From Kosakonia radicincitans DSM 16656 (GTDB lineage Bacteria > Pseudomonadota > Gammaproteobacteria > Enterobacterales > Enterobacteriaceae), in NCBI RefSeq assembly GCF_000280495.2, contig NZ_CP018016.1, forward strand, positions 2,356,001-2,420,000: a DNA stretch of 64,000 bases. Reading direction: 5' to 3'. The number at the start of each line of letters is the position of its first letter. The stretch's first letter is position 1. The position numbers and the translations under genes were made by a program. The notes beneath the pieces are model-generated. The model saw only the letters and a list, made by a program, of their open reading frames with translations, made no database searches and was not told the origin of the DNA. Positions 1-64,000 of the stretch are shown in pieces.

Positions 1-1173
<1,173 letters not shown>

Positions 1174-1962
1174 TTACCACGAAAAAGCGGAAAGCTCACC
1201 CCCCCAGACGGAATGTTCGATGACAGGCAGGTCGGGGTTGTGCTGTTTTAATTTTTCAATTAATTCTCTGTTTTGTTGATACTGCGGAAGTTTATGGTTT
1301 TGGCCTCTTTCATAGTAAAAATAGATACCGCAAACTTTCACCCTGTCGGTGGGAGGAAAATCAGCATAGGTATTGATATCTTTTTTACCCACAATCAGCA
1401 CTTCGTTATGATATACGCCGTCAGATTCGGAAATCAGCCTTTCCGGGCTCATCATGGAGGCATAGGTTTGGTCAGGCATAGCGCTTTTTATATATTTCCT
1501 CACCTTTGCATTATTGTAGCTCTTATTGATGCCCAAAAAATATCTGTCACTGAGCGAGTAGGAGTTTTTATTTTCCCAACTTTGATTTCCTGCATGGTTG
1601 GGAAACCAGACATCTTTGTGAAATGTGCCAATGATATTTTGCGGTGGAGCAGCAAGGATAAATCCCACATCAGCCCATTGGCTACGATCGTAGCAGGACG
1701 ATTGCATACGAATAAGCGAACTGCTCACTATATCCCATGTGGCAATAATATCTTCTGCTCTGCCGTTAAAAAATGGTGAATTATCATCCTTTATATCACG
1801 GATTGTATGGATTAAAGCTAAATTGTCGCGATGAGCATTTTTTCTTGAGGGTGATGTTTGCGGTATTAAAAGTGTTTTTCGATAAACCTTTTTCCAGCTT
1901 TCAAGCTCAAAATATGAATCATTAAATATATTGGATTTGATCTTTTTCCCTAATATTCGCAT
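1174..1962 (-). CDS. Unrecognised 262-aa cytoplasmic-type protein in AT-rich DNA
   Basis: I do not recognise this protein. The start chosen is ATG at 1962 (protein begins MRILGKKIKS), preceded by GAGG 7 bases upstream; a 30-residue upstream extension would be cysteine-rich and has no ribosome site. It has no signal peptide or membrane segment. It is rich in Asn, Lys, Ser, Tyr and Trp and uses A/T-ending codons, unlike the GC-rich T6SS genes nearby. Notable stretches are WADVGFILAAPPQNIIGTFH, a Ser/Tyr/Asn-rich middle, and YHNEVLIVGKKD followed by VKVCGIYFYYE. The middle-to-end layout (an Arg, then Ser/Met-rich MSPERLI, then NEVLI) faintly recalls toxin ADP-ribosyltransferases, but the spacing is short and I do not claim it. 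The base composition and place next to a regulator and a T6SS operon make horizontally acquired cargo or an effector possible. Existence as a gene is likely; function is unknown. Confidence 0.6.
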   Translation of the reverse strand: MRILGKKIKSNIFNDSYFELESWKKVYRKTLLIPQTSPSRKNAHRDNLALIHTIRDIKDDNSPFFNGRAEDIIATWDIVSSSLIRMQSSCYDRSQWADVGFILAAPPQNIIGTFHKDVWFPNHAGNQSWENKNSYSLSDRYFLGINKSYNNAKVRKYIKSAMPDQTYASMMSPERLISESDGVYHNEVLIVGKKDINTYADFPPTDRVKVCGIYFYYERGQNHKLPQYQQNRELIEKLKQHNPDLPVIEHSVWGGELSAFSW

Positions 1963-2504
1963 GTGCGCCTCGAAAATTATTTGAGTTAAAGGAAGAACGC
2001 TGTAAGTCGCTGAAAGCGAAACACAGCATGAACAGTGTCTTGCTCGAGTCACCGTTTTTCAGTTGATTCGTAATAATGTTTATTAATCGTAGTTGTAGTT
2101 TATGAATATTTATGATCGAACGCCATAGTATCTGTCTTAATTAAGTGCTAAGGTTTATTCATAAGGCAGGAATTGATAGCGGAAGATTTAATAATGTAAT
2201 AACAGGCTAGCATAAGCCGAAGGATTCAATAATATACTCTGCTTTGCGGATAAATCGCTTTCCTCGTTGAGGCGATTCAATGGCAGTGATGACCTGTAAC
2301 TGGCCGGCAATGCGAGATCTGCTCCGCAACATTACCGACAAAGGAGTACACATCATGCGAAAAAACTCAAAAGTGAGACAGATGTAGTTAATTTAGAATA
2401 AGTGATGCGTTTGTTATTTTTTTAATGATCGAATTATGTCCTGTTTTTCATAGATAACCTTTTTGTAGTAAGAAGTTAAACGATCTCCACAGATGGCCTT
2501 CGGT
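1963..2504. other. AT-rich intergenic region
   Basis: No substantial gene is visible in about 540 bases. A possible 10-codon frame at 2355-2387 (plus strand, MRKNSKVRQM) has an AGGAG 10 bases upstream, but is too short to trust; it could be the surviving 5' end of a lost gene. A CTTAATTAAG palindrome lies at 2136-2145; the same core recurs upstream of tssB (21932-21945). The region would hold the promoter of the unknown gene ending at 1174. Confidence 0.4.
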
Positions 2505-3059
2505 TCATTTTAAAAAGTAGCCAGTGGGCGCCTTGCTTTCATGTTCCGTGCGGGTGAGTTTTTCAATAAAGCTAACCTTGTCGCATACATCCAGCAGAAT
2601 CTGATGCAGCGTGTTAAGCTGAGCATGAATTTCAGATTCGTGGTTTGCTGTATGTAACGCAAATTTCAAATTTCTGGAGATGTATTTATCTGTGTGGGTT
2701 ACTTTATATTCAAGCGGTTCGATTTTCACCGCTGGATTAAAGTAAAATCCTTCTCGTGGAAGCGTCAGAATGAATTGCTCTTTAGTGTTAAATGTCGTGG
2801 CAATAATACGTCTGATTTGGAATATGGTTTGATATAAGGTGTTGGGTGATGTCTCCTTGGTGCGCTTTTCCCACGCATAATCATAAAGTTCATTATGCGT
2901 GACAATCTCCCCGGGCTTTTTTGTTATTAAAAGCTCAAGGCATTTAGATGCAGGTTTAGTCAATAATGCTGGTGGCAAGTACATATCGCATCGGCACAGA
3001 GTGCGTTCAGTTATATTAAAGTCCACTTCATTGTTAATGCGATATATATGCGAGTTCAT
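2505..3059 (-). CDS. Winged-helix transcriptional regulator, ToxR/CadC type, without membrane anchor
   Basis: The 184-residue protein has an N-terminal winged-helix domain of the OmpR/ToxR/CadC effector type (about residues 20-110). It has the hallmark order: a beta-rich start, LLTKPASKCLELLITKKPGE, then a recognition-helix region SPNTLYQTIFQIRRII and a C-terminal wing ending FILTLPREGFYF. The remaining 75 residues are helical, with no transmembrane segment, unlike CadC. A GGGGA ribosome site precedes ATG 3059. It lies downstream of the T6SS operon on the same strand in AT-rich DNA, separated by over 500 bases, so it probably has its own promoter. A role in controlling the T6SS or the neighbouring unknown gene is only a guess from position. 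Confidence 0.7.
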   Translation of the reverse strand: MNSHIYRINNEVDFNITERTLCRCDMYLPPALLTKPASKCLELLITKKPGEIVTHNELYDYAWEKRTKETSPNTLYQTIFQIRRIIATTFNTKEQFILTLPREGFYFNPAVKIEPLEYKVTHTDKYISRNLKFALHTANHESEIHAQLNTLHQILLDVCDKVSFIEKLTRTEHESKAPTGYFLK

Positions 3060-3580
3060 TTAATTCCCCTTTTGGTTATTTATTGAATTCACTTTCGACA
3101 AGCATAAGCATACATTGTAAGGGCAATAAATTTAAAAATATTTCCTCTTAATAAGATTCTTATCTCACATATTTATATGTTGGTGTAAATAAATATTCTA
3201 TAAATCAATTACTTGTATTATTATGTAAGGTGTTTTTCACAATGTCAGTATGAATAATATAAATTGTATGAATGTTAACTCTGGATTATTTTGGTTGAAT
3301 GATTTGTTTATTATTCTGAGTTTTTAATGATGATACCTTGTCTGGTTTTTTGTTTTTTCTTATCCAAGTTTGAAAGAATTAAATTATTTTTGATAAAATA
3401 TTAAATGTATAATATTCCAATCCATTCACGATTTTTATGTTTTATTATATGAAGTTGTTACGCAAAGTTGCTGAATGGAATCAGTATAAACCATAAATCA
3501 AAAGCCAGCGACAAAACCTCAGCGAAACGATCCTGACGCTGGACTCTCATTACAGGGCGAAATAAATTTAACTTTAGTCT
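3060..3580. other. AT-rich intergenic region after the T6SS operon
   Basis: No gene is visible. The stretch from 3060 to about 3480 is extremely AT-rich, which is typical of H-NS-bound DNA, and presumably carries the promoter of the regulator that starts at 3059. Confidence 0.5.
3504..3542 (-). terminator. Possible T6SS operon terminator
   Basis: On the complement, CCAGCG (3542-3537) pairs with CGCTGG (3510-3505) and is followed by CTTTTG, 38 bases beyond the clpV stop. An alternative inner pairing of CAGCG with CGCTG would be followed by AGGTTTT. Long loop and short U-tract make this a modest call. Confidence 0.4.
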
Positions 3581-6091
3581 TTATACTTTCAACACCAGCT
3601 GATCTTTGAGGATATCAATTTTCACTTCATTTTTTGCCGCTGGGGTTAACGCATGGTTAGCCAGAACCGGTAATAAATGTGACGTCAATATCTGGTCAAT
3701 ATCGCGCGCGCCACTTTGCTGCACCTGACAGCGTTTTGCCACCCAGTTAACCACTTTATTTGTCCAGCCGGGGCGTGAGTCGCTTTCTGTCGCGGTTTGA
3801 TAACGGCGGCACAGGTGCTGAAGCTTCAACTCGATGATCTGTGCCAGTTCCTGCGACTGCAAGGGCAGGTAAGGGATCAACGTCATGCGTCCCATCAACG
3901 CCGGGCTGAAAACGCGCTCAAACTCAGGGCGAATAATATTGCACAACGCCTCCGGCGACGTTTTGCCTTTTTCCCAGGCACTAATCAGCGCCGCGCTGGC
4001 CAGATTCGACGTCATAATAATCAGTGTGTTACGGAAGTTAATCATCTGTCCTTCTGCATCTTCGATGATGCCCTTATCGAAAATTTGATAGAACAGCTCC
4101 ATGACGTCCGGATGCGCTTTTTCCACTTCATCCAGCAGTACCACACAGTAGGGATTACGGCGGACGGCTTCGGTAAGGACGCCACCCTGACCGTAACCCA
4201 CATAGCCCGGCGGTGAACCTTTCAGCCCGGAAACGGAGTGCGCTTCCTGGTACTCGGACATATTAATGGTCACCATGCTCTTTTCCCCGCCATACAGCAG
4301 TTCTGCCAGCGCCAGCGACGTTTCGGTTTTGCCGATTCCGGAGGGACCGGCCAGCATGTAAACGCCGGTGGGTTTTTGCGGATCGGCAAGCCCGGCACGG
4401 CTGATACGAATTTGTTGCGTGATATGCTTGAGGGCATGTCTTTGCCCAATAATCCGCTGTTCAAGCCGTTCGCACAGGGTGTCCAGTTGCTGGTGCTCCT
4501 GTTCCAGCATGTGTCCGAGCGGGATACCGGTCCAGTCTGCAACCACGTCCGCCACGCAGGCGGCATCCACGCACTCAAACACCATTGCATGCTGTTGGTG
4601 ACATGCAGCCAGCGCTTCACGCATCCGCGTAATTTCTTCGGCATCCTGGCTCTGCTGTAACTGTTGTACCAACAGCGTTTGCCGATCCCATTCCTGGCGC
4701 AATGAATCGAGAGCGCTCTGCAAGTTCGTGGCCTGCTGACGAAGTTTTTCCCGCCGCTCAGGCGCACTGTTTTCTCGTTTCAGTGCTGCTATCTCGCATT
4801 CAATGGCGCGCAGTTGCACACAGATCGCCTCAATCTCTTTCGGTTCCTGAGTTTGTGATATCGCCACGCGGGCGCAGGCGGTATCCAGTAAACTCACAGA
4901 TTTGTCGGGAAGCTGCCGTTCGGCAATGTAACGGCTGGAGAGGGAGATAGCGGCATGGATGGCGCTTTCGAGGATGGGGATCCCGTGATGTCGGGACATG
5001 GCCGGTGCCATCGCGCGTAACATCGTCGTTGCCTTATCTGTATCCGGCTCCGCCACTTTAATGAGCTGAAAGCGGCGCGCCAGCGCGGCATCTTTCTCGA
5101 AGTATTTTTTATATTCCGCCCAGGTTGTGGCGGCAATAATTCGCAACTCGCCGCGCGCCAGCGCGGGTTTAAGTAAGTTAGCCGCATCGCTTTGTCCGGC
5201 GGATCCCCCAGCGCCAATCAGCGTGTGCGCTTCATCAATAAATAAAATAATTGGCGTGGGCGCGCGGGCGACCTCCTTCAGTAACTGCTGAAGCCGGTTT
5301 TCAAACTCACCTTTCACGCTCGCTCCGGCCTGCAATAAGCCCAGATCCAGCGTCAAAATCTCTGTCGATTCCAGCATCTGTGGAAAGGTGCCTGCGACAA
5401 TGCGCATCGCCAGCGCTTCGGCAAGCGCCGTTTTCCCGACACCTGGCTCGCCGGTAAGAATTGGGTTGTTCTGGCGGCGGCGTAACAGAATATCCACCAT
5501 CTGGCGCAGCTCGGATTCGCGGCCCAGAACTGGATCCAGTTCGCCTTTACGTGCCAGTTCACTGAGATTGCGCGTGTATTTTTGCAGCGCAGACGTGCTG
5601 GTCACAGGCTGTTCGTCGCGAGCAGGCGCGGGCGCATAGATGCTTTGTAGCAACGCCAGCGCTTTGGGGCGGTCGCATTGCAGTGCTTTTTCCACCGGGA
5701 TGGCGAACCGTAACGCATTGCCGTCATCAAATAACGCACCCAGCAGGGCGGCGGGCGTCAGTTGGGTTTGTCCCCAGTGGCTACTTGCTAATAACCAGCC
5801 CGCAATAAACCACTCGGTCAGCGCGAGGGAAAAGTGGGGCGCGGCGTTTTGTTGCGGCCGCTCGTGCTGAAGCTCCTGCTGTAATGCATCAAACAACCGG
5901 CTGACCGGCAGCCCGCTCTGTAATCCCAGTTGCTCAATCAATGGGCTTTGCTGGCGCAGTATTGCCATCAGTAAATGTTCTGGCGTCACTTCTGTATGTT
6001 GCAGAGAAACCGCATGGCTGACGGCGGTGTCAAGTACCGCTCGTCCCTCAGCGGAAAGCTTATTAATTATTGGTTTTAAATGATGGCTCAT
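3581..6091 (-). CDS. clpV: T6SS AAA+ ATPase ClpV/TssH
   Basis: This is the cytoplasmic unfoldase that recognises contracted TssB-TssC sheath and recycles it. The 836 residues show the family order: a Clp N-domain (about 10-150), a first AAA+ module with Walker A GEPGVGKT (214-221) and Walker B LFIDEA, a coiled-coil middle region rich in Arg/Glu/Gln (about 410-510), and a second AAA+ module with GPSGIGKTE and VVLLDEVEKAH. The C-terminal small domain ends the protein. It has the length expected for TssH and is separated from generic ClpB by context and N-domain. AAGG lies upstream of ATG 6091. It is the last T6SS gene, 19 bases after tssM. Confidence 0.95.
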   Translation of the reverse strand: MSHHLKPIINKLSAEGRAVLDTAVSHAVSLQHTEVTPEHLLMAILRQQSPLIEQLGLQSGLPVSRLFDALQQELQHERPQQNAAPHFSLALTEWFIAGWLLASSHWGQTQLTPAALLGALFDDGNALRFAIPVEKALQCDRPKALALLQSIYAPAPARDEQPVTSTSALQKYTRNLSELARKGELDPVLGRESELRQMVDILLRRRQNNPILTGEPGVGKTALAEALAMRIVAGTFPQMLESTEILTLDLGLLQAGASVKGEFENRLQQLLKEVARAPTPIILFIDEAHTLIGAGGSAGQSDAANLLKPALARGELRIIAATTWAEYKKYFEKDAALARRFQLIKVAEPDTDKATTMLRAMAPAMSRHHGIPILESAIHAAISLSSRYIAERQLPDKSVSLLDTACARVAISQTQEPKEIEAICVQLRAIECEIAALKRENSAPERREKLRQQATNLQSALDSLRQEWDRQTLLVQQLQQSQDAEEITRMREALAACHQQHAMVFECVDAACVADVVADWTGIPLGHMLEQEHQQLDTLCERLEQRIIGQRHALKHITQQIRISRAGLADPQKPTGVYMLAGPSGIGKTETSLALAELLYGGEKSMVTINMSEYQEAHSVSGLKGSPPGYVGYGQGGVLTEAVRRNPYCVVLLDEVEKAHPDVMELFYQIFDKGIIEDAEGQMINFRNTLIIMTSNLASAALISAWEKGKTSPEALCNIIRPEFERVFSPALMGRMTLIPYLPLQSQELAQIIELKLQHLCRRYQTATESDSRPGWTNKVVNWVAKRCQVQQSGARDIDQILTSHLLPVLANHALTPAAKNEVKIDILKDQLVLKV

Positions 6092-6110
6092 AAAAGTACC
6101 TTCAATGGTG

Positions 6111-9100
6111 TTACTGACACTGTGTGATTTCGTCGGGCAAACCAGAGAGCGCGTGCACCGCTAACTCGTCAGGTTGCGGATACGCTGACTGCTCGTTGAG
6201 ATCGCTGATTTGTTGGGTGAGGGAACTGATTTCATCGGCGTTCGTTTTCCAGCTTTGCCACGCCTCCTCAAGGGGGCGGGTGTTGGACATGGCAAAACGA
6301 ACGAGGATCTGTTGGATGCCTAATCGCTTAAGCAACTCTGCGCTGTCACCGAAATCATGGCTGTCGATCAGCGTTTCTCCTGAAGAGAACAGGCTGACAA
6401 ACCACGGCCAGGCATCGTCGCCATTAATCTGATCAACGGCGACAAAATCAGGGAACATAACGCTTAGCGTGACGCCGTGGCACTGTCCCGGCTGCCAGGT
6501 GAAATCGGCTTTGTCGGCAAAATTCATACTGCTGAGTAGCTGGTCGCCTTTCTGGCAGTTCAGTAATAGCTGTGTTCCGGTTGGGATAACCTGCGCGCCT
6601 TCGGCGATGGTTGCTGGCAGGCTGGTGACCGTTGTTTTCACAACCTGTTTTTCGAGTTTGCTTTGTTGCAACTCAAGCGCCGCGACTTTGGCCTGCAACG
6701 TTGCTTTCTGATCCTGGATTTTGGTGGTGGTGCGTTGCGGCAGATCCTGAAGAATATCCGCGGGGAAGGCGTTACGGAGAAACTGGCTAAATTCCGCCGT
6801 GAATGGCAACGTCATGCCGGCAAAACCGGCGGCGCGAAGACCATTATTGTCCACCGACAGCATGGGCTTCGCCGGGCCGCGCAGAAAATTGCCCACCAGT
6901 TGCTGGCTAAGCTCTTGTTGCTCTTCGTAGCTGCGTTTTTCGGCATTTTTCCCCAGCGGCCAGATCACGCTGCTTTTCCATTGCGCATTCAACCAACACG
7001 CGCTGCTGGCCATCGCGTTCGCCAGTAGCGCGCGGGCATCATCCTGATACAGCCGCCACACCGCCGCCACATCCGCATCGATCTCATCGGGCGAGACGCG
7101 TTCCTGCAACGTGGCAAGTGCCGGCAGGAGAGTGCCCAGCGGGTTGGTGTCCGGTTTTTGTTGCCCGGGGGTAAAAAGCCCACGCGTTAACGTATCGCCG
7201 GGTTTTTCCTGTGCTACGGCCGCATTAACGGCGCTGTTACGGGACTTTTGCCAGTCGAGCCATGCCTGTTGGGCAGATTGCGCCGTGGCGGCCGCGGCCG
7301 TTTGAGTTTTGCCCTGAAACCAGTCAGCAAGGGACAGGCGCAGTTGTTTGTTGAGCCGCTCGGTGCGTTGCAGCAGCGCGGCGCCATCGCCCGCACGGGC
7401 GAGCGTCTGAACGTCACGCAGCGTGGTCAGCCAGGGCTGCGCGTGTTCCGGCGGAATGGCCTCAAGCTCGTCAACGATGCGGGCGGCAAAGCGCATCGCC
7501 GGGCTTTGATTCTGGCTGATAGCAATCAACTGGCGGCGCGACGCCGTGCCGGTTTCATCCGGTGAAAGGTGCGCCGTCACGTCGATCAGATACTGACGCC
7601 ATGCCTGCTGCCTCGCCTCCTGCCAGCTTTCACGCAATGGCTGAAAAATCGGTTCAGTACGATCGGCAGCGGCTTCAATCTCTGCCATCCATTGATTAAC
7701 GGTGGCTTCACCGGCCTGTGTCCATTTCCCGTCAAGAGCAAGTGAATCGGGTAAGGCTGGCCAGAACGTTGCCGCGTGCAGCGGCGGAAATGCGGCGTCC
7801 GGAGCCTGTAACCAGCGTAGTGACAGATCGTGATTGACCAGATTTTCCAGCACCCGTTGTGCGTTCTGCAACCAGCGTTCGCCATAGGGACGCTGAATGT
7901 AATAACGCTCCAGCGCCAGCCGGGTCAGCGGCGATAGCGTCGGCGGATAGACATTTTGTATCAGCTCGTCGCTAATCGGCGCGGCTTCGGCGAGCGTATC
8001 CAGCGGCGTGCCGTGCTGCATTTGTCGCCAGCGCGTGACCGCCGCCGCCAGTTGCAGAATGTCGTGTCGCTGTTGTGCGGGCGACGCGCTAAGGGCGCGT
8101 TGCTGATACGCTTCCAGCGTCTGCCGGGCAGGGCGCGCCGTCACTGGAATGCGGGCAAGCAACGTTTCAGCCTCGCGTTGTTGCTGGTTGAATAAAGGCA
8201 TAAACGGCAGCCAGGGCAGCGCCAGCGTTGCATGTTGCTCGTCTGCGGCAACAAACGCCGCCAGCTTATCCGGCGCTAATTCTGCCAGCCCGGATCGCAA
8301 GCGCATGGCGCTCATGCTGGCGCTTATCGCCAGCCAGAGGGCGCAGATACCGATTGCGGCGTAGCAGCAGGTTTTGCCGAATGAACGCTGATACCAACGC
8401 AGTCCGCTTCTTTTTAAACTCAATGCCGGAAGGTGGCGGGTCAGCAGATCCTGGATGAAATAGCTGGTGCGGCGACCCTGATTTTCCACCTGCGGTTCGG
8501 CGGAACAAAACCAGATGCTCTTCAGCGTGGCCGGGCTGAAATAGGCGTTGGCTTCGCACAGGGCGGCCAGCGTGTAGCGCAGGGCGGGTTCCAGACGGGC
8601 GAAGGCTTCCGGGAAATCCAACAGGGTATTGTACTCAGGCGCGCTGAGCGTGGCCGGGCGCGCCATACTCAGACGCACGAGAGAAAACCCTTCGTGCAGA
8701 CGCGCGAATAGCGGTTGCAGCGTGGTGTCGTCCTGGCCATCAATATGCGGCGGCACGCTCCATGTGTAACCCAATGCCTGCTGGCGTTGGGCGTCAGAGA
8801 GCTGATGCTGCCACAAACTAAAACCGGGGAACTTATCGCACTGGGTGACTAAAACATAGAGGGGTAAACGTTCGCCATAGTGCCTGACCAGCGGTTCGAC
8901 AAGGCTACGTTGCTGGCGGGCCAGCGCATGCAATTGGCTGAGATCGCCACGCATTAACTGGCTCATCGGCAACGCAATAATGATGCCGCCAGGCGCGGGA
9001 ATGCGCGTGCACCAGCGGGCAAGTTTGCTCCAGGCCTGGCGGAAGGTGGCAGCACCGTTTAAAAAATTGCTCGACAGATCGAGCACGCACAGATCGCGAA

Positions 9101-9539
9101 AAAACCACCACTGCAGCGTGCGGGTCGGGGCGGTTGTGCCGTCGGCGTTATCACCATAAAAACGGGGCAGCCCTGCGCTGGCAAGCAGCGTACTTTTGCC
9201 ACCACGTTCGCCGACCAGCAAATACCACGGAAGATGCGTACGCCGACGTTGAATGCGTTTGATGACCGAGGCACCCGCTTTCCAGTGATTAAACAGCACA
9301 TATTCCCGGCGCGATAAGCGGTATTTGGTGAACCAGCGGCGGCCTTTTTTCCCTCTGACAAGCAGCAATATCTCGGGAAGCGAGTGCCACAACAGCGCGG
9401 TAAGCACCATCACCAGCAGCCATAGCAACAGGATCCCCGGGGTGCTCCATCCTTGCCACAGGCCGAGCATAAAACTGAATATCAGCGACAGGCACAGTAC
9501 CGCCAGCCAGCCAGTAAAACAGGCTAATTTCTTAAACAT
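6111..9539 (-). CDS. tssM: T6SS inner-membrane protein TssM (IcmF family)
   Basis: This is the largest part of the TssJ-TssL-TssM trans-envelope complex. Its 1142 residues carry two N-terminal membrane helices (about 8-28 and 34-56), a cytoplasmic NTPase-like domain, a third helix near 385-405, then a long periplasmic domain that contacts TssJ. The nucleotide-binding loop reads LLVGERGGKST (108-117). The canonical GxxxxGK[ST] would need Gly at 109, where Val is found, as if one residue were missing, so nucleotide binding may be lost. There is no Shine-Dalgarno before ATG 9539 (CCCCCT); the tssL stop is 6 bases upstream, so translation is probably coupled. Identification by position, length and architecture is firm. 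Confidence 0.93.
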   Translation of the reverse strand: MFKKLACFTGWLAVLCLSLIFSFMLGLWQGWSTPGILLLWLLVMVLTALLWHSLPEILLLVRGKKGRRWFTKYRLSRREYVLFNHWKAGASVIKRIQRRRTHLPWYLLVGERGGKSTLLASAGLPRFYGDNADGTTAPTRTLQWWFFRDLCVLDLSSNFLNGAATFRQAWSKLARWCTRIPAPGGIIIALPMSQLMRGDLSQLHALARQQRSLVEPLVRHYGERLPLYVLVTQCDKFPGFSLWQHQLSDAQRQQALGYTWSVPPHIDGQDDTTLQPLFARLHEGFSLVRLSMARPATLSAPEYNTLLDFPEAFARLEPALRYTLAALCEANAYFSPATLKSIWFCSAEPQVENQGRRTSYFIQDLLTRHLPALSLKRSGLRWYQRSFGKTCCYAAIGICALWLAISASMSAMRLRSGLAELAPDKLAAFVAADEQHATLALPWLPFMPLFNQQQREAETLLARIPVTARPARQTLEAYQQRALSASPAQQRHDILQLAAAVTRWRQMQHGTPLDTLAEAAPISDELIQNVYPPTLSPLTRLALERYYIQRPYGERWLQNAQRVLENLVNHDLSLRWLQAPDAAFPPLHAATFWPALPDSLALDGKWTQAGEATVNQWMAEIEAAADRTEPIFQPLRESWQEARQQAWRQYLIDVTAHLSPDETGTASRRQLIAISQNQSPAMRFAARIVDELEAIPPEHAQPWLTTLRDVQTLARAGDGAALLQRTERLNKQLRLSLADWFQGKTQTAAAATAQSAQQAWLDWQKSRNSAVNAAVAQEKPGDTLTRGLFTPGQQKPDTNPLGTLLPALATLQERVSPDEIDADVAAVWRLYQDDARALLANAMASSACWLNAQWKSSVIWPLGKNAEKRSYEEQQELSQQLVGNFLRGPAKPMLSVDNNGLRAAGFAGMTLPFTAEFSQFLRNAFPADILQDLPQRTTTKIQDQKATLQAKVAALELQQSKLEKQVVKTTVTSLPATIAEGAQVIPTGTQLLLNCQKGDQLLSSMNFADKADFTWQPGQCHGVTLSVMFPDFVAVDQINGDDAWPWFVSLFSSGETLIDSHDFGDSAELLKRLGIQQILVRFAMSNTRPLEEAWQSWKTNADEISSLTQQISDLNEQSAYPQPDELAVHALSGLPDEITQCQ

Positions 9540-9545
9540 AGGGGG

Positions 9546-10166
9546 TCAGTTTGTGTAGTGATAAAGAAGCAAAAGTAAAAAACCGTACAGCAGCAACAGG
9601 GTCACGGTTGCTCGCAGTAGCAGGTGTTTATACAGCGGTGTAGCGACGGTTTGTCCGCATGTCGCGGGCGTGATCGCGCTGTCGTTTGGCCAGCTTAACC
9701 ATGATGCCGGCAGACACAGCGCACGCTGCTCTGTAATGATCTCCTGCAATGGCTCGTCATCCTCGGGCGTGCTGTACTGACCGTGAAAACCATTTTGCAG
9801 ACAGAAGAGAAAGACCTTTCTCGCCTGATGCCAGGCAGGCTCAAGCTGCGCCAGACAGGTAAAAAAGCGCTCTCCGGCGACGGTGATATTCAGATACTTA
9901 CGCTGCAATAATTCACTCTGCCAGCGCTCGCGCCACGGCAAGGATGAACAGAGCACCGTTTCATCGATCCAGGCGATAACCGCAAACTGCGCGGCCGCTT
10001 TCTCCTCTTCGCTGGCATCCTGTTGGCAGGCTCGCTGCATCGCCTGCTCCAGCCGGACAAGACACTCTTGCCGCGCTTCGGCGTAATCGGTAAACGATGT
10101 TGGTTCTGCAATCATCTCCAGTACCAGCCTGAAGACTGGCAGATAGCCATCAAGAAGCTCGCTCAT
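9546..10166 (-). CDS. tssL: T6SS inner-membrane protein TssL (DotU/IcmH family)
   Basis: TssL partners TssM and docks the baseplate from the cytoplasmic side. The 206 residues form the usual helical cytoplasmic domain with the DotU-type segment AAQFAVIAWIDETVL (about 78-92), then a single C-terminal membrane helix (about 186-204, leucine-rich) ending in a very short tail. There is no C-terminal OmpA/peptidoglycan-binding extension, so another protein must supply cell-wall anchoring if any is needed. The start codon overlaps the tssK stop by 4 bases (ATGA), giving tight coupling within the operon. Confidence 0.93.
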   Translation of the reverse strand: MSELLDGYLPVFRLVLEMIAEPTSFTDYAEARQECLVRLEQAMQRACQQDASEEEKAAAQFAVIAWIDETVLCSSLPWRERWQSELLQRKYLNITVAGERFFTCLAQLEPAWHQARKVFLFCLQNGFHGQYSTPEDDEPLQEIITEQRALCLPASWLSWPNDSAITPATCGQTVATPLYKHLLLRATVTLLLLYGFLLLLLYHYTN

Positions 10167-11524
10167 GACACCCCCATAAAGACGGCCTGGACTTGTAGAT
10201 CGTCGGGCGCGTCATCCCAGTAAAAAGCCAGGCTCTGCTCCTGGCCGATCTTCTTCCACAGATCGTCCTGCTGGTTCAGTTGGTAATAGACCGCGTTTTT
10301 GCTCTGTGGCACGCCACGCGGCGCAGGGTTCAGCGCCGTAGCGGCAATCCCCGGTAGCGCATGTTGAATCAGCTTGCCGATCGCCGAGCCCGGCGCCACT
10401 TTGAAACTGCTGCTCTCGGTTGTGCCGGGAAGTTGCTGCTCTGAACGCAGTCGCAGCAACACGCTGTCGCCCTGTTGTCCGGTGAGTGACGATAAATCGC
10501 CGATAAAGATGCGCTGGCTGGTTGGTATGAAGGTGATCCAGACGTTATCTTCCAGCGCCAGGTTATTCAGCAGTGACAGCAGAAGGGTTTTCGCGCTGGC
10601 GAAACAGGCATAAAGGTCATCGTGGTCATACGGCAACAGGCGCATCGTCTCACCGGCCCATTCACCATTAAATGAACAGCGATCGCTGAAACAGGAGAGT
10701 TCACCAATCAGTTGCGCCAGCAGACCGTAGACGGGCCACGGATGCATGCCCGGCGTGCGACAGTAGTGGTGCAGCAACGGCAGCGTCCGGTTCAGCGAGC
10801 GCATCACTAATAGTTGCGTCATATCGCCGCGCTGGGCGGTATTGCTCTGTTCCGGGCGTTTGTACTCTTCGAGTTTATAGGCGCGGTTTGCCAGCTCGGC
10901 ATACAGACCGTCCAGCAGATTTTTCAGTACCGGCGTGCTGCCAAGGCTGACCAGCGGAGGACAAAAACTGGCGTCAGGGATCACCCGATCGGTGTCATAG
11001 CGCAGCCGCAGAAGGGAAATAAATTCACAATCCACCACCGCCTCTTTCTCGCTGTCGGTGAGGATCTGTACATTATAAAGAATGCGCGAGACGCTGCACT
11101 CCGGCCCGTCGAAGTAGACATCTTTCATCACGCCTTCTTCCGGCGCTTTAAACCAGCGGCTGTTTGGCGACTCGCCGACATTCACGTGGCCTGGGTCGAA
11201 ACGGCGCAGCGCCAGCCACAGGGTTAACGGTTTCTCCAGCTGTTTCCATACCTGGCGAAACTGGCGCGGTTGCAGGCTACAGTTGCCGGGAAACTCCAGA
11301 TAATCCCCGGAAGGTAACAGCGCCTTCAGGCGTTCAATTTTTAGCGTGAAATCAACCAGCGTTTCCGGGTTAAACACCAACTCAATCAGCCCAACGTTCC
11401 ACGGCTGCGCCAGTTTGCGATGGCGCGACAGCATGTAGTGATGATGCAGATCGACAGACTGCAAATGTTGCGGCTGTAGATAAACACCCGAATACCAGTA
11501 AATTTGCTGAAGTTCCGGATACAT
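10163..11524 (-). CDS. tssK: T6SS baseplate protein TssK
   Basis: TssK forms trimers that connect the TssF-TssG baseplate wedges to the membrane complex. The protein begins MYPELQQIYWYSGVYLQPQH, matching the typical TssK opening with its W-x-x-G-x-x-L-x-P-Q-H signature. ATG at 11524 was chosen because AAGGAAG lies 7 bases upstream; a start 16 codons earlier has no such site and would overlap tssJ. The resulting 453 residues are the usual length. The tssJ stop is one base away, so the ribosome site of tssK is inside the end of tssJ. Confidence 0.95.
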   Translation of the reverse strand: MYPELQQIYWYSGVYLQPQHLQSVDLHHHYMLSRHRKLAQPWNVGLIELVFNPETLVDFTLKIERLKALLPSGDYLEFPGNCSLQPRQFRQVWKQLEKPLTLWLALRRFDPGHVNVGESPNSRWFKAPEEGVMKDVYFDGPECSVSRILYNVQILTDSEKEAVVDCEFISLLRLRYDTDRVIPDASFCPPLVSLGSTPVLKNLLDGLYAELANRAYKLEEYKRPEQSNTAQRGDMTQLLVMRSLNRTLPLLHHYCRTPGMHPWPVYGLLAQLIGELSCFSDRCSFNGEWAGETMRLLPYDHDDLYACFASAKTLLLSLLNNLALEDNVWITFIPTSQRIFIGDLSSLTGQQGDSVLLRLRSEQQLPGTTESSSFKVAPGSAIGKLIQHALPGIAATALNPAPRGVPQSKNAVYYQLNQQDDLWKKIGQEQSLAFYWDDAPDDLQVQAVFMGVS

Positions 11525-11525
11525 A

Positions 11526-12155
11526 TCAGCTTCCTTGGCTGGCAGGGGATGGCGCCGGTGCGGGCGCCGCATTTTGCAGGCGCAGCGGCTCGCGTTCAGC
11601 GCCGGTAAACTGCGTCATGCTGTTGCTACCGAGATGCAGGGTAAGCGTTAGCGGAGCCAGTTGCGCCAGCCAGCGCGGCGTCCACCAGCCGGAGCTTTCA
11701 GTGGCGACGGGAATACGGATGAGCGCCATATGCTGCTTTTGCGGGAACGGGTAATAACCGGCAACCACCGCGAGGTAACGGGTATTCTCGCTGCGATCGA
11801 TATGCAGCGTCGTGTGCTGTCCCGGCATGGCGGCGTAACGGTCAACTTTTAAGATCTCATCCTGCGCGCCCGCGGCGCTGAACAGGTTCTTTAACGCGAA
11901 AGGGTTAGAGAGCAGTTTGCTTAGTGTATTGGCTTGTTGCGCCTGGATAACCAGTAACGTGCAGCTATTGGCAATACCATGCACCGCATTCAAATCCGGG
12001 TCGGTTTGAATAGCCAGCGTGATGGCGCCCTGGGCAAAGGGCGCGGCAACCTGGTCAATGGCCTGCTGTTTCGTGGCGGGAGCCGTGTTTTCCTCCGCGC
12101 ACCCGCTGAGCAGCGCAGCGCAAAAAGCAATGATAAAGGTATGTTTTCCCGGCAT
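11526..12155 (-). CDS. tssJ: T6SS outer-membrane lipoprotein TssJ
   Basis: TssJ anchors the TssM periplasmic domain to the outer membrane. The 209-residue precursor starts with a short basic and hydrophobic signal and a clear lipobox LLSG with Cys19 as the lipidated residue. The mature part is a compact beta-rich domain, with a proline/alanine-rich C-terminal tail (APAPAPSPASQ) that is longer than in many TssJ proteins. The residue after the Cys is Ala, which is compatible with Lol sorting to the outer membrane. Its ATG overlaps the tssA stop by one base (TAATG). Confidence 0.92.
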   Translation of the reverse strand: MPGKHTFIIAFCAALLSGCAEENTAPATKQQAIDQVAAPFAQGAITLAIQTDPDLNAVHGIANSCTLLVIQAQQANTLSKLLSNPFALKNLFSAAGAQDEILKVDRYAAMPGQHTTLHIDRSENTRYLAVVAGYYPFPQKQHMALIRIPVATESSGWWTPRWLAQLAPLTLTLHLGSNSMTQFTGAEREPLRLQNAAPAPAPSPASQGS

Positions 12156-13207
12156 TATTGGCTCTGTCCTGTTAATACATTATGAATGGCATGCAGGCTG
12201 GTATCGTCGGTAAGCATCTCTTCCAGCCATTCGGTTAGCGTCATGTTTGCCCAGCGGGCGGCGCGATCCATCAGAAAGGGCACCGGGCTTGAGGGTTCGG
12301 TCTGGCGAAACCAGGCACCGATAGCCAGCATCTGGCTGATGGCCAGCTCGCGGTTCATCATCTGTGAGGTGGCGAAGGGCGACGTCGTGGCGAGCGGTGC
12401 GCCTTCTGCGCTGTCAACTGGAGCGTCTGTAGCCAACGGCATTGCCCGTTGCGCCAGGCGTTGCAGATAGTCGGTCACTTCCGCTAACGTCTGGCGGATC
12501 AGAACAAAGACATCGCCTTCCTGATCCTCACTCAACGAGGCATAACATGCCTCGCATTGCCGCAGCGCAGCGGTCAGTTGTTCCGTAAGCGCAAGCTGCT
12601 GGCTGATGTCATGGGCAGAAAATTGCGTCGCCAGCCGATCGAAACTGCTCATCGACAGATCGCCTTTCTGCGCTATCAACTCCTCGCGGCTTTCCGGGTG
12701 AGCGGTGATTTTTTGTTCGAATGCCTGAATCTCCCGCCATGTCGCCAGCGAGGTCATCTCTTGCGCCAGCAACGGCTGGCGAAAAAGCTGCATACTGATG
12801 TCGCGATCGAGGCGCGACAGTCGGCTACGGCGCGCTAAAACGCCATCTTCCTCAAGCGAAGGCCAGCACTGAAACCAGAACTGTTGCAGGAAGGCGCAAA
12901 GAAAATCGATGCCTGAGCACAGCCCGGCAAGCCCCTGCAAATGGCAGCGCGACTCCACGAGCCAGCACGCCAGTTGCAGATCTTTGCTCTGCTCCATGAG
13001 GGCTTTTTCACTCAGCATCCGCACTTTATTCCAGTCCGCTTTGCGGGGTTCGCTCACCGACCAGTCGCCTTCGGGCAAGTAGTCCGGATCGCTTTCACGC
13101 GCGCTGCGGATGGTGTCAAACAGCAGTTCATATTCCAGATTTTCCCCGGCAGGATTTTCCGGGCTGATTGGCGCTAACAGCGGCGCAATATCGGCAACAA
13201 GGGTCAT
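12155..13207 (-). CDS. tssA: T6SS TssA (ImpA-type) assembly protein
   Basis: TssA caps the growing tail tube-sheath during assembly. The 350 residues contain the conserved ImpA N-terminal domain: ISPENPAGENLEYELLFD at about 14-31, then DWNKVRMLSEKALMEQSKDL and the WFQCWPSLEEDG segment. The short C-terminal region (GAWFRQTEPSSPVPFLMDRA, then MTLTEWLEEML) corresponds to the VasJ/short TssA class rather than the long VasL type. It is followed directly by tssJ and preceded 6 bases away by the PAAR gene, so it sits in the spike/assembly half of the operon. Confidence 0.9.
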   Translation of the reverse strand: MTLVADIAPLLAPISPENPAGENLEYELLFDTIRSARESDPDYLPEGDWSVSEPRKADWNKVRMLSEKALMEQSKDLQLACWLVESRCHLQGLAGLCSGIDFLCAFLQQFWFQCWPSLEEDGVLARRSRLSRLDRDISMQLFRQPLLAQEMTSLATWREIQAFEQKITAHPESREELIAQKGDLSMSSFDRLATQFSAHDISQQLALTEQLTAALRQCEACYASLSEDQEGDVFVLIRQTLAEVTDYLQRLAQRAMPLATDAPVDSAEGAPLATTSPFATSQMMNRELAISQMLAIGAWFRQTEPSSPVPFLMDRAARWANMTLTEWLEEMLTDDTSLHAIHNVLTGQSQ

Positions 13208-13213
13208 GTTCGC

Positions 13214-13513
13214 TTATCCGATCAGAACTTTGGGGCATCCGGCGACAATCACGCCGCCATGTGCGCAGCTATCTCCCATGCGTGCGGCCGGTTTTTTGCC
13301 GATCAGCACTTTGAAACTGCCCATTACGATGCTGTCGACAGGCCCGACGCAGGTCGCCATTGAGCCGACGGTCGCGGCGGGAAGACCGCCAATTAGCACC
13401 GTAGGGACGCCAGGTGGCATGATGGGGCCGCCGACATGCGGGATTGGCGGAACGCCGGGTGTCACCATCGGGCAGGTATGCATATCAGAGACACGGGCCG
13501 CAGGTTGAGCCAT
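13214..13513 (-). CDS. PAAR-domain spike-tip protein
   Basis: A 99-residue PAAR protein that sharpens the VgrG spike and can carry effectors. The cone-forming pattern is visible: [15 protein letters not shown] at the start, repeated glycine/valine turns (GGLPAATVGSMATCVGP), KKPAARMGDSCAHGG and a final CPKVLIG. The His and Cys in DMHTC, ATC and SCAHG are the likely zinc ligands. ATG 13513 is chosen; it overlaps the preceding stop (TGATG), and the GTG one codon earlier is less likely. The protein ends at the PAAR core, so it carries no fused toxin domain; any cargo must bind non-covalently. Confidence 0.93.
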   Translation of the reverse strand: MAQPAARVSDMHTCPMVTPGVPPIPHVGGPIMPPGVPTVLIGGLPAATVGSMATCVGPVDSIVMGSFKVLIGKKPAARMGDSCAHGGVIVAGCPKVLIG

Positions 13514-13959
13514 CACAGACCCCCGTCAGCAATGTGGGAAAACAGCAGGCGTACGCCCTCCGTCGGAGACTCAGAGAGCTGACAGGCCGACATCACCAGC
13601 GCACAATTCAGGATTTGCTGGCTCAGTTGCGGATCGGGATAAACCGGTTCGAGATCCGGCGGGCTCATACTTCCCTGCGACCAGAACAGCGACAAAGCAA
13701 GGGCACCAACTGGCGTGTTAAAACCCAGCTCCTTCGCCTGTTCAAAGATGCGCCAGCGCAGTGTTTCGTCGGGTTGACGGCCGTAGCGGGCGATATCATC
13801 CAGCAGCGGCAGCGCATCCGTGCTGGCAAAGCGCCGAAGCAGGGCGGTCAATTGGCTGACGACCGTTTTGAAGTCATACTGCTGGCGCCACTGTTGCAGG
13901 GCTTCTTCCCAGTTGCCGCAGGCAAGTTGTTGGTGGTGGGATAATTCAACGGATGCCAT
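13513..13959 (-). CDS. T6SS-associated accessory protein of unknown function
   Basis: This 148-residue protein is soluble, acidic and helical, with no signal or membrane segment. It lies between vgrG and the PAAR gene: 10 bases after vgrG, with its stop overlapping the PAAR start. AAGGAG precedes ATG 13959. Visible features include a Trp-rich opening ([17 protein letters not shown]), [20 protein letters not shown], and [18 protein letters not shown]. It resembles small proteins that often sit between vgrG and PAAR genes in enterobacterial T6SS clusters (possibly the DUF6931 group, which I cannot verify). An adaptor or chaperone that loads the spike would fit the position, but this is inference. 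Confidence 0.75.
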
Positions 13960-13969
13960 GGTGCTCTCC

Positions 13970-16108
13970 TTAGCCGATGTTAATAATGCCGCCTGAAACC
14001 TGCGTCATCCCGCTGCCGGACACCGTGGTCATTGCGCCTTTAAGCTCTGCCGTAGCTTTCGCTTCAAGGGTGAGCAGGGTGCCGTTAATCGTAATGCCGC
14101 TGGGCGAAAGGCTGATTTTGTTGCTGCCCACTTTCAGTTCGATGCCTTGTGTGGATTCGAACGTCAGCGCTTTATCCGTTTTGATACCGCCGCTGCCGCC
14201 GCTCACGCTGAGCATGTAATTGCCGCTCTTCAGCTCGGTGGTGTTATTGCCCGCCACGCTGAGCTTGTAGTTACCGTCTTTCACTTCGGTGGTGGTATTA
14301 CCGGCAACGCTGAGTTTGTACTCGCCGTCTTTCACTTCGGTGGTGGTATTGCCGGTGACGTTGAGCTTGTACTCGCCGTCTTTCACTTCAGTGGTGGCAT
14401 TGCCGGTAACGCTGAGCGTGTAATTGCCGTCCTTTACCTCTGCGCTGGCATTGCCCGTCACGCGCTGTTGCCAGTTGCCTTTTTCCAGCGTGACGCTCAT
14501 ATCGCCTTCTTTCAGCACCAACAGATCGTTGCCTTTGGTCAACTCGGTGCTGCGGTTGGCGGCGATGGTGCTGGTGGCATCATTTTTTACCGTCAGCGCG
14601 AGATCCTTTTGCGCAATGATGGTCAGCAACTCTTCGCCTTTTTTATCGTTGAAACTCAGGCGATGGCCCTCATCGACGCTGCCTTTGGGCGTGCTGCGTG
14701 ACATAAAACCGCTCTCGTTTTTCCCGGCGGGAAGGGCGAATGGCGGCTTATTCTGACCGTTATGCACCGTGCCGATAACCACCGGGAAATCGGGATGTCC
14801 CTGCACAAAGCTGACCAACACTTCACAGCCGACGCGCGGAAGAAATTGCGCGCCGAACTTCGCACCGCTCCACGGCTGGACCACCTGCACCCAGCAGGAG
14901 CAGGTATCGTCATTGGGGTTTTCTTTGTCCCACGGAAACTGGATTTTGATGCGGCCATATTCATCGGCGTGGATCTCTTCTGAAGCAGGTCCAACGACGG
15001 TTGCCGTCAGAACGCCAGGGATCTCCGGCAGTGGATGACTATCGGCTGGTACCCAGGGTTGATCGTTACTTATCGCCTGCAACTGGCAAAAGCAGACGCT
15101 GCTGTTGTCGTCGAAGTTATTAACCGCTTCCAGATCCAGACGCTGAATGTTGTATGCCTTGTCACCGGAAGGATGGCCGCTCAGCGTGAAAATTTCGCCG
15201 CAACTCAACCAGTGCGCATTCGCCGTCGCGGCAAAGTGGCGAATATTGGCTTCTTTCGCCGCCATCACCGTTTGGGCCTTGCGGGTGATCAATTCGCGAT
15301 CGCCCTGCGGCGTGATATCGGTGAACGTCACTGATGAGATGGATTTATCAGCACTGCGGGCGCTTTTCAGATCATCAATCGCGGCGGTTTGCGGCATATT
15401 GAAGCCCTGAATCGCCACGCTTGCAGGCAGCAACGCCATGCTGGCTTCCCAGCTATCGATAGTGCCGCCGGTGATGATTTCACCCTGATGGTGCCAGGCG
15501 AGTTTCTCTCCGCCAATGGTGGCGTGGCTGGCGGGATGATCGGCCAGCACTAAGGTATGAGCCGCTGCGCTGTGGCGGAAAAAGTAGTAGATCCCTTCTT
15601 CCTGCAAAATTCGCTCGATAAAACGCAATGCCGACTCACGATACTGCACACAGTACTCTCGCTTCGGGTACGTGCCATGCAACTGCACCTCGACATCGTT
15701 GATGCCGTAATTTTTGAGCAGAGTACTGACCAGATCCGGCACGCTGGTGTTTTGCCAGATGCGCATCATGCGCCCCATGTGCAGCAGCGAGAGTGTCGGT
15801 TCGAGCGTGAAAATACATTCCGCCTCATCCCCGGTGCGCTGCGCATAACGAATGCGGGTCACGACACCGTGCAGATGGCGCTGCGGCAGCGACTGACTGC
15901 CGTCACCGATGCGGCAGGAGACCGCTTCGCCATGCCAGCGTGCCAGATCTGCCTCCTTCATTTTTGTCAGCGAACGCAGTTCGTATTGATATGGCGAGGA
16001 GAGTGATTCCTGCCCGCGAAGTGAGACGAGCAGCAGCGAACCGGCGAGATCGCCGTTCCAGCCGATAAAATGGTGTTGTTGCTCTTTGCTTTTTTCAATA
16101 ATCGACAT
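13970..16108 (-). CDS. vgrG: T6SS spike protein VgrG (TssI)
   Basis: This is the trimeric needle-tip protein, homologous to phage gp27-gp5. The 712 residues show the gp27-like domain (about 1-370, including [22 protein letters not shown] receptor-hub sequence near 155-180), the OB-fold gp5 region with [13 protein letters not shown] and [20 protein letters not shown], and then a long beta-helix. The beta-helix contains five tandem 17-residue repeats of the EVKDGxYxLxVxGNxTT type. The C-terminus is the short Gly/Thr/Ser-rich tail of a non-evolved VgrG, with no extra toxin domain. AGGA lies 8 bases before ATG 16108. The accessory and PAAR genes follow directly, so the three probably form one spike unit. 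Confidence 0.96.
14186..14440 (-). repeat. Five tandem 51-bp repeats inside vgrG
   Basis: Five in-frame 51-bp units (17 residues each) run back to back in the spike beta-helix. The units differ at a few positions (EYKL, NYKL, NYTL, NYML; SVAGN, SVTGN, NVTGN). The pattern supports a triple-stranded beta-helix needle. Copy number could change by recombination and so alter needle length. Confidence 0.85.
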
Positions 16109-16122
16109 ACCAATAATCCTGT

Positions 16123-17064
16123 TTAAAAGGCCGGGGCAGGCTTCTGCACTTTATGCAGATACGTCCCCGCGCTGCTGCCAAGACAAAAATCCACCCCTAA
16201 AGCGCGCATTCCCAGCGGGCTGGAACCGGGAGAGGAACGGCTGATCAGTAAGGAAACGGAGAAGTCCATTACCGGGCCGACGTAATCGCGGATACGCGCC
16301 CAGAGATCCTGCCAGGCTGCGCCCTGCGGAATAAAACGGCGGGAAGACTCCGCAGACATCGGGCCGAGCAAGACATCAAAATGCGCATGCACCTCCCGAC
16401 GTGCGGCACCCAGCATTGGCGCGGTTTCCAGCCTGTGTTGAGGATTGCCGAGCTGGCAGCGCTCCTCATCGCTCACGCTGCGCCAGCCGCCGGTAAACGG
16501 GATCACCTGTGCCGGGACAGCAAACAGCTGACTCAGCCAGCGCTCCAGGTTGACCATTGAACGCACGGGGGCGGCAAATAACGCGGCGTGGTTCACCATC
16601 GCCGGGAAGGGCGCTTCATTCGTCAGGCCGGTAAGCGCGAGGATGGCCATGTTGAGCGGCGAGGAACCTGTAGATTCAGCGAGCGCGTATAAATGGTTTT
16701 TTTGCCAGGCGAGATAATCCAGGCAGTAGAGCCGGTGGCCAAAGAGATCGAAAAATGCTTTGGCGCTGCCGTCGCTGTAACGGTACTGGCGCTCAATCAG
16801 CCACTCGGTATACACCGAAGGCAGCGCGCCCATTGCACCGGTCAGACCGTGGTGAAACGCCGTCACCGTAAGCGGCTCACCGGGCGCTGCCTGGGATAGC
16901 GACTCCACGTCACCCTCTGGCGCATTAAGCGAAAGGGTTGATGTCAGATGCAGCGCTTCATCCAGTAATGTTTCATCGGTTTTTTCGCCATCCCGCAGCA
17001 TGCGAAGCAACAGGCGAATTTGCTGATAAAAATTGAATTTGCTGATAAGCGGGATCAAAGCCAT
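16123..17064 (-). CDS. tssG: T6SS baseplate protein TssG
   Basis: TssG forms the baseplate wedge with TssF and TssE. ATG 17064 is chosen (MALIPLISKFNFYQQIRLLL) because GGGAGG lies 5 bases upstream; a start nine codons earlier would remove this perfect site into the coding sequence. The 313 residues have the characteristic opening FNFYQQIRLLLR, then PLTVTAFHHGLTGAMGALP and YTEWLIERQYRYSDGSAKAF, followed by FFDLFGHRLYCLDYLAWQK, all typical of TssG. The start overlaps the end of tssF by 10 bases. Confidence 0.94.
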   Translation of the reverse strand: MALIPLISKFNFYQQIRLLLRMLRDGEKTDETLLDEALHLTSTLSLNAPEGDVESLSQAAPGEPLTVTAFHHGLTGAMGALPSVYTEWLIERQYRYSDGSAKAFFDLFGHRLYCLDYLAWQKNHLYALAESTGSSPLNMAILALTGLTNEAPFPAMVNHAALFAAPVRSMVNLERWLSQLFAVPAQVIPFTGGWRSVSDEERCQLGNPQHRLETAPMLGAARREVHAHFDVLLGPMSAESSRRFIPQGAAWQDLWARIRDYVGPVMDFSVSLLISRSSPGSSPLGMRALGVDFCLGSSAGTYLHKVQKPAPAF

Positions 17065-18854
17065 GACAGCCTCCCGGCGCGCACCGGCCACTGGTGCAGC
17101 GTTTCTGCTTCCTGCTCAATACAGGTGGCGAGCCGGATAAAACTGTTGACCGGGGCATACAGCGCCAGCAGGCGATCCAGCAGGGCGCAGAACAGGTAAT
17201 AATCAGGTTCATTCAGCGCCTGATGGCGAAACGTCAGCAGCACATTGATGCCGCGTGCCAGCGAGTGCGGATCGTTTTTTACCAGCCGACGAGTAACCGG
17301 CTGGCACTCCAGCGACTGTATCAACATGAATAACGGTGTTTTCCCCGGCTGCACGTCGCGGTTATACAGCGACAGCATCTCTGCCAGCTGTTGTGCGCCG
17401 CGTTCGCCGGTCAGCAACTGATGATTGAGAGAGAGTTGTGCCAGAAAGCGCCAGTGTTGCGCGCTCTTTTCCGGGGGATTAAGCGGGCGTGTCGGATGGG
17501 TCAGCGCAATCGTCTTCAGCGCGGCAACTGCGGCGTCGGCATCAAAATCACCGTCAGGATGACCATACGACAACTGATGCGGCAACGTATGGTTGCTACA
17601 GCGCATGGTAATGGTCACCACCTCGGCATCCGGCGAAGCCGCACCAGGCTGGCTTTTACTGAAAGTAATAAAACAGGTTGGCTCCACGCCGCGTGGGCCA
17701 TGCACTTCCCGGTGAGTGCTCTGCCAGCGCAGCCCGGCGTTGTCCGTCTTGTCCATGTGCAGGTGGCTTTCAAGCAGTGAACGTACCGGCCAGTGATCAA
17801 TGCGCCCTTCGGTTTTACGCTGCACGGTAACGGTATCGATTGACCAGACGCTAATCAGCCCCGGATAGCGGTTGTCCGGAATGACCGGATGCTCGACGGT
17901 GGCGTCGTTGAGCGTGAGTGGCTCTGCACGCTGCGTAAACAAATTAACGGCGGGAGAACAGAACAGGCGGAAAAAACTGGCATCGACAATATCCGCCATT
18001 TTTTCCAGTTTTTTCGTCAAGCGGTTGCGCCTGATAACGGCCTGAATTTCAAAACTTTCATTACCGCTGGCGGTAAAACCTTCCGGCAATTGCAGGTCAA
18101 TAAAAGAGAATTTCTGCGGAAAATAGAAGTAATCCAGCAACAGGATATGGATCGGCGCAATGCTGGGATCGCGCGTAAGCAGGGCATCTTCCACCTCAAA
18201 ACCCACGGGGGAGATCGCCGTGGCGGACAGCGCTATGCTGTTATCCCCCTGCGACAGGCCAAGACTCTGAAGCTCAGAACAAAGCACCGTATAAAGCAGG
18301 TTGACCGCATTGTCCTGGCCGTGCAGATAGAGGCGGATCTTTTCGGCACCGATCGCGCCGCCCGGCCAGACGCGAAACTGCAAGCGTAACTTCCAGTTCA
18401 GGATATCGCTGTCAAAATGCAGACTTGCCGTCTCGATGCTGAGCGGCAGTAGCGTTACCGGGTAGATGGTTTGAAACTGGCAGGGCAGCGGGGCAGTGTT
18501 GCGAGTAAACAGCGCGGTTCCCGGCGCAAGAATATTTTTGCCGCTGATGCCACTGCGCGCGGGATCGGGTTCCATCATAACAATGCAGGTTGAGGGCAGC
18601 GGACGCAGGAACTGGGGAGCCAGCGAAGCAATGAGCGCCTCGACCACTTCTGGCATATCTTCATCCAGCCGCTGATGAATGCGCGACGTTAATAAGGCAA
18701 AAGATTCAATCAATCGGCTGACATGCGGATCGGCGGATTCCCCCTCGATCATGCCAAGCCGACGAGCTATTTTCGGAAAGCGTTCAGCGAAAACTCGGCC
18801 ATGTTTTTTTAAGAAGTTCAGTTCTTTCTGATAATAAGAAAGTAAACTATTCAT
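17055..18854 (-). CDS. tssF: T6SS baseplate protein TssF
   Basis: TssF is the main baseplate wedge protein. The start ATG 18854 gives MNSLLSYYQKELNFLKKHG, the standard TssF opening; an ATG nine codons earlier would lie inside tssE. The protein is 599 residues and contains the family landmarks FAERFPKIARRLGM, DPHVSRLIESFALLTSRIHQ, EDMPEVVEALIASLAPQFLRP and PSTCIVMMEPD. Later come VEPTCFITFSKSQ and a C-terminal WPVRAGRLSWL. It overlaps tssE by 8 bases and tssG by 10, consistent with production of a stoichiometric wedge complex. Confidence 0.95.
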   Translation of the reverse strand: MNSLLSYYQKELNFLKKHGRVFAERFPKIARRLGMIEGESADPHVSRLIESFALLTSRIHQRLDEDMPEVVEALIASLAPQFLRPLPSTCIVMMEPDPARSGISGKNILAPGTALFTRNTAPLPCQFQTIYPVTLLPLSIETASLHFDSDILNWKLRLQFRVWPGGAIGAEKIRLYLHGQDNAVNLLYTVLCSELQSLGLSQGDNSIALSATAISPVGFEVEDALLTRDPSIAPIHILLLDYFYFPQKFSFIDLQLPEGFTASGNESFEIQAVIRRNRLTKKLEKMADIVDASFFRLFCSPAVNLFTQRAEPLTLNDATVEHPVIPDNRYPGLISVWSIDTVTVQRKTEGRIDHWPVRSLLESHLHMDKTDNAGLRWQSTHREVHGPRGVEPTCFITFSKSQPGAASPDAEVVTITMRCSNHTLPHQLSYGHPDGDFDADAAVAALKTIALTHPTRPLNPPEKSAQHWRFLAQLSLNHQLLTGERGAQQLAEMLSLYNRDVQPGKTPLFMLIQSLECQPVTRRLVKNDPHSLARGINVLLTFRHQALNEPDYYLFCALLDRLLALYAPVNSFIRLATCIEQEAETLHQWPVRAGRLSWL

Positions 18855-19272
18855 CGAAATAAAATACTCCCGTATCGTCATTCCAGATAAGCCTGATGGT
18901 TAACGGCTTATTTAAATAATTTGCCTGTAATTCGAATTTAATATGTTCCGGGTTGACCTGGGTGCTGATGATGGAAACCTGCGTCAGGCGTGGCTCGTAA
19001 CGGGCAATGGTGGTTTGCAGCCGCTGTTCCATAATATTACGCCGGGGAGTCAGTTCGTTAGTTTTCTGGAATGACTCATCGATACCAAAATTCAATACCG
19101 AAGTATTAATAAGAGGAATCTCCTCAATACCGGGATAGCGCGTGCGGGAGCTTAAACACATGTTTAACTCTGCCAGTAATTGGTGATGCGAAAGCGCTTC
19201 GCACTGATAATCATCTTCTTCACGAAGAGGGTGATTATCACTGAGCGTTAAGAGTAATGAATATATCATCAT
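18847..19272 (-). CDS. tssE: T6SS baseplate protein TssE (gp25-like)
   Basis: TssE is the phage gp25-like wedge component that starts sheath polymerisation. The real start is ATG 19272 (protein begins MMIYSLLLTLSDN) with AGGAAG 5 bases upstream. Reading further upstream in frame would run through the hcp terminator and antisense-like sequence, so the longer frame is rejected. The 141 residues include NTSVLNFGIDESFQ (corresponding to the conserved gp25 N-L-x-G motif), NIMEQRLQTTIARYEPRLT (the E-x-R core of gp25) and a beta-strand C-terminus. Confidence 0.9.
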   Translation of the reverse strand: MMIYSLLLTLSDNHPLREEDDYQCEALSHHQLLAELNMCLSSRTRYPGIEEIPLINTSVLNFGIDESFQKTNELTPRRNIMEQRLQTTIARYEPRLTQVSIISTQVNPEHIKFELQANYLNKPLTIRLIWNDDTGVFYFDE

Positions 19273-19284
19273 TGCGCTTCCTGG

Positions 19285-19313
19285 AAAAAAACCGGCCACC
19301 TGCGGTAGCCGGT
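19285..19313 (-). terminator. Intrinsic terminator after hcp
   Basis: On the complement a 10-bp stem with one G-U pair (outer arms ACCGGC and GCCGGT), 3-base loop GCA, is followed directly by TTTTTT. It begins 8 bases after the hcp stop and ends 12 bases before the tssE start. It should lower transcription into tssE and beyond, so that hcp, tssB and tssC are made in excess. Confidence 0.85.
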
Positions 19314-19321
19314 AGACGCTG

Positions 19322-19804
19322 TTATTTAAGCGCTTTTGTCGGGATGTCGTATTTGATCGGCCCAATTTTATCCAGGCCGGATTCTGCAGCATTCGGCACG
19401 TTAATGGTGAGATCAACTTCGCCTTCAAAGGTGAAAGTAATATCCATAAATAACTTGTCACGCATTTCGTAACGAAGACTCTGAATCTTACAGTCAGTGT
19501 AAGTGATACGCTGAATTTCATAGTTCGCTGAGTATTCGTCGGAGCCACGATGTACGACCGTGATAGTAATATTTTTATAGCCGCGTTTTAAATACTGCTC
19601 AAAAAAGTTACTGCTTTCCTTCGTCACTAATAAGGAAACGTGAGTTGAATCAAAATAGGTACCGTCAGGGCCGGAATACGTGATGATACCCATCGGAGCA
19701 TACCCTTCGATCCAGTCTTTATAAGCCGCTTCCGTCGATGCGCCTTTAACGGGTTTGTTGTCAATTTTAATTTCGATGAATTGACAGTCCTGGAGTTTAG
19801 CCAT
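19322..19804 (-). CDS. hcp: T6SS tube protein Hcp (TssD)
   Basis: Hcp forms stacked hexameric rings that make the secreted inner tube. The 160 residues fit the family length, with the beta-barrel pattern and landmarks FIEIKIDNKPVKGAST, DWIEGYAPMGI, HVSLLVTKESSNFFEQYLKRG and ITITVVHRG. The C-terminal half has YTDCKIQSLRYEMRDKLFMD, typical of Hcp. AAGGA precedes ATG 19804. It carries no C-terminal effector extension. A strong terminator follows, which fits high-level production. Confidence 0.95.
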   Translation of the reverse strand: MAKLQDCQFIEIKIDNKPVKGASTEAAYKDWIEGYAPMGIITYSGPDGTYFDSTHVSLLVTKESSNFFEQYLKRGYKNITITVVHRGSDEYSANYEIQRITYTDCKIQSLRYEMRDKLFMDITFTFEGEVDLTINVPNAAESGLDKIGPIKYDIPTKALK

Positions 19805-19845
19805 ATCTAATCCTTTATTAATAATGAAACGATGAAAAAATAAAT

Positions 19846-21327
19846 TTACGCACCGGCAGCAGACGGTAAATCGGCTACAAGGCGTAAAGACATACTCAAA
19901 CCCTCAAGTTGAAAATGAGGTTTTAACCATGCAATTGCGCGATAAGTCCCGGGGAAACCAGGAACTTCAACAACGTCTATTTGGGCTTCGCGGAGGGGAT
20001 AGCGTGCTTTCGTTTCCGGGCCTGCGTTATCGGAGGCCACGACATATTGCATAATCCACTTCTGTAAATACTCTTCGCACTCGCTGCGCGACATAAAGCT
20101 GCCGACCTTATCGCGAACGATGGATTTCAAATAATGAGCAAACCGCGACGTGGCCAGAATATAGGGCAACTGGCTCGACAGGCGCGCATTCGCATTCGCC
20201 TGGTCGGAGTTATATAAACGCGGTTTGTTGGCTGACTGAACGGCGAAAAACGCCGCGTAGTCGGTTCCTTTGCAATGCACCAGCGGAATAAAACCGAGAT
20301 CGGAAAGCTCTTTTTCCCTGCGATCTGAAATAGCGACCTGCGTAGGGCATTGCATGGTCCTTTCACCGCTGATTGAGGTGTAGTTATACGCCGGCAATGA
20401 TTGCACCAGTCCACCCCCTTCGACGCCGCGAATGGAGGCGCACCAGCCATACTCTTCAAAGGATTCAACGATCTTGCCTGCCAGCTCCCAGGCGGAATTC
20501 ATCCACAGATAATCGCTGCCGCTTTCGTTTTCATTGATCTGTTCTTCGAAGCAAAAGGTTTCCGCCGGGATGGTTTTACTGCCGTAGGGCATGCGACCCA
20601 GCACGCGGGGTAAGGTGAGGCCAATATAACGGCTATCATCGTTCTGGCGGAATGAACGCCAGCGCGCATAATCCGTGGTCTCAAACAATTTCGCCATATC
20701 CCGTGGGCGAGGCAGCTCGGAAAAATCCTGCATCGACAGCATGCCCGGCGCAATAGCGCTCAGGAAAGGGGCGTGGGCTGCTGCCGCGACGTGGGAAATC
20801 TGTTCCAGCAAATTAATATCTTGTGGCGTGTTATCAAATTCGAAATCGCCAATAAAGGACGAAAATGGCGTACCGCCAAAAGTACCGTATTCGCTTTCAT
20901 AGACGCATTTAAACAACATTGACTGATCGAAATCGCTGGCCGATTTAAAATCTTTTATCAATTCTTGTTTAGTACATTGCAGAACCCGGACTTGCGTATT
21001 TTCCGTTACGCTGGTCTGCACCAGTTTATGCAGGCCGCGCCATGAAGACTCTTTTTTCTGAAATTCAGGGGCATGAATAATTAAACTTACCTGACTGGAA
21101 AGCAGTTCATCAATGGCTGAAATACGCTGTTCGATACTGCCAATCAGATCGCTTGAGACAATTACTGTTCCTGCCGTTACTTCAGCGAGAAAATTATTAA
21201 GCTGTGTTTTCATCCGGTCGCGATCTGATTCACGACGAATTGCTTTTGTATTATCGATTACCTGATTGAGAAAATCATCACTGAATGATGTTTCAGCAAC
21301 AGTGCCTACAGCCAGTTCACTATCCAT
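19846..21327 (-). CDS. tssC: T6SS sheath large subunit TssC
   Basis: TssC forms the contractile sheath with TssB. The 493 residues contain family signatures: SLIIHAPEFQKKESSWRGLH (about 82-101), VYESEYGTFGGTPFSSFIGDFEF, PFLSAIAPGMLSM, RWRSFRQNDDSRYIGLTLPR, and a C-terminal AIAWLKPHFQLEGLSMSLRLV. GAGGAAT lies 6 bases upstream of ATG 21327. tssB ends 2 bases before the start codon, so the sheath pair is tightly coupled. Confidence 0.96.
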   Translation of the reverse strand: MDSELAVGTVAETSFSDDFLNQVIDNTKAIRRESDRDRMKTQLNNFLAEVTAGTVIVSSDLIGSIEQRISAIDELLSSQVSLIIHAPEFQKKESSWRGLHKLVQTSVTENTQVRVLQCTKQELIKDFKSASDFDQSMLFKCVYESEYGTFGGTPFSSFIGDFEFDNTPQDINLLEQISHVAAAAHAPFLSAIAPGMLSMQDFSELPRPRDMAKLFETTDYARWRSFRQNDDSRYIGLTLPRVLGRMPYGSKTIPAETFCFEEQINENESGSDYLWMNSAWELAGKIVESFEEYGWCASIRGVEGGGLVQSLPAYNYTSISGERTMQCPTQVAISDRREKELSDLGFIPLVHCKGTDYAAFFAVQSANKPRLYNSDQANANARLSSQLPYILATSRFAHYLKSIVRDKVGSFMSRSECEEYLQKWIMQYVVASDNAGPETKARYPLREAQIDVVEVPGFPGTYRAIAWLKPHFQLEGLSMSLRLVADLPSAAGA

Positions 21328-21329
21328 TT

Positions 21330-21812
21330 TTATTCCTCTGCCGGGTTATCTGTCTGCTCTGTTTGTTTGTTCTGCTGCATTGCTATTTCTGCCAGCTGTG
21401 TTTTTAAACGTTCATTACTGGCGGCGCGATTGCGTAAATCTGATAATTGTTCACGCAGTTCCATCAATTTGCGCAGCGGTTCTACTTGTTGAACAATATT
21501 ATCTGGCGAAAAGTCATCCATATTCTGGAAGGTTAATGATACGGCCATTTTCCCTTCCTGATCGGGTAATGCGCTATCGACTAAAAATTCAGCGACCGGT
21601 TTCATCGATGACATGATTTCATTGAAATTATCTTTATCAACGTGCAGGAATTTACGATCGCGCAGTTCAGTTTCGGTATTGGTAAAATCGCCCATAACGC
21701 CAAGAACTAAAGGTAATTCTTTTGCCGTCTGGGCATCACCAATCTCGACATCATAGGTTATTTGTACCCGTGGTGGACGGGCTTTATCTAATTTGTGTTG
21801 AGTGTTGCTCAT
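21330..21812 (-). CDS. tssB: T6SS sheath small subunit TssB
   Basis: TssB pairs with TssC in the sheath and carries the helix recognised by ClpV. ATG 21812 (MSNTQHKLDKARPPRVQITY) is chosen because GGAGGACAAC lies immediately upstream; the ATG four codons earlier is upstream of that site. The 160 residues have the standard sequence RPPRVQITYDVEIGD, LPLVLGVMGDF, RDRKFLHVDKDNF and MAVSLTFQNMDDFSPD. The C-terminus is a helical region with charged tail (KTQLAEIAMQQNKQTEQTDN). It is the first gene of the T6SS operon, so the main promoter must lie in the 540 bases upstream. Confidence 0.96.
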   Translation of the reverse strand: MSNTQHKLDKARPPRVQITYDVEIGDAQTAKELPLVLGVMGDFTNTETELRDRKFLHVDKDNFNEIMSSMKPVAEFLVDSALPDQEGKMAVSLTFQNMDDFSPDNIVQQVEPLRKLMELREQLSDLRNRAASNERLKTQLAEIAMQQNKQTEQTDNPAEE

Positions 21813-22350
21813 GTTGTCCTCCAAATAATGACGTATAACTTAATTGGCCATGCAATTAAGCTGTCACTGGTGCTGTGCTCAAACATACGTTTATAAGTTA
21901 CTTCAGGTTGTAGTTTGCCGCTATATTTATGCTCTTAATTAAGAGTGAATGGGAATATTCAAGGAATACATTTTTTGAATAATATTTGAGATGTTTTTAT
22001 GCAGCGAGACGGAAGCTTATTATTGTTTGCAGCATGCGGATTACATTATCACAAATTGAGCGATTGGCAGTGTTTTTAATTTCGCTTATGGAGAAACATA
22101 ATATATGTAATTCAGCGAAAAACTTTAAATAAACGTTCCAATTACAGGTTGAAATAATCATCCTGGCAATTGAACCGTTATTACGCTTGATACTGCCTGG
22201 CCGATGTCAGAGGTATGAGTGTGAAAACCTCGGCACAGCAGGTTGTCCGTCGCCGACGGACTGACAAAATGTGCGCTTATCTTGACAATCCATTGACAGT
22301 TAGTTGCCTGGTCAGTAGTTTCATTTGTAATTACTGACCAGGCAAATATC
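21813..22350. promoter_or_regulatory. AT-rich divergent intergenic region with two palindromes upstream of tssB
   Basis: No gene is visible. It separates the T6SS operon from the marR-emrAB operon. Two symmetric sites lie on the tssB side: an 8-bp inverted repeat CTTAATTG-N6-CAATTAAG (21839-21860), 27 bases from the tssB start, and the 14-bp perfect palindrome CTCTTAATTAAGAG (21932-21945). They share the CTTAAT half. I found no convincing sigma-54 motif on the tssB side, and no clear -35/-10 pair can be assigned there. Confidence 0.5.
22282..22345 (+). promoter_or_regulatory. Promoter and MarR-type operator of the efflux operon
   Basis: A perfect 14-bp inverted repeat, TTGCCTGGTCAGTA (22304-22317) and TACTGACCAGGCAA (22332-22345), ends 5 bases before the marR start codon. 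Two TTGACA boxes lie upstream (22282 and 22293); the second is 17 bases from a weak -10, TAGTTT (22316-22321), which lies within the operator. Binding of the regulator here would block RNA polymerase, giving autorepression. The symmetry is seen; binding is inferred from the EmrR/MarR family. Confidence 0.75.
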
Positions 22351-22806
22351 ATGACGAACACGACAGAGACCCCCATTCCCAAACTGCATCTTGCTTTACT
22401 GATTCATCTGGCGAACCAGTTTAAAGACCAGCTCATTAGTCAGTATTTTTCGTCGACAGATATCACTGCCGCTCAGTTCAAGGTGCTGATCAGTATCTAC
22501 AAAGGTTTTAACAGCCCGGTTGAAGTGAGCAAAAACTTGCTGATGGATGCCGGGGCAATGAGCCGCATGCTGGAACGAATGGTGAAACGCGATCTGATCG
22601 TGCGCAACACTAATCCGGAGGATAAACGCCAGGTGATCCTGGCCCTGACCGAAAAAGGGCAGCAGATCTGCGAACGTTTCCAGAATGAGGCGCTGGCTTC
22701 GATTCTCCGTTCGCTGACCTGCCGCCTGACAGCCGAAGAGTCCCGGTTGCTGGTCGATTTACTGATAAAAATGTTGCCGGACGAGGCAACTCGCCCACAT
22801 CGCTAA
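22351..22806 (+). CDS. MarR-family repressor (EmrR-like)
   Basis: A 151-residue winged-helix regulator of the MarR family, which typically loses DNA binding when small aromatic or hydrophobic compounds bind. The core TAAQFKVLISIYKGFNSPVE (helix 2 and 3), DAGAMSRMLERMVKRDLIVR (recognition helix) and the wing NPEDKRQVILALTEKGQQ are visible at about 43-113. It is the first gene of an operon with an EmrA-like adaptor and EmrB-like pump, the same order as emrRAB, and a strong inverted repeat sits over its promoter. It is shorter than E. coli EmrR and diverged in sequence, so it is a paralogue-type regulator rather than EmrR itself. Confidence 0.92.
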   Translation: MTNTTETPIPKLHLALLIHLANQFKDQLISQYFSSTDITAAQFKVLISIYKGFNSPVEVSKNLLMDAGAMSRMLERMVKRDLIVRNTNPEDKRQVILALTEKGQQICERFQNEALASILRSLTCRLTAEESRLLVDLLIKMLPDEATRPHR

Positions 22807-22828
22807 GCTGTCCAACAAGGTATTTACG

Positions 22829-24007
22829 ATGCAAACTTCATCTGCACAAGCCGAACGCGCGCCGGGCAAACGTAAGCGCAACTTCGCTATTCTGTTTCTC
22901 ATTCTGCTGGCGATCGCCGCAGGATGTCTGGCCTGGTACTTTTTGTATGCCCGCTATTACGAAACGACCGACGATGCCTACGTCAACGCCAACCTGGTGA
23001 CGCTGACGCCACAAATCGCCGGTACCGTCACGCAAGTTGCCGTTGATGAAGGCGATTACGTAGAAAAAGGGCAACCATTGGTGCTGCTCGATCCGAGCGA
23101 TACGGAAATCGCCCTGCAACAGGCGGAAGCCAACCTTGCCAGCACCGTGCGTCAGGTGCGCGGGCTTTACAGCACCGCCGATAACTATCGCGCACAGGTC
23201 GAAGCGAAACAGGTGGCGCTGCAAACCGCGCAAAATGACTATGCGCGTCGGCAAAAGATCTTCGCCAGCGGAGCGATTGCCGCTGAAGATCTGGCGCATT
23301 ATCGCGATGCGGTGACCACCGCGAAAAGCGATTTGGCGGCAGCGCAACAGGCGTTAACCACCAATCTGGCGATGGTCGATGACACGGTGGTCGACAGCCA
23401 CCCGGAAATCAAAAGTGCGGTCGCCACGCTGCGCCAGCGCTACCTCGATAATGCCCGTAGCACCATTGTCGCGCCGGTGAGCGGTTTTGTTGCCAAACGT
23501 GCGGTGCAGCTTGGCATGCGGGTTGATTCCGGCACCACGTTGATGTCGATTGTGCCGCTGGATCAGGTCTGGGTGGATGCCAACTTTAAAGAGAGCCAGA
23601 TGGAGACGATGCGGCTGGGGCAGAAAGTGACGCTGACCGCCGATCTCTATGGCGATAACGTTGAATACCACGGTGTGATTGAGAGCCTTGGCATTGGGAC
23701 TGGCAGCGCCTTCTCGCTGTTGCCCGCGCAGAACGCCAGCGGTAACTGGATCAAAATTGTCCAGCGTCTGCCGGTGCGCATCACGCTCGATCCGCACGAT
23801 ATGCAGAAACACCCGCTGCGCGTGGGGTTGTCGATGTTTGCCCGCGTGGATATCCGTGATACGGATGGTCATCTGTTGCCACAGCAAACCGTTGCCGTGC
23901 CGCGCTTTACCACCGACGTGTACCAGAACGCGCTGCAAAATGCCGATCAACTGGTGGCGAAAATTCTTCATGACAACAGCCAGGCGGTAGCATCCAGCGC
24001 CCGCTAA
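22829..24007 (+). CDS. EmrA-like membrane-fusion protein of a multidrug efflux system
   Basis: This periplasmic adaptor links an inner-membrane MFS pump to an outer-membrane channel. The 392 residues have a basic N-terminus (about 10-16), one membrane anchor (about 17-37), the lipoyl half ETTDDAYVNANLVTLTPQIA, a coiled-coil hairpin (about 95-200), the second lipoyl half SGFVAKRAVQLGMRV, and the typical WVDANFKESQMETMRLGQKV. The segment GTGSAFSLLPAQNASGNWIK is very close to E. coli EmrA. It lies 22 bases after marR and 10 before the pump. No outer-membrane factor is encoded here, so a TolC encoded elsewhere is presumably used. Confidence 0.93.
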   Translation: MQTSSAQAERAPGKRKRNFAILFLILLAIAAGCLAWYFLYARYYETTDDAYVNANLVTLTPQIAGTVTQVAVDEGDYVEKGQPLVLLDPSDTEIALQQAEANLASTVRQVRGLYSTADNYRAQVEAKQVALQTAQNDYARRQKIFASGAIAAEDLAHYRDAVTTAKSDLAAAQQALTTNLAMVDDTVVDSHPEIKSAVATLRQRYLDNARSTIVAPVSGFVAKRAVQLGMRVDSGTTLMSIVPLDQVWVDANFKESQMETMRLGQKVTLTADLYGDNVEYHGVIESLGIGTGSAFSLLPAQNASGNWIKIVQRLPVRITLDPHDMQKHPLRVGLSMFARVDIRDTDGHLLPQQTVAVPRFTTDVYQNALQNADQLVAKILHDNSQAVASSAR

Positions 24008-24017
24008 GAGAGACGTT

Positions 24018-25556
24018 ATGCAAGATAAGTCGGCGTTTACGCCTCCCAGCCTGCTGCTGGCGACGATTGCGCTGTCGCTGGCAACGTTTATGCAGGTGCT
24101 GGACACCACCATCGCCAACGTGGCGCTGCCGACCATCGCCGGTAACCTCGGCGTCAGTTCGGATCAGGGCACCTGGGTGATCACCTCGTTTGCGGTGTGC
24201 AACGCGATTGCGCTGCCGCTAACCGGGTGGTTCACCCGACGCTTCGGCCAGCTTAAGCTGTTTGTCGGCTCGGTGGCGCTCTTTACTCTGACCTCGTTCC
24301 TCTGTGGCTTTGCCCACAGCATGACCGAGCTGATTATTTTCCGCGCCCTGCAGGGCTTTTTCGCCGGGCCGATGTTCCCAATGTGTCAGACGCTATTGCT
24401 GGTCATTTTCCCGACCAGCAAACGCAGTATGGCGCTGGCGCTGCTGTCGATGGTGACCGTCGTGGCACCGATTGTCGGCCCGATCACCGGTGGCTGGATA
24501 ACCGATAACTACTCGTGGCCGTGGATTTTTTACATCAACGTGCCGATCGGCATTTTCGCCGCTATTACCGTCTGGAGCCAGCTCCGCACGAGGGAAGAGA
24601 ACACCACCGCCGCGCCGATTGATTACATTGGCATTGCGTTGCTGGTTCTCGGCGTTGGGCTGTTGCAGGTGGTGCTCGACAAAGGCAACGATCTTGACTG
24701 GTTCAACGCGCCGGAAATCATCGTCATGTCGGTTATCTCCGCGATTGCGCTGGTCTCGTTTGTGATTTGGGAGCTGGGGGAAAGCCACCCGATTGTGAAC
24801 CTGCGGCTGTTTAAGGATCGTAACTTCGCCATCGGTACGGCAACGCTGACGCTTGGCTATGCGGCGTTTTTTGCCATCAACATTATTCTGCCGCAGTGGC
24901 TGCAAACCCAGATGGGCTATACCGCCATCTGGGCCGGGCTGGCCGCAGCGCCAATGGGTTTTTTACCGCTGTTGCTGACGCCATTTATCGGCCGCTATGC
25001 GCACAAAGTGGATCTGCGATTCCTCGCCACGCTGTCATTCCTGACGATGGGCATATCGTGTTTGCTTCGCGCACAGTTCAATACCAGCGTCGATTTTCGC
25101 ACCATTGCCGAAGTGCAGATGTTTATGGGCATCGGCGTGGCCTTTTTCTTTATGCCAATCACCACCATTGTGCTGTCGAATTTGAGCGGCGTTGAAGTGG
25201 CGGAAGGCTCCGGGCTGGCGACCTTTTTCCGCGTGCTCGGCGGTTCCTTCGCCTCGTCGCTCACCACCTGGATTTGGTCGCGGCGTGAGGTTTATCACCA
25301 TGCTAACCTCACCGAGAGTGTCACCACCTATAACCCGGCGGCAATGGACTATCTGAATAAGATGGGCGGTGTGACGCAGCAGCACCTGGCGGCCGTGGAT
25401 AACACCATTGAGCAGCAGGCCTATATGATGTCAACCATCGACTATTTCTGGCTACTGGGCTGGGGGTTCATGGTGCTGATGGTGTTAATTTGGTTTGCCC
25501 GCCCGCCGTTTGTGCGTTCCGGCGCGTCTGGCGCGCCACCCGCGGCAGGGCATTAA
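24018..25556 (+). CDS. EmrB-like drug:proton antiporter (MFS, DHA2, 14 helices)
   Basis: The 512-residue inner-membrane pump has the DHA2 plan of 14 membrane helices. Landmarks are FMQVLDTTIANVALPTIAG in helix 1 (motif D1), TGWFTRRFGQLKLF (motif A), RALQGFFAGPMFP (motif B) and the antiporter motif C region APIVGPITGGWITDNYSWPW. With the preceding adaptor it should export toxic organic compounds using the proton gradient. The Pro/Ala-rich C-terminus (SGASGAPPAAGH) ends in the cytoplasm. It is the last gene of the operon; the repeat that follows separates it from the next gene. Confidence 0.94.
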   Translation: MQDKSAFTPPSLLLATIALSLATFMQVLDTTIANVALPTIAGNLGVSSDQGTWVITSFAVCNAIALPLTGWFTRRFGQLKLFVGSVALFTLTSFLCGFAHSMTELIIFRALQGFFAGPMFPMCQTLLLVIFPTSKRSMALALLSMVTVVAPIVGPITGGWITDNYSWPWIFYINVPIGIFAAITVWSQLRTREENTTAAPIDYIGIALLVLGVGLLQVVLDKGNDLDWFNAPEIIVMSVISAIALVSFVIWELGESHPIVNLRLFKDRNFAIGTATLTLGYAAFFAINIILPQWLQTQMGYTAIWAGLAAAPMGFLPLLLTPFIGRYAHKVDLRFLATLSFLTMGISCLLRAQFNTSVDFRTIAEVQMFMGIGVAFFFMPITTIVLSNLSGVEVAEGSGLATFFRVLGGSFASSLTTWIWSRREVYHHANLTESVTTYNPAAMDYLNKMGGVTQQHLAAVDNTIEQQAYMMSTIDYFWLLGWGFMVLMVLIWFARPPFVRSGASGAPPAAGH

Positions 25557-25569
25557 TACAGTACCCAAA

Positions 25570-25690
25570 ATAATTCGAGTTGCAGGACAAAACGCTTTTC
25601 GTATTGAACAGCGCTAGCGCTGGCCCCGAAAGGGGGGAGGCTCAGGGATGCACCGAACAGGAAAGCCAACGCACATGCAACTTGAAATAT
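25570..25690. repeat. Intergenic palindromic repeat (about 121 bp) with imperfect terminal inverted repeats
   Basis: The left end ATAATTCGAGTTGCA (25570-25584) matches the complement of the right end TGCAACTTGAAATAT (25676-25690) at 12 of 15 positions. Inside lie a perfect 14-bp palindrome CAGCGCTAGCGCTG (25609-25622) and CCCC-GAAA-GGGG. The layout resembles a non-coding ERIC-like family of enteric intergenic repeats with TTCGAGTTGCA ends; I know this end sequence from similar genomes but cannot confirm copies here. Confidence 0.6.
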
Positions 25691-25714
25691 GGCGGGGATA
25701 AGATGAGATAAACT

Positions 25715-26950
25715 ATGGCACCCGTATTACCCGGCAGTGATGGTCGTTTATTGCAGCACCGTTCGTTTGTGGCGTTCTGGCTGGCGCGAACCAGTTCCAG
25801 CTTTGGTTTCCAGATGTTGTCCATCATTGTCGGCTGGCAGATCTATTCCCAGACGCAAAGCGCCTTCTGGCTGGGGATGATTGGTCTGGTGCAGTTTGTT
25901 CCTTCGGTTACGCTGGCGCTGCCTGCCGGGCATATCGCCGATCAGTTTGACCGGCGCCGCGTGGTGCTGATCGGGCAGATTTGCGAATGGCTGGCGATTG
26001 CGGCGCTGGCCTGGCTGACGTGGCAAGGCGACGCCAGCGTCTGGGTGATTCTGCTGCTGATTTTTATTATCTCCTGCGCCAAAACCGTCGAATCACCGTC
26101 GATGATTTCGATGCTACCGGCGCTGGTTCCGGCCTCGATTTTACCCCGCGCCACCGCCGCCAATGCGGTTTCCGGCCAGGCCGCGCAGATTGTCGGCCCG
26201 GCGCTGGGCGGCTTTCTCTATGCGGCAGGCGCGGATGTGGTGTATACCGCCACGGCGGGGCTATATCTGGTGTCGCTTCTTTTGGTGAGCACGCTGCGCT
26301 ATGAACAGGCGCAGCCGAAACGTACCCCGGCCACGCTTTCATCGCTGTTCGCCGGGGTGAATTTTATCCGCAACCGCCCGGATGTGCTGGGCGTGATCTC
26401 CCTCGATCTGTTTGCCGTGTTATTGGGCGGGGCGACGGCGCTGCTGCCCATTTTCGCTCACGATGTCCTGCATACCGGGCCGCTGGGGCTGGGTTTGCTG
26501 CGCAGTGCGCCTGCGGTCGGGGCGCTGCTGGTGGGCTTCTGGCTCAGCCACCGAACGCTTACGCGCAACGTCGGCATGATCATGTTTATGAGCGTCGCCG
26601 GGTTTGGCGTGGCGACGCTGGTGTTTGCGTTTTCAAACCTGATGTGGCTGTCGCTGCTGGCGCTGTTCGCCCTCGGCGGCTGCGATATGGTGAGTATGGT
26701 GATCCGCGGTTCGCTGGTGCAACTGGATACCCCGGATGAGATGCGCGGGCGGGTCAATGCGGTTAACTCGATCTTTATCAACACCTCGAACCAGCTTGGC
26801 GAATTTGAATCCGGGATGCTCGCCGCGTGGCTCGGCGCTGTGCCCGCTGCGGCGTTGGGCGGTATCGGCACGCTGTTGGTGGTGGCGCTATGGATGAAGA
26901 TGTTCCCCGGCCTGCGGCATCGTCAGCGGCTGGAGAGCAACGCAGCGTAG
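25715..26950 (+). CDS. MFS exporter of the EntS-like family
   Basis: The 411-residue inner-membrane protein has about 12 predicted helices and the MFS_3/EntS-type pattern: a short N-terminus RSFVAFWLARTSSSFGFQML, motif A-like AGHIADQFDRRRVV, and SPSMISMLPALVPASILPRA in the loop after helix 4. Next come QAAQIVGPALGGFLYAAGAD and the C-terminal LVQLDTPDEMRGRVNAVNSI, typical of this family. These features place it with siderophore or small-metabolite exporters rather than drug:H+ antiporters. The substrate is unknown. The start ATG 25715 has only a weak ribosome site. A terminator follows at 26976-26999. Confidence 0.87.
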   Translation: MAPVLPGSDGRLLQHRSFVAFWLARTSSSFGFQMLSIIVGWQIYSQTQSAFWLGMIGLVQFVPSVTLALPAGHIADQFDRRRVVLIGQICEWLAIAALAWLTWQGDASVWVILLLIFIISCAKTVESPSMISMLPALVPASILPRATAANAVSGQAAQIVGPALGGFLYAAGADVVYTATAGLYLVSLLLVSTLRYEQAQPKRTPATLSSLFAGVNFIRNRPDVLGVISLDLFAVLLGGATALLPIFAHDVLHTGPLGLGLLRSAPAVGALLVGFWLSHRTLTRNVGMIMFMSVAGFGVATLVFAFSNLMWLSLLALFALGGCDMVSMVIRGSLVQLDTPDEMRGRVNAVNSIFINTSNQLGEFESGMLAAWLGAVPAAALGGIGTLLVVALWMKMFPGLRHRQRLESNAA

Positions 26951-26975
26951 CCGGGCGCATTTGCCCACGCCGGGC

Positions 26976-26999
26976 GAAAGCAGGCTATGCTTTCTTTTT
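26976..26999 (+). terminator. Intrinsic terminator after the MFS gene
   Basis: Stem GAAAGCA (26976-26982) and TGCTTTC (26988-26994), loop GGCTA, followed by TTTTT. It lies 26 bases past the MFS stop and only 25 bases before the next start codon. A second GC-rich inverted sequence (GCCGGGCG to CGCCGGGC) lies just upstream at about 26950-26975. Confidence 0.8.
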
Positions 27000-27024
27000 G
27001 CGCTCTATTCAAGGAGGAACCCTC

Positions 27025-28038
27025 ATGCCATCTGGAATGAAAAAATGTTTGCCGCTGATGCTGCTCGCGGCGCTGTATACCGGGTATGCCAGCGCGGACG
27101 ACACGCCGTCGTACGGCGCGCAACTGGAAGGTTTTGCCTATCCGTATCCTAAGCAAACGTTCGCTTTTACCTCACAGGGCGAGAACCTGCAAATGGGCTA
27201 TATGGATGTTGCGCCGGTCGGCAAAAGCAACGGCAGGGCGGTGGTGCTGCTGCATGGCAAAAATTTCTGCGGCGCTACCTGGGAGAGCACGATTGCGGCG
27301 TTGAGCCAGCAGGGTTACCGGGTTATCGCGCCGGATCAGGTCGGTTTTTGCACCTCCAGCAAACCCGCGCATTATCAGTACACTTTTCAGCAATTAGCCG
27401 ACAATACCCACGCTTTACTGCAAAGACTGGGTATTTCCCGTGCGGTGATCGTTGGCCATTCTACCGGGGGAATGCTGGCGACGCGCTATGCGCTGATGTA
27501 TCCGCAAGCCGTTGAACAACTGGTGCTGGTGAACCCGATCGGTCTGGAAGACTGGAAAGCGCTCGGCGTGCCGTATCGCACGGTGGACCAATGGTACCAG
27601 CGGGAGCTGAAACTCTCGGCGGCGAGTATCCGCGAATATGAACTGAAAACTTACTACGTCGGGCGCTGGAAAGCGGAATACGAGCGCTGGGTAACGATGC
27701 TGGCAGGGCTGAATAAAGGGCCGGGGCATGAGCGGGTGGCATGGAACTCGGCGCTGATCTACGACATGATCTTTACCCAGCCGGTGTTCTACGAGTTTAA
27801 GGATTTGCAAACGCCAACCACGTTAATGATCGGCACGGCGGATACCACGGCAATAGGCAGCGACATTGCGCCACCGGCGGTGAAAGCGAAGCTGGGCCAC
27901 TATGCACAGCTGGGTAAAGCAGCGGCGAAAGCGATTCCTGGCGCGAAGCTGATTGAGTTTGCCGGGCTGGGCCACGCGCCGCAGATGGAAGAACCGACGC
28001 GTTTTAATCAGGCGTTGCTGAAAGCCCTTCGCCAGTAG
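27025..28038 (+). CDS. Exported alpha/beta hydrolase
   Basis: ATG 27025 follows a near-perfect AAGGAGGA (27011-27018). The 337-residue precursor has a Sec signal peptide with predicted cleavage after ASA (residue 24). The alpha/beta hydrolase fold is clear: oxyanion segment VVLLHGKNFCGATWEST, nucleophile elbow GHSTGG (Ser146), an acid in IGTADTT (Asp273) and catalytic His317 in GLGHAPQMEEP. These are typical of periplasmic esterase/hydrolase proteins of unknown substrate. The gene sits just after a terminator, so it depends on read-through or a promoter overlapping the terminator. It ends one base before the convergent regulator. Confidence 0.9.
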   Translation: MPSGMKKCLPLMLLAALYTGYASADDTPSYGAQLEGFAYPYPKQTFAFTSQGENLQMGYMDVAPVGKSNGRAVVLLHGKNFCGATWESTIAALSQQGYRVIAPDQVGFCTSSKPAHYQYTFQQLADNTHALLQRLGISRAVIVGHSTGGMLATRYALMYPQAVEQLVLVNPIGLEDWKALGVPYRTVDQWYQRELKLSAASIREYELKTYYVGRWKAEYERWVTMLAGLNKGPGHERVAWNSALIYDMIFTQPVFYEFKDLQTPTTLMIGTADTTAIGSDIAPPAVKAKLGHYAQLGKAAAKAIPGAKLIEFAGLGHAPQMEEPTRFNQALLKALRQ

Positions 28039-30747
28039 TCAGCGTAACAGTTGTTGTTTACGCGCCTGATTGACCGCCTGAATGCGCCCCTTCACCTGCA
28101 ACTTTTCATATAGTTGTTTCAGGTGCCATTTGACGGTTTCCACAGAAATCCCCAGCGAGCGGGCGATCTGTTTGTTGGAATGGCCGTCGGCAATTAAGCA
28201 CAACGTTTGCTGTTCGCGCTCCGTTAACCGCAGGCTTGCGGTTGCGGAGGCGGGCAGCATCGCGCTCAACTGGCTAAGCAGCGTATGGATGACAACATCC
28301 CGCGCGGGCTGCTTATTCAAGTGAGCCAGCCACAGCGCAAGATCCGGGCCGAGGTCTTGCAGGCTGCGACGCAGATTTTTCCCCACCGCGCTTTGCAGTG
28401 CCGGTAAGCCCACCGTAGCCGCCTGCGCGATTTCTCCGCCGCGGAACAGGGCAATGGCTTCCAGCAAGCGCAAGCGCACAGCGCTAAGCCATTCGCCGCA
28501 CTCCTCAAGCGCATCTACCTGCGCGTGCAGTAACCTTGCTGCTATCAGCGGTTCGCCGCGCGCCATCTGCATCCGGCACTGGCTGATGGCGCTGTACCTG
28601 TCGATAAGCGTTTGTTGATGAGGATCCGCCGCGCGAATCTGCAGCAACTGCGCCAGCGCACTGTCGGCTGCATCGTGTTGACCCGCCAACAGGTAAAGCG
28701 CCAGCCGCTCAGCGAGCAAAAAAGCGCGGATGCGCAACCAGCCGCGTCGCTCAGCCAGCTGTTCAGCATGCTGTAACAGCGCCTGCGCTTCGTGGGGCTG
28801 ACTGTTTTGCTGCGCTTGATGTGCCAGTACACGGTAGCAACTGCTCAGACCGTCCGGCGGGCAGACGTCATCAATGGTTTGCAGCCGCAGGGTCAACAGC
28901 GCTTCGATACGCTCATCGCTTCCCTGTTCCCAGGCGATTTCTGCCAGCACCGGTGCCAGCGTTGCGCTGCTGCTGGAATTTGCGCCGGTATGCTGTTCCG
29001 CATGACTCAGCGCGCGGGAAGCCAGCTGTTCAGCCTGTGTTAAATCCCCCTGGCGCAGGCAGGCTTGCGCCATCACGAAAGCGCGATAAACCTCCACAAA
29101 CAGGTTGCGCAGCGGCGCTTGCGCAATGGCGATACGCTGATGAACAGCCAGCGCCTGCTGCGGGCGTGAGGCGACAAGGTAGCCGTAGCTGAGAATATTG
29201 CACACCAGGCCATCTACCCAGATATCGCCGCAGGGCACCGCCTGCAACAGCGGCTCCACAATGGCGAGACTGGCAGCAATATTTTCGGCGAAGGCTTCGC
29301 AAATCGCCCGCACCACGCGTAGTTTGATGCGGGCAGGGCGTGCCAGCTCCGGGTTTTTTGCCGCCAGCGCGTCGAGCTCATCCAGCAGTTGACGCGCATC
29401 GTCAAACCGGAAATAGTGCGCCAGCGCCCATGCGAGGTTGATTTGCAGTTCGATACGCGCGGGCGTCACGTCCGCAGGCAGATAGCGCATCCAGCGCACC
29501 ATGGTATCGATATCGCCCTCTTCAGCCAGCGATTGTGCCCCGGCAACGGCATGGCTGGTCATCGGTTTACCGGCGGCGAGCGTATGGCGGATGGCTTCAG
29601 CCCACAGCTGTTGGGCGGCAAACCAGGTGCTGGCTCGTTCATGTAGCAAACTCACGGCTTCCTGCCCATGACGCTGTAAACGCGTTAATAATGCATCGCG
29701 CATCAGCGGGTGGTAACGAAACCAGAATCCTTCGTCGTCGAGCGTGGAGAGAAACAGGTTGCGCCCGGCTATCCAGGCGAGCATCTCCTCGCCGTTATGC
29801 AGACCGGTTACGGCATCGCACAATGCCGGATGGAGACGATTGAGCAGGGACGTTCGCAGCAGAAAATCAAACACATCAGCCGGTAGCGGGGCGAAGACGA
29901 CCTCATCCAGATAGCGCGAAACCGATCGGGAACTGGCCCGCAGGCTCCCCTCGTTATCGGTGCGACCGTGCGGGGCAAGGGCGGCCATTTTCATGCCCGC
30001 AATCCAGCCTTCAGTGACCGAAATTAACCGGTGAAGCCTCTCTTTTTTTACCGGTGCCGCGGTGGTCGCGGAAAACCAGGTGTGGGCTTCATCGTGAGTG
30101 AAGCGCAGCGCGTCATCATCGATCTCCAGCAGTTGATCCTCGATTTGCAGGCGGCTGAGCGCCCATGGCGGCGGACTCCGGCTGCCTAAAACCAGATGCA
30201 GGCAGGCGGGCGCATGCGCCAACAGCCAGCTTATCCCGGCATGGATCTCCGGGTGTTGAATATTCTGGTAATCATCAAGAATGAGGTACAGCGGGCGCGG
30301 GTGCGTGTGCAACAGGTTAATCAGCGTGGCGCAGAAGAGAGCAAAATCACCCGCAAGTTCGCCGCTGGACAATGCCGATGATGGATTTTTTTCCTGCTGG
30401 CTGAGCGGGCGTAACGCCTCCTGCAAGTAACGCATAAACAGCAGCGGCGAGTTGTCATCCTCTTCAAGGCTCAGCCAGGCGATGCTGTCGCCCTGTTGTT
30501 GGCGGTGATGATACCACTGCGCCAGCAGCGTCGTTTTGCCAAACCCGGCGGCGGCGCACACCAGCGTCAGGTTACGGGATGCGGCGCCGTCAAGCTGCTG
30601 TAACAGCCGGTCACGGTGTACTAATGCGCCCGGCGAGCGCGGCGGCGTGAGCTTGGTGAGGATCAGCGGTAACGCGCGGGCGAAACGGAACGGTTCATCG
30701 TGCGTCTGCACTGCGGGTACATCCCTGATTGAGGATAAAAACGCCAT
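28039..30747 (-). CDS. MalT/AcoK-like large ATP-binding LuxR-family activator
   Basis: A 902-residue STAND/LAL-type activator. The N-terminal NTPase has Walker A AAAGFGKTTLL (65-75) and Walker B-like LYLILDDYQNI. A long TPR-like helical middle part follows (about 330-820), and the C-terminal LuxR helix-turn-helix ends the protein (LTEREQQTLCLIADGHSNKQ, then GISVETVKWHLKQL). ATG 30747 (MAFLSSIRDV) is chosen, with GAGAG about 8 bases upstream; an upstream in-frame extension runs through the promoter region of the divergent gene. These regulators sense small inducers. The divergent acetoin/diacetyl reductase suggests a role like AcoK, the Klebsiella regulator of acetoin catabolism, rather than maltose; this is an inference from context. 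Confidence 0.88.
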   Translation of the reverse strand: MAFLSSIRDVPAVQTHDEPFRFARALPLILTKLTPPRSPGALVHRDRLLQQLDGAASRNLTLVCAAAGFGKTTLLAQWYHHRQQQGDSIAWLSLEEDDNSPLLFMRYLQEALRPLSQQEKNPSSALSSGELAGDFALFCATLINLLHTHPRPLYLILDDYQNIQHPEIHAGISWLLAHAPACLHLVLGSRSPPPWALSRLQIEDQLLEIDDDALRFTHDEAHTWFSATTAAPVKKERLHRLISVTEGWIAGMKMAALAPHGRTDNEGSLRASSRSVSRYLDEVVFAPLPADVFDFLLRTSLLNRLHPALCDAVTGLHNGEEMLAWIAGRNLFLSTLDDEGFWFRYHPLMRDALLTRLQRHGQEAVSLLHERASTWFAAQQLWAEAIRHTLAAGKPMTSHAVAGAQSLAEEGDIDTMVRWMRYLPADVTPARIELQINLAWALAHYFRFDDARQLLDELDALAAKNPELARPARIKLRVVRAICEAFAENIAASLAIVEPLLQAVPCGDIWVDGLVCNILSYGYLVASRPQQALAVHQRIAIAQAPLRNLFVEVYRAFVMAQACLRQGDLTQAEQLASRALSHAEQHTGANSSSSATLAPVLAEIAWEQGSDERIEALLTLRLQTIDDVCPPDGLSSCYRVLAHQAQQNSQPHEAQALLQHAEQLAERRGWLRIRAFLLAERLALYLLAGQHDAADSALAQLLQIRAADPHQQTLIDRYSAISQCRMQMARGEPLIAARLLHAQVDALEECGEWLSAVRLRLLEAIALFRGGEIAQAATVGLPALQSAVGKNLRRSLQDLGPDLALWLAHLNKQPARDVVIHTLLSQLSAMLPASATASLRLTEREQQTLCLIADGHSNKQIARSLGISVETVKWHLKQLYEKLQVKGRIQAVNQARKQQLLR

Positions 30748-30922
30748 GTCGCCACTCTCTCGCCCTGTGCTTTCCCCCCCATCAGAGGGGGTAGGCCATC
30801 TCTGTTCGTGTCTATAGAGTAAATCACCATCCACCGTCGGTGCATAGTCAGGCTGTTTTGCCCAAAAGACTGTGCGCCAGCGGGCAGAATAACCGTTAAT
30901 CAGGATGAGGTAAGTAGAGATT
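30748..30922. promoter_or_regulatory. Divergent promoter region, LAL regulator and acetoin reductase
   Basis: A hairpin CCCCC-N6-GGGGG (30776-30791) lies 29 bases upstream of the regulator start and would be in its mRNA leader. No regulator-binding repeats are clear. The region must contain promoters for both genes. Confidence 0.4.
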
Positions 30923-31702
30923 ATGGCTATCGAAAATAAAGTTGCTCTGGTCACCGGCGCGGGTCAGGGAATTGGCCGGGGTATTGCTTTGCGTCTGGCA
31001 AAGGATGGTGCGTCGCTGATGCTGGTTGATGTTAAACGCGAAGGGCTGGACGCGGTTGCCGCAGAGGTAAAAGCACTGGGACGTCAGGTTGCCACTTTCG
31101 TGGCTGATATCGCCGATCGCGAGCAGGTGTATGAGGCCGTCAACCAGGCGGAAAGCCAGCTTGGCGGCTTCGATATTATCGTCAACAACGCCGGTATCGC
31201 GCAGGTGCAGGCACTGGCCGATGTGACGCCGGAAGAGGTCGATCGCATTATGCGGATCAACGTGCAGGGAACGCTGTGGGGCATCCAGGCGGCGGCGAAA
31301 AAATTTATCGACCGCAAACAGAAAGGGAAAATTATCAATGCCTGTTCTATTGCCGGGCATGATGGCTTTGCCCTGCTCGGCATCTACTCCGCAACGAAAT
31401 TTGCTGTGCGTGCGCTGACGCAAACGGCGGCGAAAGAGTACGCCAGCCGTGGGATCACGGTAAATGCTTATTGCCCGGGGATTGTCGGCACGGGCATGTG
31501 GACAGAAATCGATAAACGCTTCTCAGAAATCACCGGCGCCGCGATTGGCGAAACCTGGAACAAATACGTTGGCGGTATCGCACTTGGCCGCGCCGAAACA
31601 CCGGATGATGTCGCAAGCCTGGTCTCTTATCTGGCTGGCCCGGATTCCGATTATGTCACCGGGCAGTCAATTCTGATTGATGGCGGTATTGTTTACCGTT
31701 AA
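30923..31702 (+). CDS. Acetoin/diacetyl reductase (SDR, BudC-like)
   Basis: A classical short-chain dehydrogenase of 259 residues, predicted to interconvert diacetyl, acetoin and 2,3-butanediol with NAD(H). It has the cofactor motif [10 protein letters not shown] (10-19), NNAGIAQV, the catalytic Ser in ACSIAGHDG, Tyr and Lys in [18 protein letters not shown], and the C-terminal [19 protein letters not shown]. The overall sequence is close to BudC/acetoin reductase of Klebsiella and relatives. No budA or budB is next to it, so it is a stand-alone copy. It is divergent from the LAL regulator. A 10-bp hairpin follows. Confidence 0.9.
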
Positions 31703-31708
31703 GTCAAA

Positions 31709-31740
31709 GAGCCGGAACGGGTGATACTTAGTTCCGGCTC
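31709..31740. terminator. Shared hairpin between convergent reductase and diguanylate cyclase genes
   Basis: A perfect 10-bp stem GAGCCGGAAC / GTTCCGGCTC with a 12-base loop. One arm is in the last codons of the diguanylate cyclase gene. Plus-strand downstream bases are GTTTCC; on the minus strand they are TCTTTG. It likely ends transcription from both sides. Confidence 0.65.
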
Positions 31741-33131
31741 GTTTCCAGCCGGTTGCGCCCGTGGCTTTTAGCCGCGTACAGCGCGCGGTCCGCTTTCTCA
31801 ATTAACCGTTTGTAATCCGGATGATAATCAAATTCCGCAAGGCCGATGCTGACGGTGACGGAAATGGGTTTACCGGGTGCGACTTCAATCGCCAGCCCGG
31901 CGATTTTTGCGCGTAAGGTTTCCAGCATAATGCGCGCCTGCGACAGATCCGATTCCACCAGCAGCACCATAAACTCCTCGCCGCCATAGCGGAACACATA
32001 ATCGCTGCTGCGGAAGTGGTCAAAAATCACCGTCGCCACGCTTTTCAGCGTAATATCGCCCGCATTGTGGCCAAAGCTGTCATTGATTTTCTTGAAATAA
32101 TCAATGTCGATCATCGCCAGCACAAACGGTTTACGCACATTTAGCGCCAGCGAAATTTCCCGCCGCATAATGGTCGGAATAAAGCGGCGGTTAAACAGTT
32201 GCGTCAGCGGATCTTTGCCGTTCTCCAGCTCCACCAGTGCGTCAAACATCGCCGCAAGGAGACGATGGATCTGCCCGGTAAGCTGCCGGATGGCCTGTAA
32301 CAGGCTCAGGCGCGACTCCGCAGTCAGTACCTCTTCGCTGGCCCGCATCCGTACCAGCCGATCGTCCGCCTGTTTAATCAGCTCATCAATGCTGGCCAGC
32401 ATCTCCTGATTACCCAGCAAATAACGGCCCTTATGCGCCAGCCACATACCGAATTCCGACGCCGACAGAGTGATAATGTCCGCCGCCGGTAAGCCAGTAG
32501 CGATATTGTAGATAAACTGATTTTCCCAGCTGGTCAGCGCGTTAATCTGTCGTTCGCGCTCAACGTTCACGTCGTCATAAATGGATAACAGGCGATACTG
32601 CTCCTGCGCCTGCATGGAGTTTTGATAGCCCGGCGACCAGGAGACCGTCATCGCTTCGATTGCGGTATCCATCGCCAGGCTACTGAAACAGAGGGTATCG
32701 CTGAGCAGCGAGGCGGGAATGGTCGCTTTGGCCTGAAGCAGATGATAAAGCTCATTCTTGAGCTTGCGCGCGCCGCGCGCCACCAGATCCAGCGGTAAGC
32801 CAATGCGCGCATGCACAATGCCAATTGCCCGCTGATTCTCTAACAGTTGCGGCAGATCTTCACTGGCGCTGCCGAGCACGCTGCGCAACCAGTGGAACAT
32901 ACTGTGGCTAAGCCGCGAGCTGACCTGATCGGTATTTAAAAACAGTTCACTTTCAGGATGTGAAAGCATGTAGTCATAAAAAGCGGTCACCAGATGACGG
33001 ATTTCCTCATCACTGAGTGCAGTCAAAATGTCGTGAACCTGCGGCGAAGTCTGGTTCAGCAAATCCTGCCACTCGCTCAGCAGCAACGCATTATCACCGT
33101 GTTCAACCTGTTCCATGTGTACGCCAACCAT
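31728..33131 (-). CDS. Globin-coupled diguanylate cyclase, DosC-like
   Basis: The 467-residue protein makes cyclic di-GMP from GTP in response to a heme-bound gas, probably oxygen. Its N-terminal sensor globin (about 20-165) has the proximal heme ligand His107 in VHARIGLP, exactly as in E. coli DosC, and a distal Tyr52 in AFYDYM. A middle helical linker (about 180-300) leads to a GGDEF domain with active site GGEEF (383-387) and an intact inhibitory I-site RSSD (374-377). DosC is normally encoded with the phosphodiesterase DosP, but no dosP is next to it. The start is uncertain between ATG 33131 and ATG 33116; neither has a good ribosome site. Confidence 0.9.
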   Translation of the reverse strand: MVGVHMEQVEHGDNALLLSEWQDLLNQTSPQVHDILTALSDEEIRHLVTAFYDYMLSHPESELFLNTDQVSSRLSHSMFHWLRSVLGSASEDLPQLLENQRAIGIVHARIGLPLDLVARGARKLKNELYHLLQAKATIPASLLSDTLCFSSLAMDTAIEAMTVSWSPGYQNSMQAQEQYRLLSIYDDVNVERERQINALTSWENQFIYNIATGLPAADIITLSASEFGMWLAHKGRYLLGNQEMLASIDELIKQADDRLVRMRASEEVLTAESRLSLLQAIRQLTGQIHRLLAAMFDALVELENGKDPLTQLFNRRFIPTIMRREISLALNVRKPFVLAMIDIDYFKKINDSFGHNAGDITLKSVATVIFDHFRSSDYVFRYGGEEFMVLLVESDLSQARIMLETLRAKIAGLAIEVAPGKPISVTVSIGLAEFDYHPDYKRLIEKADRALYAAKSHGRNRLETSRN

Positions 33132-33263
33132 TAATTTTGATGATATATGGCGCTGATAGTACGGGCAGGCACCGGGGCAAGGTCAAGCAAAAAGCGGTCC
33201 GGCGGCGCGCTGATTGTTGGCGGAAGAGGGCTGTGTTTTTTGCGCGGGGGCGGTGACGGGGAG

Positions 33264-33290
33264 AAAAACATCCACGCCGTAGCGTGGATG
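33264..33290 (-). terminator. Intrinsic terminator after the chemoreceptor gene
   Basis: On the complement a perfect 9-bp stem CATCCACGC / GCGTGGATG with a 4-base loop is followed by TTTTT. It begins 18 bases past the chemoreceptor stop. Confidence 0.85.
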
Positions 33291-33307
33291 TTGTCGTGCA
33301 AACTTCC

Positions 33308-34927
33308 TTAATTGGCGTTAGCCAGCGCCATTCCCTGCGGTCCGGCGTGGCGGCCATTTCCTGACTGCTGCGATGCGTCATCGACCAGGAAACGTGTGAC
33401 AGACTGCTGCAAATTCACCACCTGCTGTTGCAGGGAACTGGCCGCGGTCGCGACTTCGGAAACCAGCGAGGCGTTCTGCTGAGTGACGCCGTCCATTTGA
33501 TGAATGGCGATATTCATCTGTGAAATACCGCGCGTCTGCTCGCCGGAAGCCAGCATCACGTCATCCATGATCTCGACCACTTTTTTCACATCGACCATCA
33601 CTTCGTTCATTGTCGCGCCAGCTTCTTTCACCAGCCCGGAACCCTGTTCGATGCGGCTGAGCGAATCACTGATCATCGTGCCAATCTCTTTTGCTGCCGT
33701 GGCGCTGCGCTGTGCCAGCACGCGCACTTCCGATGCCACCACCGCGAAGCCGCGTCCGGCTTCCCCGGCACGGGCTGCTTCGACGGCGGCGTTCAGCGCC
33801 AGCAGGTTGGTCTGGAAGGCAATTCCATCAATCACACCGACAATATCGCCAATTTGCGCAGAGCTTTTTTCGATAGCATTCATGGTAGAAACCACTTCCG
33901 AAACCACGGTTGCGCCACGCGAAGCGGTGTTCGAGGCTTTTTGCGACAGTTCGTTCGCTTTACGCGTGTTGTCTTCGTTATTTTTTACCGTCGCCATAAT
34001 CTGCTCCATGCTGGAGGCGGTTTCATCCAGCGAGGCGGCCTGTTGCTCGGTACGGCTGGAGAGATCGATATTGCCGGAAGTAATCTCTTCCACGCCGGAG
34101 CCGATGGCATCCGTACCGTTACGCACCATGCGTACCATATTCTCCAGACCATCACGCATACGCCGTACGGCGGCGAAGAGTTGGGCGATTTCGTTTTTCC
34201 CGGCAACATCAATGCGTGCGCGCAAATCGCCCTCGGCAATACGGTCAAACACGGTAATCACGTTATTGAGCGGTTTGACAATCAGGTTGGTCATCACCGA
34301 CCAGGCCAGGCCCGCCAGTACCAGCGCACAGGCAATAGAGAAGTAGAGAACAAACTCCATGCGTTTAACGCGGTTGTTGGAGTCATCATAGGCGTGGTCA
34401 ATGCTTTTAATTTTAAACGCGACCAGCGATTTGGAAGCCTTATCAAATGCCGCATACAGCGCGGTTGATTTCCCGGCGCGCTGGCGATATTCGTCAAGTT
34501 TGCCCGCTTTCAGCGCCGCAAAGGCCGGATCGATAAATTCATTCATCAGCGCGGCGCGGGTGGTGGCCATTTCATTGGCAATAACTTGCTCTTCAGCCGA
34601 TTGCGGATATTTCAGGTACTCCTGCCATTTGCCGCTGGCGCTATCAATTTTGCCGCGCGCGCGTTCCAGCGCCACGTTGGCTTTCTCGGTTTCGCCGTTA
34701 CCGACCAGCGATTCATACAAGCGTAAATCCAGACGACCACGCAGTAATAGCTCGGAACTTTCATTTAAGGCAACCAGACCGGGTAAGACTTCCGTATCGA
34801 CGCGGGCAAAGGATTTATTCCCGGACTGTACCGCCACCAATCCCAGAATACCCACGAACAGTAATAAGGCCGTCAGTGAAAATATCATCATGCTAAGAGC
34901 AGTACGGATCTTTATTCGACGAAACAT
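33308..34927 (-). CDS. Methyl-accepting chemotaxis receptor
   Basis: The 539-residue inner-membrane receptor has a first membrane helix (about 10-32), a periplasmic four-helix ligand domain of the Tar/Tsr type (about 33-190), a second helix (about 191-212), a HAMP domain (about 213-265) and a methyl-accepting signalling domain. The hairpin tip is seen in GIAFQTNLLALNAAVEAARA with GRGFAVVASEVR, the 36H-class signature of enteric receptors. The C-terminus (RHAGPQGMALANAN) lacks the NWETF pentapeptide, so CheR/CheB tethering is not expected and it would be a low-abundance type receptor. The ligand is unknown. It is monocistronic: terminator downstream, and 106 bases separate it from the upstream hydrolase gene. 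Confidence 0.93.
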   Translation of the reverse strand: MFRRIKIRTALSMMIFSLTALLLFVGILGLVAVQSGNKSFARVDTEVLPGLVALNESSELLLRGRLDLRLYESLVGNGETEKANVALERARGKIDSASGKWQEYLKYPQSAEEQVIANEMATTRAALMNEFIDPAFAALKAGKLDEYRQRAGKSTALYAAFDKASKSLVAFKIKSIDHAYDDSNNRVKRMEFVLYFSIACALVLAGLAWSVMTNLIVKPLNNVITVFDRIAEGDLRARIDVAGKNEIAQLFAAVRRMRDGLENMVRMVRNGTDAIGSGVEEITSGNIDLSSRTEQQAASLDETASSMEQIMATVKNNEDNTRKANELSQKASNTASRGATVVSEVVSTMNAIEKSSAQIGDIVGVIDGIAFQTNLLALNAAVEAARAGEAGRGFAVVASEVRVLAQRSATAAKEIGTMISDSLSRIEQGSGLVKEAGATMNEVMVDVKKVVEIMDDVMLASGEQTRGISQMNIAIHQMDGVTQQNASLVSEVATAASSLQQQVVNLQQSVTRFLVDDASQQSGNGRHAGPQGMALANAN

Positions 34928-35033
34928 AGCGTTTTCCCTGTTACCGATTAATGAAGAAAGAAAAGAGGGGTGAAAATAACGTTGTTATGCGAAAAATCAG
35001 GAAGCAACGTGCGTCACTTCCTGGGTAAAGAAA

Positions 35034-36110
35034 TTACTTTTTATCCTGCCGTTGAGGTGTGGCGGCCAAAAAAGCGCGCAGTTTGTCGCGGTAAAATTTT
35101 GCCAACATCATGGTGCCGTGGCCGCTGGTTTCCACGCTGGCCGGAATAAGAAAAAGCTCAGCCTGTTTTATTTTGTGGAGTTCGCCACTGAGGATCCCGG
35201 TTTCTACCGGATTACGCTCGTCATCGGCGGAGTTAATGATCAGCATCGGCGCGGTAATACGGTTTAACGCTGGTAAAGCGTTATAGTTCGCCGAGGAGCC
35301 CCAGATATAAATAAAGTCGTTGGCATCCGCAGTGACCGGTGCGGCCAGACGCTCATCCACCAGTTTATCGGCCAGGGCGCGGGTTGGCGCTTTATGCTGG
35401 TAATTCAGCGTGCCGCCGGTGGTGGCAATACTGAACATAATATTGGCGGTCTTCAGCGCAGGCGGTTGCTGCTGGTAATTGCCCTGCGCCCAGGCCGGAT
35501 CGGCTTTGATCGACTCAATTAACATGCGCCGCATCATCCAGTTACGGCCAGAAAGCTCGTTAGGCTGCGAGGCCATCGGCACCAGCGCATCCATCATCGT
35601 CGGGTATTTTTCTCCCCACAGCCAGGTCTGCATACCGCCCATTGAATAACCCATCACCAGGCGCAAATGCGAAATACCGAGTCCTTCTTTAATTAAGCGA
35701 TATTGTGCGGTCACCATATCGTCATAATCGTAGTGCGGAAAGTTCATGCGCAAACCATCTGACGGTTTGGAGGATTTCCCCGAGCCAATACTTTCCGGGA
35801 TGATGATGAAATATTTACTGCTATCGAGCGCTGCGCCGGGGGCAAATAACTCACCGGCAAATCCTGGCGCCAGCAACGCTTTAATCGGCTGGTTCGTTCC
35901 GTGCAGGAGTAATACCGCAGGTTTGCTGCGATCGCCGAGCGTGTAGTAATGAATACGCAGATCGTTGAGTTTTTCACCGCTATTAAAGGTAAATTCGTTG
36001 GCGACCCAGTCGCCTTCCTGAACAGTGGGTGCTGAATTTGCTGCGTGAGATAAAGGTGATAAAGCTAACAGAATGGCGAGTGTCGTTCCTGATATTATGC
36101 GAAAGAACAT
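35034..36110 (-). CDS. Exported alpha/beta hydrolase, homoserine-acetyltransferase-like fold
   Basis: ATG 36110 (MFFRIISGTTLAILLALSPL) gives a signal peptide cleaved after SHA (residue 23), with AAGAG 8 bases upstream; the longer frame would put 17 residues before the signal. The 358-residue protein has RIHYYTLGDRSKPAVLLLHG, a nucleophile elbow GYSMGGMQ (Ser156), an acid in INSADDERNP and a catalytic His in ETSGHGTMM. The GYSMGGMQTWLWGEKYP pattern is shared with MetX-type acetyltransferases, but a periplasmic location rules out homoserine acetylation. The substrate is unknown. It is the second exported hydrolase in 9 kb, without close resemblance to the first. Confidence 0.87.
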   Translation of the reverse strand: MFFRIISGTTLAILLALSPLSHAANSAPTVQEGDWVANEFTFNSGEKLNDLRIHYYTLGDRSKPAVLLLHGTNQPIKALLAPGFAGELFAPGAALDSSKYFIIIPESIGSGKSSKPSDGLRMNFPHYDYDDMVTAQYRLIKEGLGISHLRLVMGYSMGGMQTWLWGEKYPTMMDALVPMASQPNELSGRNWMMRRMLIESIKADPAWAQGNYQQQPPALKTANIMFSIATTGGTLNYQHKAPTRALADKLVDERLAAPVTADANDFIYIWGSSANYNALPALNRITAPMLIINSADDERNPVETGILSGELHKIKQAELFLIPASVETSGHGTMMLAKFYRDKLRAFLAATPQRQDKK

Positions 36111-36286
36111 AAAGTAACTCTTTAGTATGTGCAGGTTCCGGGAATTCGATAGTAATTTCAATTCAGATAAATCCCAATTAATATCAAAAACATCACCAGA
36201 AAATAATATTCTGTCCTCCTTTTTTGCGTTTTAACGAGACGTTTTTAATACAGTTTCTCTTATGTAAGATGCATCGGGTTCATATC

Positions 36287-37612
36287 TTAATCCTGCTCCC
36301 GTTTGCGGCGCAGCGTCAGTAACGGGGTGACCGATATGCCATGGATCAGTACGCTGAAGGTCACTATCGTAATGGCGATATCGGCCAGTTCGCCCGCGCG
36401 GGCGCTGTCCAGCCCGTGCATATACGCATACGCAATATAATTCAGGCTGCCGATGCCGCGGATCCCCAGCCATCCGAGGCTCAGACGGTGAAACAGCGAC
36501 TCTCCCGAACGCCAGGTCAGCAGCAGCACCGACAGCGGTCGAATAATGACGAACAGCATGAAAGCCAGCACCAGGGCGGGCATATCCCAGTGTTGTGCCA
36601 GCGTGACGCCCAGAATAATCACCAGCACCGCCGCAAATATCCGCTCAACCGTATCGCCAAAGGAGAGCGCATCGCCAATCACCAGCCCCACCGATTTGAT
36701 CGGGTTATGTTCTGCCAGCGCGTGACGCGCGTGGGGATTGACCTGCATTTCTGCCGGTAAGTCGTGCTCAACCTCTTTCTGATCCGGATGCTTTTTTTGC
36801 ACGCTAACTTCGGCGCTACGCAGCCCAACCCCGGCGGCAAACGCGGCAAGAAAACCGGAGGCGCTGACGGCCATGGCAAGGGAAAAACTGAGACAGATCA
36901 GCGATAGCGCGACAAAATCGCTGGGGGCCACTTCACCCTGAGCATGTCGGGAGCGGGTGGCGATAAGCCCGATGCTGCGCCCCAGCAAAAAACCGATAGC
37001 CAGCCCGCCCACCAGTGCCCAGAGCAGATCGATGCTCAGCCAGCTAAGCCACTCATCGGTGCTGATACTGCCGCCTGCCCGATGCCAGATCAGCGCCAGC
37101 ATCAAAAATGGCAGAGCGGTGCCGTCATTCAGCCCGGCTTCGCTGGAGAGGGCGATTCGCAGCTGGTCGCCATCTCTGGCATCGTTGATGGAGACCAGGC
37201 TTGCCAGCACCGGATCGGTTGGGGCGAGGATCGCGGCAAGCGCCAGCGACAGCGGCCAGGAGAGATCGGTCATGAAATGGGCGGCCAGCATCATTCCGCC
37301 GATAGTGAGCAACATACCGGGCAGCGCCAGTTTGATCCCCATCTTCCAGTAAGGTGACGTCAGCGGCAGGCGAATTTTTAGCCCGGTAATAAACAGCGAA
37401 GCCGCCATGGCGATTTCCGTAACCCGGCTGGTCAGCGTGGCGTGCGCGGCAATATCAATATTGAGAATATTAAATACCCAGGGGCCGCAGGCAATACCCA
37501 CCAAAAGATAAAGGCCAAAAACCGACACCGGTGCACGGTTTATCCAGCCATAAGAGAGTGACATCAATAATAATAAACAGCCGGTTGCTGCCGTCCACGC
37601 CAAATATCCCAT
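36287..37612 (-). CDS. Cation:proton antiporter (CPA1/NhaP-like)
   Basis: The 441-residue protein has about 12 membrane helices. The transport-site signatures of the CPA1 branch are seen: LAAILAPTDPVLASLV in helix 5, then SSEAGLNDGTALPFLML with the Asn-Asp pair in helix 6. A cytoplasmic charged loop (about 265-295) contains KKHPDQKEVEHDLPAEMQV. It would exchange Na+ or K+ for protons across the inner membrane. The protein stops soon after the last helix (TLRRKREQD), with no regulatory TrkA or cNMP domain. 125 bases separate it from the downstream hydrolase gene, and I see no terminator in that gap. Confidence 0.9.
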   Translation of the reverse strand: MGYLAWTAATGCLLLLMSLSYGWINRAPVSVFGLYLLVGIACGPWVFNILNIDIAAHATLTSRVTEIAMAASLFITGLKIRLPLTSPYWKMGIKLALPGMLLTIGGMMLAAHFMTDLSWPLSLALAAILAPTDPVLASLVSINDARDGDQLRIALSSEAGLNDGTALPFLMLALIWHRAGGSISTDEWLSWLSIDLLWALVGGLAIGFLLGRSIGLIATRSRHAQGEVAPSDFVALSLICLSFSLAMAVSASGFLAAFAAGVGLRSAEVSVQKKHPDQKEVEHDLPAEMQVNPHARHALAEHNPIKSVGLVIGDALSFGDTVERIFAAVLVIILGVTLAQHWDMPALVLAFMLFVIIRPLSVLLLTWRSGESLFHRLSLGWLGIRGIGSLNYIAYAYMHGLDSARAGELADIAITIVTFSVLIHGISVTPLLTLRRKREQD

Positions 37613-37808
37613 ATCTCTCCACTGTGTCGTTTAGCTATTTAAAAGGGTATAGACGCTGCAGAGACTATATTCCACAATATTGCAAAGCGAGGCGGTAAAT
37701 TAGGTGCCGTAAGCGGTGAGATATTATTTCAGCTTCGTTATTTTCATTCATCGCTATTTTTGTTCTACCCTTTATGTTCGTGGTAATTAAACATTGAGAG
37801 GTAAGCGA

Positions 37809-38717
37809 ATGGATAGCATAAATAACCCGAAGCACACCACAAATCAGACTAATACCGAAAACTACCCGGTTCCGCCATTTCCACATCAAAAACAGCCGTT
37901 CCCTGGCCTGGCCGGGAAAATGGAGCCGCGTCCCGATCACGGTGAAAAAAGTTACCAGGGCAGCGGTCGGCTGAATGGCCGTAAGGCGCTGATCACCGGC
38001 GGGGATTCCGGTATTGGTCGCGCTGTTGCCATTGCCTTTGCCCGCGAAGGGGCCGATGTGGCTATCAACTATCTGCCAGCGGAAGAGGACGATGCGCGGG
38101 AAGTGATTGCCCTGATCAAAGAAGCCGGGCGCAAGGCGGTGGCGATCCCTGGCGATATCCGCGACGAAACGTTCTGCCAGCAATTAGTGGAGCAGGCCAG
38201 CGAAGCGTTAGGTGGGCTGGATCTGCTGGTGAATAACGCCGGGCGTCAGCAGTTCTGTGAATCGATAGAAGATCTCACCACTGAAGCGTTTGACGCCACG
38301 TTCAAAACCAACGTCTACGCCATGTTCTGGATAACGAAAGCCGCGCTGAAAAAGATGTCGCGCGGGGCGGCAATTATTAATACCACCTCCGTTCAGGCGT
38401 ACGAACCGAGCGAAATACTGCTTGATTACGCCCAGACCAAAGCGGCTATTGCGACGTTTACCAAATCCCTCGCCAAACAACTGGGGCCGAAAGGGATCCG
38501 CGTGAACGCCGTTGCGCCAGGCCCATACTGGACGGTACTGCAGTGTTGCGGCGGGCAGCCGCAGGAAAAAATCGAGCAATTTGGTGCCTCCGCGCCGCTC
38601 GGCCGTCCAGGCCAGCCAGCAGAGATTGCACCGCTGTATGTCACCCTGGCTTCGTCTGAAAACAGCTATGCGTCAGGACAGGTCTGGTGTTCTGACGGTG
38701 GTACTGGAACCGTGTAA
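37809..38717 (+). CDS. General-stress short-chain dehydrogenase (YghA-like)
   Basis: The 302-residue SDR has the long hydrophilic N-terminus of the YghA/general-stress-39 group ([20 protein letters not shown]), then [20 protein letters not shown] (cofactor loop), [22 protein letters not shown]-type catalytic Ser ([12 protein letters not shown]) and Tyr/Lys in [20 protein letters not shown]. Unusually, the region after the catalytic helix has [20 protein letters not shown]; the paired Cys is not usual. ATG 37809 has GAGAGG 7 bases upstream; a TTG five codons earlier is a poorer start. A CTACCCT -10-like box 40 bases upstream could be used by RpoS. It is the first gene of a four-gene plus-strand run. 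Confidence 0.88.
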
Positions 38718-38755
38718 CGCGCAGCTCTCTTTTATCAACGTCAGGAGAATCGCCT

Positions 38756-39949
38756 GTGAAAGCATTAACGTATCACGGACCTCATAGCGTCAAAGTCGAG
38801 AACGTCGACGATCCGGGGTTAGCCGCCCCGGACGACATCATTCTGCGCGTGACCGCGACGGCGATTTGTGGCTCCGATTTGCATCTGTACCGCGGCAAAA
38901 TTCCGGGTACGCATCATGGCGATATCTTCGGCCACGAATTTATGGGCGAGGTTGTCGAAGCCGGGCCGGAAGTGAAAAACGTCAGCAAGGGCGATCGGGT
39001 GGTGATCCCGTTTGTGATCGCCTGCGGCGACTGTTTTTTCTGTCGGTTGCAGCAATATTCGGCCTGTGAAAGCACCAACAGCGGGCAGGGCGCGGCGCTG
39101 AATCGCAAGAGTATCACGCCGCCCGCCGCGCTGTTTGGCTACAGCAGCCTGTACGGCGGTGTTCCGGGCGGGCAGGCGGAGTATGTCCGCGTGCCGAAAG
39201 CCAACACCGGGCCTTTTAAAGTCCCGGACATTCTGCCGGATGAGAAGGTGCTGTTCCTCTCCGATATTCTGCCGACGGCCTGGCAGGCGGTGATCAATGC
39301 GGAAGTGAAACCGGGCTCGCGGGTGGCCATTTACGGTGCCGGGCCGGTGGGGTTGCTGACGGCGGCCTGCGCGCGCTTTAAAGGCGCTGAGCAGATTTTT
39401 ATCGTCGATCACAACGATTACCGGCTGGAGTTTGCCCGGCAACGCTATGGCGCGATCCCGATTAATTTCGATAAAAACGACGATCCCGCAGCGTGGATTA
39501 TCGAAAATACACCGGGTAACCGGGGCGTTGATGCGGTGATAGATGCTGTGGGCTTTGAAGCGAAAGGCAGCATCACGGAAACCGTGCTGAGTACGCTCAA
39601 AATTGAGGGCAGCAGCGGGAAAGCGCTGCGGCAATGTATCGCCGCAGTGCGGCGTGGCGGCGTCGTCAGCGTGCCGGGCGTCTACGCCGGGTTTATCCAC
39701 GGCTTTATGTTCGGCGACGCTTTCGATAAAGGGCTGACCTTCAAAATGGGGCAGACACATGTTCATGCCTGGCTGCCGGAATTGCTGGCGCTTGTCGAAC
39801 AGGGACACCTGAAGCCGGAGGAGATTATTACCCACCACATGCCACTGGAAGAGGCGGCGCGCGGGTATGAAATCTTCGAAAAACGCCAGGAAGAGTGCCG
39901 CAAAGTGATCCTCGTGCCCGGCATGAATGCGGAAAAAGCCACCGTCTGA
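38756..39949 (+). CDS. Zinc-dependent alcohol dehydrogenase (formaldehyde dehydrogenase-like MDR)
   Basis: A 397-residue medium-chain dehydrogenase of the group that includes glutathione-independent formaldehyde dehydrogenases. The start is GTG with AGGAG 8 bases upstream. Catalytic zinc ligands are in [10 protein letters not shown] and FGHEFMGEV; the structural zinc loop [16 protein letters not shown] has all four Cys. The NAD site is [16 protein letters not shown], followed by an acidic residue (IVDHND), which fits NAD over NADP. An insertion [20 protein letters not shown] after the zinc loop is typical of this group. It lies 38 bases after the SDR gene, and both are probably co-transcribed under stress. 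The substrate is uncertain. Confidence 0.9.
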
Positions 39950-39997
39950 TCCAGGCGCAGGCGCTGCGGCGTCTGTGCCTTTACTCTGGAGAGCGAT

Positions 39998-40495
39998 TTG
40001 ATGACCACACCTTCGTTATCTATTGCCAATGAACTGGGGCGGTTGTTAACGGAAAAGAAGCTGCAACTGGCGACGGCGGAGTCCTGCACCGGCGGGATGA
40101 TCGCCTCGTCGTTGTGCGCAGCGGAGAATACCCCGTCGTTCTATGGCAGCGGGTTTGTGACCTTTACCGACGAAGCCAAGATGATCATGCTTGGCGTCAG
40201 TCGCGAAACCCTTACCGCGCACACGGCGGTAAGCGAACAGGCCGTTATCGAGATGGCGGCGGGCGCAGTGCGCCAGTCGCAGGCGCATATCGGCATTGCG
40301 GTCAGCGGCTACGCCGGGCCGGACGGTGGCGAAGATGGCACGCCAGCGGGCACGATCTGGTTTGCCTGGCAGCTAGCCGACAACAGCGTGCATACCCGGG
40401 TGAAACAGTTTACCGGCGACAGCGAAGCGAATATCAAAGAGGCCACTAATTATGCCCTCGGTCGATTAATTCGCTTATTAGCTGAATCGGACTAA
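39998..40495 (+). CDS. CinA-like nicotinamide-nucleotide amidohydrolase (PncC family)
   Basis: The 165 residues form a stand-alone CinA C-terminal domain, which deamidates nicotinamide mononucleotide to nicotinate mononucleotide in NAD salvage. Signatures are LATAESCTGGMIASSLC (catalytic Ser region), GSGFVTFTDEAKMIMLGV, HTAVSEQAVIEMAAGAV and AVSGYAGPDGGEDGTPAGTI. The usual family phrase is AVTGIAGPxGG; here the Thr is Ser and Ile is Tyr. The protein is a YdeJ-type paralogue rather than PncC itself. It starts 48 bases after the alcohol dehydrogenase, with GGAG 10 bases upstream of ATG. Confidence 0.87.
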   Translation: MMTTPSLSIANELGRLLTEKKLQLATAESCTGGMIASSLCAAENTPSFYGSGFVTFTDEAKMIMLGVSRETLTAHTAVSEQAVIEMAAGAVRQSQAHIGIAVSGYAGPDGGEDGTPAGTIWFAWQLADNSVHTRVKQFTGDSEANIKEATNYALGRLIRLLAESD

Positions 40496-40580
40496 ATGCT
40501 GAAGAGCGCATACTGAAATAAAACAAGCGCAGCGGGAAATATAATCTGCCTGCTGCCGCCTGGCTGTTTTTTCCCGTACC

Positions 40581-40590
40581 TGGCTATAGT
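40581..40590 (+). promoter_or_regulatory. Possible RpoS-type promoter of the 25-codon ORF
   Basis: TGGCTATAGT offers a CTATAGT -10 box with no good -35 hexamer 17 bases upstream, a pattern used by sigma S. It lies 33 bases before the 25-codon ORF. Confidence 0.4.
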
Positions 40591-40622
40591 GAAAAATCTG
40601 CGTAAATAATGAGGAGGTAACA

Positions 40623-40700
40623 ATGTTACAGGTTGAAAAAGACGATCCCCATGAAGCACCGGAATCCGGCGATAAAAAACCCGTTCCGCCAAAAAAATAA
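40623..40700 (+). CDS. Small 25-aa hydrophilic protein (new small ORF)
   Basis: Twenty-five codons (protein MLQVEKDDPHEAPESGDKKP then VPPKK) run from ATG 40623 to TAA. GAGGAGG lies 5-6 bases upstream of the start, one of the strongest ribosome sites in the window. A strong intrinsic terminator begins 10 bases after the stop, and a possible promoter is upstream, so it looks like a self-contained unit. The peptide has no hydrophobic segment; the first half is acidic and the end basic and proline-rich (KKPVPPKK). I do not recognise it. It resembles in style the small stress-induced proteins of enterics, and it follows a stress-gene run. Confidence 0.72.
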   Translation: MLQVEKDDPHEAPESGDKKPVPPKK

Positions 40701-40710
40701 TCGTGAACAG

Positions 40711-40732
40711 GGCCACACGCGTGGCCTTTTTT
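40711..40732 (+). terminator. Intrinsic terminator after the 25-codon ORF
   Basis: Stem GGCCAC / GTGGCC with loop ACGC, followed by TTTTTT. It closes the plus-strand stress run and isolates the formate dehydrogenase operon downstream. Confidence 0.88.
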
Positions 40733-40737
40733 AACGG

Positions 40738-40925
40738 CATAAGAAAATACCTAAATATCTCTGGATAAGGCGATGACCGCCTGACATTTTGGCCGCCATG
40801 TTGTAGCGGCTATTTTTAAACATCATCGATACGTCATGTAAAAAAACTCGCTGCGTACACACGCGGAAGGTGAACATTTCCCCGCAGACGGGAACGGGCG
40901 TAGAGGATGGGTCTGAGGAAGCAAA
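40738..40925 (+). promoter_or_regulatory. Leader region of the formate dehydrogenase operon
   Basis: No gene is seen. A hairpin GCCGC / GCGGC (40792-40810) followed by TATTTTTA resembles a weak terminator. No FNR box or sigma-54 element could be recognised. The promoter of the operon should be here but I cannot place it. Confidence 0.35.
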
Positions 40926-43898
40926 ATGAGCCTGCAAAAATGTACCGTAATTTACGACGGCCAGGCCCTTGTTGGCCCGGCGGACATCCCCCTGATCGAT
41001 TTTCTCGATGCCTGCAACAGGACCTTACCCCATGTCTGCTACCACCCGGCGCTGGAGCCGCTGCAAACCTGCGATGTGTGCTGGGTGGAACAGGCGGGGA
41101 AACTGGTGCGCGGCTGTACGCTACGCAGCCACGAAGGCCTGGTGATCAACAGCGCCAACCCGCACGCCAGCGCTGCCCGCGAAGAGGGAATGGATCGCCT
41201 GCTGGCGAAACATGAGCTCTACTGCACGGTCTGCGAACACAACACCGGCGACTGTACGTTGCACAACACCATGGTGGACATGCATCTGCCGATCCAGCGC
41301 TATGCGTGGCAGCGTAAACCCTACGTGAAGGACGAATCCAACCCGTTTTACACCTACGATCCCGATCAGTGCATCCTGTGCGGGCGCTGCGTGGAAGCCT
41401 GCCAGAATGTGGAAGTGAACGAAACGCTGAGCATTGATTACACGCAGGAGCATCCGCGCGTTTTGTGGGATGGCGGCACGCGGATTGCGGGTTCCAGTTG
41501 CGTCAGTTGCGGCCATTGCGTCACGGTTTGCCCCTGTAACGCGCTGCTGGAAAAAACCATGCAGCCTGATGCCGGGCCGTTTACCTCGATGCGCCAGTCG
41601 CTGAAACGCCCGTTAATTAATGTGGTGAAGGCGCTGGAAAATACCATCGGCGCGGAGATCGTTTCCGGGGTGTCTGTGATCGATACCCAACTGCGCCAGC
41701 AGGAGATTAAACGCACCAAAACGGTCTGCACCTACTGCGGCGTGGGATGCAGCTTTGAGATGTGGACGCGCGATCGCCATCTGCTGAAAGTCCAGCCCGT
41801 CACCGACGCGCCCGTCAACGGCATCTCCACCTGCGTGAAGGGGAAATTCGCCTGGGATTTTATTAACAGCCCGGAGCGGCTGACCACGCCGCTGATCCGC
41901 GAAAACGACCACTTCCGGCCTGCTTCCTGGGAGGAGGCGCTGGATCTGGTCGCCAGACGGCTGCTGGCGATCCGCGATGAAACCGGGCCGGACAGTATCG
42001 GTTTTATTGGCTCCAGCAAAGGCAGTAATGAAGAAGCCTACCTGACGCAAAAAATCGCCCGGCTGATTATCGGCACCAATAGCGTCGATAACTCCTCGCG
42101 CTACTGCCAGAACCCGGCCACCGAAGGGCTGTTTCGTACCGTGGGTTATGGCGGCGATGCGGGCACCATTGCGGATCTGGCGCAGGCGGAGCTGGTGGTG
42201 ATTGTCGGCAGCAATACGGCAGAAAACCATCCGGTGATTGCTTCACGGCTGAAGGCCGCGAAAAAACAGCGCGGCCAACAGTGGCTGGTGGTCGATCCGC
42301 GCCGCCATGAAATGGCCGAACGCGCCGATCAGCATCTGCGTATTCACCCCGGTACCGATCTGGTCTGGGCCTCGGCAATGTCCCGCTATATGTTTGACCA
42401 TGGCTACGCCGACGAGGCGTTTCTCTCGCAGCGCGTTAACAATGTCGAGGCGTACCGCCGCTCGCTTGAGCCCTTCACCCTCGATTATGCCGCGCAAATT
42501 ACCGGCATTCAGGAAGCGGATCTGCGCGCAGCGGCGGAGCGGATTGGCCGCGCGGGCAGCGTCTGCATCATGTGGGCGATGGGCATCACCCAGCACAGCC
42601 ACGGCGCAGATACCAGCACCGCGCTCTCCAACCTGCTGCTGGTGACCGGCAACTACGGGCGGCCGGGCACCGGCGGTTATCCGATGCGCGGGCATAACAA
42701 TGTGCAGGGAGCCAGCGATTTTGGCTGTCTGAAAAATTTCTATCCGGGATATGAATCGGTCAGCGATCCGCAAGTGCGCGAAAAGTGGGCACGCGCCTGG
42801 GGCGTAGACCCGCAGCGGCTTTCGCTGGAGGTGGGCGAAGACAATTTCATGATGGTCAAACTCGCCAGAAGCGACCAGCTTCGCGCGATGTATGTGATTG
42901 GCGAGGAGACGGCCTTTTCCGATGCCGATACCACCAATGTGCACCAGGGATTTAGCGAGCTGGATTTTCTGGTGGTGCAGGATCTGTTTCTCAGCCGCAC
43001 CGCGCAGTTCGCTGACGTGGTGCTGCCAGGCTGTCCCAGCGTGGAGAAAGAGGGTTCGTTTGTTAACACTGAACGGCGCATTCAGCGTTTCTACCCGGTG
43101 ATGCCACCGCTCGGCGACAGCCGCCCGGACTGGCTGATCCTGACTCAGCTTGCCGCGCGGATGGGCTTCGACTGGGGCTATACCCATCCAGGGCAAATTA
43201 TGGCCGAGGTGGCAAGCATCGCCGGGAGTTTTGCGGGTGTCAGCTATGAGCGGCTGGAGGGCTGGAAATCGCAACTCTGGCCGGTGAAGGCGGATGGCAG
43301 CAGCACGCCGCTGCTTTATACCAACACATTCAAAAGCGCGGATGGCCGCGCCACGCTCTATCCGGTGAGCTGGCAGCCCCCGGCGGAAGAGGCGGATGCC
43401 GACTACGATCTGCTGCTGAATAATGGCCGCATGCTGGAGCACTTTCAGTCCACCAACCAGAGCGGCAGAGGCGGGCGCACCACCAGCCTTTCCCCCGAAT
43501 GGTATGTTGAAATCAGCCCCGAACTGGCGGCTGGCCGCAGCCTGAACACCGGCGACTGGGTCAGGCTGAGTTCCCGCCGTGGCGCGCTGGAGGTTCCGGT
43601 GGTGGTCACCGAACGGGTGCAGGGCAAGGTGCTGTTTATCTCGATTCACCAGGGTAAAGAGGGCATCAATCAGTTGACTGGTGAACATCACGATCCGGCG
43701 GTGAATACGCCAGCCTATAAAGAGATCGCTATCCGCCTCGACGCGCTCGACAGAACGCCCCATCCCAATCCTTTACCGGAACATAACTTCCGCCACGGTA
43801 AGCGTACCCCCATCACCGGGGTGCCGGTGGAAGCGAAATGGCGTCGCGACGATTACCGCGAGCCGCCGGAACATGAACCTCATCCGGAGAAATTTTAA
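40926..43898 (+). CDS. Formate dehydrogenase, molybdopterin catalytic subunit with N-terminal iron-sulfur domains (FdhF/YjgC type)
   Basis: This 990-residue cytoplasmic enzyme oxidises formate to CO2. Four electron-relay regions come first: a [2Fe-2S] ferredoxin domain (Cys38, 49, 52, 64), a NuoG-like His/Cys cluster (His96, Cys100, 103, 110) and two 4Fe-4S motifs (Cys149-152-155-159 and Cys192-195-198-202). Then the catalytic domain has its own cluster (VCTYCGVGC, then TCVKGKF). The active-site residue is Cys394 in SSRYCQNPATEG, not selenocysteine. The combination with the DUF1641 gene matches Bacillus YrhE-YrhD and YjgC-YjgD. It has no Tat signal or membrane part. GAGGAAG precedes ATG 40926. 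The stop overlaps the next start by one base. Confidence 0.93.
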   Translation: MSLQKCTVIYDGQALVGPADIPLIDFLDACNRTLPHVCYHPALEPLQTCDVCWVEQAGKLVRGCTLRSHEGLVINSANPHASAAREEGMDRLLAKHELYCTVCEHNTGDCTLHNTMVDMHLPIQRYAWQRKPYVKDESNPFYTYDPDQCILCGRCVEACQNVEVNETLSIDYTQEHPRVLWDGGTRIAGSSCVSCGHCVTVCPCNALLEKTMQPDAGPFTSMRQSLKRPLINVVKALENTIGAEIVSGVSVIDTQLRQQEIKRTKTVCTYCGVGCSFEMWTRDRHLLKVQPVTDAPVNGISTCVKGKFAWDFINSPERLTTPLIRENDHFRPASWEEALDLVARRLLAIRDETGPDSIGFIGSSKGSNEEAYLTQKIARLIIGTNSVDNSSRYCQNPATEGLFRTVGYGGDAGTIADLAQAELVVIVGSNTAENHPVIASRLKAAKKQRGQQWLVVDPRRHEMAERADQHLRIHPGTDLVWASAMSRYMFDHGYADEAFLSQRVNNVEAYRRSLEPFTLDYAAQITGIQEADLRAAAERIGRAGSVCIMWAMGITQHSHGADTSTALSNLLLVTGNYGRPGTGGYPMRGHNNVQGASDFGCLKNFYPGYESVSDPQVREKWARAWGVDPQRLSLEVGEDNFMMVKLARSDQLRAMYVIGEETAFSDADTTNVHQGFSELDFLVVQDLFLSRTAQFADVVLPGCPSVEKEGSFVNTERRIQRFYPVMPPLGDSRPDWLILTQLAARMGFDWGYTHPGQIMAEVASIAGSFAGVSYERLEGWKSQLWPVKADGSSTPLLYTNTFKSADGRATLYPVSWQPPAEEADADYDLLLNNGRMLEHFQSTNQSGRGGRTTSLSPEWYVEISPELAAGRSLNTGDWVRLSSRRGALEVPVVVTERVQGKVLFISIHQGKEGINQLTGEHHDPAVNTPAYKEIAIRLDALDRTPHPNPLPEHNFRHGKRTPITGVPVEAKWRRDDYREPPEHEPHPEKF

Positions 43899-44377
43899 TG
43901 GCGAAATCGATTGAGTATCAGCCGGAACCGGCAAAAATCGGGCCGGACGCCCACGAAGAACTGGATCGCCTGCTGGAAACCCTGCACCAGCACGGCGTGC
44001 TGCGGTTACTGAACGATCTGGTCGCGGCGAACAACGAAGTCGCGCAGATCCTCGTCAACGGCTTGCAGCGCCAGGGTACGCTGAATGCCATCCAGAATAT
44101 CTCGCTGATGCTGATGGCGCTCTCTTCACTGCCGCCGGATCGCGTCTATAAACTGGCCTTTGGCCTGCGTGATTTGGCAGAGGTGATAAGCCAGCCAAAA
44201 GCGGATGATGAGGAAAAAGCGCCCGGCGTACACGGGGCGTGGAAGATGTTGCAGGATGACGATCTGTGGCGTGCGTTACGGCCGCTGCTCCATGGGCTGG
44301 CGGCGTTTTCCCGGCGGATGGAGGAGTCGGTAGACAAGCCGATATCCGCCTTTACCGGTAAGCCCAGCGATGCCTGA
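43898..44377 (+). CDS. DUF1641 formate-dehydrogenase partner (YrhD/YjgD-like)
   Basis: The 159-residue soluble helical protein has the DUF1641 pattern: LDRLLETLHQHGVLRLLNDLVAAN, NEVAQILVNGLQR, NAIQNISLMLMALSSLPP and a Pro/Asp-rich link to the GVHGAWKMLQDDDLWRALRP segment. In Bacillus the same family is encoded directly after the FdhF-like subunit, so it is probably a partner in assembly or electron transfer; the activity is not known. Here its start overlaps the fdhF stop (TAATG), and its end overlaps the start of a bd-oxidase subunit by 8 bases, so the pair is tied to a terminal oxidase. Confidence 0.88.
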   Translation: MAKSIEYQPEPAKIGPDAHEELDRLLETLHQHGVLRLLNDLVAANNEVAQILVNGLQRQGTLNAIQNISLMLMALSSLPPDRVYKLAFGLRDLAEVISQPKADDEEKAPGVHGAWKMLQDDDLWRALRPLLHGLAAFSRRMEESVDKPISAFTGKPSDA

Positions 44378-45761
44378 CATCAGCCCGGAAACGGCCCTGC
44401 TGCTGGCGCGTACGCAATTTGCTTTTACCATCGGCTTTCATATCGTGCTGGCGGCGTTCACCATTGGCCTCGCGCAGTTTCTGATGCTACTGGAAGGGAT
44501 GTGGCTTTGGCGCAGGCAGCAGGTCTGGCTCAGCCTGTGGCGCTACTGGAGCAAAATCTTCGCCCTTAATGTTGCCGTCGGCGTGGTGACCGGCGTGGTG
44601 ATGGAGTTTGCTTTTGGTACCAACTGGAGCGGGCTGGCGAGCCGGACAGGCGCGGTGCTCGGACCGATGCTCTATATGGAAGTGCTGGTGGCGTTCTTTC
44701 TTGAAGCCGGTTTTATGGGCGTGATGCTGTTCGGCATGGGCAAGGTGCGGCCGTGGGTCCATTTTATGGCGACCTGCATTGTGGCGCTGGGATCGTTTTT
44801 CAGTGCTTTCTGGATCCTCGCGGCGAATTCGTGGATGCAAACGCCGGACGGTTTTGCCATCGGCGCGGATGGACGCTTTCGTCCCGTGGACTGGTGGGCA
44901 GTCATTTTTAACCCGTCGTTTCCGTGGCGGATGGCGCACATGGTGGCGGCCGCGCTGCTCGGCACCGCCTGCCTGGTGGCGGCCAGCGGCGCATGGCATT
45001 TACTGCGCGATGCGCGTCATCCGGCGGCGCGCAAAATGTTCTCTCTCGGCATGTGGATGCTGGTGGTAATGGCACCGCTGCAAATCGTGCTCGGCGATCT
45101 GCATGGCGAAAACACCCGCGATCACCAGCCGGTAAAACTGGCGGCGATGGAAGGGAGCTGGAACCCGCCGCCGCCGGGCGAAGGCGAGCCGATGCGGCTG
45201 TTTGCGCTGCCGGATATGGCCGAACAGCGTAACCGTTATGAAGTCGCCATCCCCAATATCGGTTCGCTCTATCTGCGCCATAACCTGAGCGGTACCATTC
45301 ATAGCCTCAATCAATACCCCGCCGACGAGCGACCATGGGTACCGCTGGTGTTCTGGTCTTTTCGCCTGATGGTCGGCCTTGGTCTGTTGATGGCCACGGC
45401 GGGTATTGCCGGGCTGGTGGTGCGCCTGCGCGGCCGTCTGTGGCGCGCGCGCTGGCTGCATAAACTGATGGTGCTGATGGCACCCGCCGGGTTTATCGCC
45501 ATGCTGGCGGGCTGGGTGGTGACGGAAGCCGGACGCCAGCCGTGGACGGTATATGGCCTGCTGCGCACCGACGAAAGCGCATCGCCGATAGCCCCGGGTT
45601 TACTGCTGGGTTCTCTGGCGACGACCGTCACCGTTTATCTGCTGCTGTTCAGCCTCGGGCTGTGGTTTCTGCTGCGTTTGCTCGCGCACCCGCCGCAGCC
45701 GGACGAAGAGAGCGCAATGCCAGAAGTGGCGCAACGCACGGGAAGAGGAACCGATGAATGA
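44370..45761 (+). CDS. Cytochrome bd oxidase subunit I, CIO type (copy 1)
   Basis: The 463-residue heme-binding quinol oxidase subunit has about nine membrane helices. Ligands are seen as His24 (TIGFHIVLAAF, equivalent to E. coli His19), the His in WRMAHMVAAALLG (His186 equivalent) and the Met in FWSFRLMVGLG (Met393 equivalent). The Q-loop is short (VKLAAMEGSWNPPPPGEG), with the Lys and Glu that contact quinol kept; this marks the cyanide-insensitive (CIO) subfamily. The sequence GWVVTEAGRQPWTVYGLLRT is intact. It differs clearly from copy 2 at 47896-49296. ATG 44370 lies within the end of the DUF1641 gene. Confidence 0.92.
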   Translation: MPDISPETALLLARTQFAFTIGFHIVLAAFTIGLAQFLMLLEGMWLWRRQQVWLSLWRYWSKIFALNVAVGVVTGVVMEFAFGTNWSGLASRTGAVLGPMLYMEVLVAFFLEAGFMGVMLFGMGKVRPWVHFMATCIVALGSFFSAFWILAANSWMQTPDGFAIGADGRFRPVDWWAVIFNPSFPWRMAHMVAAALLGTACLVAASGAWHLLRDARHPAARKMFSLGMWMLVVMAPLQIVLGDLHGENTRDHQPVKLAAMEGSWNPPPPGEGEPMRLFALPDMAEQRNRYEVAIPNIGSLYLRHNLSGTIHSLNQYPADERPWVPLVFWSFRLMVGLGLLMATAGIAGLVVRLRGRLWRARWLHKLMVLMAPAGFIAMLAGWVVTEAGRQPWTVYGLLRTDESASPIAPGLLLGSLATTVTVYLLLFSLGLWFLLRLLAHPPQPDEESAMPEVAQRTGRGTDE

Positions 45762-46741
45762 GTGACGTGTTGGGTTTACCCTGGCTGCAAACGCTGTCGG
45801 CGGCGGCGCTGGTGCTGAGCGTGTGGATCTACGTGCTGCTTGATGGCACCGATCTCGGCACCGGTATGCTGTGTGGATTGCAGCGCGATGCCGCTTCCCG
45901 TAAGACGATTAATCTCTCATTGCTGCCGGTGTGGGACGGTAACGAAACCTGGCTGGTGCTGGCGGCAGGCGGGCTGCTCGGGCTGTTCCCGCTGGCGTAC
46001 GCCATTATTCTCAGCGCGCTGTATGTCCCGGTTTTTGCCATGCTGCTGGCGCTGGTCGTGCGTGGGATGGCGATCGAGTATCGTCACCACGTCCCGCGCC
46101 TGTTCGATGCGATGCTGGTGGGCGGCTCATTACTGGCGAGCCTCGCGCAAGGCACCATTGTTGGCTGTCTGATCGAGGGTATTCCGAATGACGGCCAGCA
46201 GTTTAACGGCACCGGCGGCGAGTGGTTCAGCCCGTTTCCTCTGTATTGTGCGCTGGCACTGGTGGTCGGTTACTGCCTGATGGGGGCCGGCTGGTTGAAC
46301 TGGCGCTGCACTGGAGCATTGCAACAGTGGGGCAGGCGCGCGATCCTGCCGCTTGGCGTGCTCGCCGCGTTACTGGTGGCGGGATTACTCTTCTGGACGG
46401 GGCACTTACAGGAAACCTGGCGTCGCCATCTGCTGAACCCGTGGCTGTGGCTGCCGATGCTCAGCGTGGCGGTAATCGCCGCCGCCGGGTTAGGGTTCAG
46501 CCTTGCGCGGCGCTACGCGTTTATGCCGCTGGCGGCGATCCTCGTGCTGGTGAGCTGTGCGTTGGGCGCGCTGGTGTTTACCCTGTTTCCGTTTATCGTT
46601 CCGGTTAATGTGATGATTCACCAGGCGGCCGCGCCGCCAGAAACGCAAAAATTTCTGTTGATCAGTTTTGCGTTACTGGCGCCCATTACGCTGCTTTATA
46701 ACAGCTGGGGATTTCGCGTTTTCAGCGGCAAGATTGAGTAA
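45758..46741 (+). CDS. Cytochrome bd oxidase subunit II, CIO type (copy 1)
   Basis: The 327-residue membrane partner of subunit I has about eight helices. Family signatures are LLDGTDLGTGML near the N-terminus (the DGFDLG-type motif), LLPVWDGNETWLVLAAGGL, and the C-terminal AAAPPETQKFLLISFALLAPITLLYNSWGFRVFSGKIE pattern in shorter pieces. Its start overlaps the subunit I stop by four bases (ATGA). No small DUF2474/CydX-like subunit follows on this strand; 16 bases on lies the end of the opposing operon. Copy 1 may therefore borrow the DUF2474 subunit of copy 2 or do without. Confidence 0.92.
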   Translation: MSDVLGLPWLQTLSAAALVLSVWIYVLLDGTDLGTGMLCGLQRDAASRKTINLSLLPVWDGNETWLVLAAGGLLGLFPLAYAIILSALYVPVFAMLLALVVRGMAIEYRHHVPRLFDAMLVGGSLLASLAQGTIVGCLIEGIPNDGQQFNGTGGEWFSPFPLYCALALVVGYCLMGAGWLNWRCTGALQQWGRRAILPLGVLAALLVAGLLFWTGHLQETWRRHLLNPWLWLPMLSVAVIAAAGLGFSLARRYAFMPLAAILVLVSCALGALVFTLFPFIVPVNVMIHQAAAPPETQKFLLISFALLAPITLLYNSWGFRVFSGKIE

Positions 46742-46757
46742 ACCTTCCCGCGTTGCC

Positions 46758-46886
46758 TTACGCGCGTAGCCCGGCCATTGACATCAGCAGCCTGAGCACA
46801 GAGCTGACGAGAAACAGGGCCAGCACGCTGGCAAACCACAGCCCAACAAACCACATGATTTTCGGTGCGCTACGTTTAAATGACAT
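46758..46886 (-). CDS. DUF2474 single-span small subunit of bd oxidase (copy 2)
   Basis: The start is ATG 46886 (MSFKRSAPKIMWFVGLWFAS), overlapping the subunit II stop (TGATG). The 42 residues are a basic N-terminus and one membrane helix (about 10-34), ending LLMSMAGLRA. This is the DUF2474 type of peptide found after cioAB and probably acts like CydX, stabilising the heme-bearing complex. A longer frame starting upstream is only an overlap artefact with subunit II. Confidence 0.85.
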   Translation of the reverse strand: MSFKRSAPKIMWFVGLWFASVLALFLVSSVLRLLMSMAGLRA

Positions 46887-47896
46887 CAGTGATACCCCGC
46901 GCCATGCTGGATTTTTCCGCGAAACACGTAGTAGCTCCAGAAGGTATAAACCAGGATCACCGGAATAATCAGCAGGGCACCAACCAGCATAAAGCCCTGG
47001 CTTTGCGGCGGCGCGGCGGCCTGCCACAGCGTGATATCCGGTGGAATAATATGCGGCCAGATACTGATGCCCAGCCCGCTAAAGCCGAGGAAAACCAGCC
47101 CCAGCGTCAAAACGAACGGCAAAATATGGTATTGCACGTTGCTCAGCGTATGCCATAACCAGACGCTGAAGAGGATCACCAGCAGCGGAACCGGGGCAAA
47201 AAACCAGATATTCGGCTGGCTGAACCAGCGTTCGGCGATCGCCGCATGGGAAAGCGGCGTCCACAGGCTGATCGCGGCCATCGCCACCAGCAGCGCCAGC
47301 AACAGCGTTCTGGCGACAACACGCATTTTCTGTTGCAGGTTTCCTTCACTTTTCATTACCAGCCAGCTGGCGCCCAGCAGGCCATAAGTGATGATCAGCC
47401 CAATGCCGCAGAACAGGTTAAAGGGCGTCAGCCAGTCGAGCGAACTGCCGCTGAAGGTGCGGCCGGTGACGGCAAAACCGTTGATCACCGCGCCGACCAC
47501 CACGCCCTGCATAAAGGTCGCCAGCAGCGATCCGGCGAGAAAGGACTTATCCCAGAATGGTTTGTGATTCGGCGTGGCTTTAAAACGAAACTCAAACGCC
47601 ACGCCGCGAAAAATAAGACCGATCAACATTAATGTCAGCGGAATAGCCAGCGCATCGGCGATCACCGCATAAGCAAGAGGAAACGCGCCAAAAAGCCCGG
47701 CGCCGCCGAGCACCAGCCAGGTTTCGTTACCATCCCACACCGGCGCGACGCTGTTCACCATAACGTCCCGTTCGCCGCCGTCCTGAATCGCCGGGAAAAG
47801 AATACCGATGCCCAGATCGAAGCCGTCCATCACGATATACATCAGCGTGGCAAAGACGATGATGACAAACCAGATAAGCGATAAATCGATGCCCAT
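46886..47896 (-). CDS. cioB: Cytochrome bd oxidase subunit II, CIO type (copy 2)
   Basis: The 336-residue protein has eight or so helices, with MYIVMDGFDLGIGILFP near the start, SVAPVWDGNETWLVLGG, FRGVAFEFRFKA and the end PVILVYTFWSYYVFRGKIQ. It is a fuller match to usual enterobacterial/pseudomonad CioB than copy 1. Its start overlaps the stop of subunit I by one base, and the DUF2474 gene overlaps its end, so the three form a standard cioAB-DUF2474 operon. It lies tail to tail with copy 1. Confidence 0.92.
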   Translation of the reverse strand: MGIDLSLIWFVIIVFATLMYIVMDGFDLGIGILFPAIQDGGERDVMVNSVAPVWDGNETWLVLGGAGLFGAFPLAYAVIADALAIPLTLMLIGLIFRGVAFEFRFKATPNHKPFWDKSFLAGSLLATFMQGVVVGAVINGFAVTGRTFSGSSLDWLTPFNLFCGIGLIITYGLLGASWLVMKSEGNLQQKMRVVARTLLLALLVAMAAISLWTPLSHAAIAERWFSQPNIWFFAPVPLLVILFSVWLWHTLSNVQYHILPFVLTLGLVFLGFSGLGISIWPHIIPPDITLWQAAAPPQSQGFMLVGALLIIPVILVYTFWSYYVFRGKIQHGAGYH

Positions 47897-49296
47897 TATT
47901 TTTTCTCCTCCGCCTGCAAACTTTCACCCGCCGCAGAGAGCGGGCGCGCCGGTCTGCCGTCGGTTGCGTGTTCATCCCAGGGCTGCGGTCCTTTCTTAAT
48001 CAACCGCACCATATAGCTGTAGCCGACGCCGAAGACTGAGGTGTACACCACGATAAAGGCCAGCAGGCTCAGGCTCATCTGTAAGGTGCTATGCAGGGAA
48101 ACCGCATCCGCCGTGCGCAGCAGCCCATAGACGACCCAGGGTTGCCGACCGACTTCGGTGGTCACCCAACCGGCAAGAATGGCAATCAACCCCGCCGGGC
48201 CCATGCACAGCGCGAAGTACAGGAAGGGGCGCGATGCATACAGCCGCTGGCGAAAACGTAACCACAACGCGGCAACGCCGAGCGCAATCATCAATAGCCC
48301 CATCCCGACCATCAGACGAAATGACCAGAAGACAATGGTGGAGTTGGGCCGATCCGCTTTCGGGAAATCTTTCAGCGCAGGCACTTGTTCATGCAGCGAG
48401 TGGGTGAGGATCAGGCTGCCGAGAGAAGGGATTTCTACCGCGTATCGGGTGCGCTCTTGTTCCATATCCGGCAAGCCAAACAACAACAACGGCGTGGCTT
48501 CACCGGGCGGATTTTCCCAGTGCCCCTCAATGGCGGCGATCTTCGCGGGCTGATGCTTCAGTGTGTTCAGGCCATGCATATCGCCAATAAAGGCCTGCAG
48601 TGGCGCAACGGCCAGCGCCATCCACATCGCCATCGACAACATTTTGCGGATTGCCGGTGTGTCATTGCGGTGCAGCAAGTGCCAGGCAGCGGAAGCGCCA
48701 ACGAAGAGGGCAGTGCTGAGGAACGCGGCAATGGTCATATGCAGTAAACGGTACGGGAACGAGGGGTTAAAAATGACCGCAAACCAGTCGACAGGGATCA
48801 CCTGACCATTTTCAATGGCAAACCCTTGCGGCGTATGCATCCAGCTATTAGATGCAAGGATCCAGAACGTGGACATCAGCGTGCCCAGCGCCACCATGCA
48901 GGTAGCGAAAAAGTGCAGCCCCGGCCCCACTTTATTCCAGCCAAACAGCATGACGCCGAGAAAACCCGCCTCAAGGAAGAAGGCGGTCAGCACCTCATAG
49001 GTGAGCAATGGCCCGGTAATACTGCCGGCAAACTGGGAAAAGCCGCTCCAGTTGGTACCAAACTGATAAGCCATTACCAGCCCGGAGACCACGCCCATGC
49101 CGAAGTTGACGGCGAAGATCTTCAACCAGAAGTGATACATCGCGCGCCAGTCGGGATTTTTGGTTTTCAGCCATAACCCTTCAAGCACCACCAGATAGCT
49201 GGCGAGCCCGATGGTGATAGCAGGAAAAATAATGTGAAACGAGACCGTAAAGGCGAACTGAAGCCTTGCCAGATGGAATGCATCGAATTCGAACAT
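47896..49296 (-). CDS. cioA: Cytochrome bd oxidase subunit I, CIO type (copy 2)
   Basis: The 466-residue subunit has the heme ligands His20-region (TVSFHIIFPAI), RLLHMTIAAFLS and SFRLMVGMG, a short Q-loop (KIAAIEGHWENPPGE) and ILAGWVTTEVGRQPWVVYG. It oxidises quinol and reduces O2 without proton pumping. A hydrophilic C-terminal tail rich in Glu/Ala/Pro ends the protein. The ribosome site before ATG 49296 is GGGG, and the terminator of the upstream catalase gene ends only 15 bases before the start codon, so any dedicated promoter must overlap that terminator or lie within the catalase gene. Confidence 0.93.
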   Translation of the reverse strand: MFEFDAFHLARLQFAFTVSFHIIFPAITIGLASYLVVLEGLWLKTKNPDWRAMYHFWLKIFAVNFGMGVVSGLVMAYQFGTNWSGFSQFAGSITGPLLTYEVLTAFFLEAGFLGVMLFGWNKVGPGLHFFATCMVALGTLMSTFWILASNSWMHTPQGFAIENGQVIPVDWFAVIFNPSFPYRLLHMTIAAFLSTALFVGASAAWHLLHRNDTPAIRKMLSMAMWMALAVAPLQAFIGDMHGLNTLKHQPAKIAAIEGHWENPPGEATPLLLFGLPDMEQERTRYAVEIPSLGSLILTHSLHEQVPALKDFPKADRPNSTIVFWSFRLMVGMGLLMIALGVAALWLRFRQRLYASRPFLYFALCMGPAGLIAILAGWVTTEVGRQPWVVYGLLRTADAVSLHSTLQMSLSLLAFIVVYTSVFGVGYSYMVRLIKKGPQPWDEHATDGRPARPLSAAGESLQAEEKK

Positions 49297-49311
49297 GCCC
49301 GGTTACCCCAC

Positions 49312-49340
49312 AAAAAAAAACACCCCTAAGCTAAGGGGTG
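49312..49340 (-). terminator. Intrinsic terminator between Mn-catalase and cioA
   Basis: On the complement, stem CACCCCT / AGGGGTG with a 6-base loop is followed by nine T. It begins 24 bases past the catalase stop and ends 15 bases before the cioA start codon. Confidence 0.9.
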
Positions 49341-49364
49341 AATACGACAGGTTATCAGTAAGTA

Positions 49365-50240
49365 TTATTTCTCTTGCGGCTCTCCGCTACCCAGCTCTGC
49401 ACCGGTCAGCGGATCAACGCCGGGATCGGATTGCGTACGCTTCGCCATCGCTTTCACCAGCGCGCGCTGTTTATCGTTAAGTTGTACTGTGGCGAGGCCA
49501 TCGCCACCATCCACGGCAGGTTGCGGATCGGCCACGTAGTCGAAGTTCTCGTCGCTGTTCCAGCTTCCGCGCGGATCGTCGCCCTCGGACATGTTGTAGT
49601 ACACATTGCTGTACTGTTCGATGGGCGGCAATTTACCTGGCGGAAAGTTATTACGGATGGAATAGAGCGCTTTCTCGAAGGAGAGCTGATGCGCCGCTTC
49701 TCGCGTCATCAGGAAACTCAGCGCATCTTTAACACCCGGATCGTCCGTGACATTAATCAGCCGCTCGTAAATAATTTTCGCGCGTGCTTCCGCCGCAATA
49801 TTGGAGCGCATATCCGCCGTGACTTCGCCAATGGTATCAATATAAGCCGCCGTCCACGGCACGCCGCCGGAATTCGTCAGGGCAGGGCCGCCGCCATATA
49901 ACAGTGAGGTAATATGGCTGTCATTGCCATTGGCGGTTAAAGAGCGATAAAGTTCCGCCTCTTTTTCTGTCCCTTCGGCCAGTTCGCCTTTCGCGCCTTT
50001 ATTCAGCATGCCGACCAGAGTTCCAATAATTTCCAGATGGCTTAATTCTTCGGTGGCAATATCCATCAACATCTCTTTGCGGCCCACATCGTCATCACCC
50101 AGACCCTGAGTGAAATAACGGCAGGCGGCCGCCAGCTCGCCTTGCGGGCCGCCGAACTGTTCCAGTAAGAGGTTCGCCAGCCCTGGGTTTGGCTCGCTGA
50201 CGCGTACGGTGTACTGTAGTTGTTTTACGTGTCGAAACAT
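49365..50240 (-). CDS. katN: Manganese catalase (KatN)
   Basis: A non-heme catalase of 291 residues in which two Mn ions dismutate hydrogen peroxide. Metal ligands are seen in the ferritin-like core: GELAAACRY, ATEELSHLE, AEARAKIIYERL and TREAAHQLSFEKAL, the usual Glu/Glu-x-x-His pattern. The C-terminal part (FPPGKLPPIEQYSNVYYNMS, DPRGSWN) matches the Salmonella KatN family. It follows yciE by 21 bases, the known yciGFE-katN order of Salmonella. It gives the cell a second, heme-independent catalase besides KatG at the window start. A terminator follows. Confidence 0.95.
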   Translation of the reverse strand: MFRHVKQLQYTVRVSEPNPGLANLLLEQFGGPQGELAAACRYFTQGLGDDDVGRKEMLMDIATEELSHLEIIGTLVGMLNKGAKGELAEGTEKEAELYRSLTANGNDSHITSLLYGGGPALTNSGGVPWTAAYIDTIGEVTADMRSNIAAEARAKIIYERLINVTDDPGVKDALSFLMTREAAHQLSFEKALYSIRNNFPPGKLPPIEQYSNVYYNMSEGDDPRGSWNSDENFDYVADPQPAVDGGDGLATVQLNDKQRALVKAMAKRTQSDPGVDPLTGAELGSGEPQEK

Positions 50241-50261
50241 AAATTCTCCTGATGCTTTAGT

Positions 50262-50768
50262 TTATTTTTTAGCTTCCACACCGGCAGCGGTATCGCGAAG
50301 TAAAAATTGTTCGGTAACGTCGGGTAAATGATTAAACGCCCATTCAGCCATCGCTTTCTCTTCGGCAAGAATTTGTTTGAAAATATCGATGCTGGCAATA
50401 TCACCGACTTTTTCTGCCGCCGTAATTAATGACGTATAACAGGCAATTTCAAATTGCTCGAATACGTAGCTGCTAATTGAGCCTTTGACAACTTCATCAG
50501 AAGCAAACATGCCTCCAACGGCCTGACCCATCGCGCTCATTTTACTGGTGGCATCTTTCATTAATGAGCGATTAATATTGTTGCGATCGAGAACCTCTTC
50601 CAGAAGTTTAATTTGCCCTTTAGTTTCAGTTAAGTGTTGATCAATTCTTGCACGCAGGTCGGGATAATTATCGATGCGGCTGCTCATTGCGCTAAGCATC
50701 GATTCCGCTTGTTTTTCCATGGCGTGCGCGTCGCGTAGCCAGTCATGATAATTTTCTTGCGGCGTCAT
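50262..50768 (-). CDS. yciE: YciE, DUF892 ferritin-like stress protein
   Basis: The 168 residues start MTPQENYHDWLRDAHAMEKQ and contain SMLSAMSSRIDNYPDLRARI, SDEVVKGSISSYVFEQFEIA and the end DTAAGVEAKK, very close to E. coli YciE. The family folds as a four-helix bundle with two conserved Glu/His sites (FEIACYTSLI, EEKAMAEW) able to bind a dinuclear metal centre. The biochemical role is not established. It lies 78 bases after yciF in the operon. Confidence 0.95.
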   Translation of the reverse strand: MTPQENYHDWLRDAHAMEKQAESMLSAMSSRIDNYPDLRARIDQHLTETKGQIKLLEEVLDRNNINRSLMKDATSKMSAMGQAVGGMFASDEVVKGSISSYVFEQFEIACYTSLITAAEKVGDIASIDIFKQILAEEKAMAEWAFNHLPDVTEQFLLRDTAAGVEAKK

Positions 50769-50846
50769 AGTACATTCCTCTTTTTTGGGGCTGTCTCATT
50801 GACCCTGAAGAATAATATTATCAGGGATGACATCTGCTGGCGGTTA

Positions 50847-51341
50847 TTAGCTTCCAGCTTTTTGATTAATATTTGAAGTGGCTATTTTGGTAAGTAATGT
50901 ATCGGTGGTTTTTTCTTCTTCTAAGGTTTCAGCAAGTAATTGCTGTGCCTTTTTCAGACCTAACTGACTGGCGAGGGTACAAAGCGTGCCGTAAGAGGCA
51001 ATTTCGTAATGTTCGACTTTTTGTGCTGCTGCAATCAGCCCGGCATCGCGTACGCTGCCTTTTTCCGTGGCTTCAATGACTTCATTAGCTTCATCGATCA
51101 ACCCTTCCATGGCGTGACATTTCATACGCTTAAGCTTGATATTTGGCTCAGCTTCTACCAACTGATCGAGGCGCTCAATCTGCCCCTGGGTTTCTTCATA
51201 GTGCTTTTTGAAAGCTTCAGACAGCTCGCTGCTTGAAGATTCGCGCGCCAGTTTGGAGAGTGCGCGGGTCAGTTGCTTTTCCGCGCTGTAAATATCAGAG
51301 AGCGAATGAATAAATAGATCAGTAACGGAATTAATCTGCAT
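50847..51341 (-). CDS. yciF: YciF, DUF892 ferritin-like stress protein
   Basis: The 164-residue protein is almost the E. coli YciF sequence: FIHSLSDIYSAEKQLTRALS, HYEETQGQIERLDQLV, MKCHAMEGLIDEANEVIEAT, and QKVEHYEIASYGTLCTLA. Its helix bundle has the family metal-ligand residues in HYEIASYG and LEEEKTTD. It belongs to the osmotic, oxidative and stationary-phase stress group under RpoS in related species. It lies 98 bases after yciG. Confidence 0.95.
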   Translation of the reverse strand: MQINSVTDLFIHSLSDIYSAEKQLTRALSKLARESSSSELSEAFKKHYEETQGQIERLDQLVEAEPNIKLKRMKCHAMEGLIDEANEVIEATEKGSVRDAGLIAAAQKVEHYEIASYGTLCTLASQLGLKKAQQLLAETLEEEKTTDTLLTKIATSNINQKAGS

Positions 51342-51439
51342 AGTGAATTACCTTTCATGCAAGAGAAAATAATGGCGAGCCATTTTGACTCGCCGTAAAA
51401 TACTAATAACTAAATTGCTTGAAGCGAGGTGGTAAAAAA

Positions 51440-51622
51440 TCACTCACCAGATTTACGGCCGCCGCCATGGCTATTTTGACCGCCTTTTTTCCCGGCTTCA
51501 GATGCACGCTGCGGATCATTTTTAAAATTACCGCCGCTATGTTGACCACCTTTACGACCTGCTTCGGATGCTTTTTCACGATCTTCTGCGAAATTTCCAG
51601 AACCGCCACGATGTTCAGCCAT
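51440..51622 (-). CDS. yciG: YciG, KGG-repeat small stress protein
   Basis: The 60-residue protein starts at ATG 51622 with GGAG 6 bases upstream, and begins MAEHRGGSGNFAEDREKASE. It has two KGG-type repeats (EAGRKGGQHSGGNFK and EAGKKGGQNSHGGGRK). It is nearly identical to E. coli YciG through residue 50. It is highly hydrophilic with no hydrophobic core, so it is probably disordered. It is the first gene of the yciGFE-katN operon. Confidence 0.96.
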   Translation of the reverse strand: MAEHRGGSGNFAEDREKASEAGRKGGQHSGGNFKNDPQRASEAGKKGGQNSHGGGRKSGE

Positions 51623-52059
51623 GTTATTTCTCCAGTTTCGTTGGTTAAAATAAAACGACATATTTTGCATCTCAATGTCGTCGGTGTTCGTGATTAAAGT
51701 TAGTCGCTATCGATAATTAGTCAAACCGAAGCGGGAAAAATTGCTTTGTTGAAAAATTAGTCACTGAGTTTATATTCCAGATTTGTTGTATCGGTCATAT
51801 ATCTTTGCAGATAAAGAAGTTATAGCTTGTTTTTATAGATATTGAATAATAACCATAGTTACAAAATGCCTGAAATGACGGAAAAATAGCCGAAATACTG
51901 ACTTTTGTTTACTCATCTGCATTATCCTGAAATGCAGGTACATAAGTTTTATTAATCATTTTAAGACAAATCTTACAGGGGAGAGAGAGGAAGCGGTGAG
52001 GTGTGGTGCAGTTAACTTCTTTTGCTGCCGGGAAGAAGAGTTGAACCTTTAGCAGCAAT
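51623..52059. promoter_or_regulatory. Upstream region of the yciG operon
   Basis: No gene is visible in about 440 AT-rich bases. A candidate yciG promoter on the complement is TTGACT, 16 bases, TAACTT (near 51720-51690), with ACTAACTTTAA resembling a sigma-S -10 region. A 7-bp hairpin CTGCATT-N7-AATGCAG lies at 51917-51937 with no U-tract. A short frame at 51909-52115 (minus) runs through the RNA terminator at 52060 and is not believed. Confidence 0.4.
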
Positions 52060-52155
52060 AAAAAAACCTTCAGGAACAGGAAATCCGGACCGATCCTGAA
52101 GGCATGCAAATGCATATTCGCTACCAGGATTAGTCTGCTAACAATTAAGAAAAGC
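52060..52155 (-). ncRNA. Candidate small RNA, about 96 nt
   Basis: On the minus strand a promoter (TTGACG, 18 bases, TATTCT; 52191-52162) is followed about 90 bases later by an intrinsic terminator: stem CCTTCAGGA (52102-52094) and TCCTGAAGG (52075-52067) followed by seven T (52066-52060). The predicted 5' end near 52155 is GCTTTTCTTAATTG, which recalls the pyrimidine-rich 5' seeds of envelope-regulating RNAs such as RybB, though the rest is different. No credible ORF fits between promoter and terminator. I do not recognise a known RNA. It lies between the copper-protein gene and yciG and would be transcribed toward yciG. Confidence 0.5.
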
Positions 52156-52161
52156 GCCCTC

Positions 52162-52191
52162 AGAATAGTCCTGGTTAAGTTGTATCGTCAA
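52162..52191 (-). promoter_or_regulatory. Promoter of the candidate small RNA
   Basis: TTGACG (52191-52186) and TATTCT (52167-52162) with 18-base spacing. CTATTCT also fits a sigma-S -10 box. It is the clearest promoter in this AT-rich gap. Confidence 0.55.
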
Positions 52192-52406
52192 TGAATGTTA
52201 CTATTTCATAGCGTGAATAATCATTTGGTTTAATTTTTAATGAATTGATTTTAAATGTTTTTTATTTATTTTTAGTGCCTGATGTTTCTGACGGAAAATA
52301 TTTCCGCTGTCGCTGAATGCTATTTTTCTGTACAGATAAATTAATAATTCGCGTAAATGCAGCCTTCGTTCACACTTAATACCTTCGACAACAGAAGGAG
52401 GAATTT

Positions 52407-52733
52407 ATGCAAACCGAACATAAAACCTGTAGCGATGCCTGCTATCAATGTGCCATTGCCTGTGAGCATTGCGCCGCGAGTTGTCTCAATGAAGAGGACA
52501 TGGCAATGATGCGCGATTGCATCAAGCTGGATCTCCAGTGCGCGGCGCTCTGTCGGCTGGTGGGGCAGTTTATGGCGCTGGAGAATGCTTACCTGCAGCC
52601 GCTGTGCCGGGTGTGCGTGGATGTCTGCAAATCCTGCGCTGAAGAGTGCAGCAAGCACCCGCATGATCACTGCCAGCAGTGCGCGCAGGCGTGTCGAACC
52701 TGCGCGCAAGCCTGCCTGCAAATGGCCGCCTGA
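52407..52733 (+). CDS. Cysteine-rich four-helix copper-storage-like protein (Csp/DUF326)
   Basis: The 108 residues contain 19 Cys arranged along helices (CSDACYQCAIACEHCAASC and repeated CxxC/CxxxC), plus His. This is the pattern of cytosolic Csp3-type proteins, in which Cys line the inside of a four-helix bundle and store many Cu(I) ions. No signal peptide is seen, so it is cytoplasmic. AGGAGG lies 8 bases before ATG 52407; it overlaps the 3' arm of a small hairpin (CCTTC-N7-GAAGG), which could influence translation. Upstream is the candidate RNA region; it is convergent with phosphoketolase. Confidence 0.9.
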   Translation: MQTEHKTCSDACYQCAIACEHCAASCLNEEDMAMMRDCIKLDLQCAALCRLVGQFMALENAYLQPLCRVCVDVCKSCAEECSKHPHDHCQQCAQACRTCAQACLQMAA

Positions 52734-52769
52734 TGCGGGCATAAGCGCGGCGGCGTTGCCCCGGTATCA

Positions 52770-55160
52770 CTATTCCGGCGCAGCGTCGCTGCCTTGCTGT
52801 GACGGCCATTTCCAGTTTTGCACTTCCGGCAGATCTTCACCGTATTCGCGGACATAACGATGATGGGCGGCGATTTTCTCCTGTAACACATCAAGGATTG
52901 CGTCCGCTTTCCCCTGGAGCGATGGCACACGCAATATCGCTTCCTGCGCCAGATGAAAACGATCCAGTTCATTCAGCACGGTCATATCAAACGGCGTGGT
53001 GGTGGTGCCTTCCTCCATAAAGCCACGTACGTGGAAATTGCCGTGGTTATTGCGCAGGTAGGTCAACCGGTGGATCAAACTGGGGTAGCCGTGGAAGGCG
53101 AAAACGACCGGTTTATCAACGGTGAAAAGGGCGTCAAACGCCTGCTCGCTCAGGCCATGCGGGTGCTGATCGTGGGTCTGTAAAGCCATTAAATCGACGA
53201 CGTTCACCACCTGAATGCGTAACGCTGGCAGGAATTCGCGCAGCAGATCGACCGCCGCGAGCGTCTCCATGGTGGGCACGTCACCGGCACAGGCCATCAC
53301 CACATCCGGCGTTTCGCCTTCCTCAACCGTGCCCGCCCAGTACCAGATCCCCATTCCGTCCGCACAGTGCTTCGCTGCGTCATCCAGCGTCAGCCACTGC
53401 GGCGCAGGCTGTTTCCCGGCGACAATCACATTGATGCGATCCCAGGTCTTCAGGCAGTGATCCGCCACGCAGAGCAGCGTGTTCGCATCCGGCGGCAGAT
53501 AAATGCGCACAATATCGGCCTTCTTGTTGGCAACGTGATCGATAAAGCCGGGATCCTGATGGCTATAACCGTTGTGATCCTGGCGCCAGACATGAGACGA
53601 GAGCAGGTAATTCAGCGAGGAGATGGGCGCCCGCCACGGCAATTTTCGCGTCACTTTCAGCCACTTGGCATGCTGGTTAAACATCGAATCGACAATATGA
53701 ATAAACGCTTCGTAGCAGTTAAACAGACCATGCCGCCCGGTGAGCAGATACCCTTCCAGCCAGCCCTGACATTGATGCTCGCTGAGGATCTCCATCACCC
53801 GGCCATCGGGCGCAAGCTGTTCATCCCACGGTTTTTGCGCCGCCTGCCACGTGCGGCTGGTCACATCAAACACCTTACTCAGGCGATTAGACGCCGTTTC
53901 ATCCGGGCCAAAAAGACGAAAATTATCCGCATTTTCCTGGAAGATGCCTGCCAGATATGCGCCAAGTGCCGCAGTGGATTCCGCCTGGGTTTCGCCGGGC
54001 GAGGTGACTTCCACGGCGTACGATTGCAGTGCCGGTGTCACCAGTTCGCGGCGTAAGCGACCGCCGTTTGCCCACGGCGACGCGCCCATGCGTTTATCAC
54101 CGGTCGGTGCCAGCGCGCGCAGTTCCGCCTTTAACTGACCGCGTTCATCAAAGAGATCCTCCGGCTGGTAGCTTTGCATCCAGCGTTGCAGGATCTGACG
54201 ATGGTCATCGTTTTCCCGGCATGAAGAGACCGGCACCTGATGCGCGCGCCAGAAATCTTCCACCTTTTTGCCGTCCACGGTCTGTGGACCGGTCCAGCCT
54301 TTCGGGCTACGCAACAGAATGAGCGGCCAGCGCGGTAAGCGCTCTGCTGTCTGATGGCTGCGCGCCTGCTGCTGAAAATCCGCAATGTGGTCAAGGGCGA
54401 TGTCCAGCGCCTGCGCCATATCGCGATGCATTTGCTCCGGCTCATGGCCGCTGACCAGCAGGGGTTCATACCCGTAGCCGCGAAACAGTTGAAACAGATC
54501 TTCATCGCTGGCGCGCCCGAGGATAGTCGGGTTAGCAATCTTGTAACCGTTAAGATGCAAAATTGGCAGCACCGCGCCGTCGCGCGCGGCATTGAGGAAT
54601 TTAATCCCGTGCCAGCTTGAGGCCAGCGGGCCGGTTTCCGCTTCGCCATCGCCAATCACGCAGGCGGCAATCAGCGACGGGTTATCAAATACCGCGCCAA
54701 AGGCATGCGCCAGTGAGTAACCCAGCTCGCCGCCTTCATTAATGGAGCCGGGCGTTTCCGGCGCGGCGTGGCTGGGGATGCCGCCGGGAAAAGAGAACTG
54801 GCGGAACAATTTTTTCATCCCCTGCGCATCCTGGCTTACTTGCGGGTAAATCTCGCTGTAGGAGCCTTCAAGCCACGTATTCGCTACCATGCCAGGCCCG
54901 CCATGCCCTGGACCGCAGATATAGATCATATCGAGATTGCGCTGGCATATCACGCGGTTGAGATGGGCATAAATAAAGTTAAGGCCGGGCGTGGTTCCCC
55001 AGTGCCCCAGCAGGCGCGGCTTGATGTGTTCCGGCTTGAGAGGTTCGCGCAGTAAGGGGTTATCCATCAGGTAAATTTGTCCGACGGAGAGGTAATTCGC
55101 GGCCCGCCAGTAGCGATCGATCAGCTGAATGTCATGGTCAGAAAGGGAAGATGCCGTCAT
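52770..55160 (-). CDS. xfp: Xylulose-5-phosphate/fructose-6-phosphate phosphoketolase
   Basis: A thiamine-diphosphate enzyme of 796 residues that splits xylulose-5-P or fructose-6-P to acetyl phosphate plus glyceraldehyde-3-P or erythrose-4-P. Landmarks are [20 protein letters not shown] (residues about 50-69), [19 protein letters not shown], the ThDP-binding [27 protein letters not shown] and [15 protein letters not shown] toward the end. Length and motifs match full phosphoketolases. No pentose-utilisation genes are adjacent, so it would serve a bypass from the pentose phosphate route to acetyl phosphate. It is monocistronic and convergent with the Cys-rich gene. Confidence 0.96.
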
Positions 55161-55319
55161 GCGTTCTCCTTTTGTATGGTTGCGATGAGGTCAGAAGAGG
55201 GAACTCCTGTAAAAGTGGGTTCCCCCTAAGCCTGGCATAGATGTTAAGGAGGAGCGTCGTGACGCGATTTCTGGCCTATGTTGTAAGCTTGATAAATGTT
55301 CACCCGGTGGAGAAGGTCA
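55161..55319. other. Divergent intergenic region, phosphoketolase and unknown gene
   Basis: 159 bases. It must contain the promoters of phosphoketolase (minus) and the 107-residue gene (plus). No clear operator or hairpin was found. Confidence 0.35.
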
Positions 55320-55643
55320 ATGGCGAAAACAGTGATGCAGGAATATCTGGTTCTGGGCGGCGAGCACCATGGCGAAGTCTGGCGCGGCGTTTACCCGGCG
55401 CTCTGGTTAACGCTGCCGGATAACGATAAACGCGGCGGGCAGTTTTATACGCGCGACAGCGGAGAGAAGATCGAGTTACGCCCGGACGCGCAGCTTTTTA
55501 TTACCGAATGGAAATCGCCACAGGGTTCGACCTGGCTACTGATTGCCGAAGAAAATTTAACCGAATTTGATGTTGCCGATGAAATTGCCCGTATTTTCCC
55601 GCCTTTGCGCCCGCTGGATGGGCCGTCCGACGATTTCGCCTGA
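55320..55643 (+). CDS. Unknown 107-aa soluble protein
   Basis: I do not recognise this protein. ATG 55320 (MAKTVMQEYLVLGGEHHGEV) has GGAGAAGG 4 bases upstream; a start eight codons earlier has a poorer site. It is rich in beta-type segments: WRGVYPALWLTLPDNDKRGG, then an IELRPDAQLFITEW and STWLLIAEENL stretch. The end has a conserved-looking DEIARIFPPLRPLDG. It has no signal or membrane segment. It is followed 82 bases later by a membrane-protein gene on the same strand, and all four genes up to 57626 read the same way. Confidence 0.68.
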   Translation: MAKTVMQEYLVLGGEHHGEVWRGVYPALWLTLPDNDKRGGQFYTRDSGEKIELRPDAQLFITEWKSPQGSTWLLIAEENLTEFDVADEIARIFPPLRPLDGPSDDFA

Positions 55644-55725
55644 ATCTGATACTGAAAGCGAGCCAGGCTGCCAGGCTTCTGGATAGTGCTCTTCATCTGT
55701 GGAAACCGAAACGGCGAGGAACATA

Positions 55726-56226
55726 ATGAAACACGATGAGACATTGCCCGGCGTGGCTGAAAGGGCCTGGGCGCTGAATTTCGAAGCCGGGTTTCGGCGG
55801 GCCGGGGCTTTTGTGTTACTGACGATTATTGTCGCCGCGCTGAGCGGCGTTTTTTCCGGCGGCTATTTTAGCCCGGCAGACAAAAGTAATGCTCAGCAGA
55901 CGCTGAAAATCCACTATGAACGATTCGGGCGTCTGCAAAACGCCCAGACGCTAAAAATCACCCTGCAAACTCAGGCGGCGAAGAGGTATGTCATCAGCCT
56001 TGGTGGCGCATTTAATGAGAATTATCAACACGGCAATGTCTGGCCCCAGCCCGACAGCATGTACAGCCGGGGAGAAACGCTGTATCTGGTTTATAACAAC
56101 ATCACCGGCAGCGGCGCTTTTACGGTGTGGCTGAATACCACGCCGGGCACACCGGGAAAATCGATTAACACCGTCGCCGTTAACGATGAACCGGGCATCC
56201 GGTTCTGGCAGTTCATTTATCCGTAG
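55726..56226 (+). CDS. Unknown 166-aa protein with one membrane anchor
   Basis: ATG 55726 has GAGGAAC 6-7 bases upstream. The N-terminus is cytoplasmic (about 30 residues), then one membrane helix (AGAFVLLTIIVAALSGVFSG, about 29-48), and the rest is predicted to be periplasmic and beta-rich (TLKITLQTQAAKRYVISLGG, NYQHGNVWPQPDSMYSRGET, NNITGSGAFTVWLNTTP). I do not recognise the family. It lies 9 bases upstream of the DUF421 gene, so the two are probably co-translated and may act together at the membrane. Confidence 0.72.
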   Translation: MKHDETLPGVAERAWALNFEAGFRRAGAFVLLTIIVAALSGVFSGGYFSPADKSNAQQTLKIHYERFGRLQNAQTLKITLQTQAAKRYVISLGGAFNENYQHGNVWPQPDSMYSRGETLYLVYNNITGSGAFTVWLNTTPGTPGKSINTVAVNDEPGIRFWQFIYP

Positions 56227-56235
56227 GAGAATAAA

Positions 56236-56682
56236 ATGGAAATGGTGCTGCGGGCGTTGGCGATCTATTTAATCCTGTTACTGGTTTTTAAAGTGGTGGG
56301 ACGCCGCGCGTTATTAGAGATGACCAGTTTTGACCTGATCCTGCTGTTGATCATCAGCGAGGCCACGCAACAGGCGCTCCTCGGCAACGACTTTTCCGTT
56401 ACCGGTGCAATGCTGACCATTGTTACGCTGGTAGCGGTCGATATTTTGTTCGGGCTGGTGAAAAAATATCTCTCCGGGGCGGAGTCGGTCATTGATGGTT
56501 CGCCGGTTATCCTGGTTGAAAATGGCATTCCTCTTGTCGATAAACTGCAAAAAGTGGATGTCTCTTGTGATGATATTCTGGTCGCAGCGCGACAGAATCA
56601 GGGCATTACCGAGTTGAGTAAAATCCGTTATGCCATTCTCGAACGCAACGGGCATATCTCCATTATTCCCGTTGAGGGGTAG
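56236..56682 (+). CDS. DUF421 membrane protein (YetF/YcaP-like)
   Basis: The 148 residues start with an N-terminal hydrophobic part of three short helices (about 1-75: ALAIYLILLLVFKVVGRRAL, FDLILLLIISEATQQALLG, MLTIVTLVAVDILFGLV). A cytoplasmic beta-rich DUF421 domain follows (VIDGSPVILVENGIPLVDKL, then CDDILVAARQNQGI and LERNGHISIIPV). YetF-type proteins are usually longer (about 200-230 residues) with two DUF421 repeats; this is the short one-domain form. The role is unknown. Confidence 0.88.
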   Translation: MEMVLRALAIYLILLLVFKVVGRRALLEMTSFDLILLLIISEATQQALLGNDFSVTGAMLTIVTLVAVDILFGLVKKYLSGAESVIDGSPVILVENGIPLVDKLQKVDVSCDDILVAARQNQGITELSKIRYAILERNGHISIIPVEG

Positions 56683-56745
56683 ACACAATCCTTCTTAATT
56701 CTTTCGGGCTTCGCCGCGTTTTGGATTTTTATGCTATTCGGCCTG

Positions 56746-56785
56746 TTTGCCCGGCCCGCCAGCGCGGCGTGTCTTGCCGGGCAAA
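56746..56785. repeat. Inverted repeat between DUF421 and DUF3750 genes
   Basis: TTTGCCCGGC (56746-56755) and GCCGGGCAAA (56776-56785) form a perfect 10-bp stem, with an inner CGCC / GGCG pair in the 20-base loop. Neither strand has a T-run directly after the stem, so it is not a typical terminator. A REP-like element or attenuating structure is possible. Confidence 0.5.
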
Positions 56786-56840
56786 AAAACACCAGTACAA
56801 TGATCAGACGCTGAATTCTCCCTTCTGATAGCAGGCCGCC

Positions 56841-57626
56841 ATGATCGTCATAAAAACCTTTTTCCTGAGCCTGCTGTGCATCACGCTGCTCTCCCTTGCC
56901 GTCAGCCTCGCCCAGGCGATGCACCAGCGGGACACGCGCACGCAGCAAGGGTGGTGGGATGCCCGGCGTGATTCAGCCGGTATTGCGCCTGATGCGCGTA
57001 AAAATGCCCAACTCGCCATCGTGCAGGTTTATGCCGCACCCACCTGGGGCTGGAAAGGCGCGGTGGCGGTGCATCCGTGGATCATTTTCAAACGCGCCGG
57101 TGAAACGCACTATAACCGCTACGAAGTGATTAGCTGGGGCGCAGGCGATAAAGTGCGGCGTAACAGTAATATTCCTGATGGCTACTGGTACGGCGCACAG
57201 CCGCGCTTGCTGGTCGATCACCGTGGCCCGCAGGCCGAAGCGATGATCCCGCAGATTGAAGCGGCGATTGCTTCTTACCCGTGGCCGCAGACCTACCACG
57301 CCTGGCCTGGGCCAAACAGCAATACGTTTCTCGCACATATCGGGCGCGAAGTCCCGGCGCTGAAGCTGGATCTGCCCGCCAATGCGGTCGGCAAAGATTT
57401 CCGCTCGCTGCGCAATCCGATTGGCCTGCCACCCTCCGGCCGCGGCGTGCAGGTCTCCCTGCTCGGTGTTGCGGGCGTAACGCTGGGGGCGGAAGAGGGG
57501 TTTGAACTCAATCTACTGGGGCTGAATGTCGGGCTGGGTTTCACGCCGCTGCGCCTGCGTTTGCCGTTTATCGGCGGCCTTGGCAGCAATAATTTGCAGA
57601 AAGAGACCGCGGAACGCGCTCAGTGA
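56841..57626 (+). CDS. DUF3750 protein with N-terminal signal/anchor
   Basis: The 261-residue protein has an uncleaved-looking or cleavable N-terminal hydrophobic segment (about 5-25, ending SLAQAM). The rest is predicted to lie in the periplasm. DUF3750 features are AIVQVYAAPTWGWKGAVAVH, HPWIIFKRAGETHYNRYEVI and YPWPQTYHAWPGPNSNTFLA. These Trp/His-rich segments suggest a hydrolase- or peptidase-like fold, but catalysis is not known. The final third is Gly/Leu-rich (FELNLLGLNVGLGFTPLRLR). ATG 56841 has a poor ribosome site. Confidence 0.85.
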   Translation: MIVIKTFFLSLLCITLLSLAVSLAQAMHQRDTRTQQGWWDARRDSAGIAPDARKNAQLAIVQVYAAPTWGWKGAVAVHPWIIFKRAGETHYNRYEVISWGAGDKVRRNSNIPDGYWYGAQPRLLVDHRGPQAEAMIPQIEAAIASYPWPQTYHAWPGPNSNTFLAHIGREVPALKLDLPANAVGKDFRSLRNPIGLPPSGRGVQVSLLGVAGVTLGAEEGFELNLLGLNVGLGFTPLRLRLPFIGGLGSNNLQKETAERAQ

Positions 57627-57690
57627 GCAGGGCGTTCCGCTGCCGCGGTTGAGCTTGTTCTGGCTTAGCGTCAGCCTGCAATAACGGCCT

Positions 57691-58647
57691 TCAGGGGCGC
57701 AGAATAATGCGCCCCAGCACGCGGTTCTCTTCGGCGTAACGGTGGGCTTCCACCACCTCCTGTAGCGCAAACTCGCGATCAATAAGCACCCATAACGTGC
57801 CATCACGCGCCTGCGCCAGCAGCGTGTCGACGGAGGCTCTGGCCTGTTCGTTAGCCAGTTCGCGCCCCCAGAACAGCCCGCTCAGCGTCTGATTGGCCTG
57901 CTGTAACGCCGCTAAATCGGCGCGGGTACTGCCCCCAGCGTTACCGGCCAGCACCACCGTTCCGCCTTCACGCAGGCAGGCGAAGGACTGTTCAAGCGTG
58001 GAGCCTGCCAGATCCAGCACGCTGTCCACGCCGCGCTGTTGGGTGAGCGTTTGCACCTCGGCCACAATATCCTGCTGGCGGTAATCGAGCGCCACATCAA
58101 GACCCAGTTCGTGAAGTTTTGCCACGCGGGCTCTGCCGGAAAGTGTCGCCAGCACGCGCGCGCCGCGCGCTTTCGCCAGTTGAATGGCGGCCACGCCAAC
58201 GCCGCCCGCACCGCCCTGGATCAGCAGCGTTTCGCCAGCCTGAAGATGAAGACGGGAAGAGAGCGCCCAGGCGGCGGTACCAAAGCTAACCGGGATCACG
58301 GCGGCGGTCACCACATCCAGTCCATCAGGGATAACCCAGCTCCATGCGGCGGGCACAGCGCGGTATTGGGCATGTGAACCGCTAAGCGCAATGGTGGCAA
58401 CGCGCTGGCTGGGCTGGCGGTTTTGCACATTTTTACCCACCGCCACAATGGTGCCCGCCGCCGAATAGCCGGGGACAGTGCCCTGCGAAGAAGGGGCGGC
58501 GGTGGCGCGATTAATCACATCGCCGCCTTCAAGGGCGATTGCTTCAACCTTAATCAACACCTCATCTGCGCCGCAAATGGGTTGCGGCACATCGATATAG
58601 CGCAATACGTCCGGTTTTCCGGGCTGAAAATAGACAGCGGCTTTCAT
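57691..58647 (-). CDS. Zinc-independent quinone oxidoreductase-like MDR enzyme
   Basis: The 318 residues have the quinone-reductase branch of the medium-chain dehydrogenase fold: KAAVYFQPGKPDVLRYIDVP, PGYSAAGTIVAVG and SFGTAAWALSSRLHLQAGET. The NADP loop is LLIQGGAGGVGVAAIQLAKA, and YAEENRVLGRIILRP ends the protein. No structural zinc Cys loop is present. The enzyme should reduce quinones or unsaturated carbonyls with NADPH. It is divergent from the urea-amidolyase operon across 284 bases, and no operon partner lies downstream. Confidence 0.9.
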   Translation of the reverse strand: MKAAVYFQPGKPDVLRYIDVPQPICGADEVLIKVEAIALEGGDVINRATAAPSSQGTVPGYSAAGTIVAVGKNVQNRQPSQRVATIALSGSHAQYRAVPAAWSWVIPDGLDVVTAAVIPVSFGTAAWALSSRLHLQAGETLLIQGGAGGVGVAAIQLAKARGARVLATLSGRARVAKLHELGLDVALDYRQQDIVAEVQTLTQQRGVDSVLDLAGSTLEQSFACLREGGTVVLAGNAGGSTRADLAALQQANQTLSGLFWGRELANEQARASVDTLLAQARDGTLWVLIDREFALQEVVEAHRYAEENRVLGRIILRP

Positions 58648-58775
58648 CTTTTCTCCTCGCTATAACGCGAAGGGTTCGCGCAGGTTAATGTTCTGGTCAG
58701 GCAAAGAATAGCCGCATACAGCCATAATTGAATATTCTGATGTTGGTTATAGATATCTGTTTTTCCAATAATAAT

Positions 58776-58813
58776 TGCACTGCTATTGCGCGCATATGTT
58801 CAGAAAGAGTGCA
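58776..58813 (+). promoter_or_regulatory. Possible NtrC half-sites upstream of the urea-amidolyase operon
   Basis: TGCACT (58776-58781) and AGTGCA (58808-58813) are inverted and 26 bases apart. Both resemble half of the NtrC site (TGCAC..GTGCA). They lie about 70-100 bases upstream of the sigma-54 promoter, a normal enhancer distance. The half-sites are too far apart for one classical dimer site, so the assignment is tentative. Confidence 0.35.
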
Positions 58814-58876
58814 GGTGGTTTTTGAAAAAACACCCGGCAAATAGCATTTTTGTTTAAAAAACAACATATTGAATTT

Positions 58877-58893
58877 CTGGCATGCCGCTTGCT
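58877..58893 (+). promoter_or_regulatory. Sigma-54 promoter of the allophanate hydrolase-urea carboxylase operon
   Basis: The sequence CTGGCATGCCGCTTGCT has GG (58879-58880), exactly 10 bases, then GC (58891-58892), and matches TGGCACG-N4-TTGCW except for one base. The predicted start of transcription is near 58904, 28 bases before ATG 58932. A sigma-54 promoter is expected for a nitrogen-scavenging operon. Confidence 0.8.
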
Positions 58894-58931
58894 GATTGAA
58901 TTCCATCTTGTATACCAGCAGGAATTCAACG

Positions 58932-60734
58932 ATGGCGTTAATGACAGGAAAAACACTGGCTGCATGGCAGCAGCGCATCCGGCAGGAGAGTGAGTCGGTT
59001 TATTCGCTTTTAAAAGCGCATATTGATGCTTTATCCCTTGAGGATAATGCCTGGCTGGTGATCGCCAGCGACGCGCAGTTGCAGGCGCAAATTAATGCGT
59101 TACTGCCGCTGTACCGCAATAATCCCGATGCGTTTCCGCTGTTCGGCGTGCCTTTCGCCGTCAAAGACAATGTGGATGTGGCGGGCTGGCCGACCACGGC
59201 GGCGTGCCCGGCGCTCAAATTTATCGCTGAAAGAGATGCCACCGCCGTTGCCCGGTTGAAAGCGGCCGGGGCGATTGTGATTGGTAAAACCAACCTCGAT
59301 CAGTTCGCCACCGGGCTGGTCGGCACGCGTTCCCCCTACGGCGCAGTGCCGAACACCTTTGATCCCGCGTATGTCAGCGGCGGCTCCAGTTCGGGGTCGG
59401 CTTCCGTAGTGGCGCGCGGCCTGGTGCCGTTTGCCTTTGGCACTGACACCGCCGGTTCGGGGCGCGTGCCTGCCGGGTTTAACAATATTGTCGGACTGAA
59501 GCCGACCAAAGGCTGGCTCTCGGCAACCGGCGTGCTGCCCGCCTGCCGTCTGAATGACACGCTGTCGGTGTTTGCCCTGACGGTGGAAGATGCGTTTTAC
59601 ATCGCGACGCTGGCGGGCGGCGCAGACAGTGAAGATGCCTACTCGCGGGTTAACCCGGCAACAGCACCAGCGGCCATCCCGCAAAACCCGGTTTTCGCCA
59701 TCCCGGCAGAGCTGCGTTTCTTTGGCGATACGCAGGCTGAAGCCGCCTGGCTGAGCGCGCTGGAGGCATTGCGCACCAGCGGCGCGACGTTGCAGCCGAT
59801 TGATTTCTCGCCGTTCTACCAGCTTGCCGAGCAGCTTTATCAGGGGCCGTGGGTGGCGGAACGTACCGCCTCTGTCGGCGAGATGCTGCACCATCCGGAG
59901 CAGATGGACCCCACGGTGCACACTATTATTTCCGCCGGGTTGAACTACAGCGCGGTGGATGCCTTTAACGCGGAGTACCTGCGTGCAGAGCTGGCGCAAA
60001 AAATCCAGCACGCCCTGAGCGAGGTTGATGCGCTGGTAGTACCGACATCGCCCACCATCCGTACGCTGGAAGAGATAAAGCAGGAACCGATTCTCTTCAA
60101 CTCGCAGTTTGGCACCTACACCAACTTTACCAATCTGGCGGATCTCTGTGCGCTGGCCTTGCCTGCGCCGTTTCGCGCCGACGGTTTACCGGCCGGGATC
60201 ACGCTGATCGCTCCGGCCTGGTATGACCGCGCGCTGGCGGATTTCGGCCTGCGCTGGCAACAGCAACTGGCACTGCCGCTTGGTGCGACCGGCCAGCCAT
60301 TCACCCCACCAGCGGCGGCATTACCGGTTTCTCAACACCATGTTCGCGTTGCCGTGGTGGGCGCGCATCTGCGCGGCATGCCGCTGAATTTCCAGCTCAC
60401 CACCCGTGATGCCGCGTTTGTCGAAGCCACCGAAACCGCGCCGTGCTACCGGCTGTATGCGCTGGCAAACACCACACCACCCAAGCCGGGTATTGCCCGC
60501 CAGGCGCAGGGCGCAGCCATTGCGGTGGAGCTATGGGATATCCCACTGGCGCGCTTTGGTGAGTTTGTCGCAGAGATCCCCGCGCCGCTCGGTATCGGTT
60601 CGCTGGAGCTGGCCGATGGACGCTGGGTGAAAGGGTTTATCTGCGAACCGGCAGCGCTGCACGATGCCACCGACATTACTGAATTTAAAGGCTGGCGTAA
60701 CTGGATTGCCCGCCAGGAGAGCAAACATGTTTAA
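58932..60734 (+). CDS. Allophanate hydrolase (AtzF-like)
   Basis: The 600-residue enzyme hydrolyses allophanate to two CO2 and two ammonia, the second step of ATP-dependent urea degradation. The amidase-signature Ser-Ser-Lys triad is seen: Lys78 in PFAVKDNVDVAG, the cis-Ser in [12 protein letters not shown] (about 153) and the nucleophile Ser176 in GTDTAGSGRVP. After the amidase domain (about 1-460) comes the C-terminal allophanate-hydrolase domain (from about 480: RVAVVGAHLRGMPLNFQL, ending GWRNWIARQ). ATG 58932 is chosen, with AGGA 9 bases upstream. The sigma-54 promoter lies directly ahead, and the 3' end overlaps the urea carboxylase gene by 8 bases. Confidence 0.95.
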   Translation: MALMTGKTLAAWQQRIRQESESVYSLLKAHIDALSLEDNAWLVIASDAQLQAQINALLPLYRNNPDAFPLFGVPFAVKDNVDVAGWPTTAACPALKFIAERDATAVARLKAAGAIVIGKTNLDQFATGLVGTRSPYGAVPNTFDPAYVSGGSSSGSASVVARGLVPFAFGTDTAGSGRVPAGFNNIVGLKPTKGWLSATGVLPACRLNDTLSVFALTVEDAFYIATLAGGADSEDAYSRVNPATAPAAIPQNPVFAIPAELRFFGDTQAEAAWLSALEALRTSGATLQPIDFSPFYQLAEQLYQGPWVAERTASVGEMLHHPEQMDPTVHTIISAGLNYSAVDAFNAEYLRAELAQKIQHALSEVDALVVPTSPTIRTLEEIKQEPILFNSQFGTYTNFTNLADLCALALPAPFRADGLPAGITLIAPAWYDRALADFGLRWQQQLALPLGATGQPFTPPAAALPVSQHHVRVAVVGAHLRGMPLNFQLTTRDAAFVEATETAPCYRLYALANTTPPKPGIARQAQGAAIAVELWDIPLARFGEFVAEIPAPLGIGSLELADGRWVKGFICEPAALHDATDITEFKGWRNWIARQESKHV

Positions 60735-63700
60735 CACTGTACTGATTGCCAACCGGGGCGAAATTGCCTGTCGCGCCATCCGCACACTGCAACGTCTGGG
60801 TATCAAAAGCGTGGCGGTCTATTCCGGCGCGGATAAAAATGCAGAACATGTTAAACAGGCCGATATTGCCGTGGCACTCGGCGGCGAAAAGGCCAGCGAC
60901 AGTTACCTGCGTATCGACAAAATTATCGCCGTAGCGCAGGAAACGGGCGCGCAGGCTATCTGGCCGGGCTACGGATTTTTGTCGGAAAGCCTGCCGTTTG
61001 CCGCCGCCTGCGAACAGGCGGGCATTGTTTTTGTCGGCCCGACTGCACAGCAGATTGGCGAGTTTGGGCTGAAACACCGGGCGCGCGAGCTGGCCGCCGA
61101 GGCGGGCGTGCCGATGACGCCGGGCACCGGTCTGCTCGACTCGCTGGACGCAGCGCTTGCAGCCGCAGCGAATATTGGCTATCCGGTGATGCTGAAAAGC
61201 ACGGCGGGCGGCGGCGGTATTGGTCTGACGCGCTGCGCCGATGCGCAGGCGCTCCATGATGCCTGGGAGAGCGTGCGGCGGCTTGGCGAACAGTTTTTTA
61301 GCGACGCCGGCGTGTTTGTCGAGCGCTGCATCGATCGCGCACGGCATATTGAAGTGCAGATCTTTGGCGACGGCAAAGGCAATGTCGTGGCGCTCGGCGA
61401 GCGCGACTGCTCATTGCAGCGCCGCAACCAGAAAGTGGTGGAAGAAACCCCGGCGCCGAACCTGCCAGCCACTACCCGTGAAGCGCTGCTCAGCGCGGCG
61501 GTGCAGCTTGGCAAACTGGTCAATTACCGCAGCGCGGGCACCGTGGAATTTATCTACGACGCGCAGCGGGATGCGTTCTACTTTCTGGAGGTCAACACCC
61601 GTTTGCAGGTGGAGCATCCGGTCACCGAGTGCGTTACCGGGCTGGATCTGGTCGAGTGCATGCTGCGCGTGGCGGCGGATGAAGCGATTGACTGGGCGCG
61701 TCTGCAACAGGCACCGCAGGGCGCGGCCATCGAAGTGCGTATCTACGCCGAAAACCCGCTGAAAAACTTCCAGCCCAGCCCCGGTGTTTTAACCGAAGTC
61801 GCTTTCCCGCCGGATGTGCGTGTGGATACCGGGGTGACCACCGGCAGTGAAGTGTCGGCATTTTACGACCCGATGATCGCCAAACTGATTGTACAGGGTG
61901 CCAGCCGCGAAGAGGCGCTGGCAAAACTGCAGGCTGCGCTCGACACCACTCGCCTGCATGGCATTACCACGAACCTGGATTATCTGCGCCAGATCACCGC
62001 CAGCGAAGCCTTCCGTAATGGCAGCATGTGGACGCGGATGCTCGACAGTTTTGAAGCGCACGCGGCGGTGATTGAGGTGCTGCAACCGGGCACCTGGAGC
62101 AGCGTTCAGGATTATCCGGGTCGCCTTGGTTACTGGGATATCGGCGTGCCGCCTTCCGGCCCGATGGACGATTTTGCTTTCCGCCTGGCCAACCGCATTG
62201 TCGGTAACCACGACGCGGCGGCGGGGCTGGAGTTCACCCTGCAAGGCCCGGTGCTGCAATTTCACAGCGCAGCGGTGATCGCTCTGACCGGGGCGGATTG
62301 CCAGGCGACGCTGGATGGCGAAGCGGTGCCATTATGGCAACCGATCACCGTTAACGCCGGACAGATTCTGGCGTATGGGCGCGCGCAGGTCGGCTGCCGC
62401 GCGTATCTCGCGGTACGTAACGGCATTGATGTGCCGCAATACCTTGGTAGCCGCTCCACCTTTGCGCTCGGGCAGTTTGGCGGCCACGCCGGACGCACGC
62501 TGAAAGTCGCCGATTTGCTGCCGATTTCACGCCCGCAACTGGCCGCCTGCACCACGCCCGCGCCGGTGAGCGAACCCCAGGCGATAAGCCCGTCGCTGAT
62601 CCCGGAGTATGGCGAACTGTGGCGCATCGGCGTGCTGTACGGGCCGCACGGCGCGCCGGATTTCTTTACCCAGGACGCGATCGACGAGTTCTTCGCCAGC
62701 GACTGGCAAGTGCATTACAACTCTAACCGCCTCGGCGTGCGGCTGGTCGGGCCGAAACCAGGCTGGACGCGGCCAAACGGCGGCGAGGCCGGTCTGCACC
62801 CCTCTAACGTTCACGACTGCGAATACGCCATCGGCGCGATTAACTTTACCGGCGACTTCCCGGTGATCCTCACCCGCGATGGCCCAAGCCTCGGCGGTTT
62901 TGTCTGCCCGGTGACCATCGCTAAAGCAGAGTTGTGGAAAGTCGGGCAGGTCAAACCGGGCGATCGCATCCGCTTCTACCCGATCAGCGTGGAAGAGGCG
63001 GTGGCGCGGGAAAAAGCGCAGGAGCGCAGCATTGAGACGCTGCATGCCAGCCATCTGGCGGAATTCGCCACGCCATCCCTTGCCGATCGCGACGGGGTTT
63101 CCGCCACCGCGCTGGTGTCGCTGCCCGCTGCTGCTGGCGCGCCTGCGATTGTCTATCGCCAGGCCGGGGATAACTACATTCTGATTGAGTATGGCGACAA
63201 CGTGCTGGATCTGGCGCTGCGTCTGCGCGTTCACCTGTTGATGGAACAACTGCGCAAACGGGCGCATCCGGGCGTGAAAGAGCTGTCGCCAGGCGTGCGC
63301 TCTTTGCAGGTGCGTTATGACAGTCTCGCTATTAGCCAGCAGGAACTGGTGGCGCTGCTGCTGGAGCTGGAGTCGCACATTGGCGATGTCAGCCAGATGA
63401 AAGTGCCGTCACGCATTGTGCATCTGCCGATGGCGTTTGAAGACAACGCCACGCTGGATGCGGTCAGCCGCTACAAAGACACGGTGCGCGCGACAGCGCC
63501 GTGGTTGCCCAACAATGTGGACTTTATTCAGCGCATCAACGGTCTGGCGAGCCGCGAAGCGGTGAAGGCGACGATTTTTGACGCCAGCTATCTGATCCTG
63601 GGCCTTGGCGATGTCTATCTCGGCGCGCCCTGCGCGGTGCCGATTGATCCACGCCATCGTCTGCTGAGTTCCAAATATAACCCGGCGCGCACCTTTACCG

Positions 63701-64000
63701 CCGAAGGCACCGTCGGGATCGGCGGGATGTACATGTGCATCTACGGCATGGATTCCCCCGGCGGCTATCAACTGGTGGGCCGCACGCTGCCTATCTGGAA
63801 CAAGTTCCTCAAAAACGCGCAATTTGCCGCCAACGAGCCGTGGCTGCTGCACTTCTTCGACCAGGTGCGTTTCTACCCGGTAAGTGAAGCGGAACTCACC
63901 CAGTTGCGTGACGATTTCCGTGAAGGCCGCGCCACCATCCGCATTGAAGAGACGGTGTTTGATTTCCCGCAGCATTTGCAGTTCCTGCGTGATAACGCCG
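60727..64000 (+). CDS. Urea carboxylase (biotin enzyme), truncated at window end
   Basis: This enzyme uses ATP and bicarbonate to carboxylate urea to allophanate. The 1091 residues visible start [20 protein letters not shown], the biotin-carboxylase opening. The ATP-grasp region has [16 protein letters not shown] and [15 protein letters not shown]. After about residue 450 come the carboxyltransferase parts of the KipA/KipI-like (AHS1/AHS2) type, with [20 protein letters not shown] and [17 protein letters not shown]. The biotin-attachment domain with its Lys should follow beyond base 64000. The frame has no stop from 60727 to the end. It starts inside the allophanate hydrolase stop region, so the two are coupled. 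Gene order (hydrolase first) is the reverse of many urea-amidolyase loci. Confidence 0.96.
   Translation, partial: [1091 protein letters not shown]

Follow-up and report, generated by a model that had tools for sequence, protein, structure and literature searches.

Four genes follow one another on the plus strand of Kosakonia radicincitans DSM 16656 between positions 40926 and 46741 of the window, the whole 64,000-nucleotide stretch of contig NZ_CP018016.1 that was analysed, and successive open reading frames overlap by 1, 8, and 4 bases (Table 1). A preliminary description of this DNA had claimed four overlapping plus-strand genes, an FdhF-like subunit with Cys394, and a CIO-type oxidase subunit I with its subunit II. 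Coordinates, strands, and overlaps are exact; residue 394 is a cysteine with codon TGC; and the oxidase subunits are recognized by the short Q-loop of the 463-residue CydA (PF01654, 518.7 bits) and by the CydB match to PF02322 (239.1 bits). The 8- and 4-base overlaps may permit translational coupling. A scan for sigma-70-like sites, which gave 2 against 2.6 expected, placed none on the plus strand from 40450 to 47000; this gap extends ahead of forC, so that the scan locates no promoter.

Table 1. Features of the four-gene operon and its surroundings, in window positions
Feature	Position	Strand	Evidence
Upstream stretch, with CTATTTTTAA (40810-40819) and block GATACGTCA (40828-40836)	40810-40836	+	7-locus alignment
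forC-like gene; 990-residue catalytic subunit of formate dehydrogenase	40926-43898	+	TIGR01591, ForC1 alignment, motifs
forE-like gene; small partner of 159 residues, presumably a quinone/membrane adaptor	43898-44377	+	phmmer, profile match to ForE1
cydA-like gene; subunit I (463 residues) of a CIO-type cytochrome bd	44370-45761	+	PF01654, aligned residues, tree
cydB-like gene; subunit II (327 residues) of the cytochrome bd	45758-46741	+	PF02322
Second CIO-type cydAB and DUF2474 gene, convergent, outside the operon	46758-49296	-	Pfam
Manganese-catalase-like gene and two ferritin-like genes, outside the operon	49365-51341	-	NCBIfam ManCatBAC, ORFs

The product of the first gene, ForC, scores 790.6 bits against TIGR01591, the equivalog model of the formate dehydrogenase alpha subunit (cut-off 666), and 1204 bits against ForC1 of Bacillus subtilis (8rqz_C), by far its best match in the PDB. 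The alignment with 8rqz_C covers residues 7–980 and brings the Fe–S cysteines and the CQ and RGH motifs into register. Pfam domains Fer2_4, NADH-G, Fer4, and Molybdopterin give the protein a NuoG-like N-terminus, and its active-site motifs are RYCQ at 392 (Cys394-Gln395) and RGHN at 588 (Arg588-Gly-His). A motif scan located a ForC-type site in 34 of the loci fetched, several of which repeat a genome, and all 34 have CQ and RGH; an extra CA/RGD pair in L045, which has CQ and RGH too, was set aside from this count. An ordinary FdsA-like, NAD-linked formate dehydrogenase was rejected on account of CQ in place of CH and of ForC1 as the top PDB match. Glutamine beside the active-site cysteine departs from the classical Cys/Sec-His motif and could be taken to mean that ForC acts on a substrate other than formate or reduces CO2. 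We regard this as very improbable: ForC exceeds the TIGR01591 cut-off, and the same CQ...RGH arrangement is found in B. subtilis ForC, a formate oxidizer (PMC8808070).

The small partner is recognizable at greater distance. A phmmer comparison of the forE product with ForE1 (8rqz_A) gives an E value of 6.7e-4; a profile of the forE family ranks Bacillus ForE1 first among all PDB chains (E 4.5e-8) and, compared with a profile built from DUF1641 proteins of the Salinisphaera type, aligns at E 9.5e-30. Against Pfam DUF1641 (PF07849) the window protein reaches 12.4 bits, below the cut-off of 21, and 12 of 50 relatives are matched at E ≤ 1 (best E 9.9e-4). Scanning the host genome with PF07849 returned 0 matches because the Kosakonia ForE is diverged. 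The earlier label DUF1641 thus holds as a statement of homology and fails as a Pfam assignment. The kinship that had been proposed with Bacillus YjgC-YjgD and YrhE-YrhD, and with it a path from formate to quinone, is supported by the ForC score and the ForE profile match. Two AlphaFold2 models of ForE are of low confidence (pLDDT 49.6 and 53.6). One protein-database match bears the name "helical membrane plugin," a phrase not found in the literature among the matches listed. In published accounts, ForE is predicted to lack cofactors and described as aiding quinone binding (PMC8808070, PMC13397495), so that it would provide no electron wire.

The oxidase has a type of its own. A tree of 56 CydA rows was made after removal of exact-identity duplicates and of rows shorter than 400 residues, its unlinked copies being chosen from among those fetched. 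All 30 rows adjacent to forCE group there in a single clade (support 100/100), and the CydA type of the second, convergent cydAB (close relatives L001 and L002) sits apart from it. Alignment to E. coli CydA and AppC indicates that the haem and quinol-site residues H24, E104, E112, H190, K256, E261, R332, M334, and E386 are kept, corresponding to H19, E99, E107, H186, K252, E257, R391, M393, and E445 of the E. coli protein. Retention of the quinol site suggests an oxidase built for quinol. The preliminary description had allowed for direct transfer from the DUF1641 protein to the oxidase, bypassing quinone. Such a route is suggested by gene order only and is scarcely credible, given the conserved quinol site the prediction that ForE1 and ForE2 are cofactor-less, and their role in mediating menaquinone use (PMC8808070).

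No DUF2474-like gene was detected behind cydB in any of 30 distinct forCE-linked copies (HMM search of about 460–600 bases downstream), nor on the same strand in the up to 600 bases searched beyond 46741 in the window; the same search found the gene in 21 of 25 sister-type copies, the HMM having been built from sister-type peptides, so that a quite different small subunit could escape it. The gene is likewise absent from 6 of 6 unlinked copies of the operon-type CydB, and its absence therefore tracks the clade rather than the linkage. The CIO-type oxidases are divided into subtypes A, B, and C, with DUF2474 tied to subtype C (Degli Esposti et al. 2015, PMC5322542); the ForCE-linked oxidase lacks that mark of subtype C.

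The missing gene bears on the idea of a physical supercomplex, in which ForE would plug into the membrane at the CydA side, channel quinone, and hand quinol over locally, making the four products of one operon a single respirasome-like machine. Loss of the small subunit might free membrane surface for such docking (0 of 30 copies against 21 of 25), the larger overlaps might couple translation, and the main subgroups are shared by the ForC and CydA trees, as compared by eye. The absence is nevertheless a trait of the clade, present in the 6 unlinked copies as well; the ForE models are poor; and B. subtilis forCE works without an oxidase neighbour. We therefore judge both the docked arrangement and the channelling of quinone within it to be distinctly unlikely.

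The operon is instead likely to encode a dedicated, quinone-linked formate:oxygen respiratory route composed of two enzymes. ForC would oxidize cytoplasmic formate to CO2 at a Cys-ligated Mo-bisPGD site, and electrons would travel through five Fe–S clusters to a membrane quinone held by ForE at or near the ForC–ForE interface. The quinol formed there would be re-oxidized by the co-encoded CIO-type cytochrome bd, with reduction of O2 to water, so that quinone rather than a direct wire would join ForCE and the oxidase. The quinone of Halomonas is ubiquinone, and the presence of forCE in that genus suggests, by analogy, that proteobacterial ForCE can probably use ubiquinone. Cytochrome bd does not pump protons yet is electrogenic. 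"Non-pumping," as the module had been called, is thus right for the oxidase, but the route as a whole should still conserve energy. The likely occasion for its use would be stress, such as acid or stationary phase, when it would remove formate and use up protons and O2 with no need of selenium, Tat export, or NADH. Substrate, quinone type, coupling, and stress role are what we infer for this operon.

Conservation of the gene order across genera supports the formate-linked, oxygen-consuming module proposed earlier from the genes. Among 392 genomes of a family sample, 33 carry forE, and in 28 of the 33, from several genera, the operon-type oxidase adjoins it; the search for this adjacency had been suggested at the outset, and its recurrence rules out an accident of a single strain. 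In four of the other five genomes (genus g103) the CydA type lies elsewhere, and in G307 none was recognized. CydA of the operon type at E ≤ 1e-159, a threshold that misses diverged or fragmented linked copies in G028, G183, G197, G262, and G367, occurs in 27 of the 392 genomes, all 27 within the 33 with forE (hypergeometric P 2.9e-36; counted in genera, all 11 lie within the 14 with forE among 154, P 1.8e-14; both values, like the trees, ignore relatedness). A tree of about the last 500 residues of ForC, in which three genomes are entered twice and long branches may meet among the distant rows, fits one gain and two losses of linkage. Certain genomes recur among the loci: in the stretches that were compared, G072 is identical to L001, G189 to L006, and G363 to L005. 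From the ForC and CydA trees, the four genes have apparently been together since before several carrier genera diverged, though transfer may also have played a part. Gene content, overlaps, motifs, conservation, and co-inheritance are direct observations.

The two halves also occur apart. forCE is found without adjoining cydAB in Pantoea agglomerans pAJ2b_A, in G307, which resembles it, in Halomonas sp. KO116 and G1042 (99.5% identical over the stretch), and in G1080; the oxidase is thus a lineage-specific partner and not an obligatory subunit. In genus g103 the oxidase lies inside a catalase island and forCE at another place. G347 retains the oxidase and forE, with forC not found beside them. 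Plasmids of Paraburkholderia caribensis and Chimaeribacter arupi carry CydA of the ForCE clade, and forCE is absent from the part of each that was read; the C. arupi plasmid is 99.6% identical to G286 (g103) over 9.8 kb. Spread to E. coli was rejected, as megablast gave no match to 40926–46741 in 5,426 E. coli genomes, although the protein database has one entry, P0001, under that species name.

The module sometimes lies beside stress genes. In the window, the catalase-like gene scores 172 bits against ManCatBAC, under the cut-off of 350; we take it and the two ferritin-like genes to be katN/yciE/yciF-like, and relatives of the three occur in other loci. Among 31 upstream regions, those with GATACGTCA ahead of forC all belong to Kosakonia, Phytobacter, and kpr-6 loci, and no FNR-like TTGA-N6-TCAA was found. 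Scoring with KCTAYACTTAA, our assumed stress-sigma –10 consensus, gave a combined p of 0.19 over 21 hand-chosen regions of the 31. The host has three Mo-enzyme genes with in-frame TGA, presumably FDH-H, FDH-N, and FDH-O, together with three more CIO-type CydA and one of the long type, and these would make the formate:oxygen route partly redundant.

It might be that only timing is shared: ForCE would feed the general quinone pool, the oxidase would serve all dehydrogenases, and a common stress programme would keep the genes together. The separate occurrences of forCE agree with this, as do the oxidases of the clade in katN/yciE/yciF-like islands without adjoining forCE (four g103 genomes and the C. 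arupi plasmid). So do Bacillus data: B. subtilis forCE1 is SigB-dependent (PMC8808070), and yjgCD and yrhEFG are induced by acid and benzoate (PMC2788229). A study of acid stress in Bacillus megaterium is set aside here, since the rise that it reports at pH 4.5 concerns a formate dehydrogenase together with a subunit of cytochrome o, not a bd pair (PMC6208408). The overlapping genes point beyond shared timing, however, as do the single CydA clade of all linked rows and the genome-level co-occurrence, and mere co-regulation seems to us unlikely, though a more serious contender than the others considered here.

ForCE and CIO-type cytochrome bd are each known; what appears to be new, on the sequence evidence, is their union in a four-gene operon whose cytochrome bd belongs to a branch of its own. 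In a number of enterobacteria, the means of oxidizing formate with O2 probably come as a ready-made set. Across many genera ForCE is tied to a single terminal oxidase, which names a probable electron acceptor and makes an aerobic role of ForCE-type formate dehydrogenases directly testable in tractable enterobacteria. If the dedicated route is real, it would represent compact, selenium-free, Tat-independent formate:O2 respiration in Kosakonia, Phytobacter, and Pantoea, where the operon is seen, and perhaps also in Cronobacter and Franconibacter, names under which ForE only was seen; it would also assign a function to a distinct cytochrome bd branch.

The earlier view that no named system has this composition is true of the four-gene combination only, the formate dehydrogenase half being the named ForCE (PMC8808070; structures 8rqz, 8rr0, and 9gzq). 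B. subtilis ForCE has been purified as a formate:menaquinone oxidoreductase whose formate:menadione activity needs ForE, and the accessible text of that study gives no terminal acceptor beyond menaquinone (PMC8808070). ForCE1 (YjgC-YjgD) and ForCE2 (YrhE-YrhD) share with the Kosakonia proteins the two-subunit plan, the NuoG-like Fe–S N-terminus, the CQ...RGH motifs, and forE directly downstream. The Kosakonia genes differ in sharing an operon with cytochrome bd, and their ForE in having diverged too far for the Pfam DUF1641 cut-off. A further difference is that the quinones of the host include ubiquinone.

Like the CIO-type oxidases surveyed in PMC5322542, the operon enzyme has a short Q-loop CydA, a CydB, and conserved haem ligands; it differs in the missing DUF2474-like gene and in forming its own clade tied to forCE. 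That survey took few Enterobacteria and left them out of its large CIO search, and the word "formate" is absent from its main text (PMC5322542). FdsA-type NAD-linked enzymes of R. capsulatus and C. necator share the NuoG-like extension of the catalytic subunit and have CH where ForC has CQ (PMC8808070). They occur without ForE, and ForC scores 528 bits against 6tg9_A in the PDB search. We take 6tg9_A to be the R. capsulatus alpha chain, and enzymes of this type have flavin/NAD subunits. The same overall path, aerobic transfer from formate through quinone to oxygen, is provided in E. coli by FdoGHI with cytochrome bo3 or bd. That selenoenzyme is exported by Tat, includes a cytochrome b subunit, and is encoded apart from the oxidase, whereas the Kosakonia enzyme is predicted to be cytoplasmic, Cys-based, and two-subunit, and is encoded together with its oxidase.

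On genomic grounds, a dedicated formate:oxygen route is strongly indicated in Kosakonia radicincitans. The four plus-strand genes of the operon lie exactly where the preliminary description placed them, with successive overlaps of 1, 8, and 4 bases. ForC scores 790.6 bits against the NCBIfam equivalog TIGR01591 (cut-off 666), and Pfam and NCBIfam assign genes three and four to cytochrome bd subunits I and II. Near relatives of the stretch are in K. oryziphila (ForC 98%) and K. arachidis (ForC 97%).

Coordinates of the operon genes and of other features discussed (window positions unless a fetched locus, L, is named)
Feature	Position	Strand	Assignment
forC-like gene	40926-43898	+	formate dehydrogenase alpha subunit
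forE-like gene	43898-44377	+	ForE relative
cydA-like gene	44370-45761	+	cytochrome bd subunit I
cydB-like gene	45758-46741	+	cytochrome bd subunit II
GATACGTCA	40828-40836		element upstream of forC
second cydAB and DUF2474 gene	46758-49296	-	CIO-type
L136	9001-9483		DUF1641/ForE gene, Burkholderia plasmid
L137	8971-9453		DUF1641/ForE gene, Burkholderia plasmid
L101	9747-10226		DUF1641/ForE gene, genome G1052
L118	4533-8401		cydA and gene for 775-aa protein, Paraburkholderia caribensis
L053	10662-11849		transporter gene, genus g103
L054	10269-11456		transporter gene, genus g103
L056	5149-6345		transporter gene, genus g103

By alignment, the formate dehydrogenase half of the operon is ForCE. Residues 7-980 of ForC align with B. 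subtilis ForC1 (PDB 8rqz_C, 1204 bits), Fe-S cysteines included, and the active site displays Cys394 followed by Gln, with RGH at 588. According to the study in which ForCE1 and ForCE2 were purified, CQ...RGH marks the ForC subfamily, ForE is required in B. subtilis for formate:menadione activity and menaquinone co-purification and is predicted to be cofactor-less, and proteobacterial relatives and synteny with DUF1641 genes had already been remarked on (PMC8808070). A 2026 review presents ForCE as a hetero-octamer with possible transient membrane association (PMC13397495). The DUF1641 label given earlier to the second protein holds for its relationship but not for the Pfam cut-off, which it misses (12.4 of 21 bits). 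ForE1 is matched in a single-sequence phmmer search (E 6.7e-4) and leads all PDB chains with a 50-sequence profile (E 4.5e-8; next best 0.048), and that profile matches one of Salinisphaera-type DUF1641 proteins (E 9.5e-30). By these comparisons the protein is a true DUF1641/ForE relative despite its Pfam score.

The oxidase half is an intact CIO-type bd. CydA, of 463 residues, is CIO-type and keeps the residues aligned with the haem ligands and quinol site of E. coli CydA. A DUF2474-like gene is missing behind cydB in all 30 distinct copies linked to forCE, and equally in 7 more that share the operon CydB type but were scored as unlinked (one of which, L141 from genome G197, is really linked across a contig break); among sister-type copies such a gene is present in 21 of 25 (counts de-duplicated; 47 and 38 rows before). 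A survey from 2015 associates DUF2474 with CIO subtype C, and its large CIO search did not include Enterobacteria (PMC5322542); thus the ForCE-linked bd branch may have been overlooked there. The second CIO-type cydAB of the window, with its DUF2474 gene, is convergent to the operon and lies beside catalase- and ferritin-like genes; two more copies of its type occur in the host genome.

In the most probable mechanism, ForC would oxidize formate in the cytoplasm, ForE would help to bind quinone, which is then reduced, and the quinol would be re-oxidized by the co-encoded bd, with the net reaction HCOO- + H+ + 1/2 O2 -> CO2 + H2O. Coupling through quinone is implied by the described role of ForE and the kept quinol site of CydA, and the direct electron wire from ForE to the oxidase, earlier entertained, is for the same reasons unsupported. 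From established knowledge, the redox loop of bd would take up extra cytoplasmic protons, so that the route would remove acid as well as formate. The 6.12-Mb host genome holds three molybdoenzyme genes with in-frame TGA and one fdhD, as well as three further CIO-type CydA and one long-type CydA; since these other genes are already present, the ForCE-bd route would be an addition.

A search with ForE across the host's family (392 genomes, 154 genera) found it in 33 genomes belonging to 14 genera. Inspection of all 33 surroundings places cydA directly 3' of forE in 28 (including G028, with broken reading frames, and G197, split over two contigs), and the adjacency first seen in this window recurs in multiple genera. 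Four of the five exceptions (G103, G213, G286, G307, G347), all of genus g103, carry the operon's CydA type elsewhere, in a catalase/ferritin island; the best CydA match of G307, absent from the tree rows, has 51% identity, and in G347 no forC adjoins forE. Genus g103 includes Chimaeribacter-like genomes: G286 and a C. arupi plasmid share 9.8 kb at 99.6% identity. At loci L098, L099, L100, L139, and L119, from g103 and the C. arupi plasmid, the ForCE-type oxidase lies in a catalase/ferritin/alcohol-dehydrogenase island, not behind forE. A search of the same 392 genomes with the operon CydA (E <= 1e-159) yielded 27 genomes, all within the forE-bearing 33. At three g103 loci, forCE or forE alone adjoins a transporter gene whose product, by eye, resembles a benzoate transporter.

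Outside the family the forCE-cydAB pairing is rarer. In two overlapping samples, one at class level (369 genomes) and one at phylum level (398), ForE matched in 8 further genomes. The complete operon is present in one of them, G971; G1042, G1080, G670, G654, and G562 show no cydA of either type within the 13-14 kb inspected; the context of G404 is limited to a 5.3-kb contig; and G1052 combines forE with a catalase gene and a cydAB from a different lineage, the only part of ForC found there being a tail of 43 residues. DUF1641/ForE genes with no intact forC found adjoining were seen at L136, L137, and L101, and the L136 and L101 stretches also hold cydAB and manganese catalase. At L118, from P. 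caribensis, the gene for a CydA of the ForCE-linked clade runs divergently from that for a 775-aa protein with partial resemblance to ForC (29%), a hint of another Mo-enzyme/bd pairing.

Among the best 120 of 327 ForE matches, taken as proteins without gene context, the sources are Kosakonia, Phytobacter, Franconibacter, Cronobacter sakazakii, Mixta, Pantoea, Erwinia, Halomonas, Kushneria, Pseudomonas, Dongia, Trinickia, and others. All six named genome loci (Kosakonia, Phytobacter, Enterobacter sp. kpr-6) hold the full operon. ForE also occurs in 77 plasmid records, 67 of them Pantoea, and gene context was drawn from 7 of the 77. The order forC-forE-cydA-cydB is found on plasmids of P. dispersa, P. 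ananatis, and a record labelled A. venetianus; forCE without cydAB on P. agglomerans pAJ2b_A and in Halomonas KO116; and a DUF1641 gene with no fdhF in the stretch in two Burkholderia records. Because plasmid CP083808 of P. agglomerans has DUF1641, fdhF, and oxidase annotated together and pAJ2b_A lacks the oxidase, this species is variable for the operon. The A. venetianus record, L067 (CP060162.1), shares its operon match scores and replicon cluster with the Pantoea plasmids, and its species label is possibly wrong.

The CydA tree (56 rows) gathers all 30 forCE-adjacent rows into one group with support 100/100, to which P. caribensis and four rows from catalase islands (three from g103 and one from a Chimaeribacter plasmid) also belong. 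The remaining 21 rows, among them the type of the convergent neighbor and other CIO copies that those genomes carry, fall on the other side. The ForC tree (45 rows) requires three changes of linkage label, which may reflect one gain and two losses, and the main subgroups, compared by eye, recur in both trees. Together these features suggest that forCE and its oxidase have long traveled jointly, the oxidase being mostly retained in g103 after separation.

Indirect evidence makes stress the most likely occasion for use of the operon: the regulation of forCE in B. subtilis and the catalase/ferritin island opposite the operon in the window. In B. subtilis, forCE1 is SigB-dependent (PMC8808070), and acid and benzoate induce yjgCD and yrhEFG (PMC2788229); the Salmonella counterpart of the island is called sigma-S dependent in a title cited by PMC5437024. 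Catalase/ferritin-type genes lie within the fetched flanks (12-18 kb inspected) of 8 of 22 operon loci (L001-L004, L006, L057, L064, L104; L105, which repeats L006, and the broken L140 were left out), and this neighborhood is therefore frequent, not general. The element GATACGTCA lies 82-107 bases upstream of forC in L001-L006, L064, and L105, and with one mismatch in L104; its carriers are Kosakonia, Phytobacter, and kpr-6 loci, and it is absent from all other forC upstream regions scanned.

To judge by titles and listings, no paper in the literature searched, whose reach mostly excluded subscription papers and bioRxiv preprints, describes the operon; among the papers listed, ForCE was seen to be treated in PMC8808070 and PMC13397495 alone. 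The operon joins two known enzymes in an arrangement that is new and conserved. With ForC1 of B. subtilis ForCE1, the operon ForC has in common both the CQ...RGH motif and the Fe-S cysteines.
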